From positions 1 to 64,000 of the forward strand of contig NZ_CVRM01000011.1 of NCBI RefSeq assembly GCF_001258055.1: DNA of 64,000 bases, read 5' to 3'. The position numbers and the translations under genes were made by a program. The notes beneath the pieces are model-generated. The model saw only the letters and a list, made by a program, of their open reading frames with translations, did not search any database and was not told the origin of the DNA. Of this stretch, positions 1-64,000 are shown in pieces (position 1 is the first letter of the stretch; each line of letters begins with the position of its first letter). Source of the stretch: Phaeobacter italicus. GTDB lineage: Bacteria > Pseudomonadota > Alphaproteobacteria > Rhodobacterales > Rhodobacteraceae.

Positions 1-42
1 TTTGACGGCAACGCAGCAAAAGACATCTGGCAGGATTTCTGA
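1..42 (+). CDS. C-terminal tail of an unidentified protein (partial)
   Basis: The window opens inside a reading frame that ends FDGNAAKDIWQDF and TGA. A strong terminator starts 30 bases further on, which fits the end of a plus-strand transcription unit. Thirteen residues are too few to name a family. Confidence 0.6.
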   Translation, partial: FDGNAAKDIWQDF

Positions 43-72
43 TCCAGCCTCGCGCGTTGACCACAACAAATG

Positions 73-104
73 GACCCCGGCGGAGATTTCGCCGGGGTCT
101 TTTT
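73..104 (+). terminator. Rho-independent terminator of the upstream gene
   Basis: A perfect 10-bp stem (GACCCCGGCG at 73-82, CGCCGGGGTC at 90-99) with a 7-base loop is followed by TTTTT at 100-104. It ends the plus-strand gene truncated at the window edge. The stop codon of the converging thiD (103-105) touches the T-run, so the hairpin may also limit thi read-through, although the minus strand has no good T-tract after it. Confidence 0.85.
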
Positions 105-837
105 ATGCCGCGACTGCGGATTTGATCCACTTGTGAACGTGATCGCCCGCTTGCTGGCAGGCCTCTGCCAGCGAGGCACCGGCGCCAAGCGCACAGGCTA
201 GGGCGGTTGCCAGTGTGCACCCGGTGCCCCGGCGCCCCTGCGGCAGGCGCGGGCGCTCGAACCGTGTCATATGCCCGTCCGCAAACAGGTGATCGACCGA
301 GGTGCCACCGCTGCCATGCCCCCCCTTGATCAGCACCGCTTGCGCCCCCAGACGCTGCAACCGTTCGCCCTGCCGCGCCAGATCCACCGGTCGGGAGGAT
401 TCGGCGCGACCGCTGAGGTGGGCGGCCTCTTCCAGATTGGGTGTGAGCAGGGTCGTTCTTTCCAACAGCGGCATCAGCGCCTCGTCTTTCATCAGAACCC
501 CGCCAGACGAGCTGCGCAGGACGGGATCAAACACCACCGGCGTATCGGGACAGAAACGACCCAACGCATCAGCAATCTCCTGCGCGGCCTGTGCAGATCC
601 GATCATCCCAAGCTTCACGGCAGAGATGCGATCACTTTCCGCAGCGGCTCTGATCTGGGCTGAGATCACTTCTGGAGGGATTGGCGTGATGTCGTGCAGC
701 TGCTTATGCGTCTGGACGGTGACTGCGGTCACAACCGGCGCAACGGTGCAGCCAAGGGTGGTCGCCGTCGCCGTGTCGCGGGTCAATCCCGCGCCGCCGC
801 TGCTGTCGGTGCCCGCGATAATCAGAACGCGGGTCAT
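103..837 (-). CDS. thiD: Hydroxymethylpyrimidine/phosphomethylpyrimidine kinase
   Basis: A 244-residue ribokinase-fold kinase, the usual ThiD length. It phosphorylates hydroxymethylpyrimidine and then its monophosphate to HMP-PP, the pyrimidine partner that ThiE joins to the thiazole. The N-terminus reads MTRVLIIAGTDSSGGAG, the typical substrate-binding start, and the C-terminal part has RRGTGCTLATALA, the GTGC anion-hole region. It is the last gene of the thi operon; its ATG overlaps the stop of the ThiF-like gene by four bases (834-837), so translation is probably coupled. Confidence 0.95.
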   Translation of the reverse strand: MTRVLIIAGTDSSGGAGLTRDTATATTLGCTVAPVVTAVTVQTHKQLHDITPIPPEVISAQIRAAAESDRISAVKLGMIGSAQAAQEIADALGRFCPDTPVVFDPVLRSSSGGVLMKDEALMPLLERTTLLTPNLEEAAHLSGRAESSRPVDLARQGERLQRLGAQAVLIKGGHGSGGTSVDHLFADGHMTRFERPRLPQGRRGTGCTLATALACALGAGASLAEACQQAGDHVHKWIKSAVAA

Positions 838-1805
838 CGCGGATCCCCCAACGCAAGCAGGGCGAGCCGTGGGGCAAGATCATCCCCCAGCGCCGCCGCA
901 GCGCGCCATGCGCGCAGCCCCGTGCGACAGGCCAAAACCACCCGTCCGGACCCCGGTGGCAGCAGGTCGCGCTGCAGGTTCTGGGGAGCAATGCGCAGGG
1001 CATTGGGTGTTGCAGGGCGCGGTGCCTCCGCTGTGGACCGCAAGTCGATCACAAGATCGCCATCCCGCAGCGCCGCGGCACCGATGAATGGCACGATTTG
1101 TTCGGGCTCTGCAGCACCGGAAAAGTCAAAACCACCCATCTGCAGGTCGGCCAGATCGACGCTGAACAACCGACCCAAGGGGCTGGGGCTGTGGTTCAGG
1201 ATCACCTTCAGGGCCAATTGGGCCTGTAACGCACCGATCATGCCCACCACAGGCCCCATGATGCCAGAGCTGGCGCAGGTGGCCGCACTGTCGGGAGGGT
1301 CAGGAAAGACCGCCCGCAGCGATGGAGCGCCACCGCAAAAACCGCCGACGTATCCCCCTTGGGCCAGTGCCGACGCGCTGATGAACGGGGTGCCGGTCTG
1401 CAGGCAATGGTCTGACAGCGTGTAGGACACCGCATAGCTGTCGGCGGCATCAATCACGACATCGGCAGGGCGGATGGCAGCATGCGCGTTGTCCGGTGTC
1501 AGATCACGGGCATGAGGGTGCAGGCGCAGCTCCGGGGCCATTGCGCCCAGCCGTGCGCGCGCGGCCTCAACTTTGTAGCGGCCAATATCTGCAACCGTAT
1601 AAAGCGGTTGGCGCGGCAGGTTGGTGGCCTCCACACTGTCGCCGTCCATCACGGTGATCTCACCGATGCCAGCACCCGCAAGATACTGCAGGACCGGACA
1701 GCCAAGGCCACCAGCGCCAACAACCAGCACATGGGCAGCGGCCAGCCTGTCCTGGCCGTCGCGGCCAATCTCCGGCAGGGCGATCTGACGCTCGAAACGG
1801 CTCAT
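834..1805 (-). CDS. thiF: ThiF/MoeB-type adenylyltransferase with C-terminal rhodanese-like domain
   Basis: 323 residues from the ATG at 1803-1805, which overlaps the thiE stop. ThiF enzymes adenylate the C-terminal Gly-Gly of ThiS so that it can be thiocarboxylated. An E1-type Rossmann motif GAGGLG lies at 30-35 and the region near C177 (ATCASSG) matches the conserved cysteine segment of the family. The last approximately 75 residues look like a rhodanese domain with VVLACRTGLRA, active-site C293, which could hand sulfur to ThiS within one protein. The two CxxC zinc pairs usual in MoeB/ThiF are absent: PSLRAVFPDPP stands where CxxC-type sequence is expected. A MoeB/HesA role is possible, but the operon argues for thiazole synthesis. 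Confidence 0.88.
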   Translation of the reverse strand: MSRFERQIALPEIGRDGQDRLAAAHVLVVGAGGLGCPVLQYLAGAGIGEITVMDGDSVEATNLPRQPLYTVADIGRYKVEAARARLGAMAPELRLHPHARDLTPDNAHAAIRPADVVIDAADSYAVSYTLSDHCLQTGTPFISASALAQGGYVGGFCGGAPSLRAVFPDPPDSAATCASSGIMGPVVGMIGALQAQLALKVILNHSPSPLGRLFSVDLADLQMGGFDFSGAAEPEQIVPFIGAAALRDGDLVIDLRSTAEAPRPATPNALRIAPQNLQRDLLPPGSGRVVLACRTGLRAWRAAAALGDDLAPRLALLALGDPR

Positions 1806-2395
1806 GCAGCGCAGGCCTTGATCCAGGCACGGGTCTGCGCCTCGGGGTCGGGGGCCTGTTGGATATCGGTGACCACAGCGGCGCTGTCTGCCCCTGCCGC
1901 AAAGACGCCGGGCAATCGATCGATGGTCAGGCCCCCGATTGCGACCAGCGGTGTGTCTGCCACCATCTGTTTCCAGCGGCGCACCCGATCCAGCCCCTGT
2001 GGCGCCCATTTCATCTGTTTCAGAAGGGTTTCGTAAACAGGGCCAAGCGCGACGTAGTCCGGCCCATGGGACAGGGCGCGCTCCAGTTCGGTTTCGTCAT
2101 GGGTCGACAGGCCAAACCGCACGCCCTTGCGGCGCAGCGCTGCAAAATCGGCGCTGTCCATGTCCTCTTGTCCGAGGTGAACAAAACCGCAATTTAGGTC
2201 CAGTGCGGCCTGCCAGTAGTCGTTGACCACCAGCTGGGCACCATGCACGGCGCAGAAATCCCGCGCGCGCGCAATCTGGCGGCGCACCTCGGTTTCCGGT
2301 TGGTCCTTGATGCGCAGCTGCACCAGCCGCACCCCATGCGGCACCAAGAGTTCCAATTGGCTGACATGGCCAACGATGAGATAAAAACGCTCCAT
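1802..2395 (-). CDS. thiE: Thiamine phosphate synthase
   Basis: 197 residues, a TIM-barrel protein that couples HMP-PP to thiazole phosphate to give thiamine monophosphate. Visible family features are LVQLRIKD near residues 25-32, VVNDYWQAA in place of the more usual VNDR segment, GFVHLGQEDM, and VALGPVYET followed by PLVAIGGLT for phosphate binding. A GGAG lies 7 bases before the ATG. It is slightly shorter than the 210-residue enterobacterial enzyme. It sits 28 bases after thiG and overlaps the ThiF-like gene by ATGA. Confidence 0.92.
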   Translation of the reverse strand: MERFYLIVGHVSQLELLVPHGVRLVQLRIKDQPETEVRRQIARARDFCAVHGAQLVVNDYWQAALDLNCGFVHLGQEDMDSADFAALRRKGVRFGLSTHDETELERALSHGPDYVALGPVYETLLKQMKWAPQGLDRVRRWKQMVADTPLVAIGGLTIDRLPGVFAAGADSAAVVTDIQQAPDPEAQTRAWIKACAA

Positions 2396-2423
2396 AGTCG
2401 TCTCCAGAATGTGATCGGGCAGC

Positions 2424-3197
2424 TCAGCTCAGCGCTGCAAGGCCAAGAACGGGGGTAGAGGGCACCGCCATGTCGCGCCGCTCCATCGGGTCGGCAGCAA
2501 AGCCCGCGCGGCCAGCTTCAACTGCCAGCGCCATTGCCTTGGCCATGCCCGTCGGGTCGCCTGCCTTGGCGACCGCCGTGTTCAAAAGCACGGCATCCAT
2601 GCCCAGTTCCATCGCCTGCGTCGCATCCGACGGGCGGCCAATACCTGCATCCACGATTAGCGGCACATCCGGGAAATGGGCCCGCATTGCGCGCAGGCCG
2701 TCGGGGTTGCGCAGGCCCTGACCGGATCCAATCGGCGCGCCCCAAGGCATCAGCACCTCGCAGCCTGCCTCCAAGAGCTTCTCTCCCACCACCAGATCGT
2801 CGGTGGTGTAGGGAAAGACCTGAAAACCATCGTCAGCGAGGGTGCGCGCGGCCTCCACCAGGGCAAAGACATCCGGCTGCAACGTGTCGCAATGGCCGAT
2901 CACCTCCAGTTTGATCCAGGGGGTGTCGAACAGATCCCGCGCCATATGCGCCGTGGTCACGGCCTCCTGTACCGAATGGCAGCCGGCGGTGTTGGGCAGG
3001 ATCCGGCAGCCCAGATCGCGCAGCTGATCCCAAAAGCCGGCCCCGGTCCCATCAGCGGTCTCGCGGCGCAGCGAGACGGTGATGATTTCGCTACCACTTT
3101 CGCGGATGGCCGCGCCCAGCACCGCAGGCGAGGGGTATTGTGCAGTGCCCAGCAAAAGGCGCGAGGTGATCTCATGTCCGTAGATCTTCATCTTCAT
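2424..3197 (-). CDS. thiG: Thiazole synthase
   Basis: 257 residues, the standard ThiG length. It condenses deoxyxylulose phosphate, dehydroglycine and the ThiS thiocarboxylate into the thiazole phosphate. The Schiff-base lysine is K96 in [11 protein letters not shown], and the phosphate-binding loops GWGAPIGSG-type (here [12 protein letters not shown]) and [11 protein letters not shown] are intact. Its start overlaps the thiS stop (3194-3197). The presence of ThiO beside it means dehydroglycine comes from glycine oxidation, the aerobic route, rather than from ThiH and tyrosine. Confidence 0.96.
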
Positions 3198-3359
3198 CCC
3201 CCCTGCATTGGCGCCAGGACTTCCAGCTGGTCGCCCTCCCGCAGGTCGGTGTCGCCGCGCCGATTGCGGGCGACAAACTTGCCATTCAGCGCGGTCGCAA
3301 CAGAGGGGCTGGTAAAGCCCAGTTCGCGCAGCGCGTCCTCGACGGTGCGGGCGCTCACC

Positions 3360-6406
<3,047 letters not shown>

Positions 6407-6439
6407 GTAGGGGAGAGGGGGCAATTTGGTCAACCAGAA

Positions 6440-6467
6440 TTTTTACCTATTTCTAGGCGGCTCACAA
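6440..6467 (-). promoter_or_regulatory. Candidate promoter of the thi operon
   Basis: On the minus strand TTGTGA (6462-6467), a 16-base spacer and TAAAAA (6440-6445) give a plausible sigma-70 promoter whose start would fall about 25 bases before the riboswitch. A second possible -35, TTGACC at 6428-6433, lacks a good -10 and would start inside the aptamer. Confidence 0.35.
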
Positions 6468-6532
6468 AACGGATATTTTCCAGTTGGTTAGCGCTAAATG
6501 CGCGTGAGAATGCCGCTCTGCGGCGAAAACAC

Positions 6533-6562
6533 TTGTCAGCCGGGATTGATTTTATCTATTAA
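6533..6562 (+). promoter_or_regulatory. bioB promoter overlapped by BioR-like box 1
   Basis: TTGTCA (6533-6538), an 18-base spacer and TATTAA (6557-6562) form a likely promoter. The -10 lies within TTTATCTATTAA (6551-6562), which resembles the alphaproteobacterial BioR operator TTATCTATAA (consensus from memory). A GntR-type BioR repressor bound here would block RNA polymerase. No bioR gene lies in the window. Confidence 0.6.
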
Positions 6563-6591
6563 AATGCACAACGCAGGCCGACTTGGCCGTT

Positions 6592-6603
6592 TTTATCTAT
6601 TAA
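6592..6603 (+). promoter_or_regulatory. BioR-like box 2
   Basis: TTTATCTATTAA recurs exactly, 41 bases after box 1, close to four helical turns. It lies in the bioB leader just before the GGAG ribosome binding site. Two identical copies on the same face of the helix support cooperative binding. Confidence 0.6.
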
Positions 6604-6616
6604 GATTGGAGCCACC

Positions 6617-7594
6617 ATGCTGGACGCCACACCGATCCGGACCGACTGGACCCGCGAAGAAGCGGAGAAGATCTATAACCAGCCTTTCATGGATCTGCTG
6701 TTTGAGGCCCAATCCGTGCACCGCCAGCACTTTGACCCCAATCAGGTGCAGAAATCCAAACTCCTGAGCATCAAGACCGGTGGCTGCGCCGAGGATTGCG
6801 CCTATTGCTCTCAGTCGGCGCGCAACGGTGCCAAATTGTCGGCCTCCAAGCTGATCGAAGTGGAGCGCGTGATTGCAGAGGCGCGCAAGGCCAAGGAGGG
6901 CGGGGCAACACGCTATTGCATGGGGGCCGCCTGGCGCTCGCCCAAGGATCGTGACATGGCCGCACTTGAGGCGATGATTCACGGCGTCAAAGAACTTGGC
7001 ATGGAAACCTGCATGACCCTGGGCATGCTGGAAGACGATCAGGTGTTCCGCCTGCGCGATGCGGGTCTGGATTACTACAACCACAACATCGACACCTCAG
7101 AGCGGTACTACTCGGAGATCATCACCACCCGCACCTTTGCGGATCGGATCGAGACGCTGAACCGTGTGCGTGAGGCGGGGATCAAGGTCTGTGCGGGCGG
7201 CATCGTCGGCATGGGAGAGCAGCAGATGGACCGCATCGACATGCTGCTGGCGCTGGCAACACTGGAAGAGCACCCCGATTCCGTTCCGGTCAACATGCTG
7301 ATCCCGATTGCTGACACCCCGCTGGCCGATGTGGCGAAGCTGGACCCGATCGAATTCGTGCGCACCGTTGCGCTGGCGCGTATCCTGATGCCGAAGTCGC
7401 ACGTGCGTCTGTCCGCAGGCCGCACCGACATGTCGGATGAGATGCAGGCGATGTGCTTCTTTGCCGGGGCCAACTCCATCTTCGTGGGTGACACGCTGCT
7501 GACCGCCGACAACCCCGAAGAGGACAAGGACAGCCAACTGTTTGATCGTCTTGGCATCACTGCCATGGCGGTTGGTTGCGACGGCAGCCGCTGA
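6617..7594 (+). CDS. bioB: Biotin synthase
   Basis: 325 residues. BioB is a radical-SAM enzyme that inserts sulfur into dethiobiotin. The SAM cluster motif is C57, C61, C64 (CAEDCAYC). The [2Fe-2S] ligands are visible as C101 (RYCMGAAW), C132 (ETCMTLG), C192 ([12 protein letters not shown]) and R264 (HVRLSAGR). GGAG lies 6 bases upstream of the ATG. First gene of a tightly packed bio operon: its stop shares the A of TGATG with the bioF start. Confidence 0.97.
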
Positions 7595-8742
7595 TGGCGG
7601 GCGCCTTCCCGAGGCATGAGACATCGCTGGAAGCGCTGCGCACGCGCGGACGCTACCGGCAATTGATGCCGCGGGATGGGCATGACTTTGCCTCCAACGA
7701 CTATCTTGGACTGGCGGGCAGCGATGTGCTGCGCGCCGCCGCTGCAGACGCGCTGGCGCGGGGGGTGCCGGTGGGGGCAGGTGGTTCGCGCCTCTTGCGT
7801 GGCAATGACGCGGAACACCAGCTGCTGGAGGCTGAGGCAGCTGCATTTTTCGGCACCGAGGCGGCGTTGTTCATGGGCGGCGGCTTCAACGCCAATCAGG
7901 CGATTTTCTCTACCCTCCCGCAGCAGGGCGATCTGGTGCTCTATGACGCGCTGATCCACGCCAGCACCCATGACGGCATGCGGCTGGGCCGGGGGGAGAC
8001 CCGCAGCTTTGCCCATAGCGACGTGAGCAATGCCCGCGAGGTGTTGCAGGGCTGGCGCAAGAATGGGGGCAGGGGGCAGGTCTGGATTGCGGTTGAGGCT
8101 GTCTATTCGATGGATGGTGACCTCGCCCCGCTGGATGAGCTGATGGCACTGGCGGACGCAGAGGGCGCCGTGCTGGTGGTGGATGAGGCGCATTCGACGG
8201 GCGTGTTCGGTGATCTGGGTCGCGGGCTGGCACATGGCATTGCCCACCGCCCGAACGTTCTGTCCCTGCACACCTGCGGCAAGGCGCTCGGGGCCTCTGG
8301 CGCGCTGATCTGCGGCCAGCGGGTGCTGATCGAGACGCTGATCAACAAGGCGCGCGGCTTCATCTTTGCTACGGCACCGTCGCCGCTGAACGCGGCACTG
8401 GTGCGCGCGGCCTTGCAGGAGCTGCAGCAGAACCAGGATCGCCGTCATCAGGCATGGCGGGGGATCACCCATGCCCAGGCCGAGGCCGGGCGCCTTTGCG
8501 GGCTGGAGGGGTTCCAAAGCCAGATCCTGCCGGTGGTGATTGGCGATGATAAACGGACAATGGCGCTGGCCGCTGCGATGCAGGGCCAGGGCTACGACAT
8601 CCGCGGCATCCGCCCGCCAACAGTCCCGCGTGGCACCTCGCGGCTGCGGCTGTCGATCACGCTGAACACCCCTCTAACCGTCATTACAACGATGTTTGAA
8701 ACTCTCGCGCAGGAAATGGAGGCTGCTCAATGTCCCGCCTGA
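7594..8742 (+). CDS. bioF: 8-amino-7-oxononanoate synthase
   Basis: 382 residues from the ATG at 7594, which overlaps the bioB stop. This PLP enzyme joins pimeloyl-ACP and alanine. The PLP lysine is K230 in [11 protein letters not shown], and D197 and H200 of VVDEAHSTG hold the pyridine ring; the N-terminal [10 protein letters not shown] is a signature of the alpha-oxoamine synthases. In-frame sequence upstream of 7594 lies inside bioB and was excluded. bioD starts 13 bases before its end. Confidence 0.95.
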
Positions 8743-9371
8743 TCGTCACCGGAACCGATACCGGCATCGGCAAGACCATCTTTTCCGCAGGGCTGGTGCA
8801 GGCTCTTGGCGCAACCTATTGGAAGCCGGTGCAATCGGGGCTGGAGGAAGAAACCGACAGCCAGATCGTCTCGCGCCTGTCCGGCCGTCCGGCGCTGCCG
8901 GAGGGCTACCTGCTGCAACTGCCCGCATCGCCGCATCTGTCGGCTGAGGCCGAAGGGGTAGAGATCGACCCGGATGCGCTGCCCTTGCCCGAAGTTGACG
9001 GCGTGCTGGTGGCCGAAGGGGCAGGGGGCCTGATGGTGCCCTTGAGCCGCAAGGTGCTGTATCTCGACCTCTTCGCCCGCTGGGGCGCCCCTGTGATCCT
9101 CTGCGCGCGGACACAGCTGGGCACGATCAACCACACGCTGCTGTCGCTCAAGGCGCTGCGCGATGCAGGCTGTCCGGTGGTGGGCGTGGCCTTTATCGGT
9201 GATGCGGAGCCGATGGTGGAGGAAACCATCTGCCAGTTCGGCCAAGTGGCGCATCTGGGGCGGCTGCCGCTGCTCGGCGAGCTGACCTCTGACGCGCTGG
9301 CCGTAGCGTTCCAAGCCAGCATCCGGGTGGACCTGATCCGGGAGGCGCTGGCCCAAGGAGAGATGGCATGA
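8730..9371 (+). CDS. bioD: Dethiobiotin synthetase
   Basis: 213 residues. ATP-dependent closure of the ureido ring from diaminopelargonate and CO2. The P-loop GTDTGIGKT is at residues 8-16, KPVQSG follows at about 33-38, and [12 protein letters not shown] (about 93-104) is the conserved glycine-rich segment. It overlaps bioF by 13 bases and bioA by 4, so all three are translationally coupled. Confidence 0.95.
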
Positions 9372-10666
9372 GCGCCGCAGACCTCAGCCAGCTGGAATTC
9401 GACCAGCAGCACCTCTGGCACCCATACACCAATGTCGCCAAACCCGGCCCGACCTTTGTGGTGAAGGATAGCGAGGGCGTGCATATCACGCTGGACGATG
9501 GCACCCGGCTGATTGACGCCATGTCGTCGTGGTGGTGCATGATGCACGGGCATAAAAACCCGGCGATCACCAAGGCCATCCATGATCAGCTCGACACCCT
9601 GCCGCATGTGATGTTTGGCGGGCTGACCCATGATCCGGCCATCGACCTGGGCCGCAAGCTGTTGGAGATCACCCCCGACAGCCTGACGCGCATCTTCTAT
9701 TGCGACAGCGGCTCTGTCTCGGTCGAAGTGGCAATGAAAATGGCCGTGCAGTACCAGCACGCCATGGGTCACGCGGGGCGCAGCGAATTTGCCACCATCC
9801 GCTCCGGCTATCATGGTGACACCTGGAAGGCGATGAGCGTCTGTGATCCGGACACTGGCATGCATCACCTGTTTCAGGGCGCGCTGAGCGTGCAGCATTT
9901 CGTGTCCCGCCCGCCGATCCGCATCCATGAGGACTGGATCGACGACCCGGCGCAGAACGGTCTGGGCGAGCTGCGTTCGGTGCTGGAAGCCAATGCAGAC
10001 AAGATCGCGGCCTTCATCCTGGAACCCGTCGTGCAGGGCACCGGCGGCATGTATTTCTACCACCCCGAATACCTCAATCAGGCACGGCGCTTGTGCGATG
10101 AACTGGGCATCCTCTTGATCTTTGACGAGATCGCCACCGGCTTTGGCCGCACAGGGGAGCTGTTTGCCACCGGGTTCTGCACCGTCGAGCCGGATATCAT
10201 CTGCCTCGGCAAGGGGCTGACCGGTGGGCATATTTCCTTTGCCTGCACGATGACCAACGACCGCGTTGCCGAAGGCATCGGCGGCGGCAATCCAGGCATC
10301 TTCATGCATGGCCCCACCTATATGGCCAATCCGCTGGCCTGCGCTGCGGCCAAGGCCTCGCTTGATCTGCTGACAGGCCAGGACTGGCGCGGCACGGTGG
10401 CGGCAATTGGCGAACAGATGCAGGCAGAGCTTGCCCCTGCGCGCGACCTACCCAATGTGGCGGACGTGCGGGTGCTGGGCGCCATTGGTGTCATCGAAAT
10501 GAAGCACCGCGTCTCGGCAGACGAGGCCCACGCGCGGGCCCATGAGATGGGTGTGTTCCTGCGCCCCTTTGGCACCAACATCTACACCATGCCGCCCTTC
10601 ATCACATCCCCCGACCAGTTGAGCGAAATCACCGCAGGCATGCTGCGCTTGGCGCGGGAGTTGTAG
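9368..10666 (+). CDS. bioA: Adenosylmethionine-8-amino-7-oxononanoate aminotransferase
   Basis: 432 residues, a class III aminotransferase that uses SAM as amino donor to make 7,8-diaminopelargonate. The N-terminal [11 protein letters not shown] and [10 protein letters not shown] are characteristic of BioA rather than of other class III enzymes. PLP contacts are D253 ([13 protein letters not shown]) and the Schiff-base K282 (CLGKGLTGG). The start overlaps the bioD stop; bioG follows after 3 bases. Confidence 0.96.
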
Positions 10667-10669
10667 GGG

Positions 10670-11290
10670 ATGGAGATCCGCTGGCTCATACAGAATAAGG
10701 CGGCTGACGTCATCGTGGTTTTTGGCGGCTGGGCCGTCGGCCCGGATGTGTTTGACCATCTTGCAGGCCCGCAGGATCTCCTTTTTGCGAGCGACTATCG
10801 CAATCTGGATGCAGAACTGCCGGATCTGTCCGGCTATCAAAACGTCACCCTTGTCGCCTGGTCCTTTGGCGTTGCGGCCTATGCCCATTGGCAGAAAGAC
10901 CGCACGGATCCCTTTGATCGTAAGATTGCCGTCAACGGAACGCTTGCGCCGGTGGACGAGGCACGCGGAATCCCCCCGGCTGTGCTGGCCAAAACAGCAG
11001 AGGGGTTGAGCGAGCAGAGCTTTGCCCAGTTCCTGCGCCGGACCTTCAATGCGCCGCAACCGCCGCGGTCGATCGACGTTGAGGCCCGCCGCGCCGAACT
11101 GCATGCGGTTGCTGCGCGCGGCGCGGCCCCAGCCGTCACCTTTGATCAGGTCTGGCTGTCTGGCCGGGACCGCATTTTTCCGCCTGTCAATCAGCACCGG
11201 GCCTGGGACGGAGCAACACTGCGCGAACTGCCCACAGCCGCCCACGCCCCGTTTGACCAGTTTGACAGCTGGCAGGGGGTGATCTGGTGA
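10670..11290 (+). CDS. bioG: Pimeloyl-ACP methyl ester esterase BioG (DUF452)
   Basis: 206 residues of the DUF452/BioG family, an alpha/beta hydrolase that releases pimeloyl-ACP from its methyl ester at the end of the BioC-dependent pathway. The likely triad is S65 in VAWSFGVAA, D167 in SGRDRIFPP and H192 in TAAHAPFDQF. FGGW at residues 18-21 is typical of BioG and forms the oxyanion region. It sits between bioA and bioC, which supports the role, and replaces the unrelated E. coli BioH. Confidence 0.9.
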   Translation: MEIRWLIQNKAADVIVVFGGWAVGPDVFDHLAGPQDLLFASDYRNLDAELPDLSGYQNVTLVAWSFGVAAYAHWQKDRTDPFDRKIAVNGTLAPVDEARGIPPAVLAKTAEGLSEQSFAQFLRRTFNAPQPPRSIDVEARRAELHAVAARGAAPAVTFDQVWLSGRDRIFPPVNQHRAWDGATLRELPTAAHAPFDQFDSWQGVIW

Positions 11291-12075
11291 AGGATCTGAC
11301 CCCGCCCACCGTGGACACCGCCCGCGTGGCCCGTTCCTTTCGTCGCGGCCTTGGCAGCTATCATGATGCTGCAAGCGCGCAGGCCCGGATTGCAGCTGAC
11401 CTCTCTGCGCTGTTGGCCAAGCATTTGGATGGCGCGCCCGTGGCGCATCTGTTTGAATTCGGTGCAGGCACCGGTCACCTGACCGACGCGCTGCTGCGGG
11501 ATGTGTCTGTGGGCCGTCTGACGCTCAATGATCTGGTGGCAGAGGCCGAGGCGGGGTTGCAATCGCGTCTCGGGGCGCATGGGCGGTCTGCAACCTTTCT
11601 GCCTGGCCGGATCGAGGATCTCGATCTGCCCACGGGGCTCGACCTCATTGCTGGTGCCTCGGTTGTGCAGTGGATCTGTGACCTGCCATCCCTGCTGCAA
11701 CGGTTTGCGACGGCCCTGCAGCCGGGGGGCTGGCTGGCGCTGTCCGGGTTTGGTCACGCCCATTTCCACGAGTTGGTGGCGCTTGGCTCGGATGCTGCGG
11801 CCCCCAACTACATGGACCACCACGACTGGCAGCAGGTGCTGCCGGATGGCCTGCATTTGACAGAGCTGCGTCAGGCGCCCATTACGCTGCGCTTTGACAG
11901 TCCGCGCGCCGTGCTGCGCCATCTTCGGGAGACGGGCGTCAATGGTCAGTCCCGCGGCGGATGGAGCCGCAGCCGTCTGCGCAGGTTCGAAGACGCCTAT
12001 CGCGCACAGTTCCCCCATCAGGGCGGTGTTCGCCTGACGTACGATCCGGTGTTGGTGCTGGCCCGGCGGGTCTGA
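11287..12075 (+). CDS. bioC: Malonyl-ACP O-methyltransferase
   Basis: 262 residues with a GTG start that overlaps the bioG stop (GTGA, 11287-11290). BioC methylates malonyl-ACP so that the fatty-acid enzymes can elongate it to pimeloyl-ACP. The SAM-binding motif is LFEFGAGTGHL (about 55-65), and RSFRRGLGSYHDAASAQ near the N-terminus is the BioC-type substrate segment. With BioG it makes the pathway to pimeloyl-ACP complete in this operon. Last bio gene; no clear terminator follows before the next gene. Confidence 0.9.
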   Translation: MKDLTPPTVDTARVARSFRRGLGSYHDAASAQARIAADLSALLAKHLDGAPVAHLFEFGAGTGHLTDALLRDVSVGRLTLNDLVAEAEAGLQSRLGAHGRSATFLPGRIEDLDLPTGLDLIAGASVVQWICDLPSLLQRFATALQPGGWLALSGFGHAHFHELVALGSDAAAPNYMDHHDWQQVLPDGLHLTELRQAPITLRFDSPRAVLRHLRETGVNGQSRGGWSRSRLRRFEDAYRAQFPHQGGVRLTYDPVLVLARRV

Positions 12076-12197
12076 GGGGCGCAGCTGTTAGGGCGCATGT
12101 GCGGCCAAAGTCGCAGCCTGCGCGGCAATTGCACCTCTGGTGGTTTCGTGGCTTTGGCGCTAGCCTGCGGGCGAATTTTACCGAACAAGAGGCCACA

Positions 12198-12725
12198 ATG
12201 CATCTGTCCTACGTCATGACCCAGGAACGCGGTGCCACAGACAAGCTGCTGAGCGCGCTGGCCGAGCGGCTGGAGGCCGACGGTCTGCGATTGGCAGGCA
12301 TCGTCCAGACCAACACCGAATGCTACGACAGCGAGCTCTGCGATATGGATGTGCGTGTCCTGCCCGCTGGTGAGACCATCCGCATCTCCCAATCTCTCGG
12401 TCCAGAGGCGCGCGGATGTCGTCTCAATCCCGAGGCGCTGGAACGTGCGGTCGGACAGGTGAGCGCAGGTCTCGCAGAGGATCCGGCACCACAGGTTTTG
12501 CTGGTCAACAAGTTCGGCAAACACGAGGCAGACGGGCGCGGCATGCGCCCTGTCATCGGCGAGGCACTGGCGCGCGGCCTGGTGGTCGTCTCAGGCGTCA
12601 ATCGCATGAATGTAGAGGCGTTCAAGGCCTTTTCAGAGGGGCTCGCACAGGAGGCAGAGCCGGACGTGGAGGCGCTGGCAAAATGGGTCCATTCCGCCGT
12701 TGCCGAGGCCGCTGAAGCAGGCTGA
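12198..12725 (+). CDS. DUF2478 domain-containing protein
   Basis: 175 residues from the ATG at 12198. The sequence matches the DUF2478 pattern as I know it: an N-terminal strand (MHLSYVMTQERGATD), LAGIVQTNT, a DMDVRVLPAGE segment, and LLVNKFGKHEADGRGMRPVIGEAL. It resembles P-loop NTPase-like folds, but the N-terminal glycine-rich loop is not a clear Walker A. Function unknown. It lies 122 bases after bioC and could be co-transcribed. Upstream in-frame sequence overlaps bioC and lacks family character. Confidence 0.8.
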   Translation: MHLSYVMTQERGATDKLLSALAERLEADGLRLAGIVQTNTECYDSELCDMDVRVLPAGETIRISQSLGPEARGCRLNPEALERAVGQVSAGLAEDPAPQVLLVNKFGKHEADGRGMRPVIGEALARGLVVVSGVNRMNVEAFKAFSEGLAQEAEPDVEALAKWVHSAVAEAAEAG

Positions 12726-12755
12726 GCTCCGCGCAATCCGAGAAGTGAAACAAAC

Positions 12756-12790
12756 AAAACCGATGCTGGAAACGGCATCGGTTTTTGTTT
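12756..12790 (+). terminator. Terminator after the bio operon/DUF2478 gene
   Basis: An 11-bp stem, AAAACCGATGC (12756-12766) with GCATCGGTTTT (12775 onward), is followed by TTTTTGTTT. It probably ends the bio transcript together with the DUF2478 gene. Confidence 0.85.
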
Positions 12791-12910
12791 GGCGGAATTG
12801 TGGATGTCGCGCGTGATTCATCCCGACTGCCGAGAGATTGCATTAGCTGCAAAATGAAATCGTCTGAAAGATCAGTTGCTTGTGCGCGGTTTCTCATCCG
12901 GCGGCGGATG

Positions 12911-12955
12911 CCACCATCTTCTTGCTTGTCACTGCTGAAAGAGAGAAGATGGTGG
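12911..12955 (-). repeat. 12-bp inverted repeat masking the tRNA-Tyr CCA end
   Basis: CCACCATCTTCT (12911-12922) and AGAAGATGGTGG (12944-12955) are perfect complements, 21 bases apart. The arm at 12944-12955 includes the encoded CCA and part of the acceptor 3' strand of tRNA-Tyr. In the precursor RNA this trailer hairpin would compete with the acceptor stem. No T-run follows, so it is not a standard terminator. Confidence 0.6.
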
Positions 12956-13033
12956 GCGACCCTGGAATCGAACCAGGCGTGCGTCTCCGCGAGGGAGTTA
13001 CAGTCCCCTGCCACACCTTGCGGCCTGTCGCCC
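12950..13033 (-). tRNA. tRNA-Tyr (anticodon GUA)
   Basis: Read on the minus strand, the acceptor GGGCGAC (13027-13033) pairs with GTCGCCC (12954-12960), followed by discriminator A and an encoded CCA (12950-12952). The anticodon loop is CTGTAAC, giving GUA. A long variable arm precedes the T arm CCTGG-TTCGATT-CCAGG. The class II shape and anticodon fix it as tyrosine. It is divergent from rlmB. Confidence 0.96.
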
Positions 13034-13068
13034 ACTGTCAGTTGCGTGTTGCACCTGATGTGGAGGCG

Positions 13069-13097
13069 TGATTACAAGCAGGCCAAAGGGGCGTCAA
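13069..13097 (-). promoter_or_regulatory. Promoter of tRNA-Tyr
   Basis: On the minus strand TTGACG (13092-13097), a 17-base spacer and TAATCA (13069-13074) form a good promoter about 35 bases before the mature tRNA 5' end. Confidence 0.6.
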
Positions 13098-13153
13098 CAG
13101 GAAAATCGAAAGTTTTTCTTCTGCCCTGCAATTTCTTTCTGCTGGAGAGCAAA

Positions 13154-13930
13154 ATGTCCAAGAAACCCAAGTGGGTCGTCGAAAAAGAACAGGCCAAGAA
13201 GGCCGCTTCAGCGGAGACCGTCTGGCTGTTTGGTTTGCATGCGGTGCGTGATGCGCTGCTCAATCCCAATCGCGAGAAACTTCGCCTGATGGTCACCCCA
13301 AACGCAGAGACCAAACTGTCGGACGCTATCGCCCAGTCTGGGATCGAGGCAGAGGTCATCGACCCGCGCAAATTCAATCCGCCGATCGACAAACAATCCG
13401 TCCATCAGGGGGCTGTGCTGGAGGTCAAACCGTTGAACTGGGGCGGGCTGGCTGAAAACTGCATCGGTGCCGAGGCCCCGCGCGTGCTGTTGCTGGACCG
13501 GGTGACGGATCCGCACAACGTTGGCGCCATCCTGCGCTCGGCAGAGGTGCTGGGCGCAAGCGCCGTGATTGGCACCCGCCACAACTCTGCGCCGGAAACA
13601 GGCGCGCTTGCCAAAACCGCCAGCGGCGCGCTGGAGCGCCAGCCCTATCTGCGCATGCGCAACCTTGCCGATACCATCGTCGAGCTGCAGCGCATGGGCT
13701 TTCTGGTGCTGGGTCTTGATGGCGAGGCAGAACAGACCATCGAAACCGTGCTTGAGGGGCGCAAGGGCGATCCTGTCGCGCTGGTTCTGGGTGCTGAAGG
13801 GCCTGGCCTGCGGCAAAAGACCAAGGAAACCGTCGATCATCTGGTAAAGATTGATTTTGCCGGTGGTTTTGGCTCGCTCAACGTCTCCAACGCCGCCGCC
13901 ATCGCGCTTTATGCGTCGATCGCCCGCTAA
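13154..13930 (+). CDS. rlmB: 23S rRNA (guanosine-2'-O-)-methyltransferase RlmB
   Basis: 258 residues from the ATG at 13154 (GGAGAG 6 bases upstream). A SpoU/TrmH-type SPOUT methyltransferase acting on 23S rRNA (G2251 in E. coli). An N-terminal basic stretch is followed by the substrate-binding domain (LFGLHAVRDAL) and the three SPOUT motifs: LLLDRVTDPHNVGAILRSAE, ALVLGAEGPGL and SLNVSNAAAIALY. The in-frame sequence before 13154 crosses the tRNA gene and is not coding. A TrmH-family enzyme of other specificity is possible. Confidence 0.9.
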   Translation: MSKKPKWVVEKEQAKKAASAETVWLFGLHAVRDALLNPNREKLRLMVTPNAETKLSDAIAQSGIEAEVIDPRKFNPPIDKQSVHQGAVLEVKPLNWGGLAENCIGAEAPRVLLLDRVTDPHNVGAILRSAEVLGASAVIGTRHNSAPETGALAKTASGALERQPYLRMRNLADTIVELQRMGFLVLGLDGEAEQTIETVLEGRKGDPVALVLGAEGPGLRQKTKETVDHLVKIDFAGGFGSLNVSNAAAIALYASIAR

Positions 13931-14043
13931 GTCCACGGTTTCGCCGTTTTCATGGACGCCCCCGGTCTTGCCTGTTACGTAAAGCTATCACAAATACGTC
14001 AGCGATCTATGCAGGCAGGACCGGGCGCGGCACACTCAGTTTC

Positions 14044-14541
14044 ATGACACCAAGATTTCTTCGACATCTGGACCCAAGGGCGCTGAGGCCTCTGCTGACC
14101 AAGGCGGCAGCTGCGGCGCTTGCCCTTGGCGTGCTGTTGGCCGCACCGATGGCGTCCGCAGGCCCCGCACTGGTGTCGAGCCACGAAGGGCTGGCCGCCG
14201 AGGGGCAGGACGTCGTGACCTTTTTCAGCTCGGACGGGCCGGTCGCGGGGGTGCAAAGCCACGCGATTATGTGGCGTGGGGCGATCTGGCGGTTTGCCAG
14301 CGCCCAGAACCTCGCGCTGTTTGAGGCCAACCCCCACGCCTATGCGCCGCAATTTGGCGGCTACTGCGCCTACGCGCTCTCTCAGGGCATCGTAAAACGC
14401 GGCGATCCGGGGCTTTTTGTGATCTCGGATGGGCGGCTGTTTTTGCTGAACAACCCCCGCGCGCTTGCCCGTTGGCAGGCCGAACAGGACCAGCTGTTGA
14501 TCAAGGCAGAGGGCCACTGGCCCCGAATCCTGAAGGACTGA
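14044..14541 (+). CDS. Exported YHS domain-containing protein
   Basis: 165 residues. Residues 1-40 form a basic N-terminus, a hydrophobic run (AAAAALALGVLLAAPM) and an ASA-G cleavage site, so the protein is probably exported to the periplasm. The rest matches the YHS family: VVTFFSSDGPVAG, WRFASAQNLALFEANPHAYAPQFGGYCAYALSQG. In this family the conserved Tyr/Cys region is suspected to bind metal, but no function is established. Monocistronic, with a terminator far downstream. Confidence 0.82.
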   Translation: MTPRFLRHLDPRALRPLLTKAAAAALALGVLLAAPMASAGPALVSSHEGLAAEGQDVVTFFSSDGPVAGVQSHAIMWRGAIWRFASAQNLALFEANPHAYAPQFGGYCAYALSQGIVKRGDPGLFVISDGRLFLLNNPRALARWQAEQDQLLIKAEGHWPRILKD

Positions 14542-14882
14542 GGAAACAGCGCAGGGCGCTATGTCCCTGGCCTCTCACGGGAAATGTCACGAATTTGAGA
14601 GGATCCCTTTCAAATTCAATGTGAAGCCCCATATTATTAACAGATCGCGAATTGGAACCTTCGCAGATCTTTTTCACTGTCCCTCGTTCCATACCTTGCG
14701 CCCAGGCCTCACCTGGGCGCTTTTTTATTGGCAGGGCAGCTATCCCGACACCACCCAGCATCGGGGGAGGGGGCGGCCGCGTTCGGTGGCAAAAGCCGCT
14801 TGCCTTGCGCCTTGCAGCCGATAGGCTGCGGCGAAAGGGCCACGGATCCACGCGCGCTCTCTGACAGATCAAGAGGACCACC
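14542..14882. other. Intergenic region with small inverted repeat
   Basis: 341 bases without a convincing gene. It holds GAATTTGA (14591-14598) paired with TCAAATTC (14611-14618) around a GGATCC core, then the terminator at 14698-14726, then a GC-rich stretch leading to the GAGG ribosome binding site of the next gene. Local base composition between 14580 and 14690 is clearly more AT-rich than the surroundings. Confidence 0.5.
14698..14726 (+). terminator. Rho-independent terminator
   Basis: GCGCCCAGG (14698-14706) and CCTGGGCGC (14712-14720) form a perfect 9-bp stem with a 5-base loop, followed by six T. It lies 157 bases after the YHS gene, the nearest plus-strand gene it could serve. Confidence 0.88.
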
Positions 14883-15353
14883 ATGCCGCACTACAGCGAT
14901 GCGCAGCTCAAAACCGTGCTGGAAGAGGTGAAAACCATCGCCGTTGTGGGCGTCTCCACCAATCCGGTGCGCCCCAGCTATTTTGTTGCCCGCTATCTCG
15001 GTCTCAAGGGCTATCGTGTGCTGCCGATCAATCCCGGCCATGCGGGCAAGATGTTGTTTGGTCAGACCATCCACGCAAGCCTCAGCGATATTCGCGAGCC
15101 AGTGCATATGGTCGATATCTTCCGTCGCTCCGAGGCTGTGCCTGCCATTGTCGATGAGGCACTGGAGGTCTGTGATGGGCTGAAAGCGATCTGGATGCAG
15201 ATTGGGGTCGAGCACGCCGAGGCCGCCGCCAAGGCCGAAGCTCAGGGCATTTCGGTGATCCAGAACCGCTGCCCCAAGATCGAATACCAGCGCCTGTTCG
15301 GCGAGTTGCGCATGGGGGGCTTTGCCACCGGGATCATTTCCTCGAAACTCTGA
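14883..15353 (+). CDS. CoA-binding domain protein (YccU-like)
   Basis: 156 residues, a single CoA_binding Rossmann domain like that at the N-terminus of succinyl-CoA synthetase alpha and in YccU. Typical segments are IAVVGVSTNPVRPSYFVARYL (about 19-39), GYRVLPINPGHAG, MVDIFRRSEAVPAIVDEAL and IWMQIGVEHAEAAAKAEAQG, with NRCPKIEYQRL at the end. The biological role of the stand-alone form is not known. GAGG lies 7 bases before the ATG. Confidence 0.88.
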   Translation: MPHYSDAQLKTVLEEVKTIAVVGVSTNPVRPSYFVARYLGLKGYRVLPINPGHAGKMLFGQTIHASLSDIREPVHMVDIFRRSEAVPAIVDEALEVCDGLKAIWMQIGVEHAEAAAKAEAQGISVIQNRCPKIEYQRLFGELRMGGFATGIISSKL

Positions 15354-15458
15354 CGTCTGCGGCCGGGCAGGGCGCTCCCGCCCGTTCCCGCCGTCCTTCC
15401 AGACGGCCTCCACGGTTGGGCCCGGCGCCGCTGCGCGGCGCTGATTTTATGCTGAGAA

Positions 15459-15562
15459 GCCCTTGAGGGGCAGGCGTGCCCTCAAGGGCCTTGCCGAGTG
15501 TGTTTCAGAGTGCGCGTCAAGGGCAAGCCGCGCTGGCGCGCGGAGGTTGCGCCTCCCTTGAC
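15459..15562. repeat. Two inverted repeats sharing a CAAGGG/CCCTTG core
   Basis: GCCCTTGAGGG (15459-15469) and CCCTCAAGGGC (15479-15489) form a perfect 11-bp hairpin. A second pair, GTCAAGGG (15516-15523) and CCCTTGAC (15555-15562), encloses a GC-rich stretch. Neither has a T-run. They lie between two converging genes, so they may end transcription or protect 3' ends from both sides. Confidence 0.6.
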
Positions 15563-15581
15563 CCGCCGCCCGGCCCGGGTG

Positions 15582-15899
15582 TCAGCCCTTGGGGCGGCTG
15601 GCCTTCTCGGCGATACCGCTCAGGCCCTGACGCTCCGCCAGAACCTGCAGCACATCATCCAGCGCCACATCGCGCGCTGCCAGCATCACCAGAAAATGAT
15701 AAAGCACATCCGCGCCTTCAGAGGCGAGGCCGGCTTTGTTGTCCTTCACCGCTTCGATGATGGCCTCAATGGCTTCCTCACCGAATTTTTCGGCGCATTT
15801 TTCCGGCCCCTTGGCCAAGAGCTTGGCAGTCCAGCTGGTGTCCGGATCGGCGCCCTTGCGCGACAGGATGGTGGCTTCGAGATCGTGCAGCAGGCTCAT
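15582..15899 (-). CDS. hisE: Phosphoribosyl-ATP pyrophosphatase
   Basis: 105 residues, the usual size of a stand-alone HisE. It hydrolyses PR-ATP to PR-AMP, the second step of histidine synthesis. The MazG-like helical motif is seen as [29 protein letters not shown] followed by [14 protein letters not shown], with the metal-binding E-E-x-x-E and D residues. It overlaps the hisF stop by ATGA. HisI is not in the window. Confidence 0.95.
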
Positions 15900-16657
15900 G
15901 TCAACCTCATGGGAATACCGGCAGTGGCCATGTGGGTCTTGGCTTCCTGAATGGTGTATTCGCCAAAGTGGAAAATCGACGCTGCCAGAACAGCGCTGGC
16001 GCCACCTTCCTTGACCCCGTCCACCAGGTGATCAAGGTTGCCCACACCGCCAGAGGCGATCACGGGCACATCCACAGCATCGGAAATTGCACGGGTCAGC
16101 GGCAGGTTGAAACCCGCCTTGGTGCCATCGCGGTCCATCGAGGTGAGCAGGATTTCTCCCGCGCCCTTGGAGACCACCAGCTTGGCAAATTCAACCGCAT
16201 CAATGCCGGTTTCGCGTCGCCCGCCGTGGGTGAAAATCTCCCATTTGCCGGGGGCCACAGTCTTGGCATCAATGGCGCAGACAATGCACTGGCTGCCGAA
16301 CTGATCGGCGGCCTCTGCAATCACATCAGGGTTTGCGACAGCGGCAGAGTTGAAAGACACCTTGTCAGCGCCCGCCAGCAACAGCGCCCGCACGTCTTCG
16401 CGGGTGCGCACCCCTCCACCCACGGTCAGCGGCACAAAACACTGTTCAGCAGTGCGGCGCACCACATCGAACATGGTGCCGCGGTTTTCATGGGTGGCGT
16501 GGATGTCCAGAAAACAGATCTCATCCGCGCCGGCCGCATCATAGGCCTTGGCCGATTCCACCGGATCGCCTGCATCGCGCAGGCCGACAAAATTGACACC
16601 CTTCACCACGCGGCCATCAGCCACGTCCAGACAGGGGATGATACGGGTCTTCAGCAT
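15896..16657 (-). CDS. hisF: Imidazole glycerol phosphate synthase subunit HisF
   Basis: 253 residues from the ATG at 16655-16657, preceded by AAGGGG. The (beta/alpha)8 cyclase half of IGP synthase, which works with the HisH glutaminase. The catalytic aspartates are in [14 protein letters not shown] and [21 protein letters not shown] and [12 protein letters not shown] are the two phosphate-binding sites. The longer in-frame upstream sequence runs into the DUF2867 gene and was rejected. It precedes hisE with a 4-base overlap. Confidence 0.96.
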
Positions 16658-16691
16658 GATGTGCCCCTTGGCCGCTCGCGTTGGGTTTTCT

Positions 16692-17189
16692 TTACTGTGC
16701 GGGCGGTTGGGATGCAATCGCGCTGCCATTTTGCGGATGGCGGGCAATCCGGCGCAGACTGTCGCGGACGATCAGCACGTGAAAGGGCATCACCACGGCC
16801 AGATAGACCCGCCCCAGCCAGTTGTTGCGATGCACCCATGTCCCCATATGCAGCCGCCCGTCCCGCCGCAGGAAGGTGATGCGGAAGTTGAGATGACTGT
16901 CGTCGGTACCGAGGATCAGCTCGTCTGCGCTGTCATGGGTGATCGGAAACAGCGCCCCACTACCCATGTCAGCGACCTCGGTCTTCAGCCCAAGCGGAGC
17001 CACAAGCCGATTTCGCAACCGCAAAAGCCCGGCGGCCCAGCCTGGCATGGTCAGCCCGATCTCCATCGCTCTGCGCGGACTGAGCGAACTATCGACCGCA
17101 TAGCCGTCGATAAAATCGCCGGGCGCCACCTGTGCCCAGATCAAGGCATCGTTGGGCAAGGGGGTCTTGGCGATCCGAGAAGCAGCCAT
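16692..17189 (-). CDS. DUF2867 domain-containing protein
   Basis: 165 residues from the ATG at 17187-17189; AAGGAA lies 6 bases before it, which decides against upstream ATGs at 17207 and 17270. The pattern ([81 protein letters not shown]) is that of DUF2867, a family of unknown function. The C-terminal hydrophobic stretch could touch a membrane. It lies 34 bases before hisF, inside the histidine group, and may be co-transcribed with hisF-hisE. Confidence 0.8.
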
Positions 17190-17231
17190 CTGCGTTCCTT
17201 TCAGCATGGGGCCATCACCCGCAACCAGACC

Positions 17232-17264
17232 AAAAAACACCGCGCCCTGAAACAGGACGCGGTG
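17232..17264 (-). terminator. Terminator between hisA and the DUF2867 gene
   Basis: On the minus strand CACCGCG, a mismatch, CCTG, a 3-base loop, CAGG, a mismatch and CGCGGTG (17238-17264) form a strong hairpin followed by six T (17232-17237). It follows hisA by 73 bases, so hisF-hisE probably have their own promoter or depend on read-through. Confidence 0.85.
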
Positions 17265-17336
17265 CCGCATGAGCAGGATGTCGCAGCCCCCACTGGCCCG
17301 CCATTAGTGGCTGGACAACGGGGCAAGAAGGGGCAA

Positions 17337-18059
17337 TCAGCCCTTCAGAACCGCCAGAGCCTCTTTCAGATCAATGGCCCCATCATAAAGCGCACGGCCC
17401 GAAATCGCGCCATTCAAGGGCGCGCCACAGGCCTTCAGATCCTTCAGATCCTGCAGCGAGGACACGCCGCCCGAAGCAATGACCGGGATCGACACGGCGC
17501 GCGCCAGATCGGCGGTTGCCTCGACATTGGGGCCTTTCATGGCGCCGTCGCGCATGATGTCGGTGTAGATGATGGCCGCAACGCCCGCGTCCTCGAACGA
17601 CTTGGCGAGATCAGTGACCATCACATCGGTCTCCTCTGCCCAGCCCTTGGTGGCCACCTTGCCGTTGCGCGCATCGATGCCAACCGCAACCTTGCCGGGG
17701 AATTCACGCGCGGCGTCGCGCACCAGATCGGGGTTTTCCACCGCAACAGTGCCCAGAATGACCCGCGCAAGCCCCTTGTCGATCCAGCGTTCGATCGTCG
17801 CCATGTCGCGAATGCCGCCGCCCAGCTGCGCTGGCACCTTGGTCTGTTTCAGGATTTCCTCGACCGGGGCCGCATTGACCGGCTCACCGGCAAAGGCGCC
17901 GTTCAGGTCAACCAGATGCAGCCATTCGCAGCCCGCCGCAACGAACTCCAGCGCCTGTGCGGCGGGGTTGTCGTTGAACACGGTGGTCTTGTCCATGTCA
18001 CCGTGCAGCAGGCGCACAGCCTGCCCATCCTTGAGATCGATAGCGGGGTAGAGGATCAT
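17337..18059 (-). CDS. hisA: ProFAR isomerase HisA
   Basis: 240 residues. Amadori rearrangement of ProFAR to PRFAR, fourth step of histidine synthesis. The catalytic aspartates lie in [14 protein letters not shown] and [15 protein letters not shown]; phosphate sites are QLGGGIRD and [12 protein letters not shown]. The GW after the second Asp and the overall half-barrel repeat separate it from HisF. It stands alone between a terminator downstream and an insertion upstream. Confidence 0.96.
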
Positions 18060-18192
18060 CCGGCCGGTCCTTCATAAAACTAAGCTGGCGGTGTTTTGCA
18101 CAAGCCGGTAGCGGATTGCAACGCGACCCGAGGTCAACCTTGCCTGAAAAGCCACTTGGCGGCCAGACTGCGACAAACAGGGAGGAATGACG

Positions 18193-18606
18193 ATGAAAAA
18201 ACTGGCCATGAAAGACCTCGCCATGCGCGCTGTGCTTGGCGGTGCGGTGGCACTGGGACTGGCAGCTGCCGCCTCGGCCGATCCGGTTCTGGGCACCTGG
18301 AAGACACAGCCGGACGATGGCTCTTATGCGCATGTCACCATGGCGCCCTGCGGCGCTGCGGTCTGTGGCAAGATCAGCCGCACCTTCAACGCCGAGGGGG
18401 AATACAAATCCCCCAATATCGGCAAGACGCTTGTGATTGATATGGTTGCCAATGGCGATGGCTCTTACGCGGGCAAGGTGTGGCGACCATCCAATGACAA
18501 GATCTATATCGGCAAGATGGATCTGGCGGGCAGCTCTCTGGCATTGCGGGGCTGTGTTGCGGGTGGATTGATCTGCTCAAAACAGACCTGGACGCGGGTG
18601 CAGTAA
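18193..18606 (+). CDS. Exported DUF2147 domain-containing protein
   Basis: 137 residues from the second ATG of ATGACGATG: GGAGGA touches the first ATG but is well spaced from the second. A signal peptide is clear (MKKLAMKDLAMRAVLGGAVALGLAAAASADP). The rest matches DUF2147: DPVLGTWKTQPDDGSYAHVTMAPCG, GKISRTFN, GDGSYAGKVWRPSNDKIYIGKMDL, LRGCVAGGLICSKQTWTRV. Four cysteines (APCGAAVCGK, LRGCVAGGLICS) could form disulfides in the periplasm. Function unknown. It is divergent from hisA. Confidence 0.82.
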   Translation: MKKLAMKDLAMRAVLGGAVALGLAAAASADPVLGTWKTQPDDGSYAHVTMAPCGAAVCGKISRTFNAEGEYKSPNIGKTLVIDMVANGDGSYAGKVWRPSNDKIYIGKMDLAGSSLALRGCVAGGLICSKQTWTRVQ

Positions 18607-18809
18607 CGCTCTGACCGTGACGCGCCGCCCTGCTGGGCCATTTGTCCGGGCCGGGGTATTTGTTGGGGATGCAGGTCTCGTGATCTGCGTCCCTTTTTCA
18701 TGGCCCCATCTTTCATGTCCCCATCCTGTGTGGCCCCAGATCACAAGTCTAGCCTGCGCCCGGCCGCTCAGTGCCGCCGCCTCCGGGTCGGCAGATCAGA
18801 AGTCGGTTC

Positions 18810-19136
18810 TCAGAACAGGCCGAGCTGTACGGGAATCGGCACAAAGCCGCGCTTGATATGGCGCTCTCTGTCCTGTTCCGCCGCCTCCAGAGCGCTTTGC
18901 TGGGTGGGGAAGTACCGCCGACGTTCCTGACCACCTGCTGCCCCCAGTGGCCCGTTCACCTGTTCGACGCACCATTCCCCAAACAGGGTCTGGCTCAGGT
19001 TCAGCACGCAATAGCGGTGCTGGCCTTCGTGATAGTCGAATTTTTCGAGACGGATCTGCACCGGTTGGTGACCTGTAAGTGACTGTATTCGGGTCTGGGT
19101 TTGCCGTGTATGCCCAGTTGTGGATGAACTGTCCAT
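18810..19136 (-). CDS. WGR-like domain protein
   Basis: 108 residues from the ATG at 19134-19136. Residues about 25-95 fit a WGR domain: IRLEKFDYHEGQHRYCVLNLSQTLFGEWCVEQVNGPLGAAGGQERRRYFPTQQSALEAAE. The signature Trp-Gly-Arg itself is replaced by Asn-Gly-Pro. WGR domains bind nucleic acid in PARPs and occur as small bacterial proteins of unknown role. The ribosome binding site is weak (AAGAGTG), and the first 20 residues are less certain. Real but diverged in my view. Confidence 0.65.
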   Translation of the reverse strand: MDSSSTTGHTRQTQTRIQSLTGHQPVQIRLEKFDYHEGQHRYCVLNLSQTLFGEWCVEQVNGPLGAAGGQERRRYFPTQQSALEAAEQDRERHIKRGFVPIPVQLGLF

Positions 19137-19213
19137 CACTCTTGCGCGCGCCGTTGCGACAGCGGTGGCCGATGGGCCACAGATACAGGGGATTTCTGCG
19201 CAGGATTTGACAC

Positions 19214-19238
19214 AAAAGGCCCGGCAACCAGCCGGGCC
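19214..19238 (-). terminator. Terminator of the peroxiredoxin-like gene
   Basis: On the minus strand GGCCCGGC and GCCGGGCC (19218-19225, 19231-19238) form a perfect 8-bp stem followed by TTTTGTG, 46 bases after the stop of the gene ending at 19285. Confidence 0.85.
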
Positions 19239-19284
19239 TCTCGATGTGGATAACTGCCCCTCGCGTTCAGAGAGGGCGTGGGGA

Positions 19285-19821
19285 TCAGACGTCGCCGGTG
19301 TATTCGCCGCGCGCGGGGTAGTCGTTGGCAATCGCGAAATCCAGCGCCGACAGCAGCTCCGAGAAATGCGGGCGCACAAACGGCATGGTCTGCACCGAGC
19401 CATAATACAGCGTCTGTTCCGGTGTCACCATGAACAGGCCCGGCTCAGAGAACAGCGCAGGCTCTTCGATCCCGATCGAGGTCTTGCCCCGCGAGGTCGA
19501 GATATAAAGCCCCCAGTCACGCGCCACCGACAGCGGCAGATCATAGGCAAACCGCAGGTTCTTGGCTTCGATCTTGTCGGCCATCGCGCGGGTGCGCTCT
19601 TCGCCGTCCGAGCTGACAGCGATACAGTTCACGCCACGGCTGGCAAAATCCTCAACTCGCTTTTCCAGCTCCTTGAGGTAGTTGGCGCAGATCGGGCAGT
19701 GCAGGCCGCGGTAGAAACAGATCACGGTGCCGCGCTGCGCCTCTTCCTTGGACAGATCAAACGCCCCGTGATCAAGCGTCGGCAGGGTCAGGTTCGGGGT
19801 CTTCTGGCGGGGCAACAACAT
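19285..19821 (-). CDS. Peroxiredoxin-like (AhpC/TSA family) protein
   Basis: 178 residues from the ATG at 19819-19821, with AAGGA 9 bases upstream. It has a thioredoxin-fold redox site C42-P-I-C45 in VICFYRGLHCPICANYLKEL, which resembles the AhpC/TSA family variant with FYRGxxCPxC. SSDGEERTRAMADKI and LPLSVARDWGLYIS are further peroxiredoxin-like segments. It probably reduces peroxides or disulfides in the cytoplasm; no signal peptide is visible. It is divergent from an AraC regulator that may control it. Confidence 0.85.
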   Translation of the reverse strand: MLLPRQKTPNLTLPTLDHGAFDLSKEEAQRGTVICFYRGLHCPICANYLKELEKRVEDFASRGVNCIAVSSDGEERTRAMADKIEAKNLRFAYDLPLSVARDWGLYISTSRGKTSIGIEEPALFSEPGLFMVTPEQTLYYGSVQTMPFVRPHFSELLSALDFAIANDYPARGEYTGDV

Positions 19822-19923
19822 GGGTGTGGTCCTTTGTGCAAAAAATGAACATCGTCTTGCCAACAAGGATGGACCAATTTACGGTCTTATAAATCCGAAA
19901 AACCTGACGGAAACACCGAAACC

Positions 19924-20655
19924 ATGGACCGCCTGACAACTTTGATGGATCGCTTCCAGCTTGCCGTGCGTGCCGCCAACATGGCAGAGGCGAACTTGAT
20001 CGCGCTGGCCACGGCCGATGGCACGCCTCAGCGTATTCTCTACTGCACCCGCGACGTGATGCCCGATGTGACGGGTCAAATCGTCATGTGGGCTGCGCGT
20101 GTGGAATGGTCAGGGCAAAGCAATCCATTTCTGGCGGCCCTGCCGGAGGTGGTGGAATATGACATCGCCACCAATCGCGAGGCCCACGGCCTGGTTCAGT
20201 TGATGAAGGACGAGGCAGAGGGGCAGCATTGCGGCGCCCAATCGGTCATCAACCGGTTGGGAGAGGTCTTGATGGTGCAGCTTCTGCGCAACCAGATCCG
20301 GCGTGGCGCGACAGAGCCCGGGCTTCTTGCTGGGCTCGCCGATCCCCGGCTCAGCCGCGCGGTGGTGGCGATGCATGACCACCCCGGACGCCTGTGGAGC
20401 AATGCCGATCTGGCAGAGATCGCGGGCCTGTCCCTGTCGCGGTTTTCCGAACTCTTTGCCGCGGCGGTTGGCGAGACACCGATGGGCTATCTGCGCCGCT
20501 GGCGGTTGATCCTGGCTCATCAGGACCTCAGCCGGGGCGACCGGGTCGAGGCGGTGGCGCGCCGCTATGCCTATGCCAGCCCCGAAGGTTTCACCCGCGC
20601 GTTCCGCAAGGCCTATGGCGTGGCGCCCTTGTCGCTGCGCATGGCTGCTGCCTGA
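19924..20655 (+). CDS. AraC family transcriptional regulator
   Basis: 243 residues. The N-terminal half looks like a cupin-type sensor domain (AraC-binding-like, TGQIVMWAARVEWSGQSNPFLAALPEVVEYD); the C-terminal 100 residues carry two helix-turn-helix motifs: LWSNADLAEIAGLSLSRFSELFAAAVGETPMGYLRRWRL, then VEAVARRYAYASPEGFTRAFRKAYGVAP. Divergent from the peroxiredoxin-like gene with 102 bases between them, so that gene is the likely target. A second in-frame ATG at 19945 is an alternative start, as neither has a strong ribosome binding site. Confidence 0.88.
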   Translation: MDRLTTLMDRFQLAVRAANMAEANLIALATADGTPQRILYCTRDVMPDVTGQIVMWAARVEWSGQSNPFLAALPEVVEYDIATNREAHGLVQLMKDEAEGQHCGAQSVINRLGEVLMVQLLRNQIRRGATEPGLLAGLADPRLSRAVVAMHDHPGRLWSNADLAEIAGLSLSRFSELFAAAVGETPMGYLRRWRLILAHQDLSRGDRVEAVARRYAYASPEGFTRAFRKAYGVAPLSLRMAAA

Positions 20656-20669
20656 TCGCCACCGCGTCT

Positions 20670-20693
20670 GTCATCTTTCCATAAATACTCAAA
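20670..20693. repeat. Dispersed 24-bp element, copy 1
   Basis: This 24-base stretch reappears exactly, in reverse complement, at 25969-25992, about 5.3 kb away. Its core is CATCTTTCCATAAATACTC. Here it lies between the AraC stop codon and the following terminator hairpin. Confidence 0.75.
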
Positions 20694-20699
20694 ACAAAA

Positions 20700-20720
20700 G
20701 CCACCTGCGCAGCAGGTGGC
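20700..20720. terminator. Bidirectional terminator between araC-type gene and hisH
   Basis: GCCACCTGC (20700-20708) and GCAGGTGGC (20712-20720) form a 9-bp stem with a 3-base loop. The minus strand continues CTTTTGTTTT, a good T-tract for the hisB-hisH transcript; the plus strand continues with a short TTT for the regulator gene. Confidence 0.8.
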
Positions 20721-20752
20721 TTTCGACATGTGGTGATGTCGCGCCCCTCAGC

Positions 20753-21391
20753 CTACGGGGCCCAGGTCAGAAAGTTGCCGATCATCCGCAGGCCAATGTC
20801 CTGGCTTTTTTCCGGGTGGAACTGCATGCCCACCATCGTGTCTCGCCCGATCACGCCGGTAACATCGCCACCGTAATCCACATGCGCCAGCCGCTCGGCG
20901 GGGTCTTTCACGCGGAAATGGTAGGAGTGGACGAAATAGCAGTGATCGCCGGATGTGATGCCGTCAAAAATGGCGTGGTCATGGTCGATCACCAGATCGT
21001 TCCATCCCATATGCGGCACTTTCAGGCTGCTGTCGCTGGGGGTGATCTTGACCACATCGCCCTGCACCCAGCCAAGCCCCGCTGTGTCGCGGTATTCATG
21101 GCCGGTGGTGGCCATCAGCTGCATGCCAACGCAGATCCCCAGAAACGGCCGGCCGTTCTGTTCGACCGCTTCCACCATCGCCTCATAGATGCCGCGATGG
21201 CCGCGCAGCTCTTCTGCGCAGGCGGGAAAGGCGCCATCGCCGGGCAGCACCAGCCGGTCGGCCCGCGCCACAACCTCAGCATCCGAGGTCACCACGACCT
21301 CGCCGCCATCAACCTCCCGCGCCATGCGCTGAAAGGCTTTTTCGGCCGAGTGGAGGTTGCCGGATTCGTAGTCAATAATCGCGGTCAGCAT
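20753..21391 (-). CDS. hisH: Imidazole glycerol phosphate synthase subunit HisH
   Basis: 212 residues. The glutaminase half of IGP synthase, supplying ammonia to HisF. Class I amidotransferase triad: C87 in FLGICVGMQLM and H192, E194 in MQFHPEKSQ. The start (ATG at 21389-21391) follows the hisB stop by one base, so the two are coupled. hisF, its partner, is 4.7 kb away beyond an insertion. Confidence 0.96.
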   Translation of the reverse strand: MLTAIIDYESGNLHSAEKAFQRMAREVDGGEVVVTSDAEVVARADRLVLPGDGAFPACAEELRGHRGIYEAMVEAVEQNGRPFLGICVGMQLMATTGHEYRDTAGLGWVQGDVVKITPSDSSLKVPHMGWNDLVIDHDHAIFDGITSGDHCYFVHSYHFRVKDPAERLAHVDYGGDVTGVIGRDTMVGMQFHPEKSQDIGLRMIGNFLTWAP

Positions 21392-21392
21392 G

Positions 21393-21980
21393 TCAGAGCG
21401 CACCCTTGGTGGAAGGGATCGCATCCGCCTTGCGCGGATCGGTCTCCACGGCAGTGCGCAGGGCGCGGGCCACAGCCTTGAATGCCGCTTCGGCAATGTG
21501 GTGGCTGTTGAACCCATGCAGCTGATCGATGTGCAGGGTGATGCCGCCATGGGTGCTCAGCGCCTGAAAGAACTCGCGCACCAGCTCGGTGTCGAAGGTG
21601 CCGATTTTCTGGGTCGGCAGATCGACATTCCAGATCAGGAACGGGCGCGCCGACAGATCGAGCGCACAGCGCACCTGCGCATCATCCATCGGCAGATGGC
21701 ATTCGCCATAGCGGTTGATGCCCTTCTTGTCGCCAAGTGCTGCCACCAAAGCCTGCCCCAGCGCGATGCCGGTGTCCTCGACCGTGTGGTGATCATCGAT
21801 GTGATAATCCCCCTTGGCGCGGATGGTCATATCGATCAGCGAATGGCGCGACAGCTGGTCCAGCATATGGTCGAAAAAGCCGACCCCGGTCTGGTTGTCA
21901 TAGGCGCCGGTGCCATCGAGGTTGACCTCGACAGTGATCTCGGTTTCGGCGGTCTTGCGGGTGATCTGAGCGGTGCGCAT
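21393..21980 (-). CDS. hisB: Imidazoleglycerol-phosphate dehydratase
   Basis: 195 residues, a monofunctional IGPD without the phosphatase domain found in enterobacteria. It dehydrates IGP to imidazole acetol phosphate. The two metal-binding motifs are [13 protein letters not shown] / [19 protein letters not shown] and the C-terminal [15 protein letters not shown] chose the second ATG ([13 protein letters not shown]), because AAGGAC is well spaced from it but touches the first ATG at 21989. Confidence 0.95.
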
Positions 21981-22239
21981 GGTCGGCATGTCCTTGATAT
22001 CCTGCGCTGCTTATAGGGGCAGGGCGGGGGGACGCTCAAGCCTGACGCGTCAATTGGCACAAAACTGTTGCGCCCCGTGCCCGCAATGGGTGCAGCTCAG
22101 CGGTTCGCGACAGGCAGCGACAGGCTGTGCGATGGGCCGGGGCAGGCCAGGGCAGGACGGCCGGCAGGGATTGCCTCTGCCGCGCGCGCGTGTCAGCTTG
22201 GCGCCCAAATACCGCATTCCCAAACAGTTGAGGGGCACC

Positions 22240-22479
22240 ATGTCCACCTGCGTCTTTATCCAGATCCGCTGCAAACCCGGCACCACCTACAAGGTTGCCG
22301 AAGAAATCGCGCTGCGCGAAATCCACTCCGAGCTTTACTCCACCAGCGGTGATTTCGACCTGCTGATGAAACTCTACATCCCCAGCAATGAGGACGTGGG
22401 CAAATACATCAACGATCAGCTTCTGGACATCGAAGGGATCGAACGCTCGCTCACGACCATGACGTTCAAGGTGTTCTGA
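22240..22479 (+). CDS. Stand-alone Lrp/AsnC ligand-binding domain protein
   Basis: 79 residues from the ATG at 22240 (GAGGGG 5 bases upstream). It matches only the C-terminal RAM/AsnC ligand-binding half of Lrp-type regulators: CVFIQIRCKPGTTYKVAEEIALREIHSELYSTSGDFDLLMKLY, ending ERSLTTMTFKVF. No helix-turn-helix is present, and upstream in-frame sequence is unrelated. Such proteins may form mixed oligomers with full-length Lrp relatives or sense amino acids alone. Transcribed away from hisB. Confidence 0.85.
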   Translation: MSTCVFIQIRCKPGTTYKVAEEIALREIHSELYSTSGDFDLLMKLYIPSNEDVGKYINDQLLDIEGIERSLTTMTFKVF

Positions 22480-22821
22480 GCGATCAGATCCGCCCGTGTG
22501 GCAGGCGTCAGGTCAGCGCGGTTTTACGATCACAGGCCAGCTGCGCCGCCGCCCGGTCTGCAAACATCGCGCAAACAACAAGGCGACGGCGTGCCTACAG
22601 GCCTGCCGCCGCCCCGGCCCCCGGTCCCTTACGGGAATACTAAAATCGCTAGGTCCTGAAATGCCTGCGAGAGCCCCCCGACGCTGACACCTCGTCGCGC
22701 GCCGTTCACGGGGAAAAAACTGCTCCGAGCGACAGAACCACCGCGCTGCGCTCTTTTTCGCCCAGACGGCAGTGAACGGCTCAAATTTCAGTCAGCTACC
22801 GATCGCAGCCTTCCCCGCAAC
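22480..22821. other. Non-coding region with a long-range inverted repeat
   Basis: I see no gene here. GCCGTTCAC (22701-22709) and GTGAACGGC (22772-22780) are perfect complements 62 bases apart and could close a structured RNA of about 80 bases. The rest is GC-rich and without recognisable signals; short frames in it look like chance. Confidence 0.4.
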
Positions 22822-22850
22822 AAAAAAGGCAGCCCGCGAGGGCCGCCTTT
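22822..22850 (-). terminator. Terminator of the class III aminotransferase gene
   Basis: On the minus strand GGCGGCCC, loop TCGC and GGGCTGCC (22828-22847) form an 8-bp stem with one G-U pair, followed by six T. It lies 56 bases after the aminotransferase stop. Confidence 0.85.
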
Positions 22851-22905
22851 GCTGTTTGTCCATAGTCGCATCGGGGGCCGCTCTGGGCACCGCATCGGGC
22901 CGGGA

Positions 22906-24258
22906 TCAGCTGGCGATCAACCCCTGATCCGACAGCGCGTCATAGCTCGCATCAATTGCGGTCTTGAGGCGTGTCAGCATTTCGTCCACTTCGGCCTTGG
23001 TGATGATCAGCGGCGGGCACAGCGCCACGGCATTGCCCGCAACCGCCCGCAGGATCAGGCCGTTGTCCTGGCACAGCTTCTGCGCGGTTGCCCCGGCAGC
23101 GCCCTTGTCGAAACTCGCGCCCGTGGTCTTGTTCGACACCAGCTCCAGCGCCGCAATCAGGCCCTTGCCGCGCACCTCGCCCACCAGCGGGTGATCGGTG
23201 AAGATCTCGCGCAGCTGCGCCTGCAGATAGGCGCCGACGTCGGCTGCGTGCTCAAACAGGTTGTCGCGCTCATAGATTTCCAGCGTCTTCAGCGCGGCGG
23301 CACAGGCGGCTGGGTGGCCCGAATAGGTATAGCCGTGACCAAACACGCCGACCTCATTGGTCTGGTTGATCATCGCCTCATACATCCAGCCGGGAATGAC
23401 CGAAGCCGAGATCGGGAAATAGGCCGAGGACAGCTGCTTGGCAAAGGTCATCAGATCCGGCTTGATGCCCATGGTGGTGCAGCCGAAATCAGCCCCCGTG
23501 CGCCCAAAGCCGCAGATCACCTCATCGGCCCAGACCAGAATGCCATATTTGCGCAACAGCGCCTGCAGCCCTTCATAATAGCCTTCGGGCGGCACGATCA
23601 CGCCCGACGCACCGGTGATCGGCTCCACGATCATCGCGGCAATCGTGTCGGGGTCTTCGGCGAGGATCTGATCTTCAAGGTTCTTCAGGATCCGTTCGAC
23701 GAACTGGGCCTCTGTCTCATTGCCCTGCCGCGCGGTGTAATAATGGGGCGAATCCGCCCGCAGAATCGACAGCGCCTCCAGCGGGGCATCAAAATGGGCG
23801 AGGTTCGCGGGCAGCGAGGTCAGCGAACCGGCAGCAACCGTCACCCCGTGATAGCCGCGCTCGCGGGTGATGATCTTGCGCTTTTCCGGCTTGCCGATGG
23901 CGTTGAAGTAATAGCGCAGCATCTTGTAGTGCGTGTCGTTGGCGTCCGAGCCGGAGTTGCCAAAGAAGATATAGGCATCCTCCACCGGCACCATCGCCTT
24001 GAGTTTCTCGGCCAGCTCCATGATCGGCTTGTGGGTTTTGCCGCCAAAGGTGTGTGAAAACGGCAGCTTGTGCAGCTGTTCGGTGATCGCATCCATCACC
24101 TCGGTGTTGCTGTAGCCCAGCGAGGTGCACCACAGGCCAGCCAGCCCTTCGATGTATTTGTTGCCGTCACTGTCGAACACATAGATGCCTTCGCCCCGCT
24201 CAAGGCAAAGCTGTTCGGTCGCGGTGAAATTGGTGGTGGGATAGATGACCGGTGCCAT
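22906..24258 (-). CDS. Class III (omega) aminotransferase
   Basis: 450 residues from the ATG at 24256-24258. A PLP-dependent class III transaminase. The cofactor lysine is K274 in DLMTFAKQLSSAYFP and the pyridine-binding aspartate D245 in VWADEVICGFGRTG; NSGSDAND (101-108) and GYHGVTVAAGSLT are the other PLP contacts. The opening YPTTNFTATEQLCLERGEGIYVFDSDGNKYIEGLAGLWC resembles omega-amino acid:pyruvate and putrescine-type transaminases. The substrate cannot be settled from sequence. Monocistronic with its own terminator. Confidence 0.88.
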   Translation of the reverse strand: MAPVIYPTTNFTATEQLCLERGEGIYVFDSDGNKYIEGLAGLWCTSLGYSNTEVMDAITEQLHKLPFSHTFGGKTHKPIMELAEKLKAMVPVEDAYIFFGNSGSDANDTHYKMLRYYFNAIGKPEKRKIITRERGYHGVTVAAGSLTSLPANLAHFDAPLEALSILRADSPHYYTARQGNETEAQFVERILKNLEDQILAEDPDTIAAMIVEPITGASGVIVPPEGYYEGLQALLRKYGILVWADEVICGFGRTGADFGCTTMGIKPDLMTFAKQLSSAYFPISASVIPGWMYEAMINQTNEVGVFGHGYTYSGHPAACAAALKTLEIYERDNLFEHAADVGAYLQAQLREIFTDHPLVGEVRGKGLIAALELVSNKTTGASFDKGAAGATAQKLCQDNGLILRAVAGNAVALCPPLIITKAEVDEMLTRLKTAIDASYDALSDQGLIAS

Positions 24259-24429
24259 GGCGCGTGTCCTCCTGTGCTGGGCGCCACATGGATGGCGCGG
24301 GTGTGCCGGGACAGCCTGTCTCTGCCATCCCCTTGGCCACAGCATTGGCGGGTTTTGAGAGTCGCGTCAAAGGAATTTGATCAAATCCGCGCGCCATTTC
24401 TGCGCAGGCCCATGAATGGCCCGGAAACG

Positions 24430-24453
24430 AAAAAAGCCGCTCCGAAGAGCGGC
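24430..24453 (-). terminator. Terminator of tRNA-Gly copy 1
   Basis: On the minus strand GCCGCTC-TTCG-GAGCGGC (24436-24453) is followed by six T. A UUCG tetraloop makes it very stable. It lies 16 bases after the tRNA. Confidence 0.9.
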
Positions 24454-24469
24454 CTTTTCGCGATCCAAA

Positions 24470-24544
24470 TGGAGCGGGCGAGGCGATTCGAACGCCCGAC
24501 CCTAACCTTGGCAAGGTTATGCTCTACCCCTGAGCTACGCCCGC
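24470..24544 (-). tRNA. tRNA-Gly (anticodon GCC), copy 1
   Basis: Minus strand: acceptor GCGGGCG (24538-24544) pairs with CGCCCGC (24474-24480), discriminator U, then encoded CCA (24470-24472). Anticodon loop TTGCCAA gives GCC. T arm GGGCG-TTCGAAT-CGCCT. The 8-base CCAAATGG in the leader pairs with CCATTTGG in the CCA/trailer, so the precursor can extend the acceptor stem. Confidence 0.97.
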
Positions 24545-24564
24545 GCTGCCATTTGGTGAGGTGG

Positions 24565-24593
24565 TATTTAGGAAATTGCGCTGACCCCTGCAA
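24565..24593 (-). promoter_or_regulatory. Promoter of tRNA-Gly copy 1
   Basis: TTGCAG (24588-24593), a 17-base spacer and TAAATA (24565-24570) on the minus strand. The same arrangement recurs before copies 2 and 3, which supports it. Confidence 0.75.
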
Positions 24594-24843
24594 GCGGAAA
24601 ATGACAGATTGGTGAAGAAATTTTCTGAACGGTTCTAAGGTCTTGCTGGAAACCGGATCTTGCTGCCCCGCTAAAATACCCCTGAGACAGCCCTGCGATA
24701 GTCGCGGGTCTGCAGTCGCAGGGATTGCGCGCCAGAGGCAGGCCAGATCACGCCACCGGCCACGAGACTGCCGCCAGCCCACACGGTGTGAGCGCGGCAA
24801 GGCGCGGGGGCATCTGCTGTTGAAAGTGAAGCCGGGGCAAACG

Positions 24844-24868
24844 AAAAAGGCCGCTCCGAAGAGCGGCC
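24844..24868 (-). terminator. Terminator of tRNA-Gly copy 2
   Basis: GGCCGCTC-TTCG-GAGCGGCC on the minus strand (24849-24868) followed by TTTTT. Confidence 0.88.
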
Positions 24869-24883
24869 CTTTCGCGATCCAAA

Positions 24884-24958
24884 TGGAGCGGGCGAGGCGA
24901 TTCGAACGCCCGACCCTAACCTTGGCAAGGTTATGCTCTACCCCTGAGCTACGCCCGC
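24884..24958 (-). tRNA. tRNA-Gly (anticodon GCC), copy 2
   Basis: Identical mature sequence to copy 1, with encoded CCA at 24884-24886 and the same flanking CCAAATGG/CCATTTGG pair (24963-24970, 24879-24886). It lies directly downstream of the NaeI-type endonuclease gene on the same strand. Confidence 0.97.
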
Positions 24959-24978
24959 GCTGCCATTTGGTGAGGCGG

Positions 24979-25007
24979 TATTTAGGAAATTGCGCTGACC
25001 CCTGCAA
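24979..25007 (-). promoter_or_regulatory. Promoter of tRNA-Gly copy 2
   Basis: TTGCAG (25002-25007), 17 bases, TAAATA (24979-24984) on the minus strand, as for copy 1. It begins 19 bases after the stop of the endonuclease gene. Confidence 0.75.
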
Positions 25008-25026
25008 GAGGAAAAACGCAGGAATT

Positions 25027-25938
25027 TCACTCTTCGCTGAAAAAAGTCGGATCCAGCGGATGACCGGCACTTTGGGCCAGTTTCGCCTCGCTCGCGTTGG
25101 CCGGTCGGGCCGAAATGAACTCTGACGCGCTGCAATGGGGCAGGTTCAGCGCTCGGATCAACTGCGCGTCCTTGCGCCCCTCCAGAATCAACAGCCCCTC
25201 CTTGGCGAGAATGTCGCGCGTGCCATGCCCCCCGTCCGAGCGGATGCGGCGCATGAAATCCTTTTGATGGGCCACCGCTTCGACCACATCGCGGGGGATC
25301 GGCTGGCGCTGCAATTCGCGAAACAGGGCGGCAATCCGTGCATTGCCGCTCTCGCCTTCAAAAATCCGCGCCACGGCCTGTTCCGGTGCCGTGCGCCAGA
25401 AGTTCGCGGGATAGGGGTGATCCTTCAAAAGCCAGAGAATATGGCGAAACCCCTCTGCCGAAATCGAACGCTTGGCGTCCTTGTTCTGGCCTTGGGTCAG
25501 GTAGTCGGGGCGCGCAACGATCAGGCCCAGATAACACCGCGCGCGCGGTTCATCTGCGGCAACCAGAATGCAGGGCTGATCGACCGCCTCGGTCGGGATC
25601 ATCCAGTTGCTGCCCATCGTGTGTTTGATATCGACGTCATGGCCCAGGATCACCGTGTCCAAACGCCCCTTGCGCAATCGCAGCAGCGCGCGCAGCTCGA
25701 TTTCGACCCGGGTGCCGATATAGGTCTTTTCGGTCTTTTCCAGCTCTTCATACGACCGCCGCCCGGTTTTTGCGGTCATGATCACATCATCAATGCAGTC
25801 GCGCAGCATATGCGGCACGTCATATTCCAGCGCAAGCGTCCCGCCTGCGCGCTCTGTGATTTCGCACTCCAGCTGGAAGAGCGTGCCAAAATCGGGGTGA
25901 TCGAAATCGACCAGGCTGTCCGGTAGTTTTTGTTTCAT
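25027..25938 (-). CDS. NaeI-family type II restriction endonuclease
   Basis: 303 residues, close to NaeI (317). The N-terminal half reads like the NaeI catalytic domain: EKTEKTYIGTRVEIELRALLRLRKGRLDTVILGHDVDIKHTMGSNWMIP, with E79 or E81, D94 and D103-I-K105 in the order of the NaeI active site (from memory). GQNKDAKRSISAEG and IPRDVVEAVAHQKDFMRRIRSDGG continue the match into the DNA-binding C-terminal half. NaeI cuts GCCGGC and needs a second site as effector; identical specificity here is inference. The paired methyltransferase lies 174 bases upstream on the same strand. The start is the ATG at 25936-25938. Confidence 0.82.
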   Translation of the reverse strand: MKQKLPDSLVDFDHPDFGTLFQLECEITERAGGTLALEYDVPHMLRDCIDDVIMTAKTGRRSYEELEKTEKTYIGTRVEIELRALLRLRKGRLDTVILGHDVDIKHTMGSNWMIPTEAVDQPCILVAADEPRARCYLGLIVARPDYLTQGQNKDAKRSISAEGFRHILWLLKDHPYPANFWRTAPEQAVARIFEGESGNARIAALFRELQRQPIPRDVVEAVAHQKDFMRRIRSDGGHGTRDILAKEGLLILEGRKDAQLIRALNLPHCSASEFISARPANASEAKLAQSAGHPLDPTFFSEE

Positions 25939-25968
25939 GGCAGGGCCTGCGCGGGCTGAAGCCTTGGA

Positions 25969-25992
25969 TTTGAGTATTTATGGAAAGATGAC
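25969..25992. repeat. Dispersed 24-bp element, copy 2
   Basis: Exact reverse complement of 20670-20693. It lies 31 bases before the start of the NaeI-type gene, in the gap between endonuclease and methyltransferase, where it could affect their joint or separate transcription. Confidence 0.75.
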
Positions 25993-26112
25993 GGGCGCGG
26001 TCGTTCAAGGCCGACAACCGGGTTCAAACCCGCCAGACCGGGCACAGCACGAACCGCAAAACGGCAGGGCAGGGTGGGACCGCTGGAGAGACAGGGCCGG
26101 GCCGCCGCCATC

Positions 26113-27087
26113 TCAGCCCGCGGTGCCGTTGGCTGAGACCACCTGCAGGCTGGGGCGCGCGATGGCCTGTCGGATCTGGCGGGCCACCGCCTCTGCCACC
26201 GGGGGTGGAAAGGCGTTGCCGACCTGGCGATAGGCGTTGGTCTTGGCGCCGGTGAAATGCCAGCTGTCAGGAAACCCCTGGATGCGGGCAACCATGCGCA
26301 CGGTCAGCCGGGGCATGTCGTTATGAAACGGATCGGGCGCCTCGGGCGCGATGGTGCGCCCTTCGACGCCAAGTGCCGCCCAGGCGCGTCGCGCCCGTGT
26401 TGGCCCCAGATCCGGACCGCCATGTTTCTTGGATCCACCCACGATGGTGGGGGCGATTTCATCGGCCTTGGCCGCCCAGGCCTCTGCCCCGCGCCAGCCC
26501 CGTTCCTGCATCAGATCCAGCAGCGTTTCGCCAACCGTGGGCGGGTTGTGCGGCAGCGGGTCGGGCCAGGCAAACTGACCGGAGAATTCTTTGCGCAGGG
26601 CCACGATTGCCACGCGCGGGCGCAGCTGCGGGACACCGTAGTCTGAGGCGTTCAGCAACCGCCAGTCGGTTTCATAACCCAGTTTGGCCAGCTGTTTCTT
26701 CAGCTTTTCGCGGTAGTCATGAAACACCGCGTCCAGAAAGCCGCGGACGTTTTCGATCATCACAGCCCGCGGACGGGTGGCAGCGACGATTTCAATGGCG
26801 TCATCAAACAGATTGCGCTCGTCCTTTTCGCCAAGCTGCTTGCCTGCGACGGAAAAGGGCGGGCAGGGCAGGCCGCCGGCCAAAAGATCAATCCCGTGAT
26901 AGCTGTCGGCAACGTCTTTGAACTTGCGCACGTCCTCTTCCAGCACGTTCCACTTGGGGCGGTTGTGGCGCAGGGTGGCGCAGCAATGTTTGTCGATCTC
27001 TACCAGTGCGGTGTGTTCGAAACCGGCTTTTTCCAGCCCCAGTGCCTGACCACCTGCCCCCGCGCAGAGTTCTACCGAAGTTAACAT
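26113..27087 (-). CDS. DNA (cytosine-5-)-methyltransferase of the NaeI-type system
   Basis: 324 residues. SAM motif I is ELCAGAGGQALGLEKAGF (6-23), catalytic motif IV has C75 in GGLPCPPFSVAGKQ, motif VI is ENV (112-114), motif VIII is Q154-L-R-P-R158, and motif X is KTNAYRQVGNAFPPPVAEAV. It is a complete m5C enzyme with a short target-recognition region (about 190-270). With the following endonuclease it forms a type II restriction-modification pair. It protects the host site, presumably GCCGGC. The gene begins 150 bases after tRNA-Gly copy 3 on the same strand. Confidence 0.93.
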   Translation of the reverse strand: MLTSVELCAGAGGQALGLEKAGFEHTALVEIDKHCCATLRHNRPKWNVLEEDVRKFKDVADSYHGIDLLAGGLPCPPFSVAGKQLGEKDERNLFDDAIEIVAATRPRAVMIENVRGFLDAVFHDYREKLKKQLAKLGYETDWRLLNASDYGVPQLRPRVAIVALRKEFSGQFAWPDPLPHNPPTVGETLLDLMQERGWRGAEAWAAKADEIAPTIVGGSKKHGGPDLGPTRARRAWAALGVEGRTIAPEAPDPFHNDMPRLTVRMVARIQGFPDSWHFTGAKTNAYRQVGNAFPPPVAEAVARQIRQAIARPSLQVVSANGTAG

Positions 27088-27191
27088 TTTGCCCTGTCAC
27101 CCGTCTGTCTGCGCCATGCTGGCCGTTCCTGCTCTGTTCTAGGGGCTGAAACGATTCCGCGCAAGCGGCTGCATGGGGGTTATCCACAAAC

Positions 27192-27214
27192 AAAAAAGCC
27201 GCTGACGCAGCGGC
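27192..27214 (-). terminator. Terminator of tRNA-Gly copy 3
   Basis: GCCGCTG, loop CGT, CAGCGGC on the minus strand (27198-27214) followed by six T. It separates the tRNA from the methyltransferase gene downstream. Confidence 0.88.
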
Positions 27215-27237
27215 GTCGAGCGGCTTTTTGATCCAAA

Positions 27238-27312
27238 TGGAGCGGGCGAGGCGATTCGAACGCCCGACCCTAACCTTGGCAAGGTTATGCTCTACCCCTG
27301 AGCTACGCCCGC
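27238..27312 (-). tRNA. tRNA-Gly (anticodon GCC), copy 3
   Basis: Same mature sequence as copies 1 and 2, encoded CCA at 27238-27240, flanked by CCAAATGG (27317-27324 on the minus strand) and CCATTTGG (27233-27240). The immediate flanks match copies 1 and 2, but farther sequence differs, so this copy is older or was separated when the restriction-modification genes entered. Confidence 0.97.
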
Positions 27313-27332
27313 GCTGCCATTTGGTGAGGCGG

Positions 27333-27361
27333 GGTTTAGGCGCTTGGGGCGAGGGCTGCAA
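27333..27361 (-). promoter_or_regulatory. Promoter of tRNA-Gly copy 3
   Basis: TTGCAG (27356-27361), 17 bases, TAAACC (27333-27338) on the minus strand: same -35 and spacing as the other copies with a weaker -10. Confidence 0.6.
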
Positions 27362-27531
27362 GTGAAAAACGCAAAGCTGGCGGCAAAAAAATGCCATCAC
27401 GGCGATTTGAGCGACGGAAGGCCCCGCAGGCGGCGTATCACGGGTATGATAGGGACGGGGCCGGATGGGCGCAGGGCGCGCAATGGTCCCAAAACGGGCA
27501 GGAAAGACCCAAACATGAAAGGGAGCCCAAG

Positions 27532-27750
27532 ATGACGTTGTTGAGCGAACCGCTACGCGCACGGATGGGCCGGATCCTGGATCGTCGGCTGGAGTTTCTG
27601 CGCATGAGCTGCCTGATGGGCGCCATTGTTCTGGCGCTTGCAGGTCAGGGCATGGCTGTGGGGGCTGATCCGCTGTCTGCAGAGGACAAGGCCTCTCTCA
27701 GCGGTCTGTGGTTCTGGTCCTGCCGCGAGGACAAGACCGCGCTATTGTAA
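27532..27750 (+). CDS. Small putative exported or membrane peptide
   Basis: 72 residues from the ATG at 27532. A basic N-terminus (RARMGRILDRRLEFLRM) is followed by a hydrophobic run (SCLMGAIVLALAGQGMAVGA), which looks like a signal or membrane segment, then a short tail with PLSAEDKASLSGLWFWSCREDKTALL. AAGGGAG lies 9 bases before the start. No family recognised. A six-codon frame (MKGSPR) ends just over the start codon and may be chance. Could be an anchored peptide or a truncated gene. Confidence 0.45.
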   Translation: MTLLSEPLRARMGRILDRRLEFLRMSCLMGAIVLALAGQGMAVGADPLSAEDKASLSGLWFWSCREDKTALL

Positions 27751-27769
27751 GGACCGCGTACCGCCAATG

Positions 27770-27794
27770 AAAAAGGCGCCCCGCTGGGGGCGCC
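27770..27794 (-). terminator. Terminator of pyc
   Basis: GGCGCCCC-CAGC-GGGGCGCC on the minus strand (27775-27794), followed by five T, 69 bases after the pyc stop. Confidence 0.88.
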
Positions 27795-27863
27795 CTCTGG
27801 GCCTTGCAACCAGTATGAAGCCCTGCAACCTGTGTCGGCCGCAGGGCGCAATGCTATGGCTGG

Positions 27864-30800
27864 TTATTCCAGCTCGACCAGCAGGTCCTTGGCGTCGATC
27901 TGACCACCAGCCTGAACATGCACGGCCTTAACCACCGCGTCGCGCTCTGCGTGGATGCCGGTCTCCATCTTCATCGCTTCGATGGTCAAGAGCATGTCGC
28001 CTTCATGCACCTGCTGGCCCACCTGTACCGCGACCGAGGCAACAACGCCGGGCATCGGTGCCCCAACGTGGTTGGGGTTGCCCTGTTCGGCCTTCGGGTT
28101 GGCCTGTGTCGTGGCCTTGACCAGACGGTTCGGCACGCGGATGACCCGGGGCTGGCCGTTCAGTTCAAAGAAGACTTTGACCTCACCCTTGTCATCGGTT
28201 TCACCGATGGCCTGCAGGCGGATTTCCAGCGTCTTGCCCGGATCGATCTCGGCAGAGATCTGCTCGCCCGGCTCCATCCCGTAAAAGAAGGTGCGGGTGG
28301 GCAGGGTGCGCACAGGGCCATAGGTCCGGTGGCGGCCCATGTAGTCCAGGAACACCTTGGGATACATCAGATAGCCGTTGAGATCCTCGTTATCGACCTT
28401 GAAGCCCTCAAGCTCCTTGGAGAGATCGGCGCGCACGGCTTCCAGATCGACGGGCTCCAGATGGGCGCCGGGGCGGGCGGTGTTGGGGGCATCGCCCTTC
28501 AGCACCTTGGAGACGATGCCTTCGGGGAAACCACCCGGGGGCTGACCCAGGTTGCCGCGCATCATGTCCACGACAGAGTCGGGGAAGGCCACATCGGTCT
28601 TGGGGTCTTCGACCTCGGCGCGGCTCAGGCCCTGGCTGACCATCATCAGCGCCATGTCGCCCACCACTTTGGAGGAGGGGGTCACCTTCACGATGTCGCC
28701 AAACATCTGGTTCACATCAGCATAGGTCTGCGCCACGTCGGCCCATTTTTCTTCCAGCCCCAGCGAACGCGCCTGCGCCTTGAGGTTGGTGAACTGGCCG
28801 CCGGGCATCTCGTGCAGGTAAACCTCGGAGGCCGGTGCCTGCAGCCCGCTTTCAAAGGCCACATACTGTCCGCGCACCTGCTCCCAATAGCCGGAGATTT
28901 CGCGCACCTTCGAGATGTCGATGCCGGTGTCACGGTCGGTGTTGCGCAGGGCTTCGACGATAGAGCCAAGGCAGGGCTGCGAGGTGCCGCCAGAAAAGGC
29001 GTCCATCGCTGCATCCACCGCATCCACGCCCGCATCAGCGGCAGCAAGAATGGTGGCACCTGCCACGCCAGAGGTGTCATGGGTGTGGAAATGGACCGGC
29101 AGGCCGACCTCTTCCTTCAGCGCCTTGACCAGCTGGCGCGCAGCCGCCGGTTTCAGCAGACCTGCCATGTCCTTCAGGCCCAGGATATGCGCGCCTGCGG
29201 CTTCCAGCTCCTTGGCCATCCCGACATAATACTTCAGGTCGTATTTGGACCGGTTCGGATCCAGAATGTCGCCGGTATAGCAGATTGTGCCTTCACAGAT
29301 CTTGCCGCTGTCAACAACCGCATCCATTGCGACGCGCATGTTTTCAACCCAGTTGAGGCTGTCGAACACGCGGAACACGTCAACGCCGGTCTCTGCCGCC
29401 TGGCGGACAAATTCCTGCACCACATTGTCGGGGTAGTTGGTGTAGCCCACGCCGTTTGATGCGCGCAGCAGCATCTGTGTCATCAGGTTCGGCATTGCTT
29501 CGCGCAGGTCGCGCAGACGCTGCCAGGGGCATTCCTGCAAGAAGCGATAGGCCACGTCAAAGGTCGCACCGCCCCAGCACTCGACCGAGAACAGCTGGTT
29601 CAGATGCTGCGCATAGGCAGGCGCCACCTTGATCATGTCGATCGACCGCATCCGGGTCGCCAGCAGGGACTGGTGGCCGTCACGCATGGTGGTATCGGTC
29701 AAGAGCAGCTGGCGCTGTGCCTTCATCCAATCGGCAACAGCCTGTGCGCCCTTTTGTTCCAGCAGGTTGCGGGTGCCGTAGGGCATGTTGCCGGGCTCGA
29801 CCTTGGGCGCGCGCGGCTCTTTCAGGTCCGCCGCCGGTTTGGCGCGGCCTTCGGTTTCGGGGTGCCCGTTCACGGTGATATCCGCGATATAGGTCAGCAC
29901 CTTGGTGCCGCGGTCCTTGCGCTTGGCAAACTGGAACAGGTCCGGGGTCTCGTCGATGAATTTGGTGGTGTATTCATTCGACAGGAAGGTCGGGTGCTTC
30001 AGCAGGTTTTCAACAAAGGCGATGTTGGTGCTGACACCGCGCACACGGAATTCACGCAGGGCGCGGTCCATGCGGGCAATCGCCTTTTCCGGGGTCTGGG
30101 CCCAGGCCGTCACCTTGGTCAGGAGCGAGTCATAATAGCGGGTGATGACGCCGCCCGCATAGGCGGTGCCGCCATCCAGACGGATGCCCATGCCGGTTGC
30201 CGAACGATAGGCCGTGATGCGGCCGTAGTCCGGGATAAAGTTGTTCAGCGGATCCTCGGTTGTCACGCGGGTCTGCAATGCGTGACCATTGAGCCGGATC
30301 TCATCCTGCGACGCCTTGCCGGTGGCTTCGGCAATGGTCTTGCCCTCGGCGATCAGGATCTGGGCCTGAACGATGTCGATGCCGGTGACCTCTTCGGTCA
30401 CGGTGTGTTCCACCTGCACCCGCGGGTTCACTTCGATGAAGTAGAACTTGCCGTCGTTCATATCCATCAGGAATTCGACGGTGCCTGCGCATTCATAGTT
30501 CACATGCTGACAGATCTTGCGGCCCAGGTCGCACAGCTCGGCGCGCTGCTCTTCGCTCAGGTAGGGGGCAGGGGCGCGTTCAACCACTTTCTGGTTGCGG
30601 CGCTGAACCGAACAGTCGCGTTCATACAGGTGATAGATCTCGCCGTGCTTGTCGCCCAGGATCTGAACCTCGACGTGGCGGGCGCGGGTGATCATCTTTT
30701 CCAGATAACCCTCGCCATTGCCAAAGGCAGCTTCCGCTTCGCGGCGGCCTTCCAGCACTTTTTCTTCCAGCTCGTCCGGGCCGTGGATCGGGCGCATGCC

Positions 30801-31307
30801 GCGACCGCCGCCGCCCCAGGACGCCTTCAGCATCAGGGGATAGCCGATCTCTGCCGCTTCCTCGCGGATCGCGTCCATGTCGTTGCCCAGCACCTCGGTC
30901 GCCGGAATGACCGGCACGTCGGCTGCAATCGCCACCTTGCGGGCCGAGGCCTTGTCGCCAAGCGCGCGCATGGTCTCTGCCTTGGGGCCGATAAAGGTGA
31001 TGCCGTTGCGGGCGCAGGCGTCCACGAAATCCGGGTTCTCGGACAGCAGGCCGTAACCGGGGTGGATCGCATCGGCGCCGCTTTCCTTGGCGACACGGAT
31101 GATTTCATCGATCGACAGATAGGCCGCAACCGGCCCCAGGCCCTCACCGATCCGATAGGCTTCGTCAGCCTTGAAACGGTGCAGCCCCAGCTTGTCCTCT
31201 TCGGCATAGACGGCGACCGTCTTCTTGCCCATCTCGTTGGCTGCCCGCATGACGCGGATGGCGATCTCGCCGCGGTTGGCGATCAGGATTTTCTTGAAGT
31301 CGGTCAT
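27864..31307 (-). CDS. pyc: Pyruvate carboxylase
   Basis: 1147 residues from the ATG at 31305-31307 (GAGGAA upstream), the usual length for a single-chain enzyme. It carboxylates pyruvate to oxaloacetate for anaplerosis. Biotin carboxylase domain about 1-460 (IANRGEIAIRVMRA, KASWGGGGRGMR, EVNPRVQVEHTVTEEVTGIDIV), carboxyltransferase domain about 530-1000 (LLTDTTMRDGHQSLLATRMR), biotinyl domain at the end with K1113 in EAMKMETG. A biotin-dependent enzyme in the same window as the bio operon. Monocistronic. Confidence 0.97.
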   Translation of the reverse strand: MTDFKKILIANRGEIAIRVMRAANEMGKKTVAVYAEEDKLGLHRFKADEAYRIGEGLGPVAAYLSIDEIIRVAKESGADAIHPGYGLLSENPDFVDACARNGITFIGPKAETMRALGDKASARKVAIAADVPVIPATEVLGNDMDAIREEAAEIGYPLMLKASWGGGGRGMRPIHGPDELEEKVLEGRREAEAAFGNGEGYLEKMITRARHVEVQILGDKHGEIYHLYERDCSVQRRNQKVVERAPAPYLSEEQRAELCDLGRKICQHVNYECAGTVEFLMDMNDGKFYFIEVNPRVQVEHTVTEEVTGIDIVQAQILIAEGKTIAEATGKASQDEIRLNGHALQTRVTTEDPLNNFIPDYGRITAYRSATGMGIRLDGGTAYAGGVITRYYDSLLTKVTAWAQTPEKAIARMDRALREFRVRGVSTNIAFVENLLKHPTFLSNEYTTKFIDETPDLFQFAKRKDRGTKVLTYIADITVNGHPETEGRAKPAADLKEPRAPKVEPGNMPYGTRNLLEQKGAQAVADWMKAQRQLLLTDTTMRDGHQSLLATRMRSIDMIKVAPAYAQHLNQLFSVECWGGATFDVAYRFLQECPWQRLRDLREAMPNLMTQMLLRASNGVGYTNYPDNVVQEFVRQAAETGVDVFRVFDSLNWVENMRVAMDAVVDSGKICEGTICYTGDILDPNRSKYDLKYYVGMAKELEAAGAHILGLKDMAGLLKPAAARQLVKALKEEVGLPVHFHTHDTSGVAGATILAAADAGVDAVDAAMDAFSGGTSQPCLGSIVEALRNTDRDTGIDISKVREISGYWEQVRGQYVAFESGLQAPASEVYLHEMPGGQFTNLKAQARSLGLEEKWADVAQTYADVNQMFGDIVKVTPSSKVVGDMALMMVSQGLSRAEVEDPKTDVAFPDSVVDMMRGNLGQPPGGFPEGIVSKVLKGDAPNTARPGAHLEPVDLEAVRADLSKELEGFKVDNEDLNGYLMYPKVFLDYMGRHRTYGPVRTLPTRTFFYGMEPGEQISAEIDPGKTLEIRLQAIGETDDKGEVKVFFELNGQPRVIRVPNRLVKATTQANPKAEQGNPNHVGAPMPGVVASVAVQVGQQVHEGDMLLTIEAMKMETGIHAERDAVVKAVHVQAGGQIDAKDLLVELE

Positions 31308-31433
31308 GGCTTCCTCGAAGTCGTGCTGATTGGCGGTGTCATACGCGCAAATTAGGTACCGGTATAGACGTAGTTCTGGGTATGACCAGCGTGATAGCGC
31401 TGACCTGACGCCAGAATCCGGCATAATTCACGT

Positions 31434-32639
31434 TTATGGAGGGTCTTTTAGGTCCGCATCGGACTTAAATGTCGTTGTTTGTGTGGCAAATGACGCAAGC
31501 GACCGTGGAATCGGAAGCGCGTCCAAAGTCGCGGCCCCAAGTTGGCCCATGTTTGCTGACATATCTTTGCGCAGAATGTCGATCAGGTGATCCACGCCTT
31601 TCGGGCCAAGCGCGGCCAGCGCGAAATGAAAAGCCCGGCCCAGCATGACGAAATCCGCCCCCAGCGCCAGCGCCCGCAGGATATCAAGCCCGCCTTCGAT
31701 GCCGCTGTCAAAGATCAGCGGCAGCCGGGTCGCCGCGCGCAGATCCGGCAGCACCTCTATTGCGGCAGGGGCGGCATCAAACTGACGCCCCGCATGATTG
31801 GAGATCCACAGCGCATCAACACCGATGGTCTCCAGAGGGGCGGCATCCTCGGCCCGCATGACCCCCTTGATGATCAGGGAACCCTGCCAATGATCGCGCA
31901 GCCATCTGACGTAATCCCAATCCGGCGAGGTGCGCAGCAGATAGCCGACATGCGCCGTTGACGACAGGCTGTCGAGCTGGCCGGTCACATATTTATCCAA
32001 CGTGCGCATATGCGGCATGCCGCGCTGTGCCATCCCCATCGCCCAGGCTGGCCGCATGGCGACCTGCGCCAGCAGCCGCGGTGTTAGCCGTGGTGGCTGT
32101 GTCAGGCCAGAGCGGGTCTGCCGTTCGCGCCGCGACGCCACTGGCACATCAACCGTCAGCACCAACCCGGTGAACCCGGCCTTCTTTGCGCGCGCCAGCA
32201 TATCCCGGCGGATGCCTGGATCCTTAGGCGGATACAGCTGAAACCACGGCGATGCGCCCAGATGCGGCGCCACATCCTCTGGCGACTGGCTGGCAACGGT
32301 CGACAGGCAATAGGGCAACCCATGCGCCGCTGCGGCCCGTGCCAGATGTCCCTCTGCGTCAGGCCAGACCAGCCCCGACATCCCGACAGGCGCAATGCCA
32401 AAGGGCAGGGGCCGATCAACCCCCAAGAACCGGCGGCTCAGATCGGGCTTTTGCGGGCCGTGCAGGATGGAAGGAAGAAAACCGACCTGATCCAGCGCCA
32501 TGCGATTGCGCGCCTTGGTGGCCTCGGTGCCGGTGCCACTGTCCAGATACTCCCAGACGAACCGAGGCAGGCGCCGTCGGGCGCGCTGACGAAGATCGCT
32601 GAGAGCCGGATAATGCTGATGCAGGTCCATGGCGCGCAT
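31434..32639 (-). CDS. FMN-dependent alpha-hydroxy-acid oxidising protein
   Basis: 401 residues of the lactate/glycolate oxidase family. N-terminal DLRQRARRRLPRFVWEYLDSGTGTEATKARNR, FGIAPVGMSGLVWPDAEG, CLSTVASQSPEDVAPH and the active-site segment WISNHAGRQFDAAPAAIEVLPDL with the catalytic His are clear; LIFDSGIEGGLDILRALALGADFVMLGRAF binds FMN phosphate. NHAGRQ replaces the usual NHGGRQ. The substrate (L-lactate, mandelate or another 2-hydroxy acid) cannot be told. It lies upstream of pyc on the same strand with a 126-base gap. Confidence 0.9.
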   Translation of the reverse strand: MRAMDLHQHYPALSDLRQRARRRLPRFVWEYLDSGTGTEATKARNRMALDQVGFLPSILHGPQKPDLSRRFLGVDRPLPFGIAPVGMSGLVWPDAEGHLARAAAAHGLPYCLSTVASQSPEDVAPHLGASPWFQLYPPKDPGIRRDMLARAKKAGFTGLVLTVDVPVASRRERQTRSGLTQPPRLTPRLLAQVAMRPAWAMGMAQRGMPHMRTLDKYVTGQLDSLSSTAHVGYLLRTSPDWDYVRWLRDHWQGSLIIKGVMRAEDAAPLETIGVDALWISNHAGRQFDAAPAAIEVLPDLRAATRLPLIFDSGIEGGLDILRALALGADFVMLGRAFHFALAALGPKGVDHLIDILRKDMSANMGQLGAATLDALPIPRSLASFATQTTTFKSDADLKDPP

Positions 32640-32752
32640 TTGTTGCTGCCTTGCAGCAAAAGTCTAGTGCGAAGCGGGCATTGAAACAATTTTGTAACTA
32701 TTTGTGCCCGCCCCGTTCTGGCGCAGTGTCGTGCGACCCGTGGGCGATAGCC

Positions 32753-34534
32753 CTATGCTGCGTCTGGTTTCTTGCCGGGCGTTTCGGCTGTGCCCTCAAC
32801 CGGGGTAATCACGCTATCATTCTGATTTGCAACGTAAACCTGGTTTCTCCCGCGCCCCTTCGCTTCATATAGCGCCTCGTCCGCCGCCCGCATCAGATCC
32901 TGTGGCATGGTCCCGTGCGAGGGGTAATGCGACACCCCGATAGAGATCGTCACCCGCGGCAGCGCCTTTTCACCATAGCGCACCGTGACCTCCTCAACGG
33001 CCTGACGCACCAGTTCGGCGCGCGTCAGCGCATCTTCGGGCGTGGTGTCGGGCAGGATCAGCGTGAATTCTTCGCCGCCCGGACGACAGGCCACTTCATC
33101 GCCATCGCAGGCCTGCTCCAGCACCGATCCCACAGCGCGCAGCACCATGTCGCCCGCGTCATGGCCGTGGTTGTCATTGAATTTCTTGAAGTGGTCGACA
33201 TCGATGGCAATCAGGCTCAGCCGCGATCCCTGGCTCTGGCAGCGGCTGATGCCCTTGCGCAGGCTGTCGGTCATATGGCGGCGGTTGAACAGGCCGGTCA
33301 GCGGGTCGCGCACGGATTGGTCATGCAGCTGATCGCGCATCTGCACGTTTGAAATGGCCATGCTGATCTGTTCCGCACACATGCGGGCCAGCTTCTTGTT
33401 GGCTGCAAAATTCTCGCAATCCGCCGAATGGGCGCGCAGATGCATCAGGCCCACGGTTTCCCCATGCGCGAGGATTGGAAAACAGAAGTAAGGGCGCCCG
33501 TCATGAGGTTCGGCATGTTCGCAAACAAATGTCACTTCGCCGCTGCCGTATTCATAAACCCGCCCGCGGCGCAGACCCCAGCAGCTGTCGGGGTGGATGT
33601 GATCCTTGTGATCGCCACCATTCCAGCTGGCCCAGCCGTCCAGAACATCGCGCGAGTTCGAATAGACATAAACGCTGCCTTCGGCGTTGGGCAGGATGTG
33701 GGTCATGAATTTCGACACCATATCAAACAGCTCATCCAGCGACCGGCTGGATTGCAGCCATTCGTTCAACTCCCCAAGCAGCTTTACCTCGCGCGCAAGC
33801 CGCAGCTGTTCGTCCATCAGCTTGCGTTCGTGATCGGATTTGCGGCTTAGGGCGCGCATCTGTTTCTGATTGGTGCGAAAGATCACCAGGCTCACCAGCC
33901 CCATCGCCAGCAGGCCCAATGTGCTCAGCGCCCCAAGAAGCATCCGCACCCGCGTGATGAAGGTGCCGCGCAGCGTGGTGACGTCGGTGTAGAATTCCAC
34001 GGCGCCAACCACCCGGCCATTGTCCGAAATCGGCGTGTAAATCTCCGCTACATTGTGCGGCGTCGCGTGTTCGACATGGGTCGAATGCAGGTTCAGCCCG
34101 TCAATCTCGGTCGCGGGTTTTTCCACCTGTTTGTAATAGGTTACACCCTGCATGACCTGCGCGGCAAAATAGGCGTTTTCATTCTGGGTGCCGACATCGT
34201 CAATGCGCGTCGACCAGAACACATGACCCGTCTCATCAAACAGCTTCAGCCGATACACATCCGAGGCTTCGGGCATCAATGTCAGATACTTCGCGTCCTC
34301 ATCGTTCACATACCCGGTGATGAACGTCGCTTCGGCGTGTTCCAGATGCAGCACAACCCGGCGGCGCCACAGCTCTGCCTGCTTGCGAATGTCAGCCTCC
34401 AGCATGGCGTCGACAATGGGCGCGGGCAGTTTGTAGACACCCCAGGCGGAACCTGCCGCAACGGTTGCAAGCATGGCGGCAACGCTGACCCACTTCAGGT
34501 TCTGCCGCGCCGTGTTGCGGAATTTTTCAGACAT
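32753..34534 (-). CDS. Membrane-bound diguanylate cyclase with GAF domain
   Basis: 593 residues from the ATG at 34532-34534; long in-frame upstream sequence reaches into the divergent uvrD gene and was rejected. TM1 about 14-32, a periplasmic sensor region to about 195, TM2 about 198-219, a short coiled coil, a GAF domain about 262-400, and a GGDEF domain from RDPLTGLFNRR (409-419). The active-site loop is GGEEF (486-490) with the metal/substrate residues DVDHFKKFNDNHGH, so it should make cyclic di-GMP. The product-inhibition RxxD is absent (CDGD at that place). Signal unknown. Confidence 0.92.
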   Translation of the reverse strand: MSEKFRNTARQNLKWVSVAAMLATVAAGSAWGVYKLPAPIVDAMLEADIRKQAELWRRRVVLHLEHAEATFITGYVNDEDAKYLTLMPEASDVYRLKLFDETGHVFWSTRIDDVGTQNENAYFAAQVMQGVTYYKQVEKPATEIDGLNLHSTHVEHATPHNVAEIYTPISDNGRVVGAVEFYTDVTTLRGTFITRVRMLLGALSTLGLLAMGLVSLVIFRTNQKQMRALSRKSDHERKLMDEQLRLAREVKLLGELNEWLQSSRSLDELFDMVSKFMTHILPNAEGSVYVYSNSRDVLDGWASWNGGDHKDHIHPDSCWGLRRGRVYEYGSGEVTFVCEHAEPHDGRPYFCFPILAHGETVGLMHLRAHSADCENFAANKKLARMCAEQISMAISNVQMRDQLHDQSVRDPLTGLFNRRHMTDSLRKGISRCQSQGSRLSLIAIDVDHFKKFNDNHGHDAGDMVLRAVGSVLEQACDGDEVACRPGGEEFTLILPDTTPEDALTRAELVRQAVEEVTVRYGEKALPRVTISIGVSHYPSHGTMPQDLMRAADEALYEAKGRGRNQVYVANQNDSVITPVEGTAETPGKKPDAA

Positions 34535-34711
34535 TGTTTGCACTTTCGCCGTTTCCGTCTCAAAAATCCGCCCTATAGATTTCCGATGGATTAACTTCAC
34601 CCCGCAGTAACTTTTCGATTTACCTAAATTTTTCGGTCTATCGTGATTTTCCCGTGAACATGTCGTGAACAAAGCCTTCCCCTTCGGGGCGATCCGTCCT
34701 AATTTGCGCCC

Positions 34712-37072
34712 ATGAGCAGTTTTGACGATATCGACCCCTATGAGGGGATTTCGCTGTCCGCCCGTGCGATGGCGGCGCGACCCATGCCCTATCTCGACGG
34801 GCTGAACCCGGCGCAGCGTCAGGCCGTTGAATGCCTTGAGGGGCCGGTTCTCATGCTGGCGGGGGCTGGCACCGGCAAGACCAAGGCCCTGACCGCGCGC
34901 ATCGTGCATCTGCTGATGACCGGCTCGGCCAAGCCAAATGAAATCCTTGCTGTGACCTTCACCAACAAGGCCGCGCGCGAGATGAAGGATCGCGTTGGTG
35001 CCATGCTGGGGCAGGCGATCGAGGGCGTGCCCTGGCTGGGCACGTTCCACTCCATCTGCGTGAAACTGCTGCGCCGCCACGCCGAACTGGTCGGGCTCAA
35101 GTCGAATTTCACCATTCTGGACACCGACGACCAGATCCGCCTGCTGAAACAGCTGATCAAGGCAGAAGGCATCGACGACAAGCGCTGGCCTGCGCGGATG
35201 CTGGCCGGGATCATCGATGACTGGAAAAACCGCGCTCTGATCCCGTCAAAGGTGCCGGTGGCCGACGCCAGCGCCTACAACCACCGTGGCGTTGATTTCT
35301 ACGCCCAATACCAGACCCGCCTGAAAGAGCTGAACGCCGTCGATTTCGGTGATCTCCTGCTGCATATGGTCACGATCTTTCAGGACCACCCGGATGTTCT
35401 GGGCCAATATCAGCGCTGGTTCCGCTTTATCATGGTGGACGAATATCAGGATACCAACGTCGCCCAATACATGTGGCTGCGTCTGCTGGCGGGTGGGCAT
35501 AAAAACATCTGCTGCGTGGGGGATGACGACCAGTCGATCTATGGCTGGCGCGGCGCTGAGGTGGGCAATATCCTGCGGTTTGAAAAGGATTTTCCGGGCG
35601 CAATGGTCGTCCGGTTGGAACAGAACTATCGCTCCACCGGGCATATCCTTGCCGCGGCGGGCGGTGTGATCCGGGGCAATGCGGCCCGTCTTGGCAAAGA
35701 GCTGTGGACCGAGGCCGGTGATGGCGAAAAGGTTCGTCTGATCGGCCATTGGGATGGCGAGGAAGAGGCGCGCTGGATCGGTGAGGAAATCGAGGCCATG
35801 CAGCGCGGCACCCGCGGCATGGCCCCCGTCGACCTGAACGACATGGCGATCCTGGTGCGGGCCTCCCACCAGATGCGCGCCTTTGAGGACAGGTTCCTGA
35901 CCATCGGTCTGCCCTATCGCGTCATCGGCGGCCCGCGCTTTTACGAGCGGCTCGAAATCCGCGATGCGATGGCCTATTTCCGCGTCGTGGTCTCGCCCGA
36001 TGACGATCTTGCCTTTGAACGCATCGTCAACACCCCCAAACGTGGCCTTGGCGACAAGGCCCAGCAAACCATCCAGACCATTGCGCGCGCCAACGGCGTT
36101 TCGCTGGTCGAGGGCGCGCGCCTCGCGGTGGAAAGCGGCCAGATCAAGGGCAAAGGGGGCAAGGCACTGCGTGAACTGATCGAGGGGCTGATCCGCTGGG
36201 GGCGTCTGGCAGGGGATGCCGATATGACCCACATGGAGCTGGCCGAGGTCATTCTGGACGAAAGCGGCTACACCGGCATGTGGCAGGCCGACAAAACGCC
36301 CGAGGCACCGGGCCGTCTGGAAAACCTCAAGGAACTGGTCAAGGCGCTTGAGGCGTTTGAAAACCTGCAGGGCTTTCTCGAACACGTCAGCCTGATTATG
36401 GACAACGACAAACAGGACGCCGCGCAGAAGGTCTCTATCATGACGCTGCACGCAGCCAAGGGTCTGGAATTCCCCGCGGTATTCCTGCCGGGGTGGGAGG
36501 ACGGCCTGTTTCCCTCGCAGCGCTCGATGGATGAAAGCGGCCTCAAGGGCCTGGAGGAGGAGCGGCGGCTGGCCTATGTGGGCATCACGCGGGCCGAGCA
36601 GATCTGCACGATCTCCTTTGCGGGCAACCGCCGCGTCTTTGGGCAATGGCAATCCCAGCTGCCTTCGCGCTTCATTGACGAGCTGCCAGAGGAACATGTC
36701 GAGGTCCTGACGCCCCCCGGCCTTTATGGTGGCGGCTATGGTGCGGCGGCCCCGGCAGGTGGCGGCAATGTCCGCTCCAGCATCGAGGAGCGCATGGCCT
36801 CTGTTGATGGCTACAACTCGCCGGGCTGGAAGCGGATGCAAACCCGCGTCAACGAACGCGGCCTGTCGCAACCCAAGGAAAGCCGCTCGTCCATCATCGA
36901 CATCACCGCCACCTCCAGCTTCATGGTGGGAGAGCGGGTGTTCCACCAGAAATTCGGCTATGGCGCAATTGTCGGCATCGAAGGTGACAAGCTGGAAGTG
37001 GAATTTGAAAAGGCTGGCAGCAAAAAGGTGGTCGCCAAATTTGTCACCGCCGCCGAGGACATTCCGTTCTAG
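34712..37072 (+). CDS. uvrD: ATP-dependent DNA helicase UvrD/PcrA
   Basis: 786 residues, superfamily 1A 3'-5' helicase for nucleotide-excision and mismatch repair. Walker A GAGTGKT (51-57), motif Ia AVTFTNKAAREMKDR, motif II DEYQDTN, motif III GDDDQSIYGWRGA, motif IV EQNYRS, motif V MTLHAAKGLEFPAVFLPGWEDGLFP, motif VI EERRLAYVGITRAE. The C-terminus (VFHQKFGYGAIVGIEGDKLEVEF) is the Tudor-like tail typical of PcrA/UvrD. Divergent from the diguanylate cyclase gene. Confidence 0.95.
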   Translation: MSSFDDIDPYEGISLSARAMAARPMPYLDGLNPAQRQAVECLEGPVLMLAGAGTGKTKALTARIVHLLMTGSAKPNEILAVTFTNKAAREMKDRVGAMLGQAIEGVPWLGTFHSICVKLLRRHAELVGLKSNFTILDTDDQIRLLKQLIKAEGIDDKRWPARMLAGIIDDWKNRALIPSKVPVADASAYNHRGVDFYAQYQTRLKELNAVDFGDLLLHMVTIFQDHPDVLGQYQRWFRFIMVDEYQDTNVAQYMWLRLLAGGHKNICCVGDDDQSIYGWRGAEVGNILRFEKDFPGAMVVRLEQNYRSTGHILAAAGGVIRGNAARLGKELWTEAGDGEKVRLIGHWDGEEEARWIGEEIEAMQRGTRGMAPVDLNDMAILVRASHQMRAFEDRFLTIGLPYRVIGGPRFYERLEIRDAMAYFRVVVSPDDDLAFERIVNTPKRGLGDKAQQTIQTIARANGVSLVEGARLAVESGQIKGKGGKALRELIEGLIRWGRLAGDADMTHMELAEVILDESGYTGMWQADKTPEAPGRLENLKELVKALEAFENLQGFLEHVSLIMDNDKQDAAQKVSIMTLHAAKGLEFPAVFLPGWEDGLFPSQRSMDESGLKGLEEERRLAYVGITRAEQICTISFAGNRRVFGQWQSQLPSRFIDELPEEHVEVLTPPGLYGGGYGAAAPAGGGNVRSSIEERMASVDGYNSPGWKRMQTRVNERGLSQPKESRSSIIDITATSSFMVGERVFHQKFGYGAIVGIEGDKLEVEFEKAGSKKVVAKFVTAAEDIPF

Positions 37073-37129
37073 CCCATCATCGCGTCAGGCCCGTCATAAT
37101 GGGAAACGCATTGAGATCTGCGCTACGAG

Positions 37130-37157
37130 AACGCCAGCCACCAGGCTGGCGTTTTTT
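37130..37157 (+). terminator. Terminator of uvrD
   Basis: AACGCCAGCC (37130-37139), loop ACCA, GGCTGGCGTT (37144-37153), then T to 37157; 57 bases after the uvrD stop. Confidence 0.92.
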
Positions 37158-37241
37158 CGTTTGGTCGCCCGCCGCAATTGCGGGGCCCGCAACAGCAGGG
37201 CTGCGCAGGCGGGCAATCGGGGCAAAAGCAATCAGGCAAAG

Positions 37242-37282
37242 AAAAACGGCGGCGCCCAGGGAGGAGGAGGGGCACCGCCGTT
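37242..37282 (-). ncRNA. CcsR-like small RNA hairpin 4, with terminator
   Basis: On the minus strand AACGGCGGTGCCC, loop CTCCTCCTCCCT and GGGCGCCGCCGTT (37245-37282) form a 13-bp stem with one G-U pair, followed by TTTTT. It is the last of four hairpins downstream of the DUF1127 gene that each present CCTCCTCCC in the loop, as in the CcsR (cuckoo) RNAs of Rhodobacter sphaeroides. The T-run makes it also the terminator of the whole unit. Confidence 0.82.
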
Positions 37283-37289
37283 CTTAACA

Positions 37290-37322
37290 ACACCACGCTT
37301 AAGGGAGGAGGAGGCGTGGTGT
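37290..37322 (-). ncRNA. CcsR-like small RNA hairpin 3
   Basis: ACACCACGC and GCGTGGTGT (37314-37322 and 37290-37298) form a perfect 9-bp stem on the minus strand; the 15-base loop is CTCCTCCTCCCTTAA. Between this and hairpin 2 lies an extra small stem, CCAGC/GCTGG (37331-37346), without the CCTCC motif. Confidence 0.8.
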
Positions 37323-37354
37323 ATTCGGGTCCAGCTATGACGCTGGTATTGGGT

Positions 37355-37388
37355 GCGGTGACATCAGGGAGGAGGAGGATGTCACCGC
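37355..37388 (-). ncRNA. CcsR-like small RNA hairpin 2
   Basis: GCGGTGACATC and GATGTCACCGC (37378-37388 and 37355-37365) give a perfect 11-bp stem; the 12-base loop on the minus strand is CTCCTCCTCCCT. Stem sequence is unrelated to the other hairpins while the loop is the same, the hallmark of the family. Confidence 0.82.
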
Positions 37389-37392
37389 GATG

Positions 37393-37427
37393 ACAGGCCT
37401 TCTAGGGAGGAGGAGAAGGAGGCCTGT
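37393..37427 (-). ncRNA. CcsR-like small RNA hairpin 1
   Basis: ACAGGCCT and AGGCCTGT (37420-37427 and 37393-37400) form the outer stem on the minus strand, with a further short TTC/GAA inner pairing, and the loop again shows CTCCTCCTCCC. It begins 7 bases after the stop codon of the DUF1127 gene, so it is probably processed from that mRNA. Confidence 0.8.
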
Positions 37428-37434
37428 GTCTCTA

Positions 37435-37653
37435 TTACTTGGTGCCGTAGGCCGCTTCGTAAGCGACGCTGCGCAGCTGCGCGCGGCTCATGCCGAGATC
37501 CGCGAGTTCGCGACCAGACAGCGAGGACAGCTCGTTGATGGTCTCGCGATACATGCGGTAACGCGCGATCTTGTCTTTCAGTTCGTCGAATGCGGCGCGC
37601 AGGCTGAAGGCAGCAGCGCCTTTACGGGTGGTGATATTGTCAACAGCGGCCAT
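37435..37653 (-). CDS. ccaF1: DUF1127 RNA-binding protein, CcaF1-like
   Basis: 72 residues. A short N-terminal part is followed by the DUF1127 helix pair: ARYRMYRETINELSSLSGRELADLGMSRAQLRSVAYEAAYGTK. In R. sphaeroides the equivalent protein, CcaF1, is encoded just before four CcsR RNAs, binds RNA and takes part in their maturation (known from that species). The same gene-plus-four-hairpin order here supports the name. GAGGAA lies 8 bases before the ATG. A stress (RpoH-type) promoter would be expected. Confidence 0.85.
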   Translation of the reverse strand: MAAVDNITTRKGAAAFSLRAAFDELKDKIARYRMYRETINELSSLSGRELADLGMSRAQLRSVAYEAAYGTK

Positions 37654-37972
37654 CGTTATATTCCTCGGCGGTCAGTTCGTGTGTTGCCGTCTCCGGCGTC
37701 TCTTGAGGATGAAAATAGGCAATTGCTGCACATGCACAATCCCCAGAAGCGGCAATCCGGATATGCACCAAATGCATGGGTGCCTCTGGGTAAATCAGCA
37801 GATTGCTGCTGAGGTATGCAGCAGCGGGGCTGTTAGCGCTCATTTCTTCGGCAGCGTGCGAATTGCGCGCGCTTGATGCTGGCAGATATCGTGCAATTTT
37901 GCTCATGTGGTGCACCCACTTGGGCTTTGGCGCGGGCAGGGGTATATGACAGCTGTCAAACCGGAGATGCTC
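37654..37972. other. Divergent control region between ccaF1 and apbC
   Basis: 319 bases without a gene. It holds the candidate ccaF1 promoter (37712-37739), a small hairpin GCTGCTG/CAGCAGC (37805-37825), and the GGAG ribosome binding site of apbC. Two in-frame ATGs at 37907 and 37946 upstream of apbC are possible alternative starts. Confidence 0.5.
37712..37739 (-). promoter_or_regulatory. Candidate promoter of ccaF1 and the CcsR-like RNAs
   Basis: TTGTGC (37734-37739), 16 bases, TATTTT (37712-37717) on the minus strand, with CCTATTTT resembling the C-rich -10 start of RpoH-type promoters. The start site would be about 50 bases before the ATG. Weak evidence on its own. Confidence 0.35.
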
Positions 37973-39043
37973 ATGACCCCCACCAAGGATGAGATTCGCG
38001 CAGCGCTTGAACGTCTGCAATTGCCCGACGGCGGCACGCTGGTGTCGCGCGACATGCTGCGCGCCCTGACAATCGACGGCAGCCGCGTCAGTTTCGTGAT
38101 CGAGGCCCCCAGCCCCCAGATCGCCACCCAGATGGAACCCCTGCGCCGCGCGGCAGAGGCAACTGTCCTTGCGCTCGACGGGGTAGAGGCCGTGAGCGTC
38201 GCCCTGACTGCCCATGCGGATGGCCCCTCCAAACCGGCCCCCAGCCTGAAGGTCGGCGGCCACCCCAAGCCGCAGGCCGAACCGCTAAAGCCGAGCGGCG
38301 TCAAACGCATTCTGGCGGTGGGCTCCGGCAAGGGTGGCGTTGGTAAATCCACGGTCAGCGCAAACCTCGCCGTGGCGCTTGCCAGGCAGGGGCGCAAGGT
38401 GGGCCTGCTGGATGCCGACATCTATGGCCCCAGCCAGCCCCGCATGATGGGCGCGAGCGGCCGACCCGCCAGCCCGGATGGCAAGATCATCGAACCTCTG
38501 CACGCTCATGGCGTCACGCTGATGTCGATCGGCTTCATGGTGGACGAAGCCAAGGCCGTGGTCTGGCGTGGCCCGATGCTGATGGGCGCGCTGCAGCAGA
38601 TGCTTGGTCAGGTGAACTGGGGGAACTTGGATGTGCTTATCGTTGATCTGCCGCCCGGCACCGGGGATGTGCAGCTGACGCTTTGCACCAAGGCAGAGCT
38701 GTCGGGCGCGATTGTGGTCTCCACTCCGCAGGACGTCGCGCTGATTGACGCGCGCAAGGCGCTCGACATGTTCGCCACTCTCAAGACGCCGGTGCTGGGG
38801 CTGATCGAAAACATGTCCTTCTTTGCCTGTCCCGATTGCGGCGGAGAGCATCACATCTTTGGTCACGGGGGTGTCGCCGCCGAAGCCGAGCGTCTGGGCG
38901 TGCCTCTTCTGGGGTCATTGCCCATTGATCTGGATACGCGTCTGGCGGGGGATGCCGGCACGCCTGTGGCCGCCGGAGAGGGCGCGATGGCGCAGGCCTA
39001 CGCCCGCATGGCCGAGGGGTTGGTGCGCGGCGGCATGGCCTGA
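37973..39043 (+). CDS. apbC: Iron-sulfur cluster carrier protein (Mrp/ApbC)
   Basis: 356 residues from the ATG at 37973 (GGAG 8 bases upstream). N-terminal DUF59/MIP18-like domain about 1-95 (IRAALERLQLPDGGTLVSRDMLRAL), a Pro-rich linker, then a deviant Walker A GSGKGGVGKST (117-127), DADIYGPSQPRM and DLPPGTGDVQLTL. The cluster-bridging pair C286-P-D-C289 is in FFACPDCGGEHHIFG. It binds and transfers Fe-S clusters as a dimer; a useful partner for the many Fe-S enzymes here (ThiC, BioB). Confidence 0.94.
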   Translation: MTPTKDEIRAALERLQLPDGGTLVSRDMLRALTIDGSRVSFVIEAPSPQIATQMEPLRRAAEATVLALDGVEAVSVALTAHADGPSKPAPSLKVGGHPKPQAEPLKPSGVKRILAVGSGKGGVGKSTVSANLAVALARQGRKVGLLDADIYGPSQPRMMGASGRPASPDGKIIEPLHAHGVTLMSIGFMVDEAKAVVWRGPMLMGALQQMLGQVNWGNLDVLIVDLPPGTGDVQLTLCTKAELSGAIVVSTPQDVALIDARKALDMFATLKTPVLGLIENMSFFACPDCGGEHHIFGHGGVAAEAERLGVPLLGSLPIDLDTRLAGDAGTPVAAGEGAMAQAYARMAEGLVRGGMA

Positions 39044-39072
39044 CCCGCGACATTATATGGATGAGTGACAGG

Positions 39073-39105
39073 GGGGCAGGGCCGATCCGGGCGCTGCCCC
39101 TTTCT
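39073..39105 (+). terminator. Possible terminator of apbC
   Basis: GGGGCAG (39073-39079) and CTGCCCC (39094-39100) form a 7-bp stem with a 14-base loop, followed by TTTCTCT. Weaker than the others in the window but well placed, 30 bases after the stop. Confidence 0.55.
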
Positions 39106-39884
39106 CTATCCGGCCATCGCCTGCAATGGCGCACACAGATCATGCCGCACAGATCATGCTGCATGGTGCCATCGCGCGGTGGGATGTCATGGGCGCGTCG
39201 CTGTCATGTCCCTGCCGTGTCCCTGCCATGTCCCCGCGGGCCTTGGTCTGGGATCAGGTGGGAGGATATGGGCGTCATGGGAAATCATGGCCCATCTGGG
39301 GTGATGCTGGGCAAATCAGCCCCGAATCACTTGGGCGATCCGGCGGTTTTTGGCGGAAATGGTCGCCAACCCCGCGAGAATCGGGGCGTCCCCCCTCCAG
39401 ATCGACCCTGATTTCGGAAAATGAAAGCGATTCTGTGGGAATTCATGGAACTTTTTTCGACCCTGCTGAGACCACTACATATAGTCGTTTTCACGCTAGC
39501 TTAACATACCACTAGGTTTTGAATCGATTCTGCGCCAAAGAATCGGAGCGCCGTTATCGCCATGCGAGGGGAGGGTCCATAAAAAACAGTTGTGGCCCAC
39601 GTATTCCCATAGTATCCCTAATTTATCGAATGAGACGGAGAGCAGGGGCGCCAAACGACCCCAACCAAAGACTAAAATAAGCAGGTTTCATACAGGCCTT
39701 CGCTTTCATCGAAAATAGAGATCCGGCGCGCGGGCGAGCAGACATCCCCCCAGGTGGCGCGCGCAGTCGGACACCCCGCAAGTCGGGACGAGGTGGCGGG
39801 TTGATCAGTGGCAGCAGATCAGCCCGCCCCTTTTGCTTCTGGGGATTGGTTCGGCACGAGGGACGCTGAAAAAGGGACGATAGA
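39106..39884. other. Long leader region upstream of mraZ
   Basis: 779 bases without a convincing gene. 39120-39240 is a low-complexity stretch with repeated CATG and TGTCCCTGCC units; 39240-39420 is GC-rich; 39420-39720 turns AT-rich and carries the MraZ-type repeats. A plus-strand frame over 39126-39515 is made of the repeats and has no protein character. A promoter for the division cluster should lie between 39430 and 39800. Confidence 0.6.
39596..39619 (-). promoter_or_regulatory. MraZ-type operator (three 10-bp spaced repeats)
   Basis: CCCA, CCCA and CCCT start at 39596, 39606 and 39616, exactly 10 bases apart; on the minus strand they read AGGGA, TGGGA and TGGGC, like the TGGG-N5/6 direct repeats bound by MraZ (known pattern). 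TTGTGG (39590-39595), 17 bases and TATCCC (39613-39618) overlap them and may be a promoter, so bound MraZ would block it. The reverse orientation to mraZ is unusual. A two-repeat pair TGGGA-N5-TGGAA also lies at about 39438-39452 on the plus strand. Confidence 0.5.
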
Positions 39885-40388
39885 TTGGGCCGTAGGTTCA
39901 GAGGTGAAAGCCACCATAAGGTGGATACAAAGGGGCGGGTGTCGATTCCGGCCTCCTTTCGCCGTGTTCTGGAGGCGGGTGATCCCAACTGGCAGTCCGG
40001 CAATGCGCCCGAACTCGTCATCGTCTACGGCGACCATCGCCGCAATTTCCTTGAATGTTACACCATGGAAGCCATCGAGGAGGTCGACGCAAAGATCGAC
40101 TCCTTGCCACGCGGCTCCATGCCCCGCAAAATGCTGCAGCGCATGTTCCACGGTCAGTCCTTTCCGACCACCGTTGATGAAACCGGCCGCCTTGTGCTGC
40201 CCGCGAAGCTGCGCAACAAGATCGGACTGGAAGGCGAGGCCTTCTTTATCGCTGCGGGCGATACCTTCCAGATCTGGAAGCCAGAAACCTACGAAGAGGA
40301 AGAGTTGGCGAAATCCGAAGAGTGGATGGAAGATCTGCCAGAGGACTTCGACCCGATGGAATTCCTCGATGGCGCCGGAGGCGCTTGA
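39885..40388 (+). CDS. mraZ: Transcriptional regulator MraZ
   Basis: 167 residues with a TTG start; AAGGGA lies 7 bases before it and no ATG fits the conserved N-terminus (GRRFRGESHHKVDTKGRVSIPASFR). Two SpoVT/AbrB-type half-barrels are seen, the second at TTVDETGRLVLPAKLRNKIGLEGEAFFI. MraZ forms a ring that represses the division cluster through its own promoter. First gene of that cluster, 3 bases before rsmH. The acidic C-terminal tail (EEEELAKSEEWMEDLPEDFDP) is longer than in E. coli. Confidence 0.93.
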   Translation: MGRRFRGESHHKVDTKGRVSIPASFRRVLEAGDPNWQSGNAPELVIVYGDHRRNFLECYTMEAIEEVDAKIDSLPRGSMPRKMLQRMFHGQSFPTTVDETGRLVLPAKLRNKIGLEGEAFFIAAGDTFQIWKPETYEEEELAKSEEWMEDLPEDFDPMEFLDGAGGA

Positions 40389-40391
40389 TCC

Positions 40392-41384
40392 ATGACAACG
40401 GACCGTCAAACGTCTTCCGGTCCTCACGTACCGGTCCTTTTGCGCCCCCTCCTGGCTGCGGTTGCGCCTGTGTCCGGCCGCTGGCTGGATGGCACGTTCG
40501 GCGCCGGTGGCTACAGCCGCGGCCTGCTTGAAGCAGGAGCCGATCACGTGATCGGCGTTGACCGCGATCCGCTGGCGTTTGAAATGGCTCAGGACTGGAT
40601 TGGCGACTATGATGGTCGCCTGACCTTCCAGCAGGGTGTGTTTTCGCGCATGGATGAATATGCGCAGGATCTCGACGGGGTTGTGCTTGACCTTGGGGTG
40701 TCCTCCATGCAGCTGGACATGGCCGAACGTGGTTTTTCCTTCATGCGGGACGGGCCGCTCGATATGCGGATGTCGCAGGATGGCCCTTCCGCCGCCGATC
40801 TCGTGGCCGAGCTGGATGAGGCGGCGCTGGCGGATATCCTCTTTATGTTTGGCGAGGAACGCGCCAGCCGCCGCATCGCCCGCGCCATCGTCAAGGCCCG
40901 CACCGAAGCGCCGATCACCACCACCCTGCAGCTCGCAGGGATCATCGAAAGCTGCCTGCCGCGCTCCAAACCCGGCCAGTCGCATCCCGCAACGCGCAGC
41001 TTTCAGGGCCTGCGCATCGCGGTGAACGCAGAATACGAAGAGCTGTTCGAGGGCCTTCTGGCGGCAGAGCGCGCGCTGAAACCCGGTGGTCTGCTGGCCG
41101 TCGTGACCTTTCACTCGATCGAAGACCGGATGGTCAAACGCTTCTTCCAGCACCGCGCTGGCAAGACCGGCCGCGCCAACCGCTACGCGCCGGAACAGGA
41201 AGAAACCCCCTCCCAGTTCACCCTTGTCACCCGCAAGGCCGTGGGCCCCGATGACGAGGAGCTGGCCGAAAACCCGCGCTCGCGTTCGGCCCGCCTGCGG
41301 GTGGGGCGCCGCACCGATGCGGCCCCGGTCGAGATTTCGGCCAAAGACATTGGCATGCCTCAGCTAAAGGGCAAACGGTCATGA
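40392..41384 (+). CDS. rsmH: 16S rRNA (cytosine(1402)-N(4))-methyltransferase RsmH
   Basis: 330 residues. It methylates N4 of C1402 in 16S rRNA. Typical segments: [26 protein letters not shown] (SAM motif), [43 protein letters not shown] and [16 protein letters not shown]. It overlaps ftsL by ATGA, so translation is coupled. Confidence 0.96.
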
Positions 41385-41737
41385 AAACGCTGCTTTACAT
41401 CGTGACATCGCTCGCGGTCCTGGGCCTTGCGTTCTGGGCCTACCGCGAAAACTACACCACCCAGCAGGTGCTGAAGGAAACCCGCAGCCTGCAACGCCAG
41501 ATCGGCGCCCAGCAGGCCCGGCTCAGCGTGTTGCGCGCAGAATGGGCCTATCTGAACCGCCCCCAGCGCCTGCGCGAACTGGCAGAGCTGAACTTCGACC
41601 GTCTCAGCCTGCTGCCCCTGCGTCCCGAACAATTTGGCCGCGTGGATGAGGTCGCCTATCCCCGCGACGAGGACGTGATCGAATTCTCCAACGGGGTCGA
41701 AGTGTCCTCGCTCAACGCACGGAGAGACCAGCCATGA
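41381..41737 (+). CDS. ftsL: Cell division protein FtsL
   Basis: 118 residues. A transmembrane segment at about 3-20 ([19 protein letters not shown]) is followed by a coiled-coil region ([42 protein letters not shown]), the bitopic layout of FtsL. Primary sequence is poorly conserved in this family; the position between rsmH and ftsI is decisive. It acts in the periplasm with FtsB and FtsQ to activate FtsWI. Confidence 0.88.
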
Positions 41738-43524
41738 TCCGAACGCCGCTGCGCCCTCTGGCCCGCATTTTGACGGCCCGTGCCAACGGCGAAAATCCGG
41801 ACGTGATCGAACGCGAAAACCTGCGTCAGCGTCATGCCGAAATGCAGGCCGCCTCGCGCCAGCGCGCCGAAGGGCGCCTGCTGGTTCTGGGTGTTTTCTT
41901 TCTGGTGGCCTTTACTGCCATTGCCGTTCGCATGGGCGCGCTTGCAACCTCAGAGGCGGTTGAACCGGTCGCCAGCACCGCAGGCGGCAGCGGCATTGCC
42001 ATGCAGCGTGCCGATATCGTCGACCGCAAGGGCCGTATCCTTGCGACGAATTTCGAAACCCATTCGCTTTATGCCCAGCCGCCGCAAATGGTCGATCCCG
42101 AAGGCGCGGTAGAGCGTCTGGTCGAAATCTTTCCCGATCTGGATCGTGACCGCCTGCTTGAGGATTTCACCGGCAAGCGCAAGTTCGTGTGGATCAAGAA
42201 GAAAATCAGCCCCGAGCAGAAACAGGCGGTGCATGACATCGGTGATCCCGGCCTGCTGTTTGGTCCGCGCGAAATGCGGCTCTATCCCAATGGCAGCCTC
42301 GCGGCTCATGTCATGGGCGGCGCCGGGTTTGGCAAGGAAGGCGTCACCGCCGCCGAAGTGATCGGCGTTGCGGGCGTGGAAAAGCAATTCGACGACTATC
42401 TCCGCGATCCGGCCAATGGGGGCCGTCCGCTGCAGCTCTCGCTGGATCTGACGGTTCAGGCCGCCTCTGAACAGGTGCTTTTGGGGGGCATGAAGCTGAT
42501 GAACGCCAAGGGGGCGACATCGGTTTTGATGGATGTCTACACCGGCGAGGTGATCTCTGTTGTGTCGCTGCCGGATTTCGACCCCAACGACCGGCCGCGC
42601 CCACCCACCTCTGGCTTTGACCCCTCGGTCAGCCCGCTGTTCAACCGCGCGGTGCAGGGGGTGTATGAACTGGGCTCGACCTTCAAGATTTTCACGGCGG
42701 CACAAGCGGTTGACCTTGGGCTGGTGAATTCCGAGACCATCATCGACACCTCTGGTCCGATGCGGATCGGTCGCTTTCCCATCGGCGAGTTCAACAACAA
42801 GAACTATGGCAAGCTGAGCGTCGCAGACATCATCGTGAACAGCTCCAACCGCGGCACCGGTCGACTGGCGCTGCAAATCGGGGCAGAGCGTCAGCAACAG
42901 TTCCTGCGCGCGCTTGGCATGTTCGACCCAACCCCGATCGAGATCGTCGAGGCCTCCGGCGGCCAGCCGCTGAAGCCCAAGAAATGGGGCGAACTCAGCA
43001 CTGTGACCATCTCCTACGGTCACGGGTTGTCGACCAGCCCGATGCATCTGGCGGCGGGGTATGCCGCCATCGCCAACGGCGGTCGCTACGTCAGCCCGAC
43101 CATCCTGCGCCAGACCGGACCGCAACTGGGGGATCGGGTGATGTCAGAGGATGCCGCCGCCCAGGCCCGCGCCATGCTGCGCAAGGTCGTGACCAGCGGC
43201 ACCGCCTCCTTCGGAGAGGTTCCGGGCTATCAGGTCGGTGGCAAGACCGGCACAGCCGACAAACCCAAACCCCGTGGTGGCTATTATGAAAGCAAGGTCA
43301 TCGCGACCTTTGCCGCCATGTTCCCGGCCCATGATCCAAAGTATGTGCTGATCGTCACACTTGATGAACCCTCGGTCATTGCCCACGGCGAAGAACGCCG
43401 CACAGCGGGTTGGACGGCGGTTCCTGTCGCAGGCGAGATGATCGGCAGAATTGCGCCGCTTCTGGGCCTCAGACCACAAGTTGAACCCGACCAGATCACT
43501 GGTATAACCCTCACCTCAAACTGA
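41734..43524 (+). CDS. ftsI: Peptidoglycan D,D-transpeptidase FtsI (PBP3)
   Basis: 596 residues, class B penicillin-binding protein of the septum. A cytoplasmic tail, TM at about 47-68 (RLLVLGVFFLVAFTAIAVRMGAL), a pedestal domain (IVDRKGRILATNFETHSLY), then the transpeptidase: S315-T-F-K318, SSN in NSSNRGTGRLALQ, and K504-T-G-T. It overlaps ftsL by 4 bases and precedes murE by 15. Confidence 0.96.
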   Translation: MIRTPLRPLARILTARANGENPDVIERENLRQRHAEMQAASRQRAEGRLLVLGVFFLVAFTAIAVRMGALATSEAVEPVASTAGGSGIAMQRADIVDRKGRILATNFETHSLYAQPPQMVDPEGAVERLVEIFPDLDRDRLLEDFTGKRKFVWIKKKISPEQKQAVHDIGDPGLLFGPREMRLYPNGSLAAHVMGGAGFGKEGVTAAEVIGVAGVEKQFDDYLRDPANGGRPLQLSLDLTVQAASEQVLLGGMKLMNAKGATSVLMDVYTGEVISVVSLPDFDPNDRPRPPTSGFDPSVSPLFNRAVQGVYELGSTFKIFTAAQAVDLGLVNSETIIDTSGPMRIGRFPIGEFNNKNYGKLSVADIIVNSSNRGTGRLALQIGAERQQQFLRALGMFDPTPIEIVEASGGQPLKPKKWGELSTVTISYGHGLSTSPMHLAAGYAAIANGGRYVSPTILRQTGPQLGDRVMSEDAAAQARAMLRKVVTSGTASFGEVPGYQVGGKTGTADKPKPRGGYYESKVIATFAAMFPAHDPKYVLIVTLDEPSVIAHGEERRTAGWTAVPVAGEMIGRIAPLLGLRPQVEPDQITGITLTSN

Positions 43525-43539
43525 TCAGGTGGGGTTGCT

Positions 43540-45024
43540 ATGAGCACCAGTCAAAACCGTCCTCTGAGCCAGCTGGGGCTAACCGCCCGCGGCGGGGTCG
43601 ATCCGATGATCTGCGGCATTGCCGTGGACAGCCGCAAGGTGGTCGAAGGGGGGCTGTTTGCGGCCCTTCCGGGCAGTCAGGTGCATGGGGCGAAATTCAC
43701 CCCGGCCGCGCTTGGCAATGGGGCGGCGGCAATCCTGACCGACGCCGCCGGGGCGCAGATCGTGGCAGAGCTGTTGCGCGATTCCACCGTGGCGCTGGTG
43801 GTGGTCGAAGACCCGCGTCAGGCGCTGGCCTATGCGTCGGCCCTGTGGTTTGGCGCGCAGCCCGAAACCATGGTGGCGGTGACTGGCACCAATGGCAAAA
43901 CCTCGGTGGCGAGCTTTGTGCGTCAGATCTGGATCGAGCTGGGCCACAAGGCGGTAAACCTTGGCACCACCGGTGTCGAAGGCGCCTGGAGCCATCCGCT
44001 CAACCATACCACACCCGAACCTGTCACGCTGCATGATGCGCTGGCGCAGGCCGCAGCAGCCGGCGTCACCCATGCCGCGATGGAGGCCTCCTCGCACGGG
44101 CTGGACCAGCGGCGTCTGGACGGTGTGCATCTGGCGGCGGCCGGCTTTACCAATTTCACCCAGGACCATCTGGACTATCACGAAACATTCGAGGCGTATT
44201 TCGCCGCCAAGGCCGGGCTGTTTCGCCGGGTGCTGCCAGAAGATGGCGTGGCGGTCATCAATATGGACGATCCGCGCGGCCCGGAAATGCGCGCCATCGC
44301 CGCTGCGCGCGGGCAGGAGGTGATCTCTGTCGGGCGCGGCGCGGGCGATCTGTCCCTGATCGGTGCACGCTTTGATGCCTCTGGGCAGGACATGCGGTTT
44401 ACCTGGCACGACAAACCCTATCAGGCGCGGCTGAACCTGATCGGCGGTTTCCAGGCCGAGAACATCCTGCTGGCCTGTGGTCTGGTGATCGCCAGCGGAG
44501 AAGACCCGCAGGCCGTGTTTGAGACGCTGCCACATCTGCAGACCGTACGGGGCCGGATGCAGCTGGCGGCCACCCGCGACAATGGCGCGACGGTGTTTGT
44601 GGATTACGCCCATACCCCCGATGCGGTGGCCACTGCGATCAAGGCGCTGCGCCCGCATGTGCTGGGCCGGTTGGTGGCCATTGTCGGCGCTGGCGGTGAT
44701 CGCGATGCCGCCAAACGCCCGCTGATGGGGCAGGCCGCGCAGGAGAATGCGGATCTGGTGATTGTCACCGACGACAACCCCCGCAGTGAGGATCCGGCGG
44801 TGATCCGTGCCGCTGTCAAGGGCGGTGCGCCGGGCGCGCTGGAAGTGGGCGACCGGGCCGAGGCGATCTTGCGCGGCGTTGATGCGCTGGGGGCGGGCGA
44901 TGCCCTGCTGATCTGCGGCAAGGGGCATGAGACCGGCCAGATCGTTGGCACAGATGTTCTGCCCTTTGATGATGTCGAACAGGCGAGCATGGCTGTCGCC
45001 GCTCTGGACGGGAGGCTGGTATGA
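43540..45024 (+). CDS. murE: UDP-MurNAc-tripeptide synthetase (mDAP-adding)
   Basis: 494 residues. Mur ligase that adds meso-diaminopimelate. ATP loop TGTNGKT (115-121), the carbamylated-lysine region YHETFEAYFAAKAGLF, and DNPR (412-415), the motif that selects meso-DAP over lysine. It overlaps murF by 4 bases. Confidence 0.96.
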   Translation: MSTSQNRPLSQLGLTARGGVDPMICGIAVDSRKVVEGGLFAALPGSQVHGAKFTPAALGNGAAAILTDAAGAQIVAELLRDSTVALVVVEDPRQALAYASALWFGAQPETMVAVTGTNGKTSVASFVRQIWIELGHKAVNLGTTGVEGAWSHPLNHTTPEPVTLHDALAQAAAAGVTHAAMEASSHGLDQRRLDGVHLAAAGFTNFTQDHLDYHETFEAYFAAKAGLFRRVLPEDGVAVINMDDPRGPEMRAIAAARGQEVISVGRGAGDLSLIGARFDASGQDMRFTWHDKPYQARLNLIGGFQAENILLACGLVIASGEDPQAVFETLPHLQTVRGRMQLAATRDNGATVFVDYAHTPDAVATAIKALRPHVLGRLVAIVGAGGDRDAAKRPLMGQAAQENADLVIVTDDNPRSEDPAVIRAAVKGGAPGALEVGDRAEAILRGVDALGAGDALLICGKGHETGQIVGTDVLPFDDVEQASMAVAALDGRLV

Positions 45025-46433
45025 CGCTTTGGACCGCTGAGGAAACCGCCGCAGCAACCGGTGGCGTTGCCATTGGCGACTGGCATGTGAACGGGATTTC
45101 CATCGACACGCGCAGCATCGCCAAGGGGGATCTGTTCGTGGCCTTGAAGGCGGCGCGTGACGGCCATGATTTTGTGGCGCAGGCGCTGGAGAAAGGCGCC
45201 GGTGCTGCGCTGGTGTCGCGCAGACCCGAGGGCGTCAGCGAAGATGCGCCGCTGTTGCTGGTTGAGGATGTGCAGACCGGGCTGGAGGCCCTTGGCCGCG
45301 CGGGTCGTGCGCGCACGGATGCGCGGGTGATCGCGGTTACCGGATCGGTCGGCAAGACCTCGACCAAGGAAATGCTGGCGCGTATGTTGTCGGATCAGGG
45401 TCGCACCCATGCCGCCGTCGCAAGCTACAACAACCATTGGGGCGTGCCGCTGACGTTGGCCCGGATGCCGCGCGACACCGAATTTGCGGTGATTGAAATT
45501 GGCATGAACCACCCCGGCGAGATCAGCCCGCTTGCAAAACAGGCTCGCCCGCATGTGGCGATGGTCACAACCGTGGCCCCCGTGCATCTGGAGGCCTTTG
45601 ACGGCATCGAAGGCATCGCCGCAGAGAAGGCTGCCATCATGGATGGCCTGGAGCCCGGCGGCGTTGCGGTTTTGAACGCTGATATTGCCGAGGCCCCGAT
45701 TCTGCAGGCAGTTGCCGGGCGTGCGGCGCAGGATGTGCAGTGGTTTGGCACCGGTCAGGGGCCGATTGCGCCCAGCTACCGGCTGGTCGCAACCACCCTG
45801 CGCGGAGATGAGACAGAGGCCGAAGTCACCCTGCCCGGCGGGCAGGGGCATCGTTTGCAGATCCAATCGCTTGGCGCGCATTTTGCAATGAACGCGCTTG
45901 GGGCGCTGGCCTGTCTTGCGGCTTTGGATCTGGATCTGACCAAGGCCGTGCAGAGCCTGTCGCTCTGGTCGCCCGTCACCGGTCGCGGGGCGCGTGAAAC
46001 CGTGTCACTGGGCGCGGGGCAGGGCGAAATCCTGCTGCTGGATGACAGCTATAACGCCAACCCCACATCCGTGGCCGCCGCGCTGGCGGTGCTGGCGGCA
46101 ACCCCCTGCGAGGGCCGTCGCATCGCCTATCTTGGCGACATGAAAGAGCTCGGCCCGCAGGAAGCGGCGCTGCACGCAGCCCTCGCTGATTTGCCCGCGA
46201 TGGCGGATCTGGATGCGGTGCACTGCATCGGGCCTTTGATGGGCGCGCTTCATGCTGCCCTGCCTGCGGACAAACGCGGCGGGCACTATGCCAGCAGCGC
46301 CGATGTGCTGGCTGATCTGCCGGGTCAGATCGGTGCAGGCGATGTTGTGCTGGCGAAAGGGTCTCTCAGCATGGCGCTGGCCAAGGTTGTTGACGGCATC
46401 CGCGAATTGGGCCATGGCGAGGCCACTTCTTAA
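45021..46433 (+). CDS. murF: UDP-MurNAc-tripeptide:D-Ala-D-Ala ligase
   Basis: 470 residues. Adds the D-Ala-D-Ala dipeptide made by Ddl to the UDP-MurNAc tripeptide. ATP loop TGSVGKT (107-113), SYNNHWGVPLTLARMP, EIGMNHPGEI and LLDDSYNANPTSVAAAL are MurF signatures. 28 bases separate it from mraY. Confidence 0.96.
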   Translation: MTLWTAEETAAATGGVAIGDWHVNGISIDTRSIAKGDLFVALKAARDGHDFVAQALEKGAGAALVSRRPEGVSEDAPLLLVEDVQTGLEALGRAGRARTDARVIAVTGSVGKTSTKEMLARMLSDQGRTHAAVASYNNHWGVPLTLARMPRDTEFAVIEIGMNHPGEISPLAKQARPHVAMVTTVAPVHLEAFDGIEGIAAEKAAIMDGLEPGGVAVLNADIAEAPILQAVAGRAAQDVQWFGTGQGPIAPSYRLVATTLRGDETEAEVTLPGGQGHRLQIQSLGAHFAMNALGALACLAALDLDLTKAVQSLSLWSPVTGRGARETVSLGAGQGEILLLDDSYNANPTSVAAALAVLAATPCEGRRIAYLGDMKELGPQEAALHAALADLPAMADLDAVHCIGPLMGALHAALPADKRGGHYASSADVLADLPGQIGAGDVVLAKGSLSMALAKVVDGIRELGHGEATS

Positions 46434-46461
46434 AAACACGTGAACTGAGGGACCGGCTGAC

Positions 46462-47544
46462 ATGCTCTATTGGTTGACCGCGCTGTCGGATGGGGGGGAT
46501 TTTTTCAATCTCTTTCGCTACATCACCTTCCGGGCAGGCGGGGCCTTTTTGACGGCGCTTCTGTTCGGGTTTCTTTTTGGTCCGCCGCTGATCAATGTGC
46601 TGCGCCGCAAGCAGGGCAAAGGTCAGCCGATCCGCGATGACGGCCCTGAGGCGCATCTGGCCAAGGCGGGCACGCCCACCATGGGGGGGCTGCTGATCGT
46701 GGGGGCGCTGGTTACCGCGACGCTTTTGTGGGCGCGTTGGGATAACCCGTTTGTTTGGCTTGTTCTTTTTGTCACGCTGTCCTTTGGCCTCATTGGTTTT
46801 GCCGATGATTATGCCAAGGTGTCCAAGCAGAACACCGCGGGTGTTCCGGGCAAGCTGCGGCTGGCGCTGGGGATCACGATTGCGGTGATTGCAGCACTTT
46901 GGGCGGCGGCCTATCACCCGGAGGCGCTGCAGAACCGTCTGGCGATGCCGGTGTTCAAGGATACGCTGATCAACCTTGGTCTGCTTTATGTGCCGTTTTC
47001 GATCTGCGTGATCGTGGGGGCTGCCAATGCGGTGAACCTGACCGATGGTCTGGATGGTCTTGCGATCATGCCGGTGATGATTGCGGCAGGAACGCTGGGC
47101 ATCATCGCCTATGCGGTTGGGCGCGTTGACTTTACGGAATATCTGGACGTGCACTATGTGCCGGGCACCGGCGAGATCCTGATCTTTACCGCCGCGTTGT
47201 TTGGCGGTGGTCTGGGCTTTCTGTGGTACAACGCCCCGCCTGCGGCGGTGTTCATGGGTGACACCGGTTCGCTGGCCCTGGGGGGTGCGCTGGGGGCGAT
47301 TGCGGTCGCAACCAAACACGAGCTGGTGCTGGCGATTGTTGGCGGCCTCTTTGTGGTAGAGGCGCTGTCGGTCATCATTCAGGTTCTCTACTTCAAGCGC
47401 ACCGGCAAGCGGGTGTTCCTGATGGCGCCGATCCATCACCACTATGAGAAAAAGGGGTGGGCCGAGCCCACGATCGTGATCCGCTTCTGGATCATCTCGC
47501 TGATCCTTGCGCTGATCGGACTGGCGACGCTGAAAGTGCGCTGA
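46462..47544 (+). CDS. mraY: Phospho-N-acetylmuramoyl-pentapeptide transferase
   Basis: 360 residues with about ten transmembrane segments. It makes lipid I by transferring phospho-MurNAc-pentapeptide to undecaprenyl phosphate. Conserved [18 protein letters not shown] (catalytic Asp pair), [25 protein letters not shown] and the cytoplasmic [13 protein letters not shown] are all intact. Last gene before the antisense glsA interruption. Confidence 0.97.
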
Positions 47545-47878
47545 GCCAGCACGGATCGCCGCGGGCAGGGTGTCTGCCGCGGGGTGGTGCATTGTCCTGG
47601 TCTTTTTTGGAACCGCCCGGAGCTGCCGCTTCGGGCGGTTTGTCTTTGCAGAAGAAGGCGGCGCCGCCGGAGGGGCGGAGGGTGGATGACCTTTGCCAGG
47701 GGTCATCTCCGTCTGTCGGCCTATACGGATCCCACGCCCTATGCCGACCCAGTTCGGGCAGCGGGGCGGAGGGACTGTCTCCTGATCTTGGTGTCGCAAC
47801 AAATGGCAGCGTAGCAAACCGGCCTGAAGAGATCGTAGCCCATGCGTTCGCAGCTATGGCAACACCTGCAACCTGACC
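47545..47878. other. Intergenic region between mraY and glsA
   Basis: 334 bases between converging genes. It contains the mraY terminator (47611-47648) and otherwise GC-rich sequence with no gene or repeat that I can support. Confidence 0.6.
47611..47648 (+). terminator. Terminator of the mraZ-mraY segment
   Basis: AACCGCCCG (47611-47619) and CGGGCGGTT (47632-47640) with an inner AGC/GCT pairing, followed by TGTCTTTG. The T-tract is imperfect. It suggests that murD and later genes have their own promoter. Confidence 0.6.
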
Positions 47879-48793
47879 CTAGAACACCGACCAGTCCATT
47901 TCTCGGGCCAGCCGTTCCATTGCCTCTGTCCCCAGTTTGGAATTGCCGTTGCGGTCCAGTCCCGGTGACCAGACGGCGATGCTGGCCTTGCCCGGCACGA
48001 CGCCCAGGATGCCACCGCCCACGCCGCTTTTGGCGGGCAGGCCAACGCGGTAGGCAAATTCGCCCGAGCCGTCATAGTGGCCGCAGGTCAGCATCAGCGC
48101 ATTGAGGCGGCGCACCCGGTCAAGGGAGACCATGCGTGGATGGCAATCCGCACCAATCAGAAAACGCCCCGCACGGGCGAGCTGCGTTGTCGTCAGCTCT
48201 GTGGCGCAGTGATGGAAATAGGTGCCCAGCACCTTGTCGGGATCATTTTTCAGATTGCCAAAGGAGGCGAGGAAATGGGCATGGGCAAAATTGCGGTGCC
48301 CGTGGGCGGTTTCCGAGCGGGCAACATCGGCGTTGATATGGATGTCATCATCCTCTGCGGCGGCGCGGATAAAGCTGAGGAATTCGGCCAGCGCCTCGCG
48401 CGGCTCGCGGCCTGCCAGCACCTCGTCGGTGGTGACGATTGCGCCTGCGTTTACAAACGGATTGCGGGGGCGGCCGCGTTCGTGTTCCAGCTGCACGATG
48501 GAATTGAACGCCGTGCCAGACGGCTCTCGTCCGACGCGGCGCCACAGCTGGTCGCCAGACCGGCCAAGCGCGATGGCGAGGGTAAAGACCTTGGTGATGC
48601 TTTGCGCTGAAAACCGGGTGGCCGCGTCCCCGGCGCTGTAGATCTGCCCATCTGCGGTCGCCACGGTGATGGCGAACTGATGCGGGTCGACCTGGCCCAA
48701 TTCGGGAATGTAGCTCGCAACCTCGCCCCGGTCGGGATCATCGCGAAGGTCGGTGTTGATGGCGTCGAGGATCTGCTGCATTTGCGCGGGCAT
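47879..48793 (-). CDS. glsA: Glutaminase A
   Basis: 304 residues, serine-type glutaminase of the beta-lactamase-like fold converting glutamine to glutamate and ammonia. The S65-I-T-K68 dyad is in RFSAQSITKVFTLA; GTAFNSIVQLEHERGRPRNPFVNAGAI, FHHCATELTTTQLARAGRFLIG and VGLPAKSGVGGGILGVVPGK are family signatures. GGGAGG precedes the ATG. It lies antisense between mraY and murD, an unusual place for a gene not involved in the cell wall. Confidence 0.94.
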   Translation of the reverse strand: MPAQMQQILDAINTDLRDDPDRGEVASYIPELGQVDPHQFAITVATADGQIYSAGDAATRFSAQSITKVFTLAIALGRSGDQLWRRVGREPSGTAFNSIVQLEHERGRPRNPFVNAGAIVTTDEVLAGREPREALAEFLSFIRAAAEDDDIHINADVARSETAHGHRNFAHAHFLASFGNLKNDPDKVLGTYFHHCATELTTTQLARAGRFLIGADCHPRMVSLDRVRRLNALMLTCGHYDGSGEFAYRVGLPAKSGVGGGILGVVPGKASIAVWSPGLDRNGNSKLGTEAMERLAREMDWSVF

Positions 48794-48920
48794 GTCTGCG
48801 GGCCTCCCAGTTTTTGGCCGACGTTAGCGGGATGGCGGTGAGATGACAAACGCAACGGGACTGGCATTGGTTCCCGCGATCGGGTAGCGATTTGATCAAA
48901 GACCATGTGGAGGGCGGGCG

Positions 48921-50327
48921 ATGATCCCTGTGACCGGATTTGAAGGCGCAACAGTTGCGGTGCTGGGGCTTGGGCGATCGGGGCTCACCACGGCGCGGGC
49001 CTTGCGGGCGGGCGGTGCAGAGCCTGTCTGCTGGGACGACAATCCGGGTGCGCGGGCGCGGGCCGAGGTTGAGGGGTTCACCTGCCGTGATTTGCTGAAA
49101 TCCGGCGCCTTTGATGATGTTGCGGCATTGGTCGTGTCGCCCGGCATTCCACATCTCTATCCCAAGCCGAACCCGGTGATCCGGGCGGCGCTGGTGGCGG
49201 GTGTGCCGGTGGACAATGACATCGGCCTGTTCTTCCGCTCGGTTGCGACGCGGGGATGGGAGCAATACGATCAGGCGCCGCGCATCGTGGCGGTCACCGG
49301 GTCAAACGGCAAATCCACCACGGTTGCGCTGTTGCATCACATACTGCAGGAGGCCGGGCGCGAAAGCCAGCTGGCGGGCAATATCGGCCGTGGTGTTCTG
49401 GACATCGACCCGCCGGGCTCTGGTGGGGTCGTGGTGCTGGAGCTGTCGAGCTATCAGACCGATCTGGCGCGCGCATTGACGCCGGATGTGGCCGTGTTCA
49501 CCAACCTCAGCCCTGATCATTTGGACCGGCACGCGGGCATGGGGGGCTATTTCGCGGCAAAGCGGCGGCTGTTTGCAGAAGGCGGGCCAGACCGCGCCAT
49601 CATCGGCGTCGACGAGGACGAGGGGCTGTATCTGGCCGGTCAGCTGTCAGAGGCGGCCAGCGATGACCGGGTGATCCGCATCTCGGCAAGCCAGAAGCTG
49701 ACCGGGCCGGGCTGGCAGGTCTTTGCGCGCAAGGGGTTTCTCAGCGAATACCGCAAGGGGCGGCAGGCGGCGTCGATTGATCTGCGCCAGATGCAGGGGT
49801 TGCCCGGCGCGCATAACCACCAGAACGCCTGTGCGGCCTATGCGGCGGCGCGCGCGCTGGGGCTGGCGCCGCGTCTGATCGAAGACGCGCTGGCGAGCTA
49901 TCCGGGCCTGCCACATCGCAGCCAGACCATCGCGACCCATGCCGGTGTGCGTTATGTGAATGACAGCAAGGCCACCAACCTCGACAGCGCGGCCAAGGCG
50001 CTGGGGGCTTTTGAAAACATCCGCTGGATCTGCGGCGGGCTGGAGAAAGAGGGCGGGCTGGATGCGCTGCGCGGGCAGGCCGGCAAGGTGCGCAAGGCCT
50101 ATGTGATCGGGCGCGAGGCGGCGGGGTTTGCCATGCAGCTGGATGTAGAGGCAGAGGTCTGCATCACCATGGCACAGGCGGTGGCCCGCGCGAGCGCCGA
50201 GGCAGAGCCGGGCGATACCGTGCTGCTGGCCCCGGCGGCGGCGAGTTTTGACCAATACGACAACTTTGAACAGCGTGGCGAGGATTTCATCGCCGAGGTT
50301 GGCAAGCTGACGGGCGCAGACGGCTGA
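48921..50327 (+). CDS. murD: UDP-MurNAc-L-Ala:D-Glu ligase
   Basis: 468 residues. Adds D-glutamate to UDP-MurNAc-L-Ala. N-terminal UDP-binding [20 protein letters not shown] loop TGSNGKS (126-132), [44 protein letters not shown] and [16 protein letters not shown]. Start at 48921 with GGAGGG upstream. It begins the second block of the division cluster, divergent from glsA. Confidence 0.95.
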
Positions 50328-50374
50328 GGCCGGGCTAAGGACGGGCTGGGGTTGGGGCTAAGGCTGGCGCAGCC

Positions 50375-51556
50375 TCAGCGGCGTGCGGCGATGGCGCTGC
50401 CCGCCGCCACGCCAGAGGCCCAGGCCCATTGAAAGTTATAGCCGCCAAGCCAGCCGGTCACATCCACCGCCTCTCCAATGGCATAAAGGCCCGGAACCGT
50501 CTTGGCCTCCATTGTCTTGGACGACAGCGCATCGGTGTCAATGCCGCCAAGGGTGACCTCGGCCGTGCGATACCCCTCGCTGCCCGACGGCGTGAGGCTC
50601 CAGTTTTCCAACCGGTCGCAGAGATCGCGCAGGGCTGCATCGGACTGATCTGCCAGCCGCCCCTTGAGCCCCAGTTCGGGGGCGAGGAAATCAACCAGTC
50701 GGCCGGGCAGGTGGCGGGCGAGCTCGGTCGTCAGATCCTTGCGCCCTGCTTCCTGACGTTGGCTGCGCAGCAGGTCGAACAGGGGCGTCTGCGGGATCAG
50801 GTTGGCGTTGATCTGCTCGCCTTCGCGCCAGTAGGACGACAATTGCAGCACCGAGGGGCCGGACAGGCCGCGGTGGGTGAACAAAAGCGCCTCGTCAAAA
50901 CTGGTGCGCGCATTCGACAGCCGCGCAGGCAGGGCGACACCGGCCAGGGGCTTGAAACGGTCATCGGAGAAGGTGAAGGGCACCAGGGCGGGGCGGGTAT
51001 CTGTCAGCGGCAGATCAAACTGCCGCGCAAGATCATAGGCGATGCCGGTTGCGCCCATCTTGGGGATGGATTTGCCGCCCGTCGCAATCACCAGATTGCG
51101 GGCCGTCAACTGCTGCCGCTTGCCCTCGCGCTCTACCTCGACCTGAAAGCCATCGGCGGTGCGCGCAACGGACAGGATCGAGGTCTGCAACCACAGATCT
51201 GCGCCTGCGGCCTTCAGCTCCTCCACCAGCATCGCAACGATCTGCTTGGCCGATCCATCGCAGAACAGCTGGCCCAGCGTCTTTTCGTGCCAGGCGATGC
51301 CGTGGCGGTCCACCAGTTCGATGAAATCCCACTGCGTGTAGCGCGCCATCGCGGATTTGCAGAAATGCGGATTCTGCGACAGGTAGTTTTCCGGGCTCGC
51401 GTACATGTTGGTAAAGTTGCAGCGCCCTCCGCCGGAGATGCGGATCTTTTCCCCCGGCGCCTTGGCATGGTCGATCACCAGCGTGCCGGGGCCAGAGCGG
51501 GTTGCACACATCATTCCGGCAGCGCCGGCACCAAGAATAAGGGTTTCATAAGCCAT
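50375..51556 (-). CDS. FAD-dependent oxidoreductase, BaiN/HI0933 family
   Basis: 393 residues from the ATG at 51554-51556. Flavoprotein of the YhiN/HI0933 group: FAD motif ILGAGAAGMMCA (6-17), KIRISGGGRCNFTN (about 36-49), VIATGGKSIPKMGATGIAYDLARQF, and the C-terminal GLYAIGEAVDVTGWLGGYNFQWAWASGVAAG. Substrate unknown for most members; the BaiN name comes from bile-acid work and need not apply. It sits antisense between murD and ftsW. Confidence 0.9.
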   Translation of the reverse strand: MAYETLILGAGAAGMMCATRSGPGTLVIDHAKAPGEKIRISGGGRCNFTNMYASPENYLSQNPHFCKSAMARYTQWDFIELVDRHGIAWHEKTLGQLFCDGSAKQIVAMLVEELKAAGADLWLQTSILSVARTADGFQVEVEREGKRQQLTARNLVIATGGKSIPKMGATGIAYDLARQFDLPLTDTRPALVPFTFSDDRFKPLAGVALPARLSNARTSFDEALLFTHRGLSGPSVLQLSSYWREGEQINANLIPQTPLFDLLRSQRQEAGRKDLTTELARHLPGRLVDFLAPELGLKGRLADQSDAALRDLCDRLENWSLTPSGSEGYRTAEVTLGGIDTDALSSKTMEAKTVPGLYAIGEAVDVTGWLGGYNFQWAWASGVAAGSAIAARR

Positions 51557-51688
51557 GTGCGGCCATAGGCGCGGATTACCGCCAAAGGCAAGAGGAAGAG
51601 GGTGGCCTGATGAAAACTTTCCGGTTACTGTTTGCCTAACGATCCCGAAAACGGGACGGGCGACGAGGCAGATAGTGGCGGTTTTTCC

Positions 51689-52858
51689 ATGACTGAGATG
51701 GTCTATGGCGCGCTCCCCGTACAATCGGGCGAGCCAATCCTACCCAAGTGGTGGCGGACTTTGGACAAGTGGACGATGTCCAGCATTCTGATGCTGTTTG
51801 TCATCGGGCTCTTGTTGGGGCTTGCGGCCTCTGTCCCGCTGGCAGAGCGCAACGGGTTCGGCAACTTCCATTATGTGCAGCGCCAGATGGTCTTTGGGCT
51901 GACGGCGCTTGCGGCGATGATCATCACCTCGATGATGTCGCCCACGCTGGTGCGGCGGCTGGCGGTTGTGGGCTTTATCTGCGCCTTTGTGGCGCTGGCC
52001 CTGCTGCCGGTTTTCGGCACTGATTTCGGCAAGGGCGCGGTGCGCTGGTATTCCCTTGGCTTTGCCTCGCTGCAGCCTTCGGAGTTCCTGAAGCCGGGCT
52101 TCATCGTGGTTGCGGCCTGGATGATTGCGGCCAGCCAGCAGATCAACGGCCCGCCGGGCACGTTGATGTCCTTTGGTCTGTGCATGACCGTGGTGCTGAT
52201 GCTGGTCATGCAGCCCGATTTCGGTCAGGCCTGTCTGGTGCTGTTTGGCTGGGGGGTGATGTATTTCGTCGCCGGTGCGCCGATGCTGTTGCTGGTGGCG
52301 ATGGCGGTCGTCGTCGTGCTGGGCGGCATTCTGGCCTACAACAGCTCGGAGCATTTTGCCCGCCGTATCGACGGGTTCCTGAACCCTGAAATCGATCCCA
52401 CCACCCAGATGGGCTATGCCACCAACGCCATCCGCGAAGGCGGGCTGTTTGGGGTTGGTGTTGGCGAAGGTCAGGTGAAATGGTCACTGCCTGATGCCCA
52501 CACCGATTTCATCATCGCGGTCGCGGCCGAGGAATACGGGCTTGTGCTCGTGGTGATCTTGATCCTGCTCTACGCCACTGTTGTTGCGCGCTCGCTGTTT
52601 CGTCTGATGCGCGAACGGGACACGTTCATCCGTCTTGCGGGCACTGGTCTGGTCTGCACCTTTGGGGTTCAGGCGATGATCAACATGGGCGTTGCCGTGC
52701 GGCTTTTGCCTGCCAAGGGAATGACGCTGCCGTTCGTCAGCTACGGGGGATCCTCGTTGATTGCGGGTGGCATCGCGGTCGGCATGCTGCTGGCGTTTTC
52801 CCGATCACGCCCGCAGGGGGAGATTGCGGATTATCTGAACGGCCGTGGGCGGGGATGA
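51689..52858 (+). CDS. ftsW: Septal peptidoglycan polymerase FtsW
   Basis: 389 residues from the ATG at 51689; a TTG at 51632 is possible but has no ribosome binding site. A SEDS glycosyltransferase with about ten membrane helices. PSEFLKPGFIVVAAW, MQPDFGQACLV, AHTDFIIAVAAEEYGLV and the C-terminal LPFVSYGGSSLIAGG are SEDS hallmarks; the Asp in AHTDFI region and neighbouring loops form the active site. It works with FtsI. Confidence 0.95.
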   Translation: MTEMVYGALPVQSGEPILPKWWRTLDKWTMSSILMLFVIGLLLGLAASVPLAERNGFGNFHYVQRQMVFGLTALAAMIITSMMSPTLVRRLAVVGFICAFVALALLPVFGTDFGKGAVRWYSLGFASLQPSEFLKPGFIVVAAWMIAASQQINGPPGTLMSFGLCMTVVLMLVMQPDFGQACLVLFGWGVMYFVAGAPMLLLVAMAVVVVLGGILAYNSSEHFARRIDGFLNPEIDPTTQMGYATNAIREGGLFGVGVGEGQVKWSLPDAHTDFIIAVAAEEYGLVLVVILILLYATVVARSLFRLMRERDTFIRLAGTGLVCTFGVQAMINMGVAVRLLPAKGMTLPFVSYGGSSLIAGGIAVGMLLAFSRSRPQGEIADYLNGRGRG

Positions 52859-52987
52859 ACAGGCGACAGGGACGCGGCTGACCCCCCGGTGGGGCGCGGC
52901 GGTCTCTCGCGGGGACAGATCAGGCGCTGACCGGTTATGAGCCGGGCACAGCAGCAACAGCAGGTAAAAGAAAGACAACACGGGACG

Positions 52988-54085
52988 ATGGCACAGAAAT
53001 TGCTCTTGATGGCTGCTGGGGGGACCGGTGGCCATATGTTTCCTGCACAGGCCCTTGCTGAGGCGATGCTGAGACGTGGCTGGCGGGTGAAACTGTCAAC
53101 GGATGCGCGTGGCGCGCGCTACACCGGCGGCTACCCCCATACCACGGAAATCACCGAAGTGCCCTCGGCCACATTTGCCCGCGGAGGGCTTTTGGCCAAG
53201 GCGATGGTTGGCCCCAAGATTGCGGCAGGCGTGACCCGGATGGCGATGCAGATGCGGCGCGACCGGCCCGATGTCGTTGTGGGCTTTGGCGGCTATCCGT
53301 CGATCCCGGCGCTGGGGGCGGCAACCCTGTTGAAGCTGCCACGCATGATCCACGAACAAAACGGTGTCCTGGGCCGGGTGAACCAGCTGTTTGCGCCGCG
53401 GGTGGCGCAGGTTGCGTGTGGTGTCTGGCCAACGGACCTGCCCGACGGGGCCCAAGGCGTTCATGTGGGCAATCCGGTGCGCGCGGCGGTGCTGGAACGT
53501 GCCGGCGCTGGCTATATCCCGCCGGGGGATTATCCGATGTCCATTCTGGTGATGGGCGGCAGTCAGGGCGCGCGCATCCTGTCGGATATGGTGCCCGGCG
53601 CAATCGCGGCGCTGCCGGAGGCGCTGCGCAGCCGCCTGCGCATTTCCCATCAGGCGCGCGATGAAGACGGCGCGCGCGTCACCCAATTCTATGCCGATCA
53701 CGGCATCAGCGCCGACGTGCAGCCGTTCTTTACCGATGTGCCTGCACGCATGTCCGAGGCGCAGCTGGTGATCTCGCGGTCGGGGGCGTCTTCGGTTGCG
53801 GATATTGCCGTGATCGGCCGCCCGTCGATCCTGATCCCGTTTGCTGCGGCGGCAGGAGACCACCAAAGCGCCAACGCGCGCGGGCTGGTGGATGCGGGCG
53901 CTGCGGTGCTGATCCCGGAAAGCGCCCTTGACGTTTCGGCCCTGTCAGAGCAAATCAGCGCAGTTCTGAGTAACCCCACCGCTGCCACGCAGATGGCCAA
54001 TGCAGCCCTGCAGACCGGTATCCCGGACGCAACCGAGCGTTTGGTGGCGATGGTGGAAAAGCTGTCCGAGGAAGGAAACACATGA
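52988..54085 (+). CDS. murG: UDP-GlcNAc:lipid I GlcNAc transferase MurG
   Basis: 365 residues from the ATG at 52988. Makes lipid II. The N-terminal lipid I-binding [43 protein letters not shown], and the C-terminal donor-binding [15 protein letters not shown] and [35 protein letters not shown] are all present. An in-frame Q-rich extension from 52937 has no family counterpart. It overlaps murC by 4 bases. Confidence 0.95.
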
Positions 54086-55479
54086 CCCCTGCAACCAAAC
54101 TCCCCGGTGACGTCGGCCCGATCCATTTCGTCGGCATCGGTGGTATCGGCATGTCCGGCATTGCCGAAGTGCTGCTTAATCTGGGTTATGTCGTGCAAGG
54201 GTCCGACCTGAAGGCCTCCAAGATCACCAGCCGGCTGGAAAAGCTGGGGGCGCAGATCTTTGTGGGGCAGCGGGCAGAGAACCTTGAGGATGCGGCGGTT
54301 GTCGTGATCTCGTCGGCGATCAAGCCGGGCAATCCCGAACTGGATGAGGCCCGCAACCGGGGCCTGCCGGTGGTGCGGCGCGCAGAGATGCTGGCCGAGC
54401 TGATGCGCCTGAAATCCAACATTGCCATCGCAGGCACTCACGGCAAGACCACCACCACCACGATGATGGCCGAGCTGATGGTGGCAGGGCATTTCGATCC
54501 GACCATCGTGAATGGCGGCATCATTCACGCCTATGGCTCCAACGCGCGGATGGGGCAGGGGGAATGGATGGTGGTGGAGGCCGACGAAAGCGACGGCACA
54601 TTCAACCGCCTGCCTGCGACCATTGCGGTTGTCACCAATATCGACCCCGAGCACATGGAGCACTGGGGCGATTTCGACACGTTGCGCAATGGCTTTTACG
54701 AGTTTGTTTCGAACATTCCGTTCTACGGCATTGCCGTGTGCTGCACCGATCACCCGGAAGTGCAGGCACTGGTGGGCCGGATCACCGACCGCCGAGTCGT
54801 GACCTATGGTTTCAACACCCAGGCCGATGTGCGGGCGGTCAACCTGACCTACAAGGCGGGCGTGGCCCATTTCGACATTCAGCTGCAGGCCGAGGATCGC
54901 GTGATCGAAGGCTGCACGCTGCCGATGCCGGGGGATCACAACGTCTCTAACGCGCTGTCGGCGGTGGCGGTTGCCCGCCATCTGGGGATGAACAGCTCTG
55001 AAATTCGCGCAGCCCTTGCGGCCTTTGGCGGGGTCAACCGTCGCTTTACCAAGGTGGGCGAGGTGGATGGCGTCACCATCATTGATGACTACGGTCACCA
55101 CCCGGTCGAGATTGCCGCCGTTCTGAAGGCCGCGCGTCAGGCGTGTGACGGGCGGGTGATTGCGGTGCATCAGCCGCACCGCTATTCGCGCCTGTCGAGC
55201 CTGTTTGATGATTTCTGCGGCTGCTTCAACGAGGCGGATGTGGTGGCGATTGCCGAGGTCTTTGCCGCGGGCGAAGACCCGATCGAGGGCGCGGGGCGCG
55301 ACGATCTGGTGGCCGGTCTGATCCGCCACGGCCATCGCCACGCCCGTGCCTTGCTGGATGAGCCGGATCTGGAGCGTCTGGTGCGCGAACAGGCCCGTCC
55401 CGGTGACATGGTTGTCTGCCTTGGTGCGGGCACCATCAGCACCTGGGCCAATGCCCTGCCAGAGCGCTTGAAGGGCTGA
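54082..55479 (+). CDS. murC: UDP-N-acetylmuramate--L-alanine ligase
   Basis: 465 residues. First Mur ligase, adds L-alanine to UDP-MurNAc. N-terminal [25 protein letters not shown] loop GTHGKTTT (118-125), [35 protein letters not shown], and [18 protein letters not shown]. Followed by two small membrane-protein genes and then murB. Confidence 0.96.
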
Positions 55480-55555
55480 GGGTGGCGCGGCTGCAGGCAT
55501 ATCCTGCCTTGCCCCTTGTGGCGGTGGGTGTGACCCCAAAGGCGGGGGCGTGCCC

Positions 55556-55810
55556 ATGCTGAGTGTGACCGCTGCGGCCATCTGGGTTCTGCTGGCCTGC
55601 GGTGTGGCGGCGTTGCCGATGCGTTGGCAGATTGCGCCGGGGCTGGCGCTGCTGATTGCGGCACCTGTGCTGATTGTCTTGCTGGGGCGTGACCACGGGG
55701 CGATTGCTGCGGGGTTTGGCGTCTTTGCCCTGGTGTCGATGTTCCGCCGTCCGATCCTGCATGCGCTTGGTCGGCTGCGCCAGCGCCACGGTGCGGAGGC
55801 CCGCAAATGA
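55556..55810 (+). CDS. DUF2484 small membrane protein, first copy
   Basis: 84 residues from the ATG at 55556 (GGCGGGGG upstream; a GTG at 55550 is an alternative). Three hydrophobic segments: LSVTAAAIWVLLACGVAALPM, IAPGLALLIAAPVLIVLLG, and HGAIAAGFGVFALVSMF, ending in a basic tail. It resembles DUF2484, small proteins I know only from Rhodobacteraceae. Its fixed place between murC and murB hints at an envelope role; none is established. Overlaps the next copy by 4 bases. Confidence 0.8.
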   Translation: MLSVTAAAIWVLLACGVAALPMRWQIAPGLALLIAAPVLIVLLGRDHGAIAAGFGVFALVSMFRRPILHALGRLRQRHGAEARK

Positions 55811-56058
55811 CGCCATCGCTGATCCTTGCCTGTGTCTGGGTGGTTGCCGCCAATGTTCTGGCGATGATCCCAAGCCGCGACAATCACTGGTCGCGCGCCT
55901 ATGTGCTGATCGCCCTTGGCATCCCGCTGCTGGGCTATGTGACCTATGAAAACGGGCCGTGGTGGGGGCTGGGTGTGCTGTTTGCGGGCATGTCTGTTCT
56001 GCGCTGGCCAGTGATCTATCTGGGTCGCTGGCTGCGTCGCCAGCTGAACGGCGGCTGA
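55807..56058 (+). CDS. DUF2484 small membrane protein, second copy
   Basis: 83 residues. Same layout as its neighbour: SLILACVWVVAANVLAMIPSR, SRAYVLIALGIPLLGYV, GPWWGLGVLFAGMSVLRWPVIYLGRWLRRQ. The shared pattern of an IWV/VWV helix, a mid helix and an R-W/R-P end suggests a tandem duplication that has diverged strongly. Start overlaps the stop of the first copy. Function unknown; it may pair with the first copy in the membrane. Confidence 0.78.
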   Translation: MTPSLILACVWVVAANVLAMIPSRDNHWSRAYVLIALGIPLLGYVTYENGPWWGLGVLFAGMSVLRWPVIYLGRWLRRQLNGG

Positions 56059-56197
56059 GACGCGGCTGGATCGCGGGCCTGCGCGACGGGGAGACCATTG
56101 TCGGCGGCGCTGATTCCAGAGTAGAGGCAGGGCACACATCAGGACGCAGCTGCGTCCGCGTGGGGATTTTGACGGACGACAAGACGGGACGGGATCT

Positions 56198-57121
56198 ATG
56201 GACATCGACGGGCTGCGTGGCAGGCTTACACCCAATCGGGCGCTGGCGGATTTGACCTGGCTGCGCGTGGGCGGACCTGCGGATTATCTGTTTCAGCCTG
56301 CCGATATTGAAGATCTCTCGCATTTCATGCGGGCCTGTGAACCGTCGGTTCAGGTGTTTCCCATGGGGGTCGGGTCGAACCTGATCGTGCGCGATGGCGG
56401 GCTGCGGGCGGTTGTCGTGCGGCTGGGCCGGGGGTTCAATTCAATCGAGATCGATGGCGACACGGTCACTGCGGGTGCGGCTGCGCTGGATGCGCATGTG
56501 GCGCGCAAGGCCGCTGATGCCGGGGTTGATCTGACGTTTCTGCGCACCATTCCCGGCTCTGTCGGGGGGGCGGTGCGCATGAATGCCGGCTGCTACGGCA
56601 GTTATGTGGCGGATGTGTTCCAGTCGGCCACCGTGGTTTTGCGGACGGGAGAGGTGGTAGAGCTGGGGCCCGAGGCCCTGAATTTTGCCTATCGCCAAAG
56701 CGATCTGGCGGAGGGCGCGGTCCTTGTGTCGGCCAAATTGCGCGGCCCTTTGGGTGAGCCAGCGGCGCTTCATGCCCGGATGGAAGATCAGCTCGCAAAA
56801 CGGGACGCCACCCAGCCCACGAAGGAACGCTCTGCCGGGTCGACCTTTCGCAATCCGGCCGGGTTTTCCTCAACCGGGCGGGCGGATGATGTGCATGATC
56901 TCAAGGCTTGGAAGGTCATTGATGATGCCGGCATGCGCGGAGCCCGTCGCGGAGGCGCGCAGATGAGCGAGAAGCACTCCAACTTTATGATTAACGCCGG
57001 TGGCGCAACTGCCGCAGATCTTGAGGGATTGGGCGAAGAAGTGCGAAAAGAGGTTTACGCCAATTCTGGCATAACGCTAGAGTGGGAAATCATGCGGGTG
57101 GGGGATCCGCTTTCCGAATAA
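56198..57121 (+). CDS. murB: UDP-N-acetylenolpyruvoylglucosamine reductase
   Basis: 307 residues. Flavoenzyme that reduces the enolpyruvyl group to give UDP-MurNAc. FAD-binding [15 protein letters not shown] and [45 protein letters not shown], catalytic S215 in [10 protein letters not shown], and the C-terminal Glu in [12 protein letters not shown]. Type IIa/b by length. 283 bases separate it from ddl, including a CtrA-like box. Confidence 0.95.
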
Positions 57122-57230
57122 ACGATAAATGACCTGATTTTTAAGGCTTTCCCCTTGAAGTCAGGCCCGCCACCGGGTGAAACGCAATGGCGGATCGAAG
57201 CGGAAAAGCGCGATCTTGGTAAAGGCAATG

Positions 57231-57245
57231 TTAACGGGCCGGTAA
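57231..57245. promoter_or_regulatory. CtrA-like box upstream of ddl
   Basis: TTAA-CGGGCCG-GTAA, one base from the CtrA consensus TTAA-N7-TTAA, about 160 bases before ddl. A further GTTAA lies at 57256-57260. Same imperfect form as the second box before ftsZ. Confidence 0.5.
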
Positions 57246-57404
57246 CGAATTTGTCGTTAATATGGTGTGAGGCACCAGCGGATCCGGAGCCATTGCGGGC
57301 TATCACGCTTCGCACGACCAATGCAGGGCCAACCTGCGCATATCGGGCCATTTCAGGCTGGAACAACAAGGGGCGTGAAGCCCCGGAAATTTGAGGCGCT
57401 TGTC

Positions 57405-58325
57405 GTGAGTGAGTCGAGCAGGACACTCCCGAAAGTGGCGGTATTGATGGGCGGCCCCTCGGCTGAGCGCGAGGTGTCACTTTCCACAGGGCGCGAATGC
57501 GCTGCCGCACTGCGGGATGAGGGGTATCAGGTCACAGAGCTGGACGCGGGTCCGGATCTTGCGGCGCAGCTTGCTGCGGATCGCCCGGATGTCGTCTTCA
57601 ACGCGCTGCATGGCCGCTGGGGCGAAGATGGGTGTGTGCAGGGGCTGCTGGAATGGCTTGCGATTCCCTACACGCATTCCGGTGTTCTGGCCTCGGCGCT
57701 GGCGATGGACAAACAGCGCTCGAAAGAGGCGTTTCGCGCCGCCGGTCTGCCGGTCGTGGACAGCGGGCTTTTCGCAAAATCCGACGTCTCTGCGGCCCAT
57801 GTGATGGCGCCGCCCTATGTCGTGAAACCCAACAACGAAGGCTCCAGCGTCGGGATCTATATCGTGCAGGAGGCCGCCAATACGCCGCCGCAGCTGTCTG
57901 AGGACATGCCGGATGAGGTGATGGTGGAAACCTATGCGCCGGGGCGTGAGCTGACCACCACGGTTGTCGACGGCAAGGCGCTGACGGTGACGGATATCCT
58001 CACTGACGGGTGGTATGATTTCGACGCCAAATACAAACCCGGTGGCTCGCGGCATGTGTTGCCTGCGGATCTGCCGGACGAGATTTTTCAGCTGTGTCTG
58101 GATTACGCGGTGCGCGCCCATGATGCGCTGGGGTGCCGCGGGGTGAGCCGGACCGATTTTCGCTGGGACGAAAGCCGTGGCAAGGACGGGCTGATCCTGC
58201 TGGAAACCAACACCCAGCCAGGCATGACGCCCACGTCGCTTGCGCCGGAACAGGCAGCCCATTGCGGCATGAGTTTTGGCCAGCTTTGCGCGTGGATGGT
58301 TGAGGATGCGTCATGCGGGCGCTGA
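57405..58325 (+). CDS. ddl: D-alanine--D-alanine ligase
   Basis: 306 residues with a GTG start at 57405; GAGG lies 8 bases upstream and the length then matches DdlB. ATP-grasp enzyme making the D-Ala-D-Ala used by Mur[84 protein letters not shown], and [11 protein letters not shown] with [15 protein letters not shown] are the substrate and Mg sites. Longer in-frame starts upstream lie in the non-coding leader. It overlaps ftsQ by 13 bases. Confidence 0.94.
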
Positions 58326-59206
58326 TTGAGCGATTCACCAAACCCCGCAGCGGGCGCACTGATCCGGCGCCATCGCGGCTGACCTATCGGTTCCAGCGCT
58401 GGATGCTGACGCCGGGGATCCGCTTTGGCGTGCGGTTCGGCATTCCGTTCTGCCTGGTCTTTGTGGCCGGCGCGGCCTTTATGGCAGATGAGGGGCGGCG
58501 CGATCAGCTTCAGGTGCTGGTCAATGACATTCGCGCCTCGATCGAGGAACGGCCCGAGTTCATGGTCAATGTGATGGCCATCGACGGCGCAGGCACCAGC
58601 GTGTCGGAAGACATCCGCGAGGTTGTGCCGATTGATTTTCCTGTCAGCTCTTTTGATCTGGACCTGACCCAGATCCGCGACGAGATCACCGGGCTTGACC
58701 CGGTAGAGAGCGCAGATGTGCGCATCCGTCCGGGCGGGGTGTTGCAAGTGACCGTCGAAGAACGCACGCCAGCCGTTGTGTGGCGCAGCCGCGAGGGGCT
58801 TGCGCTGCTGGATGACACTGGCGTGCATGTTGCCGAACTGGGTGCGCGCAATCTGCATCCCAACCTGCCTTTGGTGGCGGGTGAGGGCGCGGATATGGCG
58901 ATCGAAGAGGCGCTGCGCCTCTTTGCGGTGGCCAAGCCGCTGGGGCCGCGTATTCGCGGATTGGTGCGGATCGGAGAGCGGCGCTGGGATCTGGTTCTGG
59001 ACCGTGGGCAGCGGATCATGCTGCCGTCGAAAAAACCGGTGCCCGCCCTGGAGCGGGTCATTGCCGTCAGCGAAGTGCGCGATCTGTTGGAGCGGGATGT
59101 GGCAGCCGTGGATATGCGGCTGGCTGCGCGCCCGACGGTTCGCATGACCCAGGCCGCCGTCGAGGATTGGTGGCGGATTCGTCAGTTGAATGCAGGTGGG
59201 CAGTAA
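58313..59206 (+). CDS. ftsQ: Cell division protein FtsQ
   Basis: 297 residues. Basic cytoplasmic tail, one membrane segment at about 40-58 ([21 protein letters not shown]), then a periplasmic part with a POTRA-like region (about 85-150, [42 protein letters not shown]) and the beta domain. It links FtsA/Z-side and septal enzymes through FtsB/L. Only 2 bases before ftsA. Confidence 0.93.
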
Positions 59207-59208
59207 TC

Positions 59209-60543
59209 ATGACTGATCTTTATCAATCCCAGCGCGCCATGCGGCAGATGCGACGTCAGGCGATGCAGCGCGGTGTCGTGGCCATTCTTGATGTGGGCAG
59301 CTCCAAGATCGCCTGTCTGGTGCTGCGCTTTGACGGCACGGGGCGGCTGAGCGAGGACAACTCTATCGGGTCGCTTGCGGGGCAGTCGGGGTTTCGGGTG
59401 ATCGGCGCGGCCACCACGCGGTCGCGCGGGGTGCAGTTTGGCGAGATCACCGCCATGCAGGAAACCGAACGTGCCATCCGTACCGCCGTGCAGGCGGCGC
59501 AGAAGATGGCCGAGGTGCGGGTGGATCACGTCATTGCCTGTTTCTCCGGGGCCAATCCGCGCTCTTACGGGCTGGACGCGCTGGTCGATCTGGAAGGGCA
59601 GGTCGTGACCGAAAATGAAATCGCCCGTGTGCTGGCCGCTTGCGAGGTGCCGGAATATGGCGCGGGTCGTGAAGTGCTGCATGCCCAGCCAGTGAATTTC
59701 GCGCTCGACAACCGCTCGGGGCTTAGTGATCCGCGCGGGCAGATGGGGCAGACGCTGGCGGTGGATATGCACATGCTGACTGTCGATGCCTCGACGGTGC
59801 AGAACCTCGTGCGCTGCATCCAGCGCTGTGATCTTGAACTGGCAGGGATTGCCTCTTCGGCCTATGCATCGGGCTTTTCGGCGCTGGTCGAGGACGAGCA
59901 GGAGCTGGGCGCTGCGTGCATCGACATGGGCGGCGGGTCGACCTCGATCTCTGTCTTCATGAAAAAGCACATGATCTATGCCGATGCGGTGCGCATGGGT
60001 GGCGATCACATCACCAGCGACATTTCCATGGGGCTTGGGGTGCCGACGGCCAATGCCGAGCGGATCAAGACCTTTCATGGCGGGGTTCATGCCACTGGCG
60101 CAGATGATCGCGAGATGATCGACATCCACGCCGATACCGGCGATTGGGAGCATGACCGCCGCACCGTCAGCCGGGCGGAACTGATCGGCATCATGCGTCC
60201 GCGGGTCGAGGAGATCCTGGAAGAGGTGCGCGCCCGACTTGATGCCGCCGGATTTGACAGCCTGCCAAGCCAGCAGATCGTGCTGACCGGGGGCTCCAGC
60301 CAGATCATGGGGCTGGATGGGTTGGCGAGCCGCATTCTGGGGCAGCAGGTCCGTCTGGGTCGTCCGCTGCGTGTTCACGGCCTGCCGCAGTCGGCCACTG
60401 GTCCGGGGTTTGCCTCGGCGGTGGGGCTGAGCCTGTTTGCCGCCCATCCGCAGGATGAGTGGTGGGATTTCGAGATGCCGGTGGATCGCAACGCCAGCGG
60501 CACCCTGCGGCGCGCGGTGAAGTGGTTCCGGGACAACTGGTAA
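59209..60543 (+). CDS. ftsA: Cell division protein FtsA
   Basis: 444 residues from the ATG at 59209. Actin-like protein that tethers FtsZ. Phosphate loops ILDVGSSKIACLVLRF and CIDMGGGSTSISVFM, adenosine motif VLTGGSSQIMGLDGLASRIL, and a C-terminal amphipathic membrane helix (TLRRAVKWFRDNW). It has an N-terminal extension of about 20 residues rich in Arg, Gln and Met. It follows ftsQ by 2 bases. Confidence 0.95.
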   Translation: MTDLYQSQRAMRQMRRQAMQRGVVAILDVGSSKIACLVLRFDGTGRLSEDNSIGSLAGQSGFRVIGAATTRSRGVQFGEITAMQETERAIRTAVQAAQKMAEVRVDHVIACFSGANPRSYGLDALVDLEGQVVTENEIARVLAACEVPEYGAGREVLHAQPVNFALDNRSGLSDPRGQMGQTLAVDMHMLTVDASTVQNLVRCIQRCDLELAGIASSAYASGFSALVEDEQELGAACIDMGGGSTSISVFMKKHMIYADAVRMGGDHITSDISMGLGVPTANAERIKTFHGGVHATGADDREMIDIHADTGDWEHDRRTVSRAELIGIMRPRVEEILEEVRARLDAAGFDSLPSQQIVLTGGSSQIMGLDGLASRILGQQVRLGRPLRVHGLPQSATGPGFASAVGLSLFAAHPQDEWWDFEMPVDRNASGTLRRAVKWFRDNW

Positions 60544-60980
60544 CCGGCCCGGCGCGACGCCGCCTTGCCCTGCCGCCGATGGGCGGTCGGGCAGAAAATT
60601 AAGCAGATGTTAACGAAAAACTTCCCCCGCGCTTCCGTTTCGCGGGTGACAGCGGATTCTTGCCGCGTTAATGTTGTGGTAACGACCGCTCCACGCGGCG
60701 CACGCAGGCCGAGCAGTGGCCAGCCAGACCCGTTAGAAGCAGCAGACTCAAGTGGCAGAAGCCCTTGGGCGCAAACGCTGTGTTGTGGTCACTGGCTGTC
60801 GCTTCCGCAAGATTTGCCATTATCGGCGAAATACCGCGAATTTGGGCGCTCATGTGTCCAGATTTTGTGGATTTTGACGCTTTTTGGGATGACGCGACTC
60901 GTGCTGCGCGGTAGGATTGGAGCGGATTAGGACAGGAATAGGCCCTTGCGGGAGGGCTGATAAACACAGGCGGAACGAGC
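60544..60980 (+). promoter_or_regulatory. ftsZ control region with two CtrA-like boxes
   Basis: 437 bases without a gene. A perfect TTAA-GCAGATG-TTAA lies at 60599-60613 and a one-off TTAA-TGTTGTG-GTAA at 60668-60682. CtrA, the cell-cycle response regulator of alphaproteobacteria, binds TTAA-N7-TTAA and controls ftsZ in Caulobacter (known). No convincing -35/-10 pair was identified; AGGACAGGAATA at 60930-60940 and GGCGG near 60970 precede the start codon. Confidence 0.65.
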
Positions 60981-62780
60981 ATGACCTTGAACCTTTCGAT
61001 GCCCGGCCAGGACGAGCTGAAGCCCCGGATTACCGTGTTTGGCGTCGGCGGTGCGGGCGGCAACGCTGTCAATAACATGATCGAGAAGCAGCTGGATGGC
61101 GTCGACTTTGTCGTTGCCAACACAGACGCGCAGGCCCTGCAGCAGAGCTCTGCCAAGAGCCGCGTGCAGCTGGGGATCAAAGTGACCGAAGGTCTGGGTG
61201 CGGGCGCGCGCCCCTCTGTTGGCTCCGCCGCCGCAGAAGAAAGCATCGAACAGATCGTCGACCATCTGGCCGGCGCGCATATGTGCTTTATCACCGCCGG
61301 TATGGGTGGCGGCACCGGGACCGGTGCGGCTCCGATCATCGCGCAGGCCGCCCGTGAGCTTGGCGTGCTGACCGTCGGCGTTGTGACCAAGCCGTTTCAG
61401 TTCGAAGGCAACAAGCGGATGCGTCAGGCCGAGGAGGGTGTCGAAGCCCTGCAAAAGGTCGTTGATACGCTGATCATCATTCCGAACCAGAACCTGTTCC
61501 GTCTGGCCAACGAAAAAACCACCTTCACCGAAGCCTTCTCGATGGCGGATGACGTTCTGTATCAGGGCGTGAAAGGTGTCACCGACCTGATGGTGCGTCC
61601 GGGTCTCATCAACCTCGACTTTGCCGATGTTCGCGCCGTGATGGACGAGATGGGCAAGGCGATGATGGGCACAGGCGAGGCCGAAGGCGAAGATCGCGCC
61701 GTTCAGGCCGCCGAGAAGGCGATCGCGAACCCGCTGCTCGACGAAATCAGCCTGAAGGGTGCGAAGGGTGTTCTCATCAACATCACCGGCGCCCACGACC
61801 TGACCCTGTTCGAGCTGGACGAAGCCGCCAACCGCATCCGCGAAGAGGTGGACCCGAACGCAAACATCATCGTCGGTTCGACCCTCGATACCGAGATGGA
61901 AGGCAAGATGCGCGTGTCCGTTGTGGCCACCGGCATCGATGCTGTTGACGTTCAGACCGATATCCCGGTGCCGCGTCGCCCGATGTCTGCACCGCTGAAA
62001 CAGACTGTCAGCGTTGAAGAAAACCGCGCCGCTGCTGCGGCTCCGCTGGAGCTGAACACCCCTGTCGAACAGCCCGCAGCCGAGGTTGCCGCAGCCCCCG
62101 CGCAAAAAGAGCCTTCGCTGTTTTCTGAGTTCAACAGCGCTGCACAGGCCGCTGATGGGCAATATGACGAGGTTGTCGAAGAAACCCACGACAACATGGG
62201 CGCCGACGGCCTGCCTGCACCGGCCTATCAGGGCAACGGTGTTCCGGATTTCCAGCCGCAGGCAGACGCTGCGGTGAACAACCCGGCAGAAACCTTTGTG
62301 GCCCCCAAGGCGCCTGCTCCCGGTACGCCGTCGCCCGAGGCGATCGTGCGTCTGCAGGCCGCTGCACAGCGCGCCCAGCCGCAGGCCCCGCAGCACCAGC
62401 CGGTGCAGCAACAGCAGCCGGTTCAGCAGCAGATGCAGCAGCGCCCGTCAATCGACGCTGTGCAGCCGCGCGCGCCGCAGCCCGCTCCGGCCCCGCAGCC
62501 TCAGGTGCAGCAGCAACAGCAGCAGCCGGTTCAACAGCCTGCCGCATCCGGTCAGGAACAGCGCCGCTTTGGCCTGAACTCTCTGATCCACCGCATGACC
62601 GGCAGTGCCGCGGACAATCAGGGCGCCGCGCGCCAGCAGCCGCCTGCGCCGCAGCCGCAGGTTGCCCAGCACGGTCATGGCCAGCAGGCCGCCGCCGCGC
62701 CGCAACCGCAGCAGCGTCAGGCCGATCCGGAGCAGGAGCGCATCGAAATTCCCGCCTTCCTGCGCCGCCAGGCCAACTAA
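60981..62780 (+). CDS. ftsZ: Cell division protein FtsZ
   Basis: 599 residues. Tubulin-like GTPase of the division ring. GGAGGN at 23-28, signature GGGTGTG (109-115), T7 loop [13 protein letters not shown]. The core ends near residue 320. An unusually long linker of about 265 residues follows, poor in structure and rich in Ala, Pro and Gln (runs such as QQQQQPVQQ), before the conserved C-terminal peptide [12 protein letters not shown], which binds FtsA. E. coli FtsZ has 383 residues. It has its own control region and terminator. Confidence 0.97.
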
Positions 62781-62800
62781 GCGGATCACAAGACATCAGA

Positions 62801-62827
62801 AAAGGTCGCCAAATGGCGGCCTTTTTT
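62801..62827 (+). terminator. Terminator of ftsZ
   Basis: AAAGGTCGCC (62801-62810), loop AAAT, GGCGGCCTTT (62815-62824), one G-U pair, with the T-run reaching 62827. 20 bases after the ftsZ stop. Confidence 0.9.
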
Positions 62828-62833
62828 GTTTTG

Positions 62834-62848
62834 TTTACCGTCTGTTAA
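62834..62848. promoter_or_regulatory. CtrA-like box upstream of lpxC
   Basis: TTTA-CCGTCTG-TTAA, one base from TTAA-N7-TTAA, 145 bases before lpxC and just after the ftsZ terminator. Confidence 0.45.
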
Positions 62849-62992
62849 CCTGGAGTTGGCAGTCTTTCGCCTATCTGTTTCAGTCATGTTTCATTCCGTT
62901 ACAAAGATTGAGTTGAGCCTTTCGGGCCGACACCTTACCTCTGTTTCGCAACACGACCCTGTGAGGTCGGACCATACGAAACGAGGCACACC

Positions 62993-63928
62993 GTGCAGAA
63001 CACGCTTAAAGCATCAGTGACATTTGACGGGGTCGGACTGCACTCCGGCAAACCTGTCCGCATGATTCTGAAGCCTGCATCTGCCGATCACGGTATCTGT
63101 TTCCGCCGCACCGATATTTCGCTTGGCGACACATTGGTTCCCGCCCGCTGGGATCTGGTGGAGCGTACCGCGCTGTGCACCCGTCTGGTGAACACCTCTG
63201 GTGCCTCTGTGTCTACCGTTGAACACATCATGGCCGCACTGGCGGGTTGTGGTATCCACAACGCCCTGATCGAAATCGACGGTCCGGAAGTTCCGATCAT
63301 GGATGGCTCTTCGGCGCATTTCGTGCGCGGCATCATGCAGCAGGGCATCCAGCGTCTGGGCGCGCCTGTCACCGCGCTGCAGGTGATGAAACCGGTCACT
63401 GTCAGCCATGAGGGGGCAACCGCCACCCTGATGCCGAGCAACCGCCTGATCATCGAGTTCCACATTGATTTTGACGAGGCCGCGATTGGCCGTCAAAGCC
63501 GCACGCTGGACATGCGCAACGGTACGTTTGCGCGGGAACTTTGCGATTGCCGTACCTTCTGCCGCCGCGCGGATGTGGAAACCATGCAGGCCAATGGTCT
63601 GGCCCTCGGCGGTGTGCCGGGTGAGAACGCGATCGTCTTTGATGGTCCCGTGGTCGAAAGCGGCCAGGGGCTGCGCCACAGCGACGAGCCTGTGCGCCAT
63701 AAAATGCTGGATGCGCTGGGGGATCTGGCGCTGGCAGGTGGCCCGATCTTTGGCCACTACATCGGGGACCGCGCGGGTCACTCGCTGACCAACACGCTGC
63801 TGCGCGCGGCCTTTGCAACACCGGGTGCGCTGCGCAAGGTGTCCTGTGACCCGATCATGACCGCCCGCCTGCCGGGGCAGGGGTTGGTCTGGGCAGAAAT
63901 TCCGACAGAGACGCGCCGCGTCGCCTGA
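62993..63928 (+). CDS. lpxC: UDP-3-O-acyl-N-acetylglucosamine deacetylase
   Basis: 311 residues with a GTG start (GAGG 8 bases upstream). First committed step of lipid A synthesis. Zinc ligands H78 (STVEHIMAAL), H236 and D240 (RHKMLDALGDLAL), and the catalytic H263 (GDRAGHSLTN) all fit the E. coli positions within two residues. Placed after ftsZ, as at the end of many division clusters, which couples outer-membrane and septum synthesis. Confidence 0.96.
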   Translation: MQNTLKASVTFDGVGLHSGKPVRMILKPASADHGICFRRTDISLGDTLVPARWDLVERTALCTRLVNTSGASVSTVEHIMAALAGCGIHNALIEIDGPEVPIMDGSSAHFVRGIMQQGIQRLGAPVTALQVMKPVTVSHEGATATLMPSNRLIIEFHIDFDEAAIGRQSRTLDMRNGTFARELCDCRTFCRRADVETMQANGLALGGVPGENAIVFDGPVVESGQGLRHSDEPVRHKMLDALGDLALAGGPIFGHYIGDRAGHSLTNTLLRAAFATPGALRKVSCDPIMTARLPGQGLVWAEIPTETRRVA

Positions 63929-63945
63929 TCGGGGTATCGAGCAGA

Positions 63946-63972
63946 GGGCGTCGGCTGGGGGGCCTGACGCCC
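63946..63972. repeat. Inverted repeat after lpxC
   Basis: GGGCGTC (63946-63952) and GACGCCC (63966-63972) form a 7-bp stem 17 bases after the lpxC stop. No T-run follows, so termination is doubtful. Confidence 0.4.
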
Positions 63973-64000
63973 GAATTACCGACACCGTGACCCAACGTCA

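Follow-up and report, generated by a model that had tools for sequence, protein, structure and literature searches.

Background

In Rhodobacter (Cereibacter) sphaeroides, the gene of the DUF1127 protein CcaF1 (71 aa; PMC10253847) is co-transcribed with CcsR RNAs from an RpoHI/HII promoter, and the transcript is processed by RNase E (PMC10253847, PMC8625941, PMC7866481), the enzyme that frees CcsR1-4 from the ccaF1 transcript (PMC8625941, PMC7866481). The R. sphaeroides RNA RS0680a has two stem loops with the motif in each (PMC3927594). In the Rhizobiales, the cuckoo RNA NfeR1 represses ntrB via its anti-Shine-Dalgarno (aSD) loops, a repression that is lost when all three loops are mutated. The promoter of NfeR1 carries a TGCA-N6-GCAT LsrB box at -72 to -60 (PMC10746234). 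VtlR, for which the motif CAATGCAGCCATGCA has been published, controls AbcR2 and three DUF1127 genes (PMC12595884). LsrB, encoded beside trxB, has been called unique to Rhizobiales on the basis of a few species (PMC11975290). 

The window studied here is a 64,000-nt stretch of Phaeobacter italicus DNA. We read one locus on its minus strand, with a probability of about 0.8, as a CIN1-type operon in which a CcaF1-like DUF1127 gene would carry two tandem two-hairpin CcsR-type (cuckoo) sRNAs in its 3′ UTR, RNAs that would occlude Shine-Dalgarno sites. Such CIN1/cuckoo loci, of the CcaF1-CcsR kind, have been published before. The work extends a known RNA family to another genus and corrects the count from four units to two; of greater use is a testable cis-element common to most of the sampled array-linked DUF1127 genes in Rhodobacteraceae.

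Organization of the Locus

Four hairpins, each with CTCCTCCTCCC in its loop, occupy positions 37427-37242 of the minus strand. H1 (37393..37427) and H2 (37355..37388, with the stem GCGGTGACATC) are the first and second hairpins of unit 1, and H3 (37290..37322) and H4 (37242..37285) those of unit 2. Between the units lies a small linker hairpin, CCAGC/GCTGG (37331..37346), that is devoid of the loop motif. H4 also has the shape of an intrinsic terminator, and the TTTTT reported after the last hairpin is indeed present at its end (37246-37242). The exact copies of CTCCTCCTCCC, at 37415-37405, 37377-37367, 37313-37303, and 37269-37259 of the minus strand, fall within a span of at most 157 nt. The 4.05-Mb genome holds seven exact copies of this 11-mer, four of them at this locus, and the reversed-pattern control gave three. 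The predicted fold of a 211-nt stretch has an energy of -87.7 kcal/mol (z = -10.4) and leaves all four loops unpaired; an equal or greater stability was reached in none of 200 shuffles. By the exact copies and this fold, the first observation on the locus, four hairpins with the motif in the loop, is confirmed. The positions 37427, 37388, 37322, and 37282, at which four short RNAs had been predicted to end, are 5′ ends.

Directly 5′ of the hairpins, as originally described, is a DUF1127 gene (37435..37653, minus strand) encoding a CcaF1-like protein of 72 aa that matches PF06568 with an E-value of 8.2e-13 (48.3 bits versus a cut-off of 23.3). Its orthologues in six congeners are 76-85% identical to the window's protein, and in these six other genomes of the genus the four hairpins are kept behind the gene. 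The window has the short same-strand DUF1127 gene directly upstream that characterizes a CIN1 locus (PMC10253847).

Two Probable CcsR-Type Units

The Rfam model of CcsR1 (RF02791) has 83 positions and comprises two aSD hairpins. On the minus strand it matches at full length twice, at 37350..37430 (unit 1; 39.3 bits, E 1.7e-8) and at 37241..37332 (unit 2; 39.4 bits, E 1.6e-8), both below the cut-off of 65.3, and the two matches together take in all four hairpins. The ar14 model (RF02344), which has three hairpins, matches over H1-H3 with 48.1 bits and an E-value of 4e-8, below its curated cut-off of 58.8. An Rfam scan at curated thresholds returned no family at the locus, and the CcsR1 and ar14 matches appear when an E-value limit is used; at the curated cut-offs, then, the locus belongs to neither RF02791 nor RF02344. 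The CcsR1 cut-off is passed by just 10 of 295 genomes of the family. Weak Rfam matches to Streptomyces RNA 3202, 6C, and the like also fell short of their cut-offs and were set aside as C-rich look-alikes. The covariance-model search had been proposed as a check of the original prediction, and by E-value the predicted kinship with the CcsR and cuckoo RNAs is upheld, by two CcsR1 matches and one ar14 match that all lie below the cut-offs.

The same matches alter the count of RNAs. The locus is best read, from the model and the sequence, as two CcsR-type RNAs and not four, since the two-hairpin CcsR1 model matches twice at full length. Every hairpin is complete alone and has the same loop, and odd hairpin numbers occur in some arrays of relatives, features that would suit four separate single-hairpin sRNAs as had been predicted; but the CcsR1 unit covers two hairpins and matches twice, and the gaps inside units, 0-9 nt in the genus, leave little space for a cut, so that four single-hairpin sRNAs are quite improbable.

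The layout hairpin-hairpin-linker-hairpin-hairpin is found in seven of seven genus genomes, with gaps of 0-9 nt inside units, as scored by a simple matcher, and of 30-32 nt between units. Beyond the genus, gaps were compared in the window and 40 other loci (41 in all), each of the 40 from a different genome and drawn for the most part in order down the CcsR1 list, starting at its top, with some skipped. Short and long gaps alternate in 170 of 209 cases (shuffle mean 112, maximum 133, none of 5000 as high), a figure to be read with the reservation that choosing the 40 loci from the CcsR1 list favours one pair or more in each of them. In loci picked by the DUF1127 protein, a set in which the congeners are present and one locus is counted twice (L007 = L091), the alternation is much weaker, with 70 of 108 against a shuffle mean of 58.1 and 12 of 5000 shuffles as high. 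Searching the opposite strand for hairpins gave 0 in every row of this protein-picked set; the reversed-sequence control is uninformative, as the motif is nearly the same backwards and the reversed count equals or nearly equals the real one. Predicted paired units are the layout of this genus and are usual in CcsR-like arrays, without being that of every array.

Alternatively, the hairpins could form one unprocessed cuckoo RNA, like the rhizobial families with three or four hairpins, or a 3′ UTR active without being released. The three-hairpin ar14 model does fit H1-H3 (at the 48.1 bits and E 4e-8 given above), and three- and four-hairpin members have been described (PMC3927594). Against such an RNA stand the 30-32-nt linker, which has its own small hairpin in seven of seven congeners, and the RNase E processing of the R. 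sphaeroides relatives (PMC7866481). We regard it as unlikely, though less so than four single hairpins, and prefer two CcsR-type units.

Apparent Selection on Stems and Loops

In an alignment of the seven congeners, both sides have changed, with pairing kept, at 12 of 55 pairs, and 97.6% of cells are paired. Neither value is reached by any of 500 shuffles, and sliding of the partners abolishes pairing. Both-side changes occur in H1 (2 of 9 pairs), the linker hairpin (2 of 5), H3 (4 of 10), and H4 (3 of 11); the H2 stem is identical in all seven and carries no information on pairing. One of five covariation measures, that of further pair types, is not above the shuffles, being reached by 53 of 500. 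These comparisons are to be read in the knowledge that the seven sequences also supplied the structure tested on them, and that kinship among sequences alone can beat shuffles without any structure. From the alignment, stem structure also appears to be under selection, and, given the 12 of 55 both-side changes, the proposal that selection acts on the loop alone is not borne out.

Across the family, the stem word GC[GA][GA][CT][GA] is present in 137 of 290 5′ arms, versus 16.7 in shuffled arms. The stems had been called unrelated, but H2 and H4 share GCGGTG, an instance of this recurring word type. The locus agrees with the description of cuckoo RNAs (PMC3927594) in having adjacent hairpins with CCUCCUCCC in the loop and kept stems of variable sequence, H2 excepted.

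The loop itself is near-invariant, with CCTCCTCCC in 275 of 290 hairpins, a count that is partly by construction as the hairpins were found via a C/T-rich loop. Such constancy, together with the finding that CcaF1 is an RNA-binding protein with an effect on the maturation of CcsR (PMC10253847), would also be expected if the C/U-rich loops were protein-binding sites, for the DUF1127 protein for example, and not base-pairing seeds. The NfeR1 loops, however, work by pairing with the translation start region (PMC10746234), and 9 of the 41 loci have no DUF1127 ORF within 150 nt upstream, one of the nine having a single hairpin. Protein-binding sites are thus a long shot, and we retain base-pairing loops as the reading of choice.

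Distribution in the Family

Of the 295 genomes sampled from the family, 243 have CcsR1 matches with E ≤ 0.001, as does 1 of 14 control genomes. Among the 41 loci, window included, hairpins number from 1 to 14, and a DUF1127 gene lies within 150 nt upstream in 32. An array of near-identical units with a regular 113-nt period is present at positions 801-1437 of L082, suggesting, from its repeat structure, a recent tandem amplification.

The window's genome has a second CIN1-type locus, in which a DUF1127 gene (271627-271833) is followed by two aSD hairpins (G000:C22:271850-271938, or L031 2351-2439), the second of which ends T-rich. Its -35 region differs (TTGTTTG), and TGCA-N6-GCAT is present. 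For the third DUF1127 gene of this genome (G000:C31:377567-377767), the 3.5 kb examined (L034) contain the aSD word on neither strand. Elsewhere the window contains a TPP riboswitch at 6280-6402, scoring 54.4 versus a gathering score of 54.3; at 24473-27312 there are three tRNA genes that score identically.

The Control Region

Upstream of the DUF1127 gene, the minus strand carries a LysR-type box, ATGCA-N5-TGCAT, at 37763..37777, which contains TGCA-N6-GCAT with its T-N11-A; a conserved -35 region, TTGTGC-N4-GCAGCA, at 37724..37739, of which the window's genome has a single exact copy; and a putative -10 region, TATTTT, at 37712..37717, placed by its position relative to TTG. The T-N11-A box TGCA-N6-GCAT, at 37776-37763, is of the form and approximate position (about -72 to -60) of VtlR/LsrB-type boxes.

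The arrangement was followed in a pool of profile-found DUF1127 genes from L001-L030 and L051-L100, with duplicates by the last 40 codons dropped. Sixty-three of these genes, from 61 loci that include the window and six congeners, have an array, and 12 have none, an array being a crude class defined by at least two C[CT]TCCTCC within 700 nt. A 15-bp inverted repeat, ATGC[AG]-N5-[TC]GCAT, precedes the -35 of array-linked DUF1127 genes. TGC-N8-CAT followed by TTG 18-33 nt on is found before 57 of the 63 array-linked genes and 6 of the 12 array-less ones, versus 3.3 of 63 (maximum 10) in Markov controls. The spacing from box to TTG in the 57 genes is always 22 nt (21 genes) or 23 nt (36 genes), which puts the box at about -74 to -60 if the first T of TTG is -36. 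The stricter TGCA-N6-GCAT lies upstream of 48 of the 63 (Markov control mean 1.8, maximum 6). For the -35 element, TTGT[GT][CGT]-N4-GCAGC precedes 54 of 63 array-linked genes versus none of the 12 array-less genes. With pattern-fixed positions left out, the box has a pairwise identity of 0.62 and the -35 element one of 0.73, versus 0.31 and 0.30 in the flanks. All three DUF1127 genes of the window's genome have TGCA-N6-GCAT before TTGT, making up three of the seven hits in the genome (control 2). This LysR-type box at a fixed distance before the -35 of array-linked DUF1127 genes is new here.

The putative promoter of the window keeps the TTG of the -35. With numbering that is itself inferred, its -12 position is T, versus A in 36 of 57 loci, and its -9 position is T, as in 43 of 57. 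T at -12 is reported to be active with RpoHI only (PMC3441632).

An exact composite built from these loci, GCATNGCNGCATTG-N8-14-TTGTG, is present in 160 of the 295 genomes of the family, and the reversed control gave 0 among the matches listed; the composite is absent from the window's genome and from its congener in the 295-genome sample. In 48 of the 51 genomes common to both lists, the exceptions being G113, G133, and G189, the composite lies on the same strand as a CcsR match and no more than 1.5 kb upstream of it, among the matches listed (150 composite places and 98 CcsR places). The nine loci that lack a DUF1127 gene have a slightly looser form of the composite in four cases, 68-76 nt before the first motif in L072, L081, and L083 and 218 nt before it in L071, and none in five. 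The element can precede the RNAs alone, because it is present in those four loci.

The sequence TTGTGCA-N3-GCAGCA is not exclusive to DUF1127 loci, since 13 of its 20 matches (in 12 genomes) precede DUF1127. In two genomes (L122 and L128, around position 1501) it also precedes an unrelated gene of 333 aa that resembles DUF1611/DgcN. The sequence TGCTGCATGGCAGCA stands directly before a PhaC-like gene in C. sphaeroides G073 (L152, around 1501) and also in the CcsR-operon promoters of G016, G125, and G196. An operator for PhaR, the polyhydroxybutyrate repressor, was considered for TGCTGCATGGCAGCA and set aside: in many loci the conserved core differs from that palindrome, and TGCTGCATGGCAGCA is absent from the window.

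A Possible LysR-Type Regulator

The control region suggests, by its sequence, a LysR-type regulator. The published VtlR motif is a Rhizobiales motif, and the 15-mer that it describes overlaps the LysR-type box. At least 13 of 15 positions agree with the reverse complement of CAATGCAGCCATGCA before 42 of the 63 array-linked DUF1127 genes (control mean 0.1, maximum 1), versus 1 of the 12 array-less genes. At the corresponding place in the window (37753..37767, minus strand), the 15-mer has diverged to 11 of 15 positions, a level that is weak alone, as 5.7 of 63 control sequences reach it on average. The genus of the window keeps the putative box; its VtlR-like 15-mer has drifted.

No LysR family was found among 16 ORFs scanned within 1.5 kb of trxB, which was located in six of six genomes; the neighbours of trxB include Lrp/AsnC in five genomes and ATP-sulfurylase-type domains in all six (in L208, the PUA part only). 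Rfam ar15 (RF02345), used as a route to LsrB, gave an uninformative 0 of 115 genomes and likewise 0 of 14 controls. Among the literature matches listed, LsrB and CcsR were not found together, nor CcsR1 and LysR, and an earlier mention is possible.

It is tempting to propose, at about even odds, that the aSD RNAs and DUF1127 genes of Rhodobacteraceae form one ancient regulon, with a LysR-type activator that recognizes a VtlR/LsrB-like site spanning about -74 to -50. Such a regulon would predate the split of Rhizobiales and Rhodobacterales, its sites having been kept while the regulator was replaced or has gone unrecognised. If this is true, a LysR-type input would be a second, possibly redox-linked, layer over the operon that in R. 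sphaeroides is described as RpoHI/HII-driven (PMC10253847).

Proposed Mechanism and Targets

The sequence, the predicted fold, the covariation, the tandem units, and the conservation are observed at the locus itself; transcription, processing, target repression, and stress control are argued here from the relatives. A single transcript would begin some 50 nt upstream of the DUF1127 start codon and end at H4, which would double as an aSD hairpin and a terminator. RNase E would be expected to cleave the linkers, freeing the units H1+H2 and H3+H4. The stems would hold each loop open and stable, and the exposed CCUCCUCCC loops would pair with purine-rich Shine-Dalgarno sites, hindering the translation start of many mRNAs. 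By analogy with NfeR1 and CcsR1-4, it is likely that the loops cover Shine-Dalgarno sites.

The loop had been described as complementary to Shine-Dalgarno sequences, and an aSD loop is supported. Binding to the ribosome, which the original prediction had also envisaged, cannot be concluded from the sequence: given its resemblance to the aSD end of 16S rRNA, the loop would pair with mRNA and not with 16S.

The pattern GGGAGGAGG-N2-10-ATG has six sites in the window's genome (reversed control 1). One of these is the array's own antisense, and only one clearly precedes a gene, that of a short-chain dehydrogenase (L045; PF13561, E 8.1e-50). This perfect-complement search gave no convincing conserved target: the array's own antisense is the only site that the window's genome has in common with its congeners, and the sites that come up in two or three congeners are absent from the window's genome.

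Comparison with Known Systems

The cis-element resembles the site by which Rhizobiales control DUF1127 genes and aSD sRNAs. The VtlR/LsrB regulon of that order, with an AbcR RNA and three DUF1127 genes in Brucella, likewise joins DUF1127 genes and an aSD sRNA, there under one LysR-type regulator (PMC12595884). Unlike that regulon, the loci studied here have no LysR gene beside trxB in six of six genomes, and the window has 11 of 15 motif positions.

With the cuckoo RNAs of the Rhizobiales (SmelA075, SmelA099, and ar14 with NfeR1, RF02344), the locus shares adjacent hairpins, an identical loop motif, and variable stems; the TGCA-N6-GCAT LysR-type box is also present in the NfeR1 promoter (PMC10746234). 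The rhizobial RNAs are trans-encoded with three or four hairpins, and NfeR1 has a sigma-70 promoter, whereas the RNAs of the window stand behind a DUF1127 gene.

The closest relative is the CcaF1-CcsR1-4 operon of C. sphaeroides (RSP_6037, RF02791), the arrangement that the original prediction had recognized: in both, a DUF1127 gene is followed on the same strand by tandem two-hairpin CcsR-type units with CCUCCUCCC loops. The DUF1127 protein of C. sphaeroides G073, the genome with the best CcsR1 score of those sampled, has 71 aa, as CcaF1 does (PMC10253847); G073 was assigned to the species by a 3-kb plasmid match of 99.6% to 2.4.1 records, two other contig ends matching nothing. The score of the window is below the Rfam cut-off. 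The window has two units versus seven in the C. sphaeroides assembly examined, where 14 hairpins, five of the seven units being nearly the same and recurring about every 114 nt, occupy positions 1155-1896 of the reverse strand of L051; the papers count four RNAs, CcsR1-4, and a strain difference or repeats collapsed in older assemblies may explain the discrepancy. The last aSD hairpin of the window is itself the predicted terminator, whereas L051, read by eye, has a separate hairpin after the array. The -10 region of the window departs from the R. sphaeroides version; upstream, both loci have the same kind of LysR-type box and TTGTGC-N4-GCAGCA.
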